Shown piece by piece: positions 1 to 32,891 of a DNA stretch of 32,891 nucleotides. The stretch is from an uncultured Schlesneria sp. Its GTDB lineage: Bacteria; Planctomycetota; Planctomycetia; Planctomycetales; Planctomycetaceae. The notes beneath the pieces are model-generated. The model did no database searches. It was not told where the DNA came from and saw nothing but the letters and a program-made list of their open reading frames with translations. Location of the stretch: the NCBI GenBank assembly GCA_903840265.1, contig CAIMFH010000176.1, positions 1-32,891 on the forward strand, in the 5' to 3' direction. The stretch's first letter is position 1. Each line of letters begins with the position of its first letter. Both the position numbers and the translations under genes were made by a program.

Positions 1-98
1 GAGCACTTCAACGACGAGCCTACGGGTACCGAAACTACGAACATCTCAAGCAACGAATCCTCACCATGCATCACACCAAATTCACCATCATCGGTTAA
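1..98 (+). CDS. Transposase C-terminal fragment, probably ISL3 family (5' end outside window)
   Basis: Frame 3 is open from the window edge to TAA at 96-98 and encodes the last 31 residues. They begin [20 protein letters not shown] and end in [11 protein letters not shown]. The [17 protein letters not shown] pattern is the conserved tail of the DDE transposase of ISL3-type elements, downstream of the last catalytic acidic residue. Nothing of the catalytic core is visible. Frame 1 is also open to 129, but its translation is low-complexity Ser/Thr/Asn and was not preferred. Family assignment rests on this short tail only. Confidence 0.6.
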
Positions 99-140
99 TC
101 AAACTCGAAATTACTACCCCCCCAAATAGTCCGATGAACC
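1..140 (+). mobile_element. Right part of an ISL3-like insertion sequence, inserted in a DUF1559 gene
   Basis: The left edge holds the end of a transposase gene (stop at 96-98) followed by about 40 bases of non-coding IS end. Just beyond it, reading leftward on the minus strand, a DUF1559 gene loses its family sequence after the Tyr-Asn codons at 146-151. The IS boundary therefore lies near 140. The minus-strand end would begin GGTTCATCGGACTATT, and the adjacent AAAAAATT (141-148) could be the 8-bp target duplication usual for ISL3 elements. The other IS end is outside the window, so the terminal inverted repeat and the duplication are inferred, not seen. Confidence 0.6.
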
Positions 141-331
141 AAAAAATTATACACATCATGATAGTTATGCAGTGCAAGTCCCATCTGCTTCAGGTTGTTC
201 TTGCACTGCGTCCGACGTGCGGCTTCGCGCGCTTGTTGCACAGCGGGCAACAGCAGGGCGATCAGAACGGCGATGATCGCGATCACCACCAGCAATTCGA
301 TTAACGTAAATCCTCGATTTCGACGTGCCAT
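95..331 (-). pseudogene. DUF1559 (prepilin-like, SBP_bac_10) protein, truncated by IS insertion
   Basis: The ATG at 331 is preceded by GGAG. It starts a protein with a type IV pilin-like leader: basic MARRNRG, the cleavage/methylation motif [21 protein letters not shown], then [20 protein letters not shown] and ALHNYHD. This is the diagnostic start of the planctomycete DUF1559 family, which normally has about 250-350 residues. Here the family sequence stops at residue 62 (Tyr-Asn), where the reading frame enters the IS end and finishes after 78 residues with a non-homologous tail ([15 protein letters not shown]). The product would keep the membrane helix but lose the whole globular domain. 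The rest of the gene should lie beyond the IS, outside the window. Confidence 0.85.
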
Positions 332-485
332 TGCTTCTGCTCCACAAAATGAGAAATCGGAACAAATCAATAAAACAAACAAATCGCCATACTCAACGAA
401 TTCGCGTGATAAGCAAAACGGACTGTTTTACCGAACCCGCACTGGAAGGTTTCAGAACGTTTGATTGGTTGGCTTCGGTGGCCGA

Positions 486-513
486 TTGACAATTCTCGAA
501 ACTGATATGATAG
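486..513 (+). promoter_or_regulatory. Candidate sigma70-like promoter upstream of the lipoprotein gene
   Basis: TTGACA at 486-491 matches the -35 consensus. It is followed after 16 bases by TGATAG (508-513), with an overlapping TATGAT at 506-511. This would give a leader of about 100 bases before the ATG at 624. The rest of the divergent gap between the broken DUF1559 gene and the lipoprotein gene (332-623) shows no convincing coding sequence. Planctomycete promoters are poorly characterised, so this is a sequence match only. Confidence 0.3.
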
Positions 514-623
514 TGCTGCGAAATGCTTGTATGCGGTTTCCCGAAGATGTTACTCTCTTTTGTATTGTTTTCAATCATCAATTCCCATTTCAAAACAGTG
601 GTTTTATGCTTGGAGGCTTGACA

Positions 624-1097
624 ATGCGAAACAATCTGACAATCGCCCTGTTCGCTAGCTGGTGCGTGCTCTCCACTGGTTGTGCTGGAAAAAAGGTGTC
701 GCGTGAGCCGGTTTTCCCTGTATCGGGAAAGATCGTCTACAACGGCCAACCAGTTGCCTCGGCCGATGTCACTTTTTTCTGTGCCGAGAAGGATCGAAGT
801 GCTTTCGGGCGGACTAACGACAAGGGGGAGTTTAAGTTGACGACGTTCAGTCCGAACGACGGAGCTGTTCCGGGCAAGCACGTTGTCGTGGTCACAAAGA
901 TTCAAGTGACTCCAGCCACGAATCTGGCCGAAACCAGCAGCCCGGCCTATGTCCCGCCGGGTGAGAATCAGTCAACAGATCCCGTCCCGCCCAAGAATTC
1001 TATCCCCGCGAAGTACGGTGATGCCAAGGCATCCGATCTAATCGCCATCGTCAGCGATGGCAACAATCCTGAAATGAGTTTGGAACTGAAGGATTGA
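624..1097 (+). CDS. Transthyretin-like / carboxypeptidase-regulatory-like lipoprotein
   Basis: The protein has 157 residues. The ATG at 624 is chosen because GGAGG (612-616) lies 7 bases upstream and because it puts a lipoprotein signal peptide at the N terminus: MRNNLTIALF followed by the lipobox LSTGC with Cys20 as lipidation site. The mature part starts with FPVSGKIVYNGQPVASADVTF (residues about 36-56), a beta-sandwich repeat typical of carboxypeptidase regulatory or Cna-B-like domains. It continues with GRTNDKGEFKLTTF and VPGKHVVVVTK. In planctomycetes such small lipoproteins commonly accompany DUF1559 genes. Here the DUF1559 gene is next door but divergent and broken. The role is unknown, probably envelope-associated. 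A longer reading frame upstream (from 465) lacks a signal and is not favoured. Confidence 0.85.
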   Translation: MRNNLTIALFASWCVLSTGCAGKKVSREPVFPVSGKIVYNGQPVASADVTFFCAEKDRSAFGRTNDKGEFKLTTFSPNDGAVPGKHVVVVTKIQVTPATNLAETSSPAYVPPGENQSTDPVPPKNSIPAKYGDAKASDLIAIVSDGNNPEMSLELKD

Positions 1098-1214
1098 CTC
1101 GCGATTATCGTCTGGAGTGACATCTCGCTTCGAAACGAGGAGGGCGTGGCGTCCGGCAATCAATCTCGCCAAGAGGTTCGGTCTTCAGGGCAGGCAACGA
1201 GTTCAATTCTTGTT

Positions 1215-1586
1215 TCAGTTTCTGGTCATGCATCGTCGCTGTGTCAGCTCGATTTTGTGGCCGTCCGGGTCTGCGATGACGGCACGAAGCCCCCACGTCG
1301 AGTCGGTTGGCTCGGCAACGATCTCTCTGCCAGATTCACGCCACTTCGAAATCACATCGTCGATGCAGGCGACGGCGAACCCAAGACGACACGATTTGAC
1401 TGGCGACCGCTCTGTCGCAGGATAGAGTTCGAAAATCGTCTCTCCGACAGAGCCCGAGTAATGGACGGGGCCGTTTCCATGCTGTTCCCGCTGAAAAGTG
1501 ATGCCAAGTACCGAGTAAGCCTCGACAGAACGCGTGATGTCCGAAACACGGATCACGACGAGCGACAGCGTTGGTTGTTCAGGCAT
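1215..1586 (-). CDS. VOC superfamily (glyoxalase/bleomycin-resistance-like) protein
   Basis: The protein has 123 residues and is one complete VOC unit of two beta-alpha-beta-beta-beta modules. The first module is SLVVIRVSDITRSVEAYSVLG followed by ITFQREQHG. The second begins with RLGFAVACIDDVISKWRESG and ends in the typical ADPDGHKIELTQ, whose Glu is a usual metal-ligand position. This size and layout fit small stand-alone VOC proteins that act as lyases, dioxygenases or drug-binding proteins, so the substrate cannot be named. It is convergent with the lipoprotein gene and divergent from the asparagine-synthase-like gene at 1731. No clear ribosome binding site precedes the ATG. Confidence 0.85.
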   Translation of the reverse strand: MPEQPTLSLVVIRVSDITRSVEAYSVLGITFQREQHGNGPVHYSGSVGETIFELYPATERSPVKSCRLGFAVACIDDVISKWRESGREIVAEPTDSTWGLRAVIADPDGHKIELTQRRCMTRN

Positions 1587-1730
1587 GGAATTGATCCGTT
1601 AGGGAGTTGAAGGTCCGCGATCTCTGCATCAGGACAAGACTCGCCCGCGAATCTTGAGGTTCACGCTCACTTTGGTCATTCTACATCTGTAGAGATCGCG
1701 CCCGTCGTCTGCACATTCAGGAAATCCGTC

Positions 1731-3059
1731 ATGCAATCGGTTCAGCTCATCGAACGCCTGATCAATCTCGTCGATCCAAACGGGAATGTCTTTTTGAACA
1801 TGACGGCGGAAGAGGCGTTGGCGCGGGTCGCGTCGGGTGAACCGGAGCAAGTGCGGCAGATCGATGGTCAGTTTGCTCTGATTCATAAGACGGGCAAGAT
1901 TGTGCGAATGGCTCGGTCTATTGGTCGGCCGCTGCGTTATTTCATTGCCAAGCAGCATGCCGGACCTGTGCTGGTGATTGCCGAACGGATCGATGCAATC
2001 CGCCACTGGCTGCGACAAGAGGGGCTCGATGGGCAATTCCATCCCAGCTACACCCGCATGATTCCCGCTCATCATTTGACGGAACTTGCACTCGTCGGCT
2101 GCCCCGACCCCAGTCCCACTTACAAACGGTTCTTCGATCCGAAGCGGAATGTGCTCTCGACCGACCTCGATGATATCGGCCGTCGCTACATCGGTGCTCT
2201 GGCTGGTGAGCTGAACAAGTGGCTGGACCGCGTTGGACAGACTGAACCAATTGGCGTCCTGTTCTCAGGAGGCGTCGATAGCGGTGCCGTGTTGTTGACG
2301 CTGTATCACCTGCTTCTGGAGCGGGGTCAGGCTCCGCAGCGACTCAAGGCTTTCTCTCTGGACGTGAATGGGGCAGGGGACGATGCTCGACAGGCACAGC
2401 AGTTTTTAGATGAACTGGATCTCGGCTACTTGTTGGAGCGAATCGAAGTTCCCGCCTCGGCGATCTCGGTCGACGATGCGATTCGCGTGCTTGAAGACTA
2501 TAAGCCACTCGACGTGCAATCCTGTGCCATGGCGTTGACGCTGTGCCGTGGCATTCGCGAACGGTATCCCGATTGGAAGCTGCTGGTCGATGGAGACGGT
2601 GGCGATGAGAATCTGAAGGACTACCCGATCCATGAGAATCACGAACTCACCATTCGCAGCGTCCTCAACAATCAGATGCTGTATCAGGAAGGCTGGGGCG
2701 TTCATGCGATCAAGCATTCGCTGACCTACTCCGGTGGCCAAAGCCGCGGCCATGTTCGATCATCGGCACCGGTGACTGCGGAAGGCTTCCAAGGCTTCAG
2801 TCCCTTTGCACTGCCCAACGTCATCGAAGTGGCCGAAGGGATTCCGTTCATTGAATTGACCGACTGGAACGAAGATCGGTTATACGCCTTAAAGGGCGAA
2901 GTCGTGCGACGCGGCGTGCTAGCTGTGACTGGTCTACACATGCCGGTCTTCGAGAAGCGACGCTTCCAAAAAGGGGCCGGGGGCGAAGAAGTATTTGCCA
3001 GCATCTTCCCCACGGACCCGCTGGAATATCGTCGTCGCTTTCTGAAGATGTTCGCCTAG
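1731..3059 (+). CDS. Asparagine synthase-like ATP-pyrophosphatase enzyme lacking the N-terminal glutaminase cysteine
   Basis: The protein has 442 residues. AGGA stands about 8 bases before the ATG. Residues about 170-440 form the AsnB synthetase domain: the PP-loop SGGVDS at 179-184 and DGDGGDEN at 287-294, which in the family bind ATP and Mg. Residues about 40-90 (IDGQFALI, then RMARSIGRPLRYF) resemble the later part of a class II glutamine amidotransferase domain. However, the protein starts with MQSVQLIERL rather than Met-Cys-Gly and has no Cys near the N terminus. Glutamine hydrolysis is therefore unlikely. The enzyme may use ammonia or another amine, or adenylate a carboxylate as beta-lactam synthetases do. 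There is no biosynthetic cluster around it. It is shorter than AsnB (about 550-620). Confidence 0.8.
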   Translation: MQSVQLIERLINLVDPNGNVFLNMTAEEALARVASGEPEQVRQIDGQFALIHKTGKIVRMARSIGRPLRYFIAKQHAGPVLVIAERIDAIRHWLRQEGLDGQFHPSYTRMIPAHHLTELALVGCPDPSPTYKRFFDPKRNVLSTDLDDIGRRYIGALAGELNKWLDRVGQTEPIGVLFSGGVDSGAVLLTLYHLLLERGQAPQRLKAFSLDVNGAGDDARQAQQFLDELDLGYLLERIEVPASAISVDDAIRVLEDYKPLDVQSCAMALTLCRGIRERYPDWKLLVDGDGGDENLKDYPIHENHELTIRSVLNNQMLYQEGWGVHAIKHSLTYSGGQSRGHVRSSAPVTAEGFQGFSPFALPNVIEVAEGIPFIELTDWNEDRLYALKGEVVRRGVLAVTGLHMPVFEKRRFQKGAGGEEVFASIFPTDPLEYRRRFLKMFA

Positions 3060-3306
3060 CGTTTCTAAGCATCAGGTCACATCTCGTCGTACCGGTCGAA
3101 TGCAACTGATACGCCATGGTGCGTAATTACGACCAGCGGTCCTGGTGCGATGCAATCCGAAATTTTGAAAGAGCGGCCAACATTCCGCCTGTTCAAATTG
3201 ACGGCTGGCCGCGCCGTTCCCTATCATGCTGATATCAGCCTCGACCGATGAGTGCCCTGCCTCCACCTGCCCGCCTCGATTTCAATCCCCTGGGGAGCCA
3301 CACCGA

Positions 3307-5604
3307 ATGATGTGTCGATCGTCCCACCACTTTTGGGCCTTTTCCTACGGGATGTTGTCGAGTCTTGTGTTGTCATCCCTGGTCGCCGCTCAAGAGCCAT
3401 CAGTGAATTCAACCGTTCCCGGAGCGGTGACTCCGGGAGCTTCGACGGTACTGCAGTTAAACGGCGGCAATCTCGCCCCAATCAAAAAGCTGTGGACATC
3501 TTTTCCATGTGAATCGGTCTTAGCCGAAGGGATCGACAAGAATGGCGAAAATCCAGGTCAGGTCACCTACAAACTAAACATCCCAGGTGATGTGGCCTGC
3601 GGCGTCCACGCAATGCGCGTTGTCACTGATAAGGGAGTTTCTCCGCTTCGATTCTTGATCGTGGACGATCTCCCCTCGATTCCGAGTGCGGGCAGTAACA
3701 CGACCTTCGCCGCCGCGCAGGTCATTTCTGTCCCGACGGCTGTCGATGGAGCCGTGCCAAATCTCAGTTGGCAGTTCTTCAAATTTCCGGCCCAGCCCGG
3801 TCAGCGGATCGCGATTGAAGTGCTGGCTCGGCGAATTGGTTCTTCGTTGGACCCGATGATCCGCTTGATGGATGCCAAAGGTCGCGAGCTGGCATTCAAC
3901 GATGACACTCCTGGCCTCAGTGGTGATGCCTCATTGGTCTACACCTTCAAAGATGCCGGCGAATACATCATCGAATTGCGCGACATCAAATACGGAGCCG
4001 GAGCCTATCGCCTTCGAATCGGCGATTTTCCAATCGCCACGGTCGCCTATCCTCTGGCGATCCAGCGTGGGACGACCGCGAATGTGACTTTGGCGGGTTT
4101 CAATGTCGACGGCTTGCAATCTGTTCCAGTGACGATTCCCGCCGATCAGGCTAGTGAATGGCGACACGTCAGTCTCAAGCGTCCCGGAGCGTTCAGCGGA
4201 TTCAGTACTGTGGAAATCGCCACGTCGCCGCAGTTCCTCGAGCAAGAACCCAACAATGCGGCAGAGCAATCCAATCGCGTTGAGTTGGGTCACGACATCA
4301 ATGGGCGTCTCGATCAACCCGGGGAGGTGGATCGATTCGTGTTCACCGCGAAGAAAGATCAGTCCGCAACTTTTATCGGGATTACTCGTCAGCAGGGATC
4401 TCCTTCGGATCTGAACTTCCGCATCTTGAATAAGGATGGTGGTCAGGTTGCCGCTGCCGAAGACACGGGCACGAGCGAAGGAACTGTTGCGTTCAAAGCT
4501 CCTGCCGACGGCGACTATGTGCTGGTTGTGGAAGATCTGAATCATCGCGGCGGCAGCGAACACGCCTATCGAATTGAAGTGACAACGGCTCCATCGCAAT
4601 TCGCTCTGGCTACGTCGCTCGACACGTTCAATATCCCTGTCGGGGGCAACGTGATGGCCACCGTTACAGCGACGCGAACGGGGTATGCCGGTCCGATCGA
4701 ATTGAGTGCAACGAATCTGCCACCTGGTGTGACGGCCAGTAAGTCGGTCATCGGGGCAGGTCGTAATGATGCCGTGATCACCTTGCAGGCTCCTGCAGAA
4801 TTCGCTGCCGGGGATCTGTTTGGCATCAGCATCGTGGGGACGGCTCGTATCGGGGACGCAGATGTCACCGTCCCGGCCGAGATCGGCGGCGTGCTGAAGG
4901 CCCGCAATAACAACATGCGCTGGACACCCTCACCACTTGGCGGTTACGTCGCGACTTCCGCAGCACCAGCACCTGGATTTACTTGGCGAGTTGAGCCCAC
5001 TGAAGTTGTCTTCGGCAAAGATCTATCGGCCAAGGTCAAGCTGATCGGAACTCGTGCGGCCGGGTTTGAAGAGGCGGTTGTGGTGGCGATCGCTCCACCT
5101 CAAAACGGACTGCCAGCGGGTGTGACCGTCGCAGTCAAGAATATCGACAAGGGACAGACAGAGGCCGAGATCCTGATTTCGGCGAACAATCAGGCTCCCC
5201 TCGGTGACTTCACGGCCGGCTTAACCGGAACGTTGAAGCAAGGTGACAAGACGGCAACGCAAGGATTGGCCCTGCGTCTAAAGCTGGCCCCGCCGATGAC
5301 GATCAAACTGGATCCCGCGGGCGGCAAGATTGTCAAAAGCGGCGAGTTGGTCATTAAAGCGATTGTGGAGCGTAACCCCGCCTTTACGGGGCCGGTGAAC
5401 GTCACGCTTCAAAATCTACCGGCGGGTGTGACGGCGGCGGCCGCCGTGATCCCGGCGGATCAGTCGAGCGTCGATATTAAGGTTGTCGCCACCGCTGAAG
5501 CGGCTGCTGCCAACGTGACTAATCTGACGGCCAAAGCGGATGCAATGGTTGGAGCTGCAAAAGTGGAAGCGACTTCGGCTGCGGCGACTTTGACAGTCGA
5601 GTGA
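3307..5604 (+). CDS. Secreted protein with two PPC (bacterial pre-peptidase C-terminal) domains and Ig-like repeats
   Basis: The protein has 765 residues. The start is taken at the first of two tandem ATGs (3307, 3310), 9 bases after GGGGAG, giving a signal peptide with core GMLSSLVLSSLVAAQ. After an N-terminal beta domain come two PPC-type beta-sandwiches. One is at about 140-235 (WQFFKFPAQPGQRIAIEVLA ... GEYIIELRD). The other is at about 310-425, beginning with the hallmark EQEPNN and containing VDRFVFTAKKDQ and GDYVLVVEDL. Residues 425-765 hold Ig-like or NPCBM-type repeats with recurring GPIELSATNLPPGV / GPVNVTLQNLPAGV units. No catalytic domain is present. It lies 194 bases upstream of the DUF1549/DUF1553 gene on the same strand, a frequent planctomycete pairing. 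It is probably a surface or periplasmic binding/structural protein. Confidence 0.8.
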   Translation: MMCRSSHHFWAFSYGMLSSLVLSSLVAAQEPSVNSTVPGAVTPGASTVLQLNGGNLAPIKKLWTSFPCESVLAEGIDKNGENPGQVTYKLNIPGDVACGVHAMRVVTDKGVSPLRFLIVDDLPSIPSAGSNTTFAAAQVISVPTAVDGAVPNLSWQFFKFPAQPGQRIAIEVLARRIGSSLDPMIRLMDAKGRELAFNDDTPGLSGDASLVYTFKDAGEYIIELRDIKYGAGAYRLRIGDFPIATVAYPLAIQRGTTANVTLAGFNVDGLQSVPVTIPADQASEWRHVSLKRPGAFSGFSTVEIATSPQFLEQEPNNAAEQSNRVELGHDINGRLDQPGEVDRFVFTAKKDQSATFIGITRQQGSPSDLNFRILNKDGGQVAAAEDTGTSEGTVAFKAPADGDYVLVVEDLNHRGGSEHAYRIEVTTAPSQFALATSLDTFNIPVGGNVMATVTATRTGYAGPIELSATNLPPGVTASKSVIGAGRNDAVITLQAPAEFAAGDLFGISIVGTARIGDADVTVPAEIGGVLKARNNNMRWTPSPLGGYVATSAAPAPGFTWRVEPTEVVFGKDLSAKVKLIGTRAAGFEEAVVVAIAPPQNGLPAGVTVAVKNIDKGQTEAEILISANNQAPLGDFTAGLTGTLKQGDKTATQGLALRLKLAPPMTIKLDPAGGKIVKSGELVIKAIVERNPAFTGPVNVTLQNLPAGVTAAAAVIPADQSSVDIKVVATAEAAAANVTNLTAKADAMVGAAKVEATSAAATLTVE

Positions 5605-5678
5605 GTCGAAGTTTTATCTTATGCTTGTTTTTTGATGTTTTGAGTCGATTCTAGTAACTTAGAGCACATCGCACGTAA

Positions 5679-5734
5679 GTGTGGCGTCCCGCGGACAGAA
5701 GACCACCTCGTCTACCCGTGCCGCGACGCGACAC
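5679..5734 (+). other. Imperfect inverted repeat between the PPC and DUF1549/1553 genes
   Basis: GTGT (5679-5682) pairs with ACAC (5731-5734). After a G/G mismatch, GCGTC (5684-5688) pairs with GACGC (5725-5729), and after a two-base bulge GCGG (5691-5694) pairs with CCGC (5721-5724). CACGTAA is also repeated at 5672-5678 and 5732-5738. No T-run follows, so it could be a weak transcript end for the upstream gene or a leader structure for the gene at 5799. Confidence 0.3.
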
Positions 5735-5798
5735 GTAAGGTGCGAAACGCACTAGATTTTCGACAATAAGCCGTTCCTTCAAGGCGGAGATTCGAAAG

Positions 5799-8252
5799 AT
5801 GCGAACGACGATGCTTTGGCGATGCCTGCTAGTAGTCGCAATTGCCAACTGTTCAGTCGCGATCCATGCGGCCGAGGCCCCGACAATCGACGTGGGGCAG
5901 CCAACCAGCCTTGTTCTGGAACCCTCCAGGTTTGATCTGCTCGGAAAACGCTCGCGGCAGCAGATTCTGGTGACCGGAAAATATGGCGAAGATCTTCGCG
6001 ATCTCACCATTGCCGCCACTTTTGCGACATCGAATCCCGCTGTCGTCATCATCGACGGCTCCATTGTGCATCCCGTCGGCAACGGAGAAGCCACGGTCAC
6101 CGTGACGGTTGGCGGACAGACAGCAACGGTTCCCATTGTCGTCAAAAACATGGAGGCCGCTGCACCGGTCAGCTTCAAAACCGAAACTCAAATGGCTCTG
6201 ACAAAAGCCGGCTGCAACATGGGGGCCTGCCACGGTTCGCCGTCAGGTAAGGGCGGCTTCCGGCTTTCGCTGCGAGCTTACGATTCCGCCTTGGACATCA
6301 TGACCGTTCGTAGTGAATTCTTCGGACGGCGAACGAACATTCTCGAACCATCGGCCAGCCTGTTGCTCCGCAAGCCACTGATGGAAGTGGCTCACGGCGG
6401 CGGCAAGCGATTGAAAAAGGGTGATCCTGCTCACGTTGTTCTCGAACAATGGATTGCCGAGGGGATGCAGTTGGATTCCCAGACCGAACCGGATCTGGTG
6501 AAAATCGAAACCGTTCCGTCCAAGCGAGTCCTTCGCCAGCCAGCCGCTCGCCAGCAGATCATGGTATTGGGGCATTTCAGCGACGGCTCAGTTCGTGACG
6601 TGACAGCTCTCACCGACTTTACTTCGTCCAATGAATCCGTGGGCGGCGTCAACGCGCAGGGACTAGTCACGAAGAACGGTCGCGGCGAAGCGGCCATCTT
6701 GGGTCGCTACCTGGATAAGATGTCGACGACATATCTGACCTTCCTGGAAGACGTCCCCGGCTTTGCCTGGAACAATCCAGCCGAACAGAACTTTGTCGAC
6801 AATGCGATCTTCGAAAAACTGAAGCAGTTGCAGATCCTGCCGTCTGAGATTTGTGCGGACGACGAATTCCTGCGCCGAGTGACGCTGGATCTGACCGGTC
6901 GCCTGCCGACCTCAGAAGAAGCGACTCAGTTTCTGGCCGATCAAAGTCCTGCGAAGCGAGTCACCGTTGTTGACCGTTTGCTCGACAGCAACGAATTTGC
7001 TTCGTTCTGGGCCTTGAAGTGGGCGGACGTGCTGCGTTCGAACAGCAAGAAACTGAAGACTGCGGGCGTGCATAAGTTCCGCGAATGGATTTACGAATCG
7101 ATTCGCTCCGACAAACCACTCGACCAGTTCGCTCGTGAACTGCTGACCGCCAACGGCAGCGTCTTCGAAAATCCACCCGCTAACTTCTGGCGAGCCAGTC
7201 GCGACCCACAAGATGCCACCGAAACGACAGCTCAATTATTCCTGGGCGTACGCATTCAATGTGCGAAGTGCCACAATCATCCGTTCGAACGGTGGACGCA
7301 AGATAACTACTACGGCATTGCCGCGGCGTTCGCTCGCGTCGGCCGCAAAAACTCCGTCGATGCCGAAGAAGAAGTGATTTTCACTCAGGCCGGTGGCGAG
7401 GTGACTCAGCCTCGCACCAACAAGCAGATGAAGGTTCATCTGCTGCTGACTGGCGATGTCGACGTGCCGGCCGATCAGGATCGCCGTGTCGTGTTCGCCC
7501 AGTGGCTGACTGCACCCGAGAATCCGTTCTTCTCGAAGAGCGTCGTGAATCGCATCTGGGGTCACCTGATGGGTCGCGGCATTGTCGAACCTGTTGATGA
7601 CTTCCGTGATTCGAATCCTCCCTCGAATGCGCGATTACTGGACGAACTGTCCAAGCAATTTGCCGCCAACAGTTTCAGCCAGAAGTGGGCAATTCGCACG
7701 ATTTGCAACAGCCGAACCTATCAACTCAGTTCCCGCAAGAATCAGTTCAACAAGGACGATGAGATCTACTGTTCGCACGCCAACACGCGCTTGTTGTCGG
7801 CCGAGCAGTTGCTGGACGGCATCTGTGCCGTGACGAATGTCCCCGAACAATATCCTGGAATGCCGCTGGGAACTCGGGCATGCGAACTCGCCGATCCCCC
7901 GACTGACCACTATTTCCTGAAGGTGTTTGGCCAGCCACAACGCGAAATGGCCTGTCAGTGCGAGCGGTCCAGCGAATCGAACCTGTCTCAAGCGCTACAG
8001 ATGATCAACGGCCCCGTCGTCCATAACAAATTGCGAGCCGACAACGGTCGCATCGCCATCATGATGAAAGAAAACAAGACCGACGACGAAATCATCACGG
8101 CGATGTACCTAGCCGCGCTGGCTCGCGTCCCGTCCGCCGAGGAAATGGCTGCCAGCAAACAGCACATCGGCAATCAACAGGACCGCCGACAGGCCTTGGA
8201 AGACGTAGGGTGGGCGATCCTGAATTCGAAGGAATTCCTGTTTCAGCACTAA
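5799..8252 (+). CDS. DUF1549/DUF1553 protein with N-terminal Big2 Ig-like domains (planctomycete cytochrome-like family)
   Basis: The protein has 817 residues. GGAG lies 9 bases before the ATG, and a signal peptide ends near residue 25 (CSVAIHAAEA). Residues about 30-115 are a bacterial Ig-like (Big2) domain. At 139 comes CNMGACHG, a CX4CH motif at the start of the cytochrome-like segment. A second Big2-like unit spans about 245-310. DUF1549 follows (about 330-520) with FLRRVTLDLTGRLPT and the heme-type CAKCHNHPFERW at 488. DUF1553 (about 575-815) contains VVNRIWGHLMGRGIVEP and ends in WAILNSKEFLFQH. The family is abundant in planctomycetes. Its function is not established; covalent heme binding at CxxCH is plausible but unproven. 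No DUF1501 gene, the usual partner, is adjacent. Confidence 0.9.
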   Translation: MRTTMLWRCLLVVAIANCSVAIHAAEAPTIDVGQPTSLVLEPSRFDLLGKRSRQQILVTGKYGEDLRDLTIAATFATSNPAVVIIDGSIVHPVGNGEATVTVTVGGQTATVPIVVKNMEAAAPVSFKTETQMALTKAGCNMGACHGSPSGKGGFRLSLRAYDSALDIMTVRSEFFGRRTNILEPSASLLLRKPLMEVAHGGGKRLKKGDPAHVVLEQWIAEGMQLDSQTEPDLVKIETVPSKRVLRQPAARQQIMVLGHFSDGSVRDVTALTDFTSSNESVGGVNAQGLVTKNGRGEAAILGRYLDKMSTTYLTFLEDVPGFAWNNPAEQNFVDNAIFEKLKQLQILPSEICADDEFLRRVTLDLTGRLPTSEEATQFLADQSPAKRVTVVDRLLDSNEFASFWALKWADVLRSNSKKLKTAGVHKFREWIYESIRSDKPLDQFARELLTANGSVFENPPANFWRASRDPQDATETTAQLFLGVRIQCAKCHNHPFERWTQDNYYGIAAAFARVGRKNSVDAEEEVIFTQAGGEVTQPRTNKQMKVHLLLTGDVDVPADQDRRVVFAQWLTAPENPFFSKSVVNRIWGHLMGRGIVEPVDDFRDSNPPSNARLLDELSKQFAANSFSQKWAIRTICNSRTYQLSSRKNQFNKDDEIYCSHANTRLLSAEQLLDGICAVTNVPEQYPGMPLGTRACELADPPTDHYFLKVFGQPQREMACQCERSSESNLSQALQMINGPVVHNKLRADNGRIAIMMKENKTDDEIITAMYLAALARVPSAEEMAASKQHIGNQQDRRQALEDVGWAILNSKEFLFQH

Positions 8253-8267
8253 GGTGGTGAACTCATC

Positions 8268-8756
8268 ATGATGCTCGCCTGCGATGCGGAGCGCCTAGAG
8301 ATTCGGTCCTCCTGGATCGGCTTCGCCGACCCTCCGCATATCGCAGCCGAGTTGGTGTTGCTGAAGAACGAGGCGGCATTTCAGAGGCATTGGTCCCCAG
8401 CGAATCAGGTGGACATGATCTCGTCGGATCTCGTGCAGCAGGTGCTAATATCGCTGTCACATCCACCGATTGCCGAGTTGGATTTGCGATTGCTCGGCTC
8501 TTCGGATGCCGTTAGAGAAGACGATAATTACGTGTGGACGGATGACTACCCGGCTCACCGGATCCACATCAGTTTCTTGGACGGACGATGGATCTCCATC
8601 GAAACCGAGTCGCAGCATATCTTTATGCTTCCATTCAGCATTCGCGACTGGCTGAAGAAGTCTTGGGAGACGTTTGATGCTCGTTTGTCAGTCGCCATCG
8701 CCGCGCTAATGCCGGGCAAGTATCTTGAGAAAGAGCGATTGGCGGGAACTCGCTAG
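8268..8756 (+). CDS. Hypothetical protein, 162 aa, unrecognised
   Basis: This gene starts 15 bases after the DUF1549/DUF1553 stop codon on the same strand, with a GGTGGTGAA stretch before tandem ATGs, so co-transcription is likely. The protein is predicted soluble and mixed alpha/beta. It has no signal peptide, no membrane segment and no motif I recognise. The C-terminal half (residues 95-160) alternates short strands and Trp-rich helix: HRIHISFLDGRWISIETES, then SIRDWLKKSWETF. Composition matches its neighbours. It faces the gene at 8795 convergently. No function is proposed. Confidence 0.65.
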   Translation: MMLACDAERLEIRSSWIGFADPPHIAAELVLLKNEAAFQRHWSPANQVDMISSDLVQQVLISLSHPPIAELDLRLLGSSDAVREDDNYVWTDDYPAHRIHISFLDGRWISIETESQHIFMLPFSIRDWLKKSWETFDARLSVAIAALMPGKYLEKERLAGTR

Positions 8757-8794
8757 CTAAATCCCAATTTTCCAGCGGCGAGCATTGAACTGGA

Positions 8795-9259
8795 CTAATT
8801 CGGCTGATTGTCCTTCGCTTGGCGAAATTCCGTGGCGTATTGCTCGTCATCTTTCAGTGAACGCTTGAACTGAGCCAATCGCTGCCGAATACGATCAACC
8901 GTCAAACGGATTGGTCGCGACATCAGATGGACGATTTGCTGAGGCGTGAACTCTTCCAGATCTTTGATCGTGTCAACTCGCAGAAATTCAAACACCTGCC
9001 GCGACTGGTAGTCGTCGTGAAACAGCATGTACAGCTTTTCTTCCTGCGTCACGAGGGGCCGGCCCAACGACGGTTCCAACTTGATGGGGATCACAGGATT
9101 GGCTGCTGCTGGCTTCTTCGCGATCTTCGGTGCTGATGCACGCGACGGCTTTTGTGGGCTGGCTTGCTTCGGCTTTCTAGCGGCTTTCTTGCTGACCTTC
9201 ACGGTCTTCTTGATGGCCTTCTTTACGACTTTAACGGTGGCTTTTTTCTGCTTGGGCAT
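8795..9259 (-). CDS. Histone-H1-like Lys/Ala-rich tail fused to an RpoA-CTD-like helical module
   Basis: The protein has 154 residues. The ATG at 9259 follows GGGAGGG by a few bases. Residues 1-55 are almost only Lys, Ala, Val, Pro and Ser (KKAIKKTVKVSKKAARKP), like the DNA-binding tails of bacterial H1-type proteins. Residues about 72-136 form a compact helical domain with RQVFEFLRVDTIKDLEEFTP then LTVDRIRQRLAQFKRSL. The spacing of hydrophobic residues resembles the C-terminal domain of the RNA polymerase alpha subunit (helix, ''tikDL'' turn, helix, then a last helix beginning after a hairpin). The region before it (EEKLYMLFHDDYQ) is unfamiliar. A nucleoid-associated or transcription-linked role is an inference. 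The 279 bases upstream (9260-9538) contain no other convincing gene. Confidence 0.75.
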   Translation of the reverse strand: MPKQKKATVKVVKKAIKKTVKVSKKAARKPKQASPQKPSRASAPKIAKKPAAANPVIPIKLEPSLGRPLVTQEEKLYMLFHDDYQSRQVFEFLRVDTIKDLEEFTPQQIVHLMSRPIRLTVDRIRQRLAQFKRSLKDDEQYATEFRQAKDNQPN

Positions 9260-9538
9260 TTGGTCCCTCCCGGTGCCAGTGAACCCGGTCTGATTCGGTG
9301 AACAGCCTTAGCGAAACTGCATCGAGTGATGCGTTAGCGAATATAACTCCGCCGCACGGTCGCGGGAAGCAATTCAAATTCACTATCGGCTTACCGGCGA
9401 GAGGTGCAAGCGAGATGCGATAATGACTCAATCACCTCGTCGGCAATAGCCTAGACAGGGTGGCGAGTATTTGTGGCATCTTTTGTTGCTCGTCGCAGTG
9501 CTGAGATTCGACTAATGCCGTTCTCTGGCGGACCCAAA

Positions 9539-12500
9539 TCAGGCCTTCCCCTTACGCTCACTCGGCGGTTGCTTCCAACCCTTCAGTTGCTGACGCAGAT
9601 CCTTCAAGCTGAGGGAAGGAGCGGGCAGGCGGAGTTGTGGTTCGACGTCCTGAACGGGCGCGTCGCCCGATTCGTGAACGTGCTGCAATTCTTCCTCGAG
9701 AGTCTTTAACCACGCTGGCACATCCAGGCCCGAGCCCGATGTGGTCTTCAGGTAGTCTTCAACGGCGGACTGCATTTGCTGGAACGAAGGGGACTCTGGA
9801 CGGCCAGCATCCGCATCCTCGCAGGCGGGGCGGATTTGAGCGAGCATGTGATTGACCGCGAGCGGCTTCACGAATCGTTCCTGCAGGTGGTTCGTGACCG
9901 ATGGCAGACGCATCCCGTACTTCTTCTGCAAGGACTCCAACTCTTCGAGGTGCGTCTCCGCCATCTCTTCCGTGCGAAGCGTAAACACGTCTTCCCAGAT
10001 CGTGGCGGCTTCTGGTTTGCCTTGCCGAGCGAGCACTTCATGGGCGACAGCAACCGGCAGCAGGTTCCAGGCATCTCGATCGTAGGCCGTTTCCAGCCTT
10101 AAGAAGTCGAGCAGACTGTAGAACTGTTCGCCGTAGTCGGATTGAGTCGTGGTGGTGTTGTATTCGAGGAATCGGTCGAACTTTTCGACCACCACCTGGT
10201 AGATCAGGTGCAGATGCTCAGCCGCCTCGTCGCGATCGACTTTACCGTTTCGCAGATCCTCTAACAGACGCACTGGATGCAGCGGATCTTCGTGTTGTTC
10301 AAGGTACTCAAGGAACTTGGGCACGCCGCTATGCAGGATCGCCCGAACGTTCCCCAAGGTCAGAACTCGAGCATTCAGAATGTCCGAGCCATAGGTTTTG
10401 ACGAACTTTGACGTGTCATCCCAGACGGAATCGACTTTCAATGCTTCGACCGATGACAGACGCATGGTGCTGCTGTGTTCGAGCCATTGATCGAGATAGA
10501 GCTCGACAATCTCACCAACGACTTCGATCAGTTCTTCGTCTGTGAAGCGTCCACCCTTCCATTCGCGAGAGGCTCGGACGACGCATTCCAAGGTGTTGCG
10601 CAGAGCGATCCGGAACAGTCGGTCAAACTCGGTGACAGCCATCCCGCGCGGGCGAGAGACGCGTTCCATATGCCGAGCTGTCTTCAGCAGATGCCACGTT
10701 TCTCGCAACAGCCCCAGCTGCGGAAGGTGCGCCAACAAGAAACGTACCACCATTTGCTGTGATCGCGCGGTCAGAATCTGCTTGGGATCGCCACCGTGTT
10801 CCAATGGGACATAGAGCAGCGGTTTTCGTTGCAGCGACTTCAGCAATCCTGGCAGCACGCGGCGCACTTCGCCTTCGTTGCGCTGCATGATCCCGCGATA
10901 CATGTCGATGACGCGAACATCTTCGGCGGTGCTGCGGACGGTTTGATCTTCCGGCGACAGAGCACAGGCCAGGCACCACTGCGCCGATCGACAACTGAGC
11001 CACGTCGACAGCCCCGACTGCACCAGGTACAGCTTGGCCTGAAGTTGCGAATCGAATTCCACGTTCGAATCATGCTCGCCACTGGATTCGCCGATGTCGC
11101 CCTTCCAGAGTTCGTCGATGAGACGCGAGAGATCGCTTTGCAACCGCATCGAATGCTCGAGCCAATGGCGCAACGATTCAGCCTGTTTGGATCGACTCGC
11201 TTTGGCGTCCTTGGAGGAATCGCCTTCCGAAACCAATTCGCGTTCGACCGCCAGGTTCGCGGCCATCTGCCACAACTGAGCCATCATGCGCAGAAACTTC
11301 AGTCGCGGATCAAGCCGTTTTTCGAGACGTTCGTATTCGGTGTCGCCGTCCAGCTTGGATCGTTCATCCATGATGGGGCCTTCCTGGCCGTCATCAGTGC
11401 TGTCTCGGTAAACGACTTCGTCATAGGCCGCGCTGAACAGCTCGTCCTCTTCCTCTGCGCCTTCTTCATCAGAGTCGTGAAGTTCGTCCGACTGCGATTT
11501 GTCGCTGGGCCAGTGGCTGCCGCCGTTTGGTTCCTCAACGATGACCCCTTGTCGGAAGACGGGAGACTGCCAGAGTTCACCGGCATTGGCTTCCAGGTAG
11601 TCGAACATGCGGCGAACGATCGGCCAGGGATCTTCCCGCGACGACGTTCCCTCTTCGGCCACGATCCCCATCCACCAGAGCATCAAGTCTTCGAACGACA
11701 GATGTCCGGCTTCGAGTCCCACCACATCATGCTGGCTGAGCCACTGCATCAGCAGCCCCAACGCCGCGACGCGATCTCGGCGTTCCAGCAATGCTGAAAC
11801 GACCTGAGCGTAGGCCTTGGATGACTGGAACTGTTCGACATGTCGTCGCCAGAACGAGATGTCCCCCGCGGATTCGCCCGCTTCGCGCCACTCGGCCAAC
11901 GCGCGCGCGACGTGCGATGCAGAGTCAAGCTGTTCATGAGCCGCCACACGCGGCAGATCTTCGACGGTGACGGTGCCGAACCGATCCCAGAACTGAGCCA
12001 GATTTTGATATCGAATCGAAATGCTTTCGGCGAGTTCCTTCTCACCCCGAGCGGCCGCTTCTTCCAATGCTCGCGAGTAGGCATCTAGCAGCGATTCCAT
12101 AATGTGATACAGCATCTCGACCCGCTGATCGGGGACGCTGTCTTCACGAGACGAAAAGAGCGGAAACAGCCCTTGGAATCCCAGGACATTCCAGGGGTCA
12201 ACCAATGCTCCGCATTCGATGCCACGATGCAGGTAGTCTTCCGCTTCGAGGAGCAGGCGAGCCGAATCCGACAGCTTCCCCTGTTCGACAACTCGGCGAG
12301 CCGAATGGGCACGGCAGAGGACTTCGCATTCGAACCGCGCCGACGCACAGGGAATGATCGAGGCCTGCCGCAGACTCGCTTCCGCGTAACCCATCCGTGC
12401 GAACAAATAAGCCAGTTGACGACGCTGTACTTGTTGCGCGCCATACTGAGCCAGATACATGTTCAGCGCCTGTCGAACATGTCCGAAGGGCTGGCGAGTC

Positions 12501-13519
12501 AGCTTGGTATGTCGAGCCAGTCGCTTGGCTCGCGCACCCGACGCCGTCTTCACCAGGCGTGAATAAAACTCATCCCGCTGACGGGCCACGCGTGGCAGCA
12601 ATGAGGAAAGGGTGACATTCGAATCGTGGCATTCCGGGCCATCTCCACTGATCGATGACGCCATCAAGATGGTGCCACACAGCACGGCGGAAACGTCGAA
12701 TAGAATTTCTTCGGGATCAACTCGCTTCTGCTTCGCGGCCCAGTCGAGCAGGGCGTCCAGGATCACTTTGCGAACCACAAATCGGCGGTATCGTCCCTTG
12801 ATATCAATCTGATGCGGATCCCACTCCCCGAACAGATAGTTGGTGCGTTTATTGGCCGGATGAATGTGGTCATGAGCGCGAAGATCAACCGCCAGTTCGT
12901 CCATCATCTCGATGTCGAAGTACGCTTCGGCTAAGACTTCCGCTGGCATCTCGCGCAGCAGCCCTAACGCACGTTCCACGACGGCACGATAGGGACCGTG
13001 AGCCACTCCTGCGCCGCGCAAAAACAAGGGCAGTGGACGGAACCGCTCGTGTGAGTATGGTTCCATTTTCTGGCCATTTTCCAACACGGCAATGGGACGG
13101 TAGCCGAGGAAATCGTTCAAACGCCGCAGCGCGCCAGCGACAATGCGATCGGTCTCATCCCAGGCTGCTCCCTGCTCCAAGACCGCTTCAAACACTTTTG
13201 CGAGGAAGAACGATTGTTGAAAATCCTCTTCTTTCAAATGGAACAGCAAATCTCGGTGGTGTTCGCGATACGCGGGCAAGGCGTGGTCGAAGGTCAGCGA
13301 AATCACCTGCTCAGCTTGCGAGCTGTCGCCGAACGTGGGGGAGGATGATTTCAGATCCGACAGAACGGCGCGCAATGTCGCTGCCAGATCCTTCCAGGGA
13401 ACCGTTCGCATGAGTTCGTCGAGGTTTCGCTGAAACTTTGAATCTGGGCGACCTCCCGAAAAGTTCAAATATCCCAGCAGTTCAGTCGCGATCGCTGCCT
13501 CTTGCGTGCGAATCTTCAA
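9539..13519 (-). CDS. Very large conserved-type hypothetical protein, 1326 aa, mostly alpha-helical
   Basis: This is a single uninterrupted frame. The likely start is a TTG at 13519 (protein begins MKIRTQEAAIATELLGYLNF), with GGGGG/GGA upstream. The first downstream Met (residue 37) would remove a sequence that looks structured. No signal peptide or membrane helix is seen. The protein is rich in Leu, Glu, Arg and Ala and reads as consecutive helices, possibly TPR- or HEAT-like scaffolding, though I cannot fit a repeat. Features include FGEWDPHQIDIKGRYRRFVV near residue 230, an acidic low-complexity stretch at about 670-715 (SDEEGAEEEDELF), and a basic C terminus (GWKQPPSERKGKA). No catalytic motif is recognised. 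It is divergent from the ExbB/ExbD-like operon across a 382-base gap. Confidence 0.8.
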   Translation of the reverse strand: MKIRTQEAAIATELLGYLNFSGGRPDSKFQRNLDELMRTVPWKDLAATLRAVLSDLKSSSPTFGDSSQAEQVISLTFDHALPAYREHHRDLLFHLKEEDFQQSFFLAKVFEAVLEQGAAWDETDRIVAGALRRLNDFLGYRPIAVLENGQKMEPYSHERFRPLPLFLRGAGVAHGPYRAVVERALGLLREMPAEVLAEAYFDIEMMDELAVDLRAHDHIHPANKRTNYLFGEWDPHQIDIKGRYRRFVVRKVILDALLDWAAKQKRVDPEEILFDVSAVLCGTILMASSISGDGPECHDSNVTLSSLLPRVARQRDEFYSRLVKTASGARAKRLARHTKLTRQPFGHVRQALNMYLAQYGAQQVQRRQLAYLFARMGYAEASLRQASIIPCASARFECEVLCRAHSARRVVEQGKLSDSARLLLEAEDYLHRGIECGALVDPWNVLGFQGLFPLFSSREDSVPDQRVEMLYHIMESLLDAYSRALEEAAARGEKELAESISIRYQNLAQFWDRFGTVTVEDLPRVAAHEQLDSASHVARALAEWREAGESAGDISFWRRHVEQFQSSKAYAQVVSALLERRDRVAALGLLMQWLSQHDVVGLEAGHLSFEDLMLWWMGIVAEEGTSSREDPWPIVRRMFDYLEANAGELWQSPVFRQGVIVEEPNGGSHWPSDKSQSDELHDSDEEGAEEEDELFSAAYDEVVYRDSTDDGQEGPIMDERSKLDGDTEYERLEKRLDPRLKFLRMMAQLWQMAANLAVERELVSEGDSSKDAKASRSKQAESLRHWLEHSMRLQSDLSRLIDELWKGDIGESSGEHDSNVEFDSQLQAKLYLVQSGLSTWLSCRSAQWCLACALSPEDQTVRSTAEDVRVIDMYRGIMQRNEGEVRRVLPGLLKSLQRKPLLYVPLEHGGDPKQILTARSQQMVVRFLLAHLPQLGLLRETWHLLKTARHMERVSRPRGMAVTEFDRLFRIALRNTLECVVRASREWKGGRFTDEELIEVVGEIVELYLDQWLEHSSTMRLSSVEALKVDSVWDDTSKFVKTYGSDILNARVLTLGNVRAILHSGVPKFLEYLEQHEDPLHPVRLLEDLRNGKVDRDEAAEHLHLIYQVVVEKFDRFLEYNTTTTQSDYGEQFYSLLDFLRLETAYDRDAWNLLPVAVAHEVLARQGKPEAATIWEDVFTLRTEEMAETHLEELESLQKKYGMRLPSVTNHLQERFVKPLAVNHMLAQIRPACEDADAGRPESPSFQQMQSAVEDYLKTTSGSGLDVPAWLKTLEEELQHVHESGDAPVQDVEPQLRLPAPSLSLKDLRQQLKGWKQPPSERKGKA

Positions 13520-13901
13520 AATTCCAGCCCCCGATAGCCATCAGCGTTGACGCATGCCAGTTGCCGGCGCCAGCTTCAATTCCAGACTTCCGCCAATAAT
13601 ACCAATACAGAATACGGCACCCGCTTGAGGGTTCGCAAACGACCTTTTCACACGGCGCTGGTCATTTCAATTTTCAATCCTCTCCCTGTGGCGAAGGTTT
13701 GTCTCAATTCACGGCCCGACTTTGACGATTCTAACGAATGGACCGGGTGTAACGACGGTGTGCTCCGATTCAAGTTGCCCAATATTACATAAAGTCGGTG
13801 ATAATTTACTTGTGTGCCCCAAATTAACGAATTGGTTTGGCCGCACCCATTGTGAATTGCCGAACGCGGTCAGATCGACGTCTACCGAGGATTAAGCTGG
13901 T
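13520..13901. other. 382-base divergent intergenic region between the 1326-aa gene and the ExbB-like operon
   Basis: No convincing coding sequence lies here. The half next to the operon is AT-richer than its surroundings. It contains TTGCCC (13775-13780) and GATAAT (13800-13805), a possible but loosely spaced (19 bases) sigma70-like promoter facing the operon. A GAGG (13887-13890) lies 11 bases before the ATG at 13902. The region presumably carries both divergent promoters. I saw no clear operator palindrome. Confidence 0.4.
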
Positions 13902-15368
13902 ATGTCGAAAACGAAGATGGCATCCAATGTTAGGCTGATTGATCGCGTGATCAATGGGATTGTGACCTCTGCGTCTCTATGGGGCACAGCGGTTACATTT
14001 GCATTCTATGCTGCGTTACCGTTCCTGCCCATCGACCAGCAATCAATGGGCCGTTACTTCACCGCGCACTGGATCGAATATGCCACCACGGGCCTCTTCT
14101 TCATCGGAATGGCGACGCTGCTGATGAAGTCAGCTCGAATTCCGTTCGAGCGAAGTGCCCTGAATGCCGACTTGCTCGATGGTTTGAAACTGGACCCAAA
14201 ACTGGATGCGGTCGGTGCTGCGAAGGGAATTGGCACCCACTTAGACTTGGTCGCACGACGCGCCGAAGAGTCATTGTTGGTCCGACGAATTCGCGATGTT
14301 GTCGAATATGTCGTCGGCCGCCGATCTGCCGACGGCCTGGAAGGGCACCTCAATTATCTGTCTGACCTCGCCTCGGGTCGCCTGCATGACGGTTATGCGC
14401 TGATCCGAACCATCACCTGGGCGGTCCCCATTCTGGGATTTCTGGGGACGGTGATCGGGATCACGATGGCCATCGCCAACATCACGCCCGATCAACTGCA
14501 AACGTCTCTTCCGGAAGTGACCGCGGGTTTGGCCGTGGCTTTCGATACGACGGCTCTGTCTCTGGCATTGTCGATGATTCTGGTGTTTGGGACCTTCGTC
14601 ATCGAGCGCGCAGAACAACGAATTCTGGACGACGTGGAAGACTTAGGGACAAAAAACCTGATTGCCATATTCCCCACCGCAGGAGTTCCAACGGGCCCGC
14701 TGGTCGCCGCCGAAGCGGAAGCCGCCGCTCAGTTGCTGCAGCGTACTGAGGGAATGATCAACTGGCAGATGGAAATGTGGCAGACATCGTTGGAGTCGCT
14801 CCGCGATCGCTGGACTTCGACCCTGTCCCGCCAACAGGAACTGCTGGATACCGCCTTCCAGTCGGGGCTGACGGGGGTACTCACCGATCACTCCGAACAA
14901 CTGGCTGCTGCACGCACCGAGTTCGTAAAAGCCTTTGAACAATCGTCGCTGACAATCGCCAGACAAGTTGCGGAATCGCAGACCGCGATGATCGAGCAAC
15001 AAGATCGCAGCGCGATGCTGATTTCTGAAACCTGGCAGGCGTTTCACTCGGATTTGACGGCAGCTCGTGATGGCCAAACGCTATCGATGACTCGGCTGAC
15101 TGATTCGGTGACCGGGGCTGCGCTCGGTTGGAGCGATCGCCTGGAAGATGCGACTCGCGGGATGACCGACCAATTGCAGGAGCTGCGTCAGCAGGGAACC
15201 ACGTTGCTGAGATTGACCGAACAAGAGTCACAGCTTGTCCGTCTCGAAGAACGCCTTGCACAGAACCTGGATTCCGTTCGAGTGGTCGATACGTTGGAAG
15301 AAACCCTGCTGAACTTGAATGCGGCTGTCAACCTGATGACCGCCCGAGTGAAAGGCAAAGCGGCGTGA
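13902..15368 (+). CDS. MotA/TolQ/ExbB-family proton channel protein with long C-terminal helical tail
   Basis: The protein has 488 residues. Four membrane segments are seen at about 20-42, 57-76, 171-193 and 208-234. The last two carry the family signature: GFLGTVIGITMA (179-190, with Thr183) and AFDTTALSLALSMI (213-226, with Thr216/Thr217), positions where the ExbB/TolQ pore carries conserved Thr. The loop between helices 2 and 3 (about 95 residues) would be cytoplasmic. Residues about 265-485 form a long predicted coiled-coil tail rich in Gln, Glu and Ala, far beyond a normal ExbB (about 240). A tail after the channel is also known in ZorA of Zorya defence systems. It is the first gene of a three-gene operon with two ExbD-like partners (15451, 17607). 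It probably forms a pmf-driven pentameric stator. Confidence 0.85.
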   Translation: MSKTKMASNVRLIDRVINGIVTSASLWGTAVTFAFYAALPFLPIDQQSMGRYFTAHWIEYATTGLFFIGMATLLMKSARIPFERSALNADLLDGLKLDPKLDAVGAAKGIGTHLDLVARRAEESLLVRRIRDVVEYVVGRRSADGLEGHLNYLSDLASGRLHDGYALIRTITWAVPILGFLGTVIGITMAIANITPDQLQTSLPEVTAGLAVAFDTTALSLALSMILVFGTFVIERAEQRILDDVEDLGTKNLIAIFPTAGVPTGPLVAAEAEAAAQLLQRTEGMINWQMEMWQTSLESLRDRWTSTLSRQQELLDTAFQSGLTGVLTDHSEQLAAARTEFVKAFEQSSLTIARQVAESQTAMIEQQDRSAMLISETWQAFHSDLTAARDGQTLSMTRLTDSVTGAALGWSDRLEDATRGMTDQLQELRQQGTTLLRLTEQESQLVRLEERLAQNLDSVRVVDTLEETLLNLNAAVNLMTARVKGKAA

Positions 15369-15450
15369 CACTTTGGTCGATCGCACCCGTGTCTGGTCGG
15401 ACGATCGCTGACGCAAGTTCTTCTCGCGTTCCTTCGAGTGGTTGATTTTC

Positions 15451-17610
15451 ATGAGTCGACGTCCCAAGAGTTCGCAGTCCGTTGCACTGTTCCCATTTCT
15501 GGCAGTGTTGGTCTGTACCATGGGGGCGCTGATTTTCTTGTTGCTTGTCACGACGCGGATGATCAGCGATCAGGCGAAAGCCGAAGCTGTGGCCGCGGCG
15601 AATCCCGCCCCGCAACTTCCGCTGCTTAGTGTCACCAGCACAGAACCCTCACCCTCTCCCGAATTGCCGCCGACCTATGCGATCGAGCCCGATGAGCCCG
15701 CCGAACCGACCATCGATGTTCGGGCGATCGCTGTTGAGAAGCGTCAGCGGGAGTTAGATGCATTGACCGCCCAGTGGCAGGGACGAATCAATGAACTGAA
15801 CGGTGCCCGCGAAGAGCGAGTTCGGTTGCTATCACAACGACAACAGCTCAGCAAGGCGGCGGCTCAACGCGTCGCATCAATGCAGGCCGAGTTGTTGGAC
15901 CTGGAAGTCAAGCTGGGAAGAATGACCGGAGAACTTTCGGCGTCTGCCGTGGGAGAAGGAACCGTCAAAGAACGCATCGAGCTTGAAACGCAAATTAAAG
16001 AATTGAAGCGTCGACTGCGTGCCGCACAGCAATCATCGAGCGACGACAAATTCGAAGTCGTCCCCTTCGACATCACCACCGGGACTTCTCGTCGACCAAT
16101 CTTGATCGAATGCACGGCGACTGGGCTGCGATTCATCCCTGAGGACATCCGCATCACGCCAGATGACTTGATGGGATTTACGCCGCATGTCAATCCGCTG
16201 GTTGTCGGGGCAAGTGCCCTGGTGAATTACTGGACCGCCTGGAATATTCATCAACCGAATCCTGCTCGCGAACCGGAACCGTATGTGTTGCTGCTGGTCA
16301 GGCCGAGTGGGACGATTGCCTATTACGTCGCCATGAAAATGATGGCTGATCTGAAGCAACCGCATGGTTACGAGCTAATCGAAGAAGATACGGTCCTGCA
16401 AATGCCACCGGTTGACGCCGGTGCGAAAGCCGCTTGCGAGGCCGCGATCAATCGATTGCTGGCCGAGCGAAACCAGGCCATGCGACAAGCGAGTGCTGGC
16501 TTCGGTGTTGGACGGGGGCGATACGGGGGTGGCACTGGCGGCGGGCCTGGAGGCAGTAGGGCACCCGGTGGAGGTGGACTATCAGGTGGCGGCCAGCCTG
16601 GCGGTGGCAGTCTGCCCGCCGGAAATGCAGGGGGGCGGCCTGAAGGGGCAGGCAAGCCAGGCGGCGGGACAGGTGACACTCCGGGTGGACCTGGAGAATT
16701 CGCATTGTCGGACATCATGGATAAGCAAGAATCGGGTAGCGGCGTCTGGGAGCGAGTTGAAAACTTCGAAGGATCGAAACGGGGCTCGAACGGCGGATCC
16801 GATAAAACAGCATCGGCTCAAGGTACTGCCGGCGCACCGCGAACAGGTGCCCGAGAGGGAACTGGCGCGGGAAGCGGTTCATCCAGGCAAATGGTGAAAG
16901 CCAGCGGTGCAGGGGATCAACAGGGGACGGCTTCCAAGCCGGGGACCGTGCCAAAATCATCTGGATCGAGTGCGTCGTCGGGGATTGAGCAACTGGAGGA
17001 CGAAGGTGAAGAAGAAGGGACTGACGATAGCGAACCAGGTGGTATGAAATCCCGTCCGGATATCGGACTCGGCAGTTCTGGTAAGAGGTCTATACCCGTC
17101 GAGGATCATCGCTCCAAGAAACACAAGCCTTCCGATCGCGATGCGCCGACAAGTCCGGAAAATCTCGCTAGCCGCCATTGGGGGATTTCAGAACCCGGAG
17201 CGGCGATTGGGCTGGAGCGAGAAATTCGAATTGACGTGGAGCCGAATCGGTATGTGATTGGCAAGAAACATGGCGTTCCGCTCATCGACACCGATGCGCG
17301 AGAAGACACCTTTGTGAAGGTGGTGACTGTCATTGATTTGCAAGCCCGCGAATGGGGCAAGCCGCCGCAGGGATTCTTCTGGAAACCGAGCGTCCGATTC
17401 GTGATTGCCGAAGGGGGCGATGCGAACTACGAACGCATCCAATCGATGTTTGAACGGGCCGGGTTGTCGACCAGCCGTGAGTATCCGCACGATCACCCCG
17501 CGGAAAAGACCGAGACCGCCAAGGCGACTCCTCCGACTGCAACCACGCATACTCCTGCACCGGCGACCCCGAAAACGACTCGTCGGCTATTTAGAGGAAT
17601 CATGCGATGA
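15451..17610 (+). CDS. ExbD-like single-span membrane protein with two large extracytoplasmic domains and a Gly-rich linker (Asp-less)
   Basis: The protein has 719 residues. The ATG at 15451 is preferred over a TTG three codons earlier. The basic start (MSRRPKSS) is followed by one membrane helix (about 11-34, SVALFPFLAVLVCTMGALIF), so the remainder should be periplasmic. A Pro-rich stretch (50-90) and a coiled coil (about 95-195) lead to an alpha/beta domain at about 200-320 (RPILIECTATGLRFIPEDI ... YVLLLVRPSGTIAYYVAMKM). Residues 345-415 are Gly-rich (GGGTGGGPGG, GGGQPGGGSLP), and 415-570 are Ser/Gly/Glu low complexity. A second domain spans about 588-680 (REIRIDVEPNRY ... PSVRFVIAEGG). The residue matching the ExbD channel Asp is Ala18. 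The gene overlaps the next by four bases (ATGA). Confidence 0.8.
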   Translation: MSRRPKSSQSVALFPFLAVLVCTMGALIFLLLVTTRMISDQAKAEAVAAANPAPQLPLLSVTSTEPSPSPELPPTYAIEPDEPAEPTIDVRAIAVEKRQRELDALTAQWQGRINELNGAREERVRLLSQRQQLSKAAAQRVASMQAELLDLEVKLGRMTGELSASAVGEGTVKERIELETQIKELKRRLRAAQQSSSDDKFEVVPFDITTGTSRRPILIECTATGLRFIPEDIRITPDDLMGFTPHVNPLVVGASALVNYWTAWNIHQPNPAREPEPYVLLLVRPSGTIAYYVAMKMMADLKQPHGYELIEEDTVLQMPPVDAGAKAACEAAINRLLAERNQAMRQASAGFGVGRGRYGGGTGGGPGGSRAPGGGGLSGGGQPGGGSLPAGNAGGRPEGAGKPGGGTGDTPGGPGEFALSDIMDKQESGSGVWERVENFEGSKRGSNGGSDKTASAQGTAGAPRTGAREGTGAGSGSSRQMVKASGAGDQQGTASKPGTVPKSSGSSASSGIEQLEDEGEEEGTDDSEPGGMKSRPDIGLGSSGKRSIPVEDHRSKKHKPSDRDAPTSPENLASRHWGISEPGAAIGLEREIRIDVEPNRYVIGKKHGVPLIDTDAREDTFVKVVTVIDLQAREWGKPPQGFFWKPSVRFVIAEGGDANYERIQSMFERAGLSTSREYPHDHPAEKTETAKATPPTATTHTPAPATPKTTRRLFRGIMR

Positions 17611-18743
17611 GTCGTCGCCGCGAATTCGAAATCATGTTCGGTTCAGATTCGTTTCTGGATGTCGTCGCGAATATCGTCGGCATTCTGATCATTCTGATTG
17701 TGATTGCCGGCGTCCGGATTAGTAAGAGTCCGCCCAAAGCCTTGACGAGCGCGACGCCAGGCCTGGGCCTGCCCGCCGAGTTGACGTCCCCTGCACCCGA
17801 GACGCCGCTTGTGTCTGAAGCGACGGATCCCGAACCCCTCATCGCCGAAGTGATGCCGGAATCCGAGCCAGACATCGCCGCCGAACCGCTGCCAGAACTG
17901 GCTGCTCCTCCAACGCTGGTGACGCGAGTCCAGGAATTGGAGGCAGAGATCGCCGGGATCACGTTTGAGTCCAAAAAGCTTGGCGATTCGCTGGCTGCCA
18001 GTAATCGCCAGCAGTCGGATATCGATCTGCGGTTGCAAACGGCACGTGGGCTTCTGGAAGACCGCAAGAGCGAAATGAGTGTCGCAGAGGCTCGCGGCGC
18101 GCAACAGAAACTCGATCTCGAACTCACTCGACAAGCCGCTGCTCGATTGTTGGCTCAGGTCACGGAACTCGAGAAGAAGTCGCCGCCTGCCGAAAAGCTC
18201 GAACATCGAATCACCCCGGTCAGTAAGACGGTCAATGGGCGCGAGCTGCACTTTCGCTTGGAAAAGAACCGCGTGGCAGAGGTCCCGATCGACGCGCTGG
18301 TCGAGCGATTGAAAGAGCACATCGACCGTCGCAAAGACTGGATTGTGAAAAATAAGCAACATAAGGGAATGGTCGGCCCGATTGGCGGCTTTAACCTGGA
18401 GTACATCATTGGCGTCGATATGGTCACCGGCCTGGAAGAGCTTCGCTCCGGGATGGGCGGCTACCGGATGACCATGCGATATTGGGAAATTCATCCCGAG
18501 GACACGCTGCGGGGCGAACCGGAAGATGTCGCGCTGTCTCAAGGCTCCCGGTTCTATCAGGTCCTCGTGAACGCCGGCCAGGACACCACGCTGACGTTCT
18601 GGGTCTATCCCGACAGCTATCAGCTCTATCGCAAGCTCCAGGCGTTTGTTCACGAGCAGGGATTCCCCCTCGCGGCCCGCCCACTGCCACATGGCGTCGC
18701 GATTTCGGGCTCGCCGAACGGCACGAAGTCAGCCAGCCAATAG
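17607..18743 (+). CDS. ExbD-like single-span membrane protein with coiled coil and C-terminal extracytoplasmic domain (Asp-containing)
   Basis: The protein has 378 residues and starts inside the stop codon of the previous gene (ATGA), a sign of translational coupling. The N terminus MSRRREFEIMFGSDSFLDVV leads to a membrane helix at about 16-36 (FLDVVANIVGILIILIVIAG). Its Asp18 occupies the place of the proton-carrying Asp in ExbD/TolR. A Pro/Glu-rich segment (40-105) and a coiled coil (about 105-190) follow. The C-terminal domain (about 205-370) runs from GRELHFRLEKNRVAEVPIDAL to TLTFWVYPDSYQLYRKLQAF and GFPLAARPLPHG, and resembles both domains of the upstream partner. No OmpA/peptidoglycan-binding domain is seen. 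It should sit with its partner in the ExbB-like pentamer. Confidence 0.8.
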   Translation: MSRRREFEIMFGSDSFLDVVANIVGILIILIVIAGVRISKSPPKALTSATPGLGLPAELTSPAPETPLVSEATDPEPLIAEVMPESEPDIAAEPLPELAAPPTLVTRVQELEAEIAGITFESKKLGDSLAASNRQQSDIDLRLQTARGLLEDRKSEMSVAEARGAQQKLDLELTRQAAARLLAQVTELEKKSPPAEKLEHRITPVSKTVNGRELHFRLEKNRVAEVPIDALVERLKEHIDRRKDWIVKNKQHKGMVGPIGGFNLEYIIGVDMVTGLEELRSGMGGYRMTMRYWEIHPEDTLRGEPEDVALSQGSRFYQVLVNAGQDTTLTFWVYPDSYQLYRKLQAFVHEQGFPLAARPLPHGVAISGSPNGTKSASQ

Positions 18744-18750
18744 GTGAGTG

Positions 18751-19092
18751 CTAAGGCTCGCCTTTGCCTGACTCCTGTGGTGCTTCAGTTGGCTTCTGGC
18801 CAGTCGATGTGCCAACGGAATTGGTGGTCCATTCCATCGCCTGCTGAGCTCGCCGTTTAAGGTAGTTCAGCCAACGTTTCGCCCAGACGAATTCCGTCGC
18901 CAGGATGGCAAGACCGGCAGGGATCACGATTGTCGCAGGACCCGGTAGCACGATCATCGCAATGCCGACGATCACCACGGACATTCCCAACACGAAAACG
19001 ACAAGTTGCCGAATGAGCTTGAGTGGATCGTTTGCAGGAGGGTTCGCGGTGCGAACGATCTCAGTCGCGTCTGGCTTGTTCGTTGCTTCCAT
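18751..19092 (-). CDS. PGPGW-family small transmembrane protein
   Basis: The protein has 113 residues. A polar N terminus is followed by two closely spaced hydrophobic segments: residues about 29-50 (LVVFVLGMSVVIVGIAMIVL) and about 51-68, after PGPATIVIPAGLAILATEF and VWAKRWL. This matches the PGPGW family of short inner-membrane proteins, named for the motif between the helices. Here the motif reads PGPAT instead of PGPGW. The tail after residue 75 is basic then polar. Function is unknown in the family. Its stop codon is 7 bases from the stop of the ExbD-like gene, so the two transcripts converge with no visible terminator. Confidence 0.75.
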   Translation of the reverse strand: MEATNKPDATEIVRTANPPANDPLKLIRQLVVFVLGMSVVIVGIAMIVLPGPATIVIPAGLAILATEFVWAKRWLNYLKRRAQQAMEWTTNSVGTSTGQKPTEAPQESGKGEP

Positions 19093-19190
19093 GCGTGGAT
19101 TCTACAAGCATGGACTCACTGCGGAAATGGTCGACGCGAACATGACCATTCGTGGCCCTGCATTTATCGAGGTAAACCGGAACACTGTTG

Positions 19191-19568
19191 TCACGCCGGA
19201 ATTAGCGGCACATCGTATTTCGCGAATTGAAAATCTCGCGTGATCAGCGTGGCTCCTTCTTGCTTTGCTTGTGCGATCAGAGCTCGATCAAACGGGTCGC
19301 GATGGAATAGCGGCAGCAGTTCAGTTGCAAGAATGTGCTCGACTGTCAGCGTCAACGTGACAAAACCCGATTTGGAGACATCGGCTCGCAAATCAATGGG
19401 CGCGTGAAGTTTTCCGATCGCGCGTTTAATCGAAATCTCTCACAATGTAATCACACTGACGTAAACTTGATTGGTAGGATCGCCGATTGCTTCGACTGCC
19501 TGTACGGCCAATTGATCTGATGAGGACAACCACCAAAGAAATACGTGCGTGTCTAGCAATATCTTCAT
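19191..19568 (-). pseudogene. PIN-domain (VapC-like) toxin gene with an in-frame nonsense codon
   Basis: Read from the ATG at 19568, the frame gives MKILLDTHVFLWWLSSSDQL (the first conserved acidic residue of PIN is Asp6) up to VYVSVITL. A TGA (19440-19442, codon 43) then follows. The same frame continues with EISIKRAIGKL and ends with LLPLFHRDPFDRALIAQA and ITRDFQF before TGA at 19191-19193. In PIN toxins this place reads TLWEI, so TGG (Trp) has probably changed to TGA. Everything else is intact over 125 codons, so the lesion is a single base and looks recent. ATG overlaps the antitoxin stop codon (ATGA). The truncated product lacks most catalytic residues, unless a downstream restart (about 19391) makes a fragment. 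Confidence 0.85.
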
Positions 19569-19786
19569 GGAATCATTCCCAATGACTCCTGCATATCGCT
19601 CGGCCATTCGTCAAAATCTGGGGCCATCCATATTTGGCCGGCATACTGTCCCCCTTGGCGTCGCGCTGGTGGCTTTGCTGCCGGTTCATCTGCCACGACT
19701 TCGATACGGACCAATGTTCCTTCTGGGAGTTGTATTGCATTGTCCGCGACGATTACGCCGTTTCGAACGTGCCCCTCTAAAATCAT
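19565..19786 (-). CDS. DUF104/AF2212-like antitoxin
   Basis: The protein has 73 residues. The first half is the small beta-rich antitoxin fold: MILEGHVRNGVIVADNAIQL then PEGTLVRIEVV, a pattern shared by DUF104 (AF2212-like) antitoxins found with PIN toxins. The C-terminal half (WMAPDFDEWPSDMQESLG) is acidic and likely binds and inhibits the toxin. It is immediately upstream of, and overlaps by four bases, the PIN gene that carries a nonsense codon. If the toxin is dead, this antitoxin is an orphan. No clear autoregulatory palindrome is visible in the 21 bases before the upstream neighbour. Confidence 0.75.
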   Translation of the reverse strand: MILEGHVRNGVIVADNAIQLPEGTLVRIEVVADEPAAKPPARRQGGQYAGQIWMAPDFDEWPSDMQESLGMIP

Positions 19787-19807
19787 TTGGTCACTCTCGC
19801 TTATGAT

Positions 19808-21526
19808 CTAGTGATTAAAAATAAACTCGTTCGAATTCAGCAAGGCCCAGAAGACATCCTGCAGGCCATGGATCGGATCACGGTCGTTATTGTTGTGAAA
19901 GCTCTTGTCGATCGCAGCTAACTCAGCAGTCGAGGGTTTGCGGGCCAGGGCAGTCAGGTACAGAATCTCAATCTTGCCCGGGATTCCCTTGGTTACTTTC
20001 ACGGGAATGGGTTTACCACGATTCGCCGCGACGCGGGAGGACTTTGTGCTGACCGCTTCTTCGGTTTTCAAGATCGAACCGTCTAGAACTCGTCGCAAAA
20101 AGCTTCCCTGATCTCCGCTAATCGCACTGCGGATCAAGTCGCCATTCATCATCACCAATGCCTGCGGGACGGTGCCGTTGAAATCAGTGGACTCATCGTT
20201 CTCATCTGTCCCAAACGCGCGGACAAATTGACCCAGCCATTCGTTGCGCTGTCGCTCGGATTGCTCGTAATTGCGGCCCGATTTGTGAGCGTCCGTGGCG
20301 ACGATCAATGAATCGTACAGTTGTTCTGCTGTGAACGGTTTGACGTACATTCGGCTGAACAATGGCGTGGCACCGGATGCGGGCTCGTCGATCTTGTTCC
20401 CCGGATGCGTGCGGCTCGTCAGGTTGTAGGTGTCGCTGGCCGTGATCCAACGAGTCAGTCGCTTCAGATCGTAACCCGAGGTCCGAAATTCTGTCGCAAG
20501 GAAATCCACCAACTCGGGGTGGCAGGGAGGATTATGCGGTCCCATATCATCGATCGGCTTCGTGAAGCCTGCGCCGACGTAGTGAGCCCACATGCGGTTG
20601 ACGATGGCATGAGTGAGATACGGTTTAGACGGATCGATGACGAGTTTTGCCAACTGCTTTCGAGGGGTATCGGGCGAAGTGTTGTCGGTCAGCGTTCCAT
20701 CGACAAACTGCCGGGTGATGGCTTCCATCAATCCGGATCGCTTCTCGAAAAAGACGACGCTTTCAGCATCGTTATCACTCAGACTGAATTCCTCGCGCTG
20801 ATTTCCGCCCGCTCCCTGACGACGAGTCCCACGAAAAAAGGCGTTCATCCCCCAGAATTGCGACTGCTTCCAATCATTGAATGGGTGGTTGTGGCATTGA
20901 GTACACTGCACCTGCATCCCAAGGAAAATTCGAGCTGTAATGGCTGTTGCTGGAACAGCCTGCTCATTCAGGTGAGCTGCCAAAAAACCAACTGCACCAT
21001 TCCGCGCGCTCTCGCCTTCGGCAGAGATCAGATCGAAAGCGAAGCGGTCATAGGGAGCGTTCTTGTCGAATTGCTGCTTCAGCCAGCGTTCCAGTTCTCC
21101 TCGGTTTGTCCGGCGATTGTTCGCTCGGCCGATCAGAATGTTGCCCCAGATCGTTGAGAAGTGTTCGGCATAGTTGGGATCGTCCAGCAGTTCATCAATC
21201 AGATGAACGCGTTTGTCGGGACTGGCATCTCCCAAGAATTGCACCAATCGCGAGAAGGGCGGGGTGTGGCCCACAATATCGAGCGACGCTCGCCTGGCGA
21301 ATTCGCCATCATCGGCTCGTTCGGACGGCGTGACATCGTTGTCCTTCCAGTACTGCTTCAGGAATTCGTTGATGCGTGTGATGATATCCGCGTCCGACGA
21401 GGCGGCCTGCGTCACAGTGGTCGATCCAAAGAGGACCACCAACGAGACGATGACCGGCAGGCATAGTCGAATCACGCTGTTTTGTTGTCGATCGAGTGGT
21501 TGGAATCCCTCGGTAGAGCGTGGCAT
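19808..21526 (-). CDS. DUF1549/DUF1553 protein (short form, no Big2 domain)
   Basis: The protein has 572 residues. AAGGA lies about 8 bases before the ATG at 21526. An N-terminal signal or anchor (about 18-41, LCLPVIVSLVVLFGSTTVTQ) precedes DUF1549 (about 45-235), which contains FARRASLDIVGHTPP and the heme-type CTQCHNHPFNDW with CTQCH at 208-212. DUF1553 (about 305-570) has AIVNRMWAHYVGAGFTKP and ends in VFWALLNSNEFIFNH. It lacks the Ig-like domains and the first CX4CH motif of the other copy at 5799. No DUF1501 gene is next to it. A 248-base gap, without a convincing gene, separates it from the divergent sugar-kinase gene. Confidence 0.9.
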   Translation of the reverse strand: MPRSTEGFQPLDRQQNSVIRLCLPVIVSLVVLFGSTTVTQAASSDADIITRINEFLKQYWKDNDVTPSERADDGEFARRASLDIVGHTPPFSRLVQFLGDASPDKRVHLIDELLDDPNYAEHFSTIWGNILIGRANNRRTNRGELERWLKQQFDKNAPYDRFAFDLISAEGESARNGAVGFLAAHLNEQAVPATAITARIFLGMQVQCTQCHNHPFNDWKQSQFWGMNAFFRGTRRQGAGGNQREEFSLSDNDAESVVFFEKRSGLMEAITRQFVDGTLTDNTSPDTPRKQLAKLVIDPSKPYLTHAIVNRMWAHYVGAGFTKPIDDMGPHNPPCHPELVDFLATEFRTSGYDLKRLTRWITASDTYNLTSRTHPGNKIDEPASGATPLFSRMYVKPFTAEQLYDSLIVATDAHKSGRNYEQSERQRNEWLGQFVRAFGTDENDESTDFNGTVPQALVMMNGDLIRSAISGDQGSFLRRVLDGSILKTEEAVSTKSSRVAANRGKPIPVKVTKGIPGKIEILYLTALARKPSTAELAAIDKSFHNNNDRDPIHGLQDVFWALLNSNEFIFNH

Positions 21527-21774
21527 GACTGGGTTCCTTCGCGGGGCGGCTCATCTGAACGATTCTTGATATGTAACCCCTGCAAATCCAGAAAGGTTCG
21601 CCGGGCTTTTGAACTCGCCTCCAACGACCGATATCATAGCGTCCCCCACCGACCGTGGGCAAAACGACGATTTGGGTCGACTAGCGGTCAGGGCGGCACT
21701 CTGCTCGGAAATTCGCGTCATCTGGCGACGCTACTTCAATTATACGAACGACTTGCAAGATTAAGGGACACTGA

Positions 21775-22848
21775 ATGCTGAACATTCCTGCTCAAGGGGC
21801 GCTAGACTTTCTCTCGTTGGGAGCTCTCGTTAATCGCCTCGATCCTGGAATTATTCCCTTCCGCAAGGCGACGGAATGCCGGATTCACGTCAGCGGCGGC
21901 GAATTCAATGTGGCCGCGAACTTGTCCGACTGCTTCCGGATGAACACCGGTGTCGCTTCGGCCATGGTGAATTATCCGATCGGTGATCTAATCGCCGAAC
22001 GCGTCCGCGCCATGGGCGTCAAGCCGTTCTACAAGCGATTCGAACACGATGGCGTGACCGGCCCCAACATGGCTACCGTATACAGCGATCAAGGCTTAGG
22101 CGTGCGAGCACCCGTCGTGTTCTACAACCGCTCCAACGAAGCGGCCGCTCAGTTGAAGCCTGGTGACTTCGATTGGAAGACGATTTTCGGCGGCGGCGTT
22201 CGCTGGTTCCACAGCGGCGGGATTTTCTCCGCCTTGTCAAAGACAACGCCGGAACTGGTGATCGAGGGGATGAAGGCAGCGAAGGCAGCCGGAGCAGTCA
22301 CTTCGTTCGACCTGAACTTCCGAGCCAAACTGTGGCAGATCTCGGGCGGACTCGAAACCGCCCAAGCCACGCTGCGTCGGATCTGCGAACACGTCGACGT
22401 CCTCGTCGGTAATGAAGAAGACCTGCAGAAGGGTCTGGGACTGAAGGGGCAAGATGTCGAAAACTCTTCAAAGCTCGATCCGGCCGCGTTCTTCGGCATG
22501 ATGGCCGATGTCGTCAAGCAATTGCCGAACGTCAAGGTTGTCGCCACAACGTTGCGAGAAGTCCATTCCACCAACGACCACGACTGGAGTGCCGTCTGCT
22601 GGATGGAAGGGAAGACCTATCAAGCCCCGACCTGCGCTCTGAAGGTTTACGACCGCGTCGGCGGTGGCGATGGCTTCGCCGCTGGTTTCATTTACGCACT
22701 GCTGAACGGTCGTCCCCCTGAAGAGGCGATCAAGCTCGGTTGGGCTCACGGTGCATTGCTCACCACATTCCCCGGCGATACCACGATGGCGACGCTCGAA
22801 CAAGTCGAAGCGTTTGCAAAGGGTGGCTCGGCACGAATTCAGCGCTAG
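21775..22848 (+). CDS. kdgK: PfkB-family sugar kinase, probable 2-dehydro-3-deoxygluconate kinase
   Basis: The protein has 357 residues. AAGGGA (21763-21768) lies 6 bases before the ATG. The ribokinase fold is complete: substrate-side motif HVSGGEFNVAANLSDC near residue 40-55, TSFDLNFRAKLW near 180, VLVGNEEDL near 210, and the ATP/anion-hole signature VYDRVGGGDGFAAGF with catalytic Asp299. The N-terminal GGEFNVA and DLNFR motifs fit KDG kinases, which phosphorylate 2-keto-3-deoxygluconate to KDPG for the Entner-Doudoroff lower branch. A fructokinase-like activity cannot be excluded. Gnd lies 800 bases downstream, consistent with sugar-acid metabolism. A strong hairpin follows directly. Confidence 0.75.
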   Translation: MLNIPAQGALDFLSLGALVNRLDPGIIPFRKATECRIHVSGGEFNVAANLSDCFRMNTGVASAMVNYPIGDLIAERVRAMGVKPFYKRFEHDGVTGPNMATVYSDQGLGVRAPVVFYNRSNEAAAQLKPGDFDWKTIFGGGVRWFHSGGIFSALSKTTPELVIEGMKAAKAAGAVTSFDLNFRAKLWQISGGLETAQATLRRICEHVDVLVGNEEDLQKGLGLKGQDVENSSKLDPAAFFGMMADVVKQLPNVKVVATTLREVHSTNDHDWSAVCWMEGKTYQAPTCALKVYDRVGGGDGFAAGFIYALLNGRPPEEAIKLGWAHGALLTTFPGDTTMATLEQVEAFAKGGSARIQR

Positions 22849-22851
22849 TTC

Positions 22852-22910
22852 GTTTAGACGGCGAGGAACAACGCCTCCGAAGTCGAACTGACTTCGGAGG
22901 CTGTCTAAAC
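22852..22910 (+). terminator. Long two-part hairpin after the sugar-kinase gene
   Basis: GCCTCCGAAGTC (22873-22884) pairs perfectly with GACTTCGGAGGC (22890-22901) around a five-base loop. An outer GTTTAGAC (22852-22859) pairs with GTCTAAAC (22903-22910), leaving a one-sided bulge of 13 bases. No U-run follows. It is well placed to end the kinase transcript or block 3' degradation. Confidence 0.6.
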
Positions 22911-23002
22911 CACTGCCTGAATTGCTGAGTAAGTAGCAGAGTGAATAGAATCTGTTTTGAAAAATATCGGGGTGAAATTCGTCACGAATATCGGAAGCTG
23001 AC

Positions 23003-23587
23003 TTGATCACCACATTACCCGAACCTGTGCAACGACAGATGACAGTCAACGAGTTCATCGCCCTCCCGGACGATGACGGCGTCGATCGCATGTTGCTGCA
23101 GGGGCAGTTGTGGGAAAAGCCCATGGTCATGCGAGATCGCTGGCATTCGGCTTGCGAAGCTTCGATCGCCTACCTTCTCGGCAATTGGGCAGTATTGCAA
23201 TCCAAGCCACGGGGCAAAGTATTCTCGGGCGAAGCAGGTTTTATCCTGCGGGGGACACCAGGATCTGCAGTAGGAATCGATGTGGCTTACGCGAGCCACG
23301 ATGTGATCTCTCGGAATGACCTCAACACGCGTCTGATTGATGGGCCACCAGTCCTGGCTGTGGAGATCCTGTCGCCGAATGACAAGCAGGATGAGGTTAC
23401 ATCCAAGGTGCGCGAGTATTTGGATGTTGGCGTCGCATTGGTCTGGGTCGTTGAACCGGTTTTCCAGACCGTCACCGTCTATCGACCAAATGAGCGGCCG
23501 CAGTTGTTTTCAGGAACGGAAGTTCTGTCGGGCGATCCGTTGATGCCTGGGTTACAAATCACGGTGAATCAGATATTTGAAGATTGA
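23003..23587 (+). CDS. Uma2-family (DUF820) endonuclease-like protein
   Basis: The protein has 194 residues. The TTG start at 23003 is supported by GGAAG (22993-22997) five bases upstream. The first ATG (23039) would remove the start of the domain. The fold is PD-(D/E)XK-like: TVNEFIALPDD at 14-24, GKVFSGEAGF, then GIDVAYAS with Asp93, and VLAVEILSPND with Glu121, followed by KVREYLDVGVALVWVVEP. These are the usual Uma2 hallmarks. The biological role of the family is unsettled; copies are numerous in planctomycetes and cyanobacteria. It sits between the sugar kinase and gnd but has its own leader and is probably an independent insertion. Confidence 0.85.
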   Translation: MITTLPEPVQRQMTVNEFIALPDDDGVDRMLLQGQLWEKPMVMRDRWHSACEASIAYLLGNWAVLQSKPRGKVFSGEAGFILRGTPGSAVGIDVAYASHDVISRNDLNTRLIDGPPVLAVEILSPNDKQDEVTSKVREYLDVGVALVWVVEPVFQTVTVYRPNERPQLFSGTEVLSGDPLMPGLQITVNQIFED

Positions 23588-23608
23588 TCGGCCCCGTCGG
23601 GCCAATCA
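23585..23608 (+). terminator. Weak GC-rich hairpin at the end of the Uma2 gene
   Basis: TGAT-C-GGCCC (23585-23594) faces GGGCC-A-ATCA (23599-23608) around the loop CGTC, with one C/A mismatch. The stem includes the stop codon of the Uma2 gene and is followed by a modest T-containing stretch. It may attenuate read-through into gnd. Confidence 0.35.
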
Positions 23609-23648
23609 TGTTTGATAAAGATGTTCGGAAAGGATCGTTCTTACAGTC

Positions 23649-25121
<1,473 letters not shown>

Positions 25122-25150
25122 TCAATCGTTCATCGGAACCGACTTTCAAA

Positions 25151-25185
25151 AACGAAGCCCGGCTTTTCTTGAGCCGGGCTTCGTT
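25151..25185 (+). terminator. Strong rho-independent-type hairpin after gnd
   Basis: AACGAAGCCCGGCT (25151-25164) pairs perfectly with AGCCGGGCTTCGTT (25172-25185) around the loop TTTCTTG. The 14-bp stem is GC-rich in its middle and closed by A-T pairs, so it can work on both strands. Only a short T-containing stretch follows. Confidence 0.8.
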
Positions 25186-25232
25186 GTATGAATCTAGCAG
25201 GCTGTGGCGAATCTATCGGCGGAGTATCTACC

Positions 25233-25964
25233 ATGCGGCTGCTGTTTCTCGGGACGGGCGGATACCATCCGAACGAACGACGGCATACGGCTGGTCTTAT
25301 GCTGCCCGAGTTGGGGATTGTGTTCGATGCCGGCAGCAGTTTCTTTCGCGTTCAGCCACGGCTGGTGACCAAAGAACTGGATGTCTTCCTCACCCATCCG
25401 CATCTCGATCACATCCAGGGTCTGACGTTCTTTCTCGTTCCTTTATTGCTGGGAACGGTCAACCGTTGCCGGATCCATGCCGATCCCGCCACGATCGAGG
25501 CGATCCAACAGCATCTGTTCTCGCAAGCCGTCTTTCCGGTGCTTCCCTCGTATGAGTTCGTGCCGCTCGCAGAACGCATTGAGTTATCGGGCGCGGTGAT
25601 CACACACACGCCGCTCAAACACCCGGGCGGTTCGATCGGATACCTGTTAGAGGCAAACGGCAAACGCGTCGCCTATATCACTGACACGACCGTCGACGGG
25701 ACATACACCGATTTCATTCGCGGCGTTGATGTGCTGATCCACGAATGTTACTTCCCGGATGAGATGGCAGAGTGGTGCGAAAAGACAGGGCACAGCCACA
25801 CCTCGCAGGTCGCGAAACTCGCCAAGGAGGCCGGAGTTGGTCACTTGTATCTGACTCACATCGACCCCCAACGCCCTGATGATGACCCGATCGACCTGGC
25901 TACCGCTCAGCGAATCTTCCCTGCGACGACACTGGCGGAAGATTTGATGGAGATTGAGTTCTGA
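25233..25964 (+). CDS. MBL-fold metallo-hydrolase (RNase Z / phosphodiesterase-like)
   Basis: The protein has 243 residues. The ATG at 25233 is chosen because GGAG (25221-25224) lies 8 bases upstream and the protein then begins with the canonical strand MRLLFLGTGG. A longer frame from 25188 would start right after the gnd terminator. The metal motif THPHLDH gives His55, His57, Asp59 and His60. Later ligands are probably the His in LKHPGGSIGY, the Asp in AYITDTT and the His in YLTHIDPQ. The layout is that of the RNase Z/PhnP-like branch, which hydrolyses phosphodiesters; the substrate is unknown. Its stop codon overlaps the next start by one base (TGATG), so the two are translationally coupled. 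Confidence 0.85.
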   Translation: MRLLFLGTGGYHPNERRHTAGLMLPELGIVFDAGSSFFRVQPRLVTKELDVFLTHPHLDHIQGLTFFLVPLLLGTVNRCRIHADPATIEAIQQHLFSQAVFPVLPSYEFVPLAERIELSGAVITHTPLKHPGGSIGYLLEANGKRVAYITDTTVDGTYTDFIRGVDVLIHECYFPDEMAEWCEKTGHSHTSQVAKLAKEAGVGHLYLTHIDPQRPDDDPIDLATAQRIFPATTLAEDLMEIEF

Positions 25965-27016
25965 TGGGGAGCGATGGGATATCCGCAGAACAAAATGAAA
26001 CTGGTCCTCACGCAGCACCTCATAAAATGCAGCCGCTCGATCTGATCTCACAGTTGCGCTGCCCCGTTTGTGGCAACAACCTGCAAGAGAATGTCGATCG
26101 GATCGAATGCTCGGTCTGCAAAGTCTCTCATCCAATCGTCGACGGGATTCCTCGCTTTACCAGCGACCAGCATCTGGCGAGTTTTGGACGACAGTGGAAC
26201 AAGTACGAAGTCGCTCATGACGATGAAGACCGAGCCACGTTTCAAGCCAAGACGGGGATCACGCTGGCAGAACTCAAGGGGTTGCGAATTCTCGACGCGG
26301 GCTGCGGCGGAGGTCGCTATAGCAAGGTCTGCGGTGAAGCAGGTGCCACGGTTATTGGTGCCGATCATAGCGACGCGGTTTCGAAGGCCAGGCAGTTGTG
26401 CAGCCACTTGCCCAGTGTTGCGTTCGTTCAAGCGGACTTAAAGCGACTGCCACTCGAACGCGAATCATTCGATTTCGTCTTTTCGATCGGTGTCATGCAT
26501 CATGACGCCGATACGAAAGCGGTCTTCGATGCGGTTGCCAAACTGGTTAAGCCGGGAGGACGTTATTCGGTGTGGCTCTATCGCCGCAATCAGTGGTGGC
26601 AGGAATGGCTAAACAACGCCTTGCGAAGCCGCTCCACAAAGATGCAGCCTGAAAAGCTGGAGCGATGGTGCGAATGGGGGGCGTGGTATGGCGGACTGCC
26701 GATCATCAACAAGACACTGAACAAGGTCGTCAACTTCAGCGCGCATCCGAATCGCGAGAATCGAGTTTGCGACACTTTCGACTGGTACGCGCCGCAGTAT
26801 CAATATCACCACACAGAGGCTGAACTCTGCTCTTGGTTCACGGCAGCAGGCTTTGACCAAATGCGTGTCCTGCCGCCGGAAAAGACTGGCCGTTTCTATC
26901 GCTGGGTCTATGAACGTAATCTGCTGATCGGGAGCGGTGTCAATGTGACCGGCGTGAAGCGATCGACACAGGCAGTCTCTGGGAACGCAACTGAACGACG
27001 TCCCCACCAGGCCTGA
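25964..27016 (+). CDS. Class I SAM-dependent methyltransferase with N-terminal zinc ribbon
   Basis: The protein has 350 residues. The start codon shares a base with the stop of the MBL gene. A Trm112-like zinc ribbon (about 30-65) has Cys33/Cys36 (CPVC) and Cys49/Cys52 (CSVC), followed by HPIVDGIPRF. The methyltransferase core begins with motif I ILDAGCGGGRYS (109-120), then GADHSD, FVQADLKRLPLE and the FDFVFSIGVMHHDAD segment typical of methyltransf_11 enzymes. A Trp/Arg-rich C-terminal extension (about 205-330) is unique to this protein type. Such zinc-ribbon methyltransferases occur in glycan and natural-product pathways. No such pathway is visible here, so the substrate is open. The stop lies 2 bases from the stop of the convergent HD-GYP gene. 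Confidence 0.85.
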   Translation: MGSDGISAEQNETGPHAAPHKMQPLDLISQLRCPVCGNNLQENVDRIECSVCKVSHPIVDGIPRFTSDQHLASFGRQWNKYEVAHDDEDRATFQAKTGITLAELKGLRILDAGCGGGRYSKVCGEAGATVIGADHSDAVSKARQLCSHLPSVAFVQADLKRLPLERESFDFVFSIGVMHHDADTKAVFDAVAKLVKPGGRYSVWLYRRNQWWQEWLNNALRSRSTKMQPEKLERWCEWGAWYGGLPIINKTLNKVVNFSAHPNRENRVCDTFDWYAPQYQYHHTEAELCSWFTAAGFDQMRVLPPEKTGRFYRWVYERNLLIGSGVNVTGVKRSTQAVSGNATERRPHQA

Positions 27017-27018
27017 CG

Positions 27019-28059
27019 TCATCGCGATGCGACGAGTGATCCTTGTCGGCTTGCGTGTTCGTCTTCGAACAAGGCATTCCGAATTTCGATGAAGTCGTTT
27101 TCGACGGCCAGAAAAGCGTCGACCACATCGGGATCGAAGTGAGTTCCCGAGTCTTTCAAGATAATGTTTCGTGCCAGGTGGTGTGCGAACGCGTCCTTGT
27201 AGACTCGCTTCGATGTCAATGCATCGTAAACATCTGCGACGGCGACGATCCGCGCGGACAAGGGAATCTCTTCGCCGGCAAGCCCCAGTGGATAGCCGCG
27301 ACCGTCGTAGCGTTCGTGATGAGCTGCCGCGATTTCTCGCGCGACCTGCAGGAATCGAGCTTGAGGATTCTGAGCCAACGCAGCGTCCAGTGTTTCCGCT
27401 CCGATGGTGGTGTGGGCCTTCATCAGTTCAAACTCATCATCACTAAAACGACCGGGTTTCAATAGAATACTATCGGGGATGCCTACCTTGCCGATATCGT
27501 GCAATGGACTGGTCTGGTAGACCAGATGAACGAACTCGTCATCAATGGTGCCAAGATATCTTGGCATACTCGCCATGGCCCGTGCCAATAACCGCGAGTA
27601 GTTCTGGACCCGCTCGAGATGCTTCCCGGTTTCCGGATCGCGAGACTCCGCCAACTTGGCGAGTGCGAAGATCAGTAACTCGCGTGTTTCCAAGGAAAGA
27701 ATACGTTCGCCAGCGCGAATTCGAACCAGTAACTCGGGACGATTGAATGGCTTCACGATGAAGTCGTCGGCCCCGGCAGACATCCCTTCGACGATTTCTC
27801 GAGATTTTCCACGTCCGGTCAACAGAATGAGATAGACGTATCCATGCAGACTCCGTCGGCGAATATGCCGACACAAGTCGATGCCGGACATCTCGGGCAT
27901 TTCCCAATCAGTGATGACGAACCGAATTCGTTCGCGCTCATAGATCTCGATTGCTTCGGCACCATTTTCTGCCATGAAAACCGAAAAGCCCGATTCTTCG
28001 AGGACACTGCGCAGCAGTTCTCGAGAAATCATGTCGTCGTCAACGATCAGAATCTTCAT
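27019..28059 (-). CDS. Response regulator with HD-GYP output domain (probable c-di-GMP phosphodiesterase)
   Basis: The protein has 346 residues. ATG at 28059 shares a base with the stop codon of the upstream kinase (TGATG), so translation is coupled. A longer frame begins inside the kinase gene and is not favoured. The REC domain spans 1-120 with acidic pocket VDDD (7-9), phospho-acceptor Asp51 in TDWEMP, Thr81 and Lys103 (VKPF). The HD-GYP domain runs from about 130: DPETGKHLERVQNYS (His147), LHDIGK (His187, Asp188), then HHERYDGRGYP (247-257), a variant of the GYP signature, and VADVYDALTSKR. Family members hydrolyse cyclic-di-GMP to GMP or pGpG. It should be controlled by the hybrid kinase next to it. 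Confidence 0.92.
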   Translation of the reverse strand: MKILIVDDDMISRELLRSVLEESGFSVFMAENGAEAIEIYERERIRFVITDWEMPEMSGIDLCRHIRRRSLHGYVYLILLTGRGKSREIVEGMSAGADDFIVKPFNRPELLVRIRAGERILSLETRELLIFALAKLAESRDPETGKHLERVQNYSRLLARAMASMPRYLGTIDDEFVHLVYQTSPLHDIGKVGIPDSILLKPGRFSDDEFELMKAHTTIGAETLDAALAQNPQARFLQVAREIAAAHHERYDGRGYPLGLAGEEIPLSARIVAVADVYDALTSKRVYKDAFAHHLARNIILKDSGTHFDPDVVDAFLAVENDFIEIRNALFEDEHASRQGSLVASR

Positions 28060-30818
28060 CAAACGAGCTCCGTTGCGGCTTCCGGGGTGCATTCGATCAG
28101 TCGTGCGATTTCGATTCGGCACGATTCAATTTCAGTAAGCAATTGGGGTTCAATTTCGAGGCAATCTTTCGCCTGACCGTGGCGAGCAGATTGTTCCAGC
28201 TTGGCTGCCAGCCGATTGACTCGAATTGCCGAGACATTCGCCGACATCCCCTTTAAGGAATGGGCCGCCGTCGCGACCTTGCTGATCTCACCAGCCGACA
28301 ACAATCGGGATAATTCTGTTGCCCGTTCATCGATCGCTTCCGCAAACATCTCCAGCAGATCTCTGACGAGATGCGGTTTGCCCATACAGCGATCTGTGAA
28401 TTCATCAATATCGATGCAGGGGGCGGCGCTGGCTTCGTGATCAACGACAGCCAGGGCTTCTGATGCCGCTTTTAGTGTTTCCGGTATCGAAGGGAGTTCT
28501 AGAGTACGGTTCTGCAAACAGGCATTGAGCGTTTCGAACAACTGCTGTCGGTTGATGGGCTTGGTGACATATTCGGTCATCCCTGCGTCCAGGCATCGTT
28601 GACGATCGCCCTGAATTGCCTGAGCTGTGAGCGCGATAATCGGAAGAGGCGAAGTAACACTGGAGGTCAACACCCCAGCGTTCTCCAGTCGACGAATTTC
28701 GCGGGTGGCGGCAAAGCCGTCCATCTCTGGCATCTCGCAGTCCATCAACACGGCGTCAAACTTGGTTTGCGTCACCGCATGAACGGCTTGAACCCCATTG
28801 TTCACCACGCTCGTGCGAAATCCTGCTGAACTGAGGATTTCCGATGCGACCAGACGATTGATTTCATTGTCATCCGCAATCAACACATCACCTCGACGCA
28901 TCGTGCTGTTCGATGCCGCAGGAGCCGCAGCTTCAAATTTGGAGTCTGCCGTGTTGCCGAACGCCAACGAGACAATCGCGTCGAACAGCCGCGACTGGCG
29001 AATCGGCTTTGACATGACGGTCAGTCGGAGTCGTTCGGCCTGCCTGGCATCTAGGCTATTGTCCAGCGATGTCAGCATCAGCAGCCGCGTATTGCAGAGC
29101 AGGGGATCGCGACGGATGAGCTCCGCGAGTTCCGCTCCGTCGATATCGGGCATCACCCGGTCGAGAATCGCCAGCCCGAATGGTCGTCCTTCTTCTCGGC
29201 GAGATCGCATCAGGTCCAATGCGACTCGCGAACTGCTGCAGGTTTCCACTTTCAGACCCCACTGGCTGAGTTGATCCTGCAGAATTATCAGATTGGTGTC
29301 GTTGTCATCGACGGCCAGAACTGTTTCCTCACGGAAAGCGCGCGGCAAGTTGATGCATCGATCGGGACTCGGTTCGACAACTTCCATCGGCAATTCAAAC
29401 CAGAATGTCGAGCCTTGACCGGCGACGCTGTCGACGCCGATTTTTCCTCCCATCGCTTCGACCAGTTGCTTGCAGATCGCCAGTCCCAAACCGGTACCGC
29501 CATAACGGCGCGTCGTAGAGGGATCGACTTGCGAGAATGAGTTGAAGAGTCGATTCAGCCGGTCGGTCGGAATACCGATCCCCGTATCGCAAACCGAGAA
29601 GCGAAGCAAAGCGAAGTTGTCATCGCCGCCAGAACTGCGCTCGATGCGAAGAGTGACTTCACCATTTTCGGTGAACTTAATGGCATTGCTGACCAGATTC
29701 ACCAAGACCTGACGTACGCGTTCAGGATCGCCGATGACCTGTTGAGGCGCGCTAGGAAGCACGTGGCAATTCAGTTCGATCCGCTTTTCCGTCGCGCGGT
29801 GCACGAACATTTCGGGAATGTCTTCGGCCAGTCGTTGGACGTCGAATGGAATATGTTCCAACTCCAGTTTGCCCGCCTCGACTTTCGAAAAATCGAGGAT
29901 GTCGTTGATGACGCTGAGCAGGACGTCTGCCGAGGACTTGGCAATTGCCGCGTATCGAGTCTGCTGTCCTGTCAGATTCGTGCTGGCGAGCAAATCGAGC
30001 ATGCCGATCACACCGTTCAGAGGTGTGCGGATTTCGTGGCTCATGTTGGCCAGGAATGCACTCTTGGCAATACTCGCAGCTTCGGCTTCCTGCTTCTCTC
30101 GCAGCAGGGTCTCAGAGTTCTTTCGCTCGGTAATGTCTTCGACGGTCCCTTCGTAGAAGGTAATGTCGCCAGAGTCGTCGCGTTGAACGCGGGCGTTCTC
30201 GCTGATCCAAATGACCGTGCCATCGGCACGATAGACCTGTGACTCGAAGTCCGTAATGACGTTATTGGCGTTCAGCAATTGTGTGAACGTGGCTCTTCGT
30301 TGCGGATCGACATAGAGCTGATTCGAGATGTTAGTCACACTGTCGACCAGTGCGTCGACCGATGAGAAGCCGTAGATCCTCGCGAGAGCGGCATTCGCAC
30401 TCAGATAGTGGCCATCGGGTGTCGTCTGAAAGATCCCTTCAATCGCGTTGTCGAAGATGCTGCGAAACTTCTTTTCCGCCTTGATTCGATTTTCCATCTC
30501 GTTGTTGACGCGTGTCAAAACGCGGTTGTATTCCGCGGCAATCTGGCCGACTTCGGTGTTGGGTTCAACCGCGACCAGTCGGGAAAAATCGCCCCGTTGA
30601 CGATGAGCCTGCATATCGTTCAAGAGGACCGTCAATTCGGTACTGGCTGCGTGTTCAACGACATTCGGCCCTGTCCACTGGTCTTTTTGATTCACGCGCT
30701 GCAGCCAGAATTTATTGACGAGCCACAGGCAGAATACCGCTTGGATGGGCATCACGAGGGCAGCGCACAACAACAGCCAGGCAGTGTCGTAAAGTTGGTG
30801 TGAAGGTGGCACAACCAT
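28059..30818 (-). CDS. Hybrid sensor histidine kinase: membrane segment, PAS, HisKA, HATPase, two REC, HPt
   Basis: The protein has 919 residues. One membrane stretch at about 11-40 is followed by a HAMP-like linker and a PAS domain (about 115-230, ending GTVEDITERK). HisKA carries FLANMSHEIRTPLNG with phospho-His261. HATPase_c has the N box NLVSNAIKFTENG (Asn378), DTGIGIP and GGTGLGLAI. Two receiver domains follow: REC1 (VDDND ... ILDRVMPDIDG, Asp553) and REC2 (ADDNEINR ... LMDCEMPEMDG, Asp693). A C-terminal HPt domain has AAHSLKGMSANV with His853. Asp693-to-His853 relay to the adjacent HD-GYP regulator is the expected route. The N terminus resembles the two ends of an ammonium transporter fused together (see findings). 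GGAG stands unusually close to the ATG. Confidence 0.93.
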   Translation of the reverse strand: MVVPPSHQLYDTAWLLLCAALVMPIQAVFCLWLVNKFWLQRVNQKDQWTGPNVVEHAASTELTVLLNDMQAHRQRGDFSRLVAVEPNTEVGQIAAEYNRVLTRVNNEMENRIKAEKKFRSIFDNAIEGIFQTTPDGHYLSANAALARIYGFSSVDALVDSVTNISNQLYVDPQRRATFTQLLNANNVITDFESQVYRADGTVIWISENARVQRDDSGDITFYEGTVEDITERKNSETLLREKQEAEAASIAKSAFLANMSHEIRTPLNGVIGMLDLLASTNLTGQQTRYAAIAKSSADVLLSVINDILDFSKVEAGKLELEHIPFDVQRLAEDIPEMFVHRATEKRIELNCHVLPSAPQQVIGDPERVRQVLVNLVSNAIKFTENGEVTLRIERSSGGDDNFALLRFSVCDTGIGIPTDRLNRLFNSFSQVDPSTTRRYGGTGLGLAICKQLVEAMGGKIGVDSVAGQGSTFWFELPMEVVEPSPDRCINLPRAFREETVLAVDDNDTNLIILQDQLSQWGLKVETCSSSRVALDLMRSRREEGRPFGLAILDRVMPDIDGAELAELIRRDPLLCNTRLLMLTSLDNSLDARQAERLRLTVMSKPIRQSRLFDAIVSLAFGNTADSKFEAAAPAASNSTMRRGDVLIADDNEINRLVASEILSSAGFRTSVVNNGVQAVHAVTQTKFDAVLMDCEMPEMDGFAATREIRRLENAGVLTSSVTSPLPIIALTAQAIQGDRQRCLDAGMTEYVTKPINRQQLFETLNACLQNRTLELPSIPETLKAASEALAVVDHEASAAPCIDIDEFTDRCMGKPHLVRDLLEMFAEAIDERATELSRLLSAGEISKVATAAHSLKGMSANVSAIRVNRLAAKLEQSARHGQAKDCLEIEPQLLTEIESCRIEIARLIECTPEAATELV

Positions 30819-30968
30819 GCTCCAGGCTCAAATCGCGATAGGCGCGTCAATCGAAATTGACACGTGTCGAGATTGCATATTGGTGGGACGGAAAAACGCC
30901 GACGGAGCACACGGCGGGCGCGGTAAAGCACCAGCTTTCCTGCTGTGAAGATATGTCACGAAAGACAG

Positions 30969-30994
30969 CAAGGCAGGATTTTATCCCTGCCTTG
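30969..30994. terminator. Bidirectional-type terminator between the PQQ-like gene and the kinase gene
   Basis: CAAGGCAGG (30969-30977) pairs with CCTGCCTTG (30986-30994) around an 8-base loop. On the plus strand it is followed by TTGTTTTTTAG, so on the minus strand an A-rich run precedes it. It lies about 50 bases downstream of the minus-strand PQQ-like gene and would mainly stop that transcript before the kinase promoter. No plus-strand gene ends just upstream. Confidence 0.65.
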
Positions 30995-31043
30995 TTGTTT
31001 TTTAGCCACATCACCCGCTTCCCGAAATGGGACGGGGCAGGGC

Positions 31044-32558
31044 CTACTTCTTAATGTCGTAGACGACCAGCGAGTCCATGTCGCGAAGATACAGGCGACC
31101 TCCGCAAACGACCGGATAGGCCCATGCCGGCTTGTTGCTGCGGTTTGGAGGGGTAAAGCGTCCCTTTTCTTCATAGCCTTTTGGCGTGGCGACACAGAGT
31201 GCCACTGGACCGTTCTCGCTGCGAAGGTACAGATGACCGTCGGCATAGGTCACCGATCCCTTGCCGACAGAACGGTTCTGCCAGACGGTCTCGCCAGTCT
31301 TGATGTCGATGCACTTCAGGATCTGTTCGTCAAATCCGTAGACATGCCCGTCGAGAACGACCATGCCACCGTGGTGGTTTTTCATCTCTTTATTGGTATA
31401 GGCAACTTCGGCCTTGCCTCCCGTCTTGAGTTTGAACATCGCGCAGCCGGTTCCATATCCGGAAGCGGTATAGACCATGCCATCGCTATAAAGCGGCGCT
31501 GAGCAATTGGCGGTGTCATTCGCAGACGAGGGATATCCCCAGAGTACGTTTCCGTTTTTAGCTCGGATTGCGATGACTCCCGTGTGGACGTAGTTGACGA
31601 CCATCCGTTCACCACCGAATTCGACCAGAATGGCCGAGGCATACGAGGCCTTCGGCAGTCCTTCCACCGTGCATCGCCACAATCCACGGCCTGTCATCTT
31701 GTCCATACCTGCAATCGTGGCCAGTTGTCCGCCGGGATAACAGATTAACTGCTTTCCATCGATCAAGACGGACTCACTGATGCCCCATTGGATATTGCTC
31801 CCCTCATAGTCCTTTAAGATATTGCGCTGCCAAAGGATCTCGCCGTTCTCGACAGCGGCGCAGATCAAGTCTCCACTCGCACCCAGTGCGTAGACAAGTT
31901 CGCCGTCAACGGTGGGTGTGCCGCGGGGGCCGTTACCCATGCCGTCTCGAAAAGCAGGGCCACCGGTCTTGGCGGCCCAAACAGGTTCGCCTGTCGCTTC
32001 GTCCAGCGCCAGCAAGGCTTCGCTGTTTCCTTGATTGCCCATCGTGAAGATTTTGCCGCCGGAGATGGAGACGGTCGAAAAACCTTCGCCCAGCTTCTTT
32101 TGTTCATAACGCAGCTTGGGCCCATCGGCAGGCCACTCGTCCAACAGACCCGTTTCGGTCGACATGTTATCACGATCTGGACCGCGAAATTGGGGCCAGG
32201 ATCCCCCCGGGGCAGGCTCTTTGTTGGCCTTCTTCGGCGGCTTCTTTGTCGCTGGTGGAACTTTGGGTGTCTTCAGCGTCAGCCGCGTCACTTCGGCAGA
32301 GGTATTGGTCACAACGACGACGGTCTGTCCATCGGTGATGTCTTCAAACGTGCTTTTCTTCCCGTCGACCAGAATGGTCGCATTCGCTGGCAGAGTGAAT
32401 GTCTTGATCTCTTCCTTCTTGCCGACCAGCTTAACCGTGATGGCGTTGTCGTCCGCAGAAGTGGATTCAATTGTTCCATTGAACGTCGCTGCGGATGCGA
32501 AGTGGCATGATAAAAGAAAGAGTCCGATCACGGACGCAGAAATGATTCGGTGAAACAT
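31044..32558 (-). CDS. Secreted PQQ-like (pyrrolo-quinoline-quinone type) beta-propeller protein
   Basis: The protein has 504 residues. GGAAGG stands a few bases before the ATG at 32558. A signal peptide (about 1-23, IGLFLLSCHFASA) is followed by a small beta domain (25-95) and a Lys/Pro linker (KPPKKANKEP). The propeller (about 120-504) starts with SWPQFRGPDRDNMS and GLLDEWPADGPKL, the standard opening of planctomycete PQQ-like proteins. It repeats blade signatures such as ALDEATGEPVWAAKTG, ENGEILWQRN, KNGNVLWGYP and KTGETVWQN. It lacks the catalytic Asp/Glu pattern of quinoprotein dehydrogenases as far as I can see. It is likely a periplasmic scaffold or binding protein like BamB, but its role is unknown. 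Confidence 0.88.
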   Translation of the reverse strand: MFHRIISASVIGLFLLSCHFASAATFNGTIESTSADDNAITVKLVGKKEEIKTFTLPANATILVDGKKSTFEDITDGQTVVVVTNTSAEVTRLTLKTPKVPPATKKPPKKANKEPAPGGSWPQFRGPDRDNMSTETGLLDEWPADGPKLRYEQKKLGEGFSTVSISGGKIFTMGNQGNSEALLALDEATGEPVWAAKTGGPAFRDGMGNGPRGTPTVDGELVYALGASGDLICAAVENGEILWQRNILKDYEGSNIQWGISESVLIDGKQLICYPGGQLATIAGMDKMTGRGLWRCTVEGLPKASYASAILVEFGGERMVVNYVHTGVIAIRAKNGNVLWGYPSSANDTANCSAPLYSDGMVYTASGYGTGCAMFKLKTGGKAEVAYTNKEMKNHHGGMVVLDGHVYGFDEQILKCIDIKTGETVWQNRSVGKGSVTYADGHLYLRSENGPVALCVATPKGYEEKGRFTPPNRSNKPAWAYPVVCGGRLYLRDMDSLVVYDIKK

Positions 32559-32750
32559 ATGGCCTTCCAGATGGCATGATACAGGTGGTCGAGTCGCCTT
32601 CCTGGCGCATCGAAGCCCGTGGATTGAGATTGTTCGGAATATCCGTCCCGAATTCGTGCCTACTATGACAGTTCGTCACAATCCGAACAAGAAGACTGCT
32701 TCCCACAGCCGATCGTTCCGAAGTTCCGCGCGGCGCATTACGAATTTCAA

Positions 32751-32891
32751 TAGCTAGTGGTTTGTCAGGCTTGAAAACTAGGGTTGCGTCGAATGAGGAA
32801 ATCGGCGCTGATTTGCAGGACCAAACTCGATCCAAGGAGGGGTTCTGTGATGAGTGTGAAGAAGTATCTCGTTCGTTTGACCGATGCGGAA
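32751..32891 (+). mobile_element. Left end of a probable IS630-family insertion sequence (boundary uncertain)
   Basis: The window ends inside a transposase gene beginning at 32850. IS630 elements insert at TA. The TA at 32751-32752 or at 32755-32756 (CTAGTGGTTTGTC) is a plausible junction about 100 bases before the start codon, but the inverted repeat partner is outside the window. The remaining upstream stretch (32559-32750) between this element and the PQQ-like gene shows no gene. Confidence 0.35.
32850..32891 (+). CDS. IS630-family transposase, N-terminal fragment (3' end outside window)
   Basis: The ATG at 32850 follows AAGGAGG (32834-32840) by 9 bases, the strongest Shine-Dalgarno sequence in the window. 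The 14 visible residues (MSVKKYLVRLTDAE) match the usual start of planctomycete IS630-type transposases (M-x-KKYxVRLxDxER), which continue into a helix-turn-helix domain. The assignment rests on this short stretch. Confidence 0.55.
   Translation, partial: MSVKKYLVRLTDAE

Follow-up and report, generated by a model that had tools for sequence, protein, structure and literature searches.

A planctomycete operon encoding a putative proton-driven motor, with a two-protein axle that would usually carry a single proton site

We describe three genes, here called Q, B and D, in the DNA of an uncultured Schlesneria sp. (family Planctomycetaceae), and we think, on balance, that their products form one proton-driven motor of the 5:2 type, in which the two-helix axle would be a heterodimer of B and D and would usually have only one proton site. 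The motors ExbBD, TolQR and MotAB each have two helices inside a pentamer, with Asp residues that take up protons, and the models of these motors let the two Asp of the axle work in turn. With a homodimeric axle, it is difficult to find out if both are needed. The sequences compared here provide a natural set of apparent one-Asp heterodimers and two-Asp relatives, with a ring protein that changes along with them, and such a set lets one ask what number of proton sites a rotary motor requires, and which residues of the ring decide it. They also define a near-universal and so far unstudied envelope machine of a bacterial family. The newest part of the finding is the ring-coupled switch. A broader proposal is possible but tentative: planctomycetes may have motors with heterodimeric, single-site axles that switched repeatedly between a one-site state with ring protein Q and a two-site state with a paralogous ring protein, Q' (the second acid and the ring being coupled), in which case one Asp would be enough and the ring would set the number needed.

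The three genes and their products

The window, that is the whole stretch of 32,891 nucleotides that was analysed, has Q, B and D in a row on its forward strand, as had been noticed in a preliminary description made from the letters alone (an ExbB/TolQ-type gene followed by two single-span proteins). Q (13902..15368, 488 aa) is a ring protein of the ExbB/TolQ/MotA type, with a MotA_ExbB domain at residues 138-245 (PF01618 in a Pfam scan, E 5.1e-13, 49.3 bits against a cut-off of 22.9) and a long C-terminal tail past the last membrane helix. Its Asp215 (14544..14546) lies in the motif GLAVAFDTTAL; in the alignment columns this residue is Asn in Q', the paralogue that accompanies those forms of B that carry Asp. 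B (15451..17610) has 719 aa when read from its ATG (the longest open frame begins upstream, at TTG 15442) and is a single-span protein with an ExbD-like helix lacking the Asp, a coil and two tandem domains that look ExbD/TolR-like. D (17607..18743, 378 aa), which shares its first 4 bases with the end of B, is likewise single-span, with a conserved Asp, a coil and one alpha/beta domain.

The N termini of B and D align without gaps, as the same description had pointed out: both begin with MSRR, both have F16, L17 and V19 around a variable residue 18, and G25 is aligned as well. Residue 18 corresponds in position to the Asp that binds protons in ExbD/TolR and is indeed Asp in D (17658..17660) and Ala in B (15502..15504). 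D therefore has the single N-terminal membrane helix with a conserved Asp that is typical of a motor of the ExbBD/TolQR type; Asp on both axle helices is not found here, B having Ala18, and 13 of 100 loci have an Asp-bearing B. Compared with each other, the family profiles of D and B match at E 3.4e-14 (coils included in the comparison). Neither B nor D matched PF02472 (ExbD) in the Pfam scan at E up to 1, and the comparison of their profiles with 17 canonical ExbD was not significant.

According to the AlphaFold2 model, B continues with a coiled-coil stalk (residues 90-196, 15718..16038, with helices at 90-164 and 170-196), a first extracytoplasmic domain (residues 215-309, 16093..16377), a Gly-rich linker predicted mostly at low confidence (residues 355-562, 16513..17136) and a second extracytoplasmic domain (residues 586-677, 17206..17481). 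Both outer domains of this predicted model align with ExbD/TolR structures, at moderate Z, so that the earlier view of the extracytoplasmic domains as unlike TolR finds no support in B. In D the modelled stalk covers residues 102-190 (17910..18176, mean pLDDT 82.7) and the alpha/beta domain residues 213-368 (18243..18710).

Upstream, and divergent to the operon, the reverse strand encodes a protein of 1326 aa (9539..13519) of unassigned family, which is the commonest neighbour of such operons (37 of 100 loci; neighbours of other loci were compared by clustering, without annotation). It has no Pfam, NCBIfam or PADLOC match, is 48-77% identical in seven aligned relatives and has matches in 165 of the 170 genomes of the family; a weak TPR match (E 0.11) appeared in only one of eight members. 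Judging from its position only, it may be a partner of the motor. The 17 window proteins scanned include no TonB-, OmpA-, Pal- or TolA-type Pfam family, in agreement with the earlier remark that no TonB-, OmpA- or Pal-like gene is near, and no vWA family.

Conservation of the pair and exchange of the ring

Our first sample contained 110 loci, 9 of them without B or D, and 79 were retained on the basis of score and a readable B helix, with two duplicates removed; among a further 60 loci 34 were duplicates, and among the 26 that were new 5 lacked a D that could be used (each of them with Ala in B and a canonical Q). In the 100 distinct loci, residue 18 of D is always Asp (100/100), and B has Ala at this position in 83 loci, Thr in 4 and Asp in 13, which makes 87 Asp-less forms. 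Of 80 named loci, 52 have the gene order Q-B-D and 77 have B and D together; in the other three D lies less than 440 bases from a contig end. The pairing of B and D is conserved, and the Ala/Asp asymmetry is common, not strict. The preliminary description had asked whether Asp/Ala is conserved, and had named two arguments against a conserved asymmetric motor, Asp18 in homologues of the 719-aa protein and loci with unpaired ExbD-like genes. Ala/Asp is what we find in 83 of 100 loci; it gives way to an Asp-bearing B in 13 and to Thr in 4, with Ser in a related system, so that the first of these arguments does apply in part. The pairing stands, except that in one genome the related system has its D and B at separate places.

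In the lists of homologues, the best 120 of 945 matches to B have Ala in 95, Asp in 14 and an unreadable site in 11, and the best 120 of 1663 matches to D, taken with the window's own D, have Asp in 119 of 121, the other 2 being unreadable. The loss of Asp appears special to B, since canonical ExbD (PF02472, 102 found) keeps it in 33 of the 34 matches read, from seven genomes and mostly in tandem genes. One canonical ExbD of the window's genome (L221, G000:C201:192900-193274) has Asn at the Asp site, and a tandem partner with Asp. Two matches in a eukaryote transcriptome set (P0012 to D, 82%, and P0126 to B, 76%) most likely represent bacterial contamination.

The B profile has matches in 163 of the family's 170 genomes, in 129 of the 130 good genomes and in 58 of 58 genera, a few of these matches being weak. 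Taken with the E value between the B and D profiles, this indicates that the resemblance of the two proteins is not due to chance. Q-B-D is close to a core system of the family, and, being present in nearly every genome, the motor is probably a housekeeping machine of the envelope.

The residue at position 18 of B is associated with the type of ring protein. The adjacent ring gene, where readable, has the canonical GI motif in 79 of 79 loci with Ala or Thr in B (8 more have none adjacent or readable). Twelve Asp-B loci have an adjacent ring gene, which is Q' in 11 and an odd Q in one (L074). Q' is recognised by the motifs GFLGTV.HFG and AFNTT, the canonical Q having mostly AFDTT in its last membrane helix. 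At the Asp-B locus L086 Q' is on the other strand, and L084, also Asp-B, has no adjacent ring gene, its genome showing Q' and no canonical Q. Q' exists as a lone gene too, for instance in the window's own genome (L188:6434-7708, contig C21), without adjoining B or D.

The starred branches of a careful tree of the 100 loci force 7 changes of the Asp label; this tree has long branches and a bootstrap that is not fully settled, and, with the root at the midpoint, the direction of Asp change is inferred. In a test framed post hoc, after the first 79 loci had been seen, with each ring scored simply as canonical Q or otherwise (L074 with its odd Q thus counting as agreeing) and with L079 (truncated Q) excluded, 6 of 6 independent pairs of loci with an adjacent ring gene associate Asp-B with a non-canonical ring (p 0.031); when loci lacking Q are counted too, 6.5 of 7 pairs on average go the same way and 0 the opposite way (p 0.016). 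A quick tree of the same 100 loci gives 5.5 of 6 pairs (median p 0.06), and the first 79 loci yield 2 pairs only (p 0.5), with significance out of reach. L337 (Asp-B, Q') is the sister of L035 (Ala-B, Q). Three Ala-B genomes (those of L036, L037 and L040, G402-G404) have Q' and weaker ring genes only, without canonical Q, that of L066 (G416, also Ala-B) has neither Q nor Q', and Asp215 of Q is itself not strict, being Asn in L105 and Gly in L362 and L372, all with Ala-B. Where the Asp state of B has switched, the ring protein tends to have changed as well, as an association and not as a strict rule. This joint change of Asp state and ring type points to a B helix in the pore position. The ring exchange had not been foreseen in the preliminary description.

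Two related planctomycete systems bear on the history of the site. In system 2 (Q2-B2-D2), linked to the first by its profiles (D-D2 E 3.2e-29, B-B2 E 4.5e-27), B2 is short and has Ser in 17 of 17 loci, and D2 has Asp in 15 of 15. Ser was read by pattern in 119 of the best 120 of 802 B2 matches, and by eye in the remaining one; it stands alongside the AFNTT ring motif in 5 of 16 Q2. System 3, a more distant Q-B-D (L270, L271, L273-L277, L279, L280, L288 and L289), has Asp in both partners (11/11 each), in FSFQDI or FAFQDI and in LLLDTICN and its variants. The simplest history would be an old Asp/Asp pair, then loss of Asp in a common forerunner of B and B2, and finally its return in some B. 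Other arrangements were also seen: at L278 two proteins with an F.SFLDI helix (Asp in both) flank another anchored protein, and a ring gene lies next to them; at L272 a ring gene has a Ser-type B (FPFISVLLCTMG) after it, and the 10 kb fetched showed no D; and in G048 (L173, L174) D2 is about 0.66 Mb away from Q2-B2, so that the pair of system 2 can be split in place.

A mixed axle and its alternatives

Between the helix Gly and the first outer domain B has 146 to 285 residues and D 146 to 293 (79 loci), and the two stalks vary together (Pearson 0.92 and Spearman 0.90, n=79; 0.915 in 100 loci), with a mean B-D difference of 2.4 (s.d. 9.4). With independent contrasts r is 0.86, against 0.10-0.16 in four control pairs (either stalk with the B linker or the Q tail), which give Pearson values of 0.14-0.26 without contrasts. 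In system 2 the stalks are about 160 residues long, with 158-167 for B (13 loci) and 155-161 for D (12 loci), and in its locus L172 both have shrunk together, to 48 and 59. Periplasm width alone does not explain this match, since the two systems differ within one genome: in G291 the B/D stalks of system 1 are 231/221 and those of system 2 are 158/155, and in G266 the corresponding values are 207/208 and 158/155, with anchors of the two systems that differ by about 10 residues. Stalks matched locus by locus argue for a B-D heteromer, although a homodimer of B next to a homodimer of D would fit them too. The asymmetric heterodimer of the preliminary description is partly supported: the stalks favour it, and the 13 Asp-B loci in 100 take away its strictness.

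Following this reading, Q would form a ring of the pentameric ExbB/TolQ/MotA kind around a mixed B/D axle, in the 5:2 arrangement set out for such motors in a part of PMC9389320. Since in most loci only D supplies the proton-binding Asp, the axle would have one active site rather than two, which might halve the proton-driven steps per turn or produce rocking instead of even rotation. There would be two main designs, an Asp-less B with ring Q (mostly AFDTT) and an Asp-bearing B with ring Q' (AFNTT), with one active proton site in the former and two in the latter. The equally long, paired coils would carry the motion across the periplasm to three small domains, two from B (apparently of ExbD/TolR type) and one from D; these domains probably hold on to peptidoglycan or to some other partner in the envelope.

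Another arrangement, which we consider unlikely, has a homodimer of D alone as the axle in Q, and B as a TonB/TolA-like arm, its helix outside the ring and its domains pulling on the envelope. The absence of Asp from B in 87 of 100 loci would suit this, as would the much larger size of B, whose pair of outer domains and long, flexible linker might belong to a force arm. However, the B helix aligns gap-free with the D axle helix, the Asp state of B shifts with the ring type, as expected of a helix in the pore, and the two stalks are matched. It is rather improbable that one ring protein serves two homodimeric motors, a proton-driven Q-D2 and an inactive or regulatory Q-B2 (here with two copies each of D and B). 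Lone Q' genes do exist, and homo- and heterodimers of AglQ/AglS are both left open in the relevant passage of PMC9389320, but an Asp-less homodimer in a ring would have no known proton path, and B and D stalk lengths track each other.

We give very little credit to the idea that B is a decaying ExbD copy and its Ala a meaningless loss of function. Ala, Thr, Ser and Asp do all occur at the site; against decay, the B helix is rich in invariant columns (many of those of the whole protein fall there in the alignment), B has a match in 163 of 170 genomes, and its residue changes with the ring type. An anti-phage motor of the Zorya kind seems the least credible reading. Q matches the PADLOC model ZorA2 (E 3.1e-10), and the match, at residues 161-350, reaches past the membrane core common to such proteins, but no ZorB, ZorC, ZorD or ZorE model has a match among 14 window proteins, and the system is near-universal in the family, unlike a patchy defence locus. 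Other PADLOC matches of these 14 proteins are mad2 (1.9e-15, to a methyltransferase), PDC-M43B (5e-4) and weak LmuB matches to the coils of B and D (0.02-0.03).

Comparison with known systems

Like ExbB-ExbD and TolQ-TolR, the system has a ring protein of the same Pfam family, a single-span partner with an Asp helix (D) and, in B, domains that may resemble periplasmic ExbD/TolR. It differs from them in its two unlike partners, in a B that is Asp-less in 87 of 100 loci, in the long coils and the two-domain B, in the lack of a PF02472 match and in the lack of a TonB/TolA-type family among the 17 window proteins. The ExbB-ExbD1-ExbD2 genes of Xanthomonas share the order of a ring gene followed by two ExbD genes; both of these are canonical ExbD. 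ZorA-ZorB of Zorya has in common with Q-B-D a ring protein with a long tail past the membrane core, as well as the ZorA2 match of Q, and is set apart by the unmatched Zor models in 14 window proteins and by the near-universal presence seen here. AglR with AglQ and AglS, of Myxococcus gliding, is similar in combining one ring protein with two ExbD/MotB-like partners, and the heterodimer question is common to both systems; in the passage of PMC9389320 concerned both Agl partners are described with Asp, whereas here one is usually without it.

The closest account is that of planctomycetes and their kin in section 8 of PMC12204202, where heterologous pairs of tolR-like genes accompany a tolQ-like gene. 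Two unlike tolR-like genes and a large neighbouring gene (here that of 1326 aa) are found in both cases; the transducer there is a vWA protein, and there is no vWA among the 17 window proteins here. That section mentions neither an Asp-less partner nor a ring switch, and we found no report of an Asp-less partner or of ring exchange in open-licence papers. The "undescribed system" of the preliminary description is therefore in part already in print, as far as heterologous tolR-like pairs are concerned (PMC12204202, section 8), and what apparently is new, relative to the open-licence papers, is the Asp-less member of the pair and the ring switch that goes with it.
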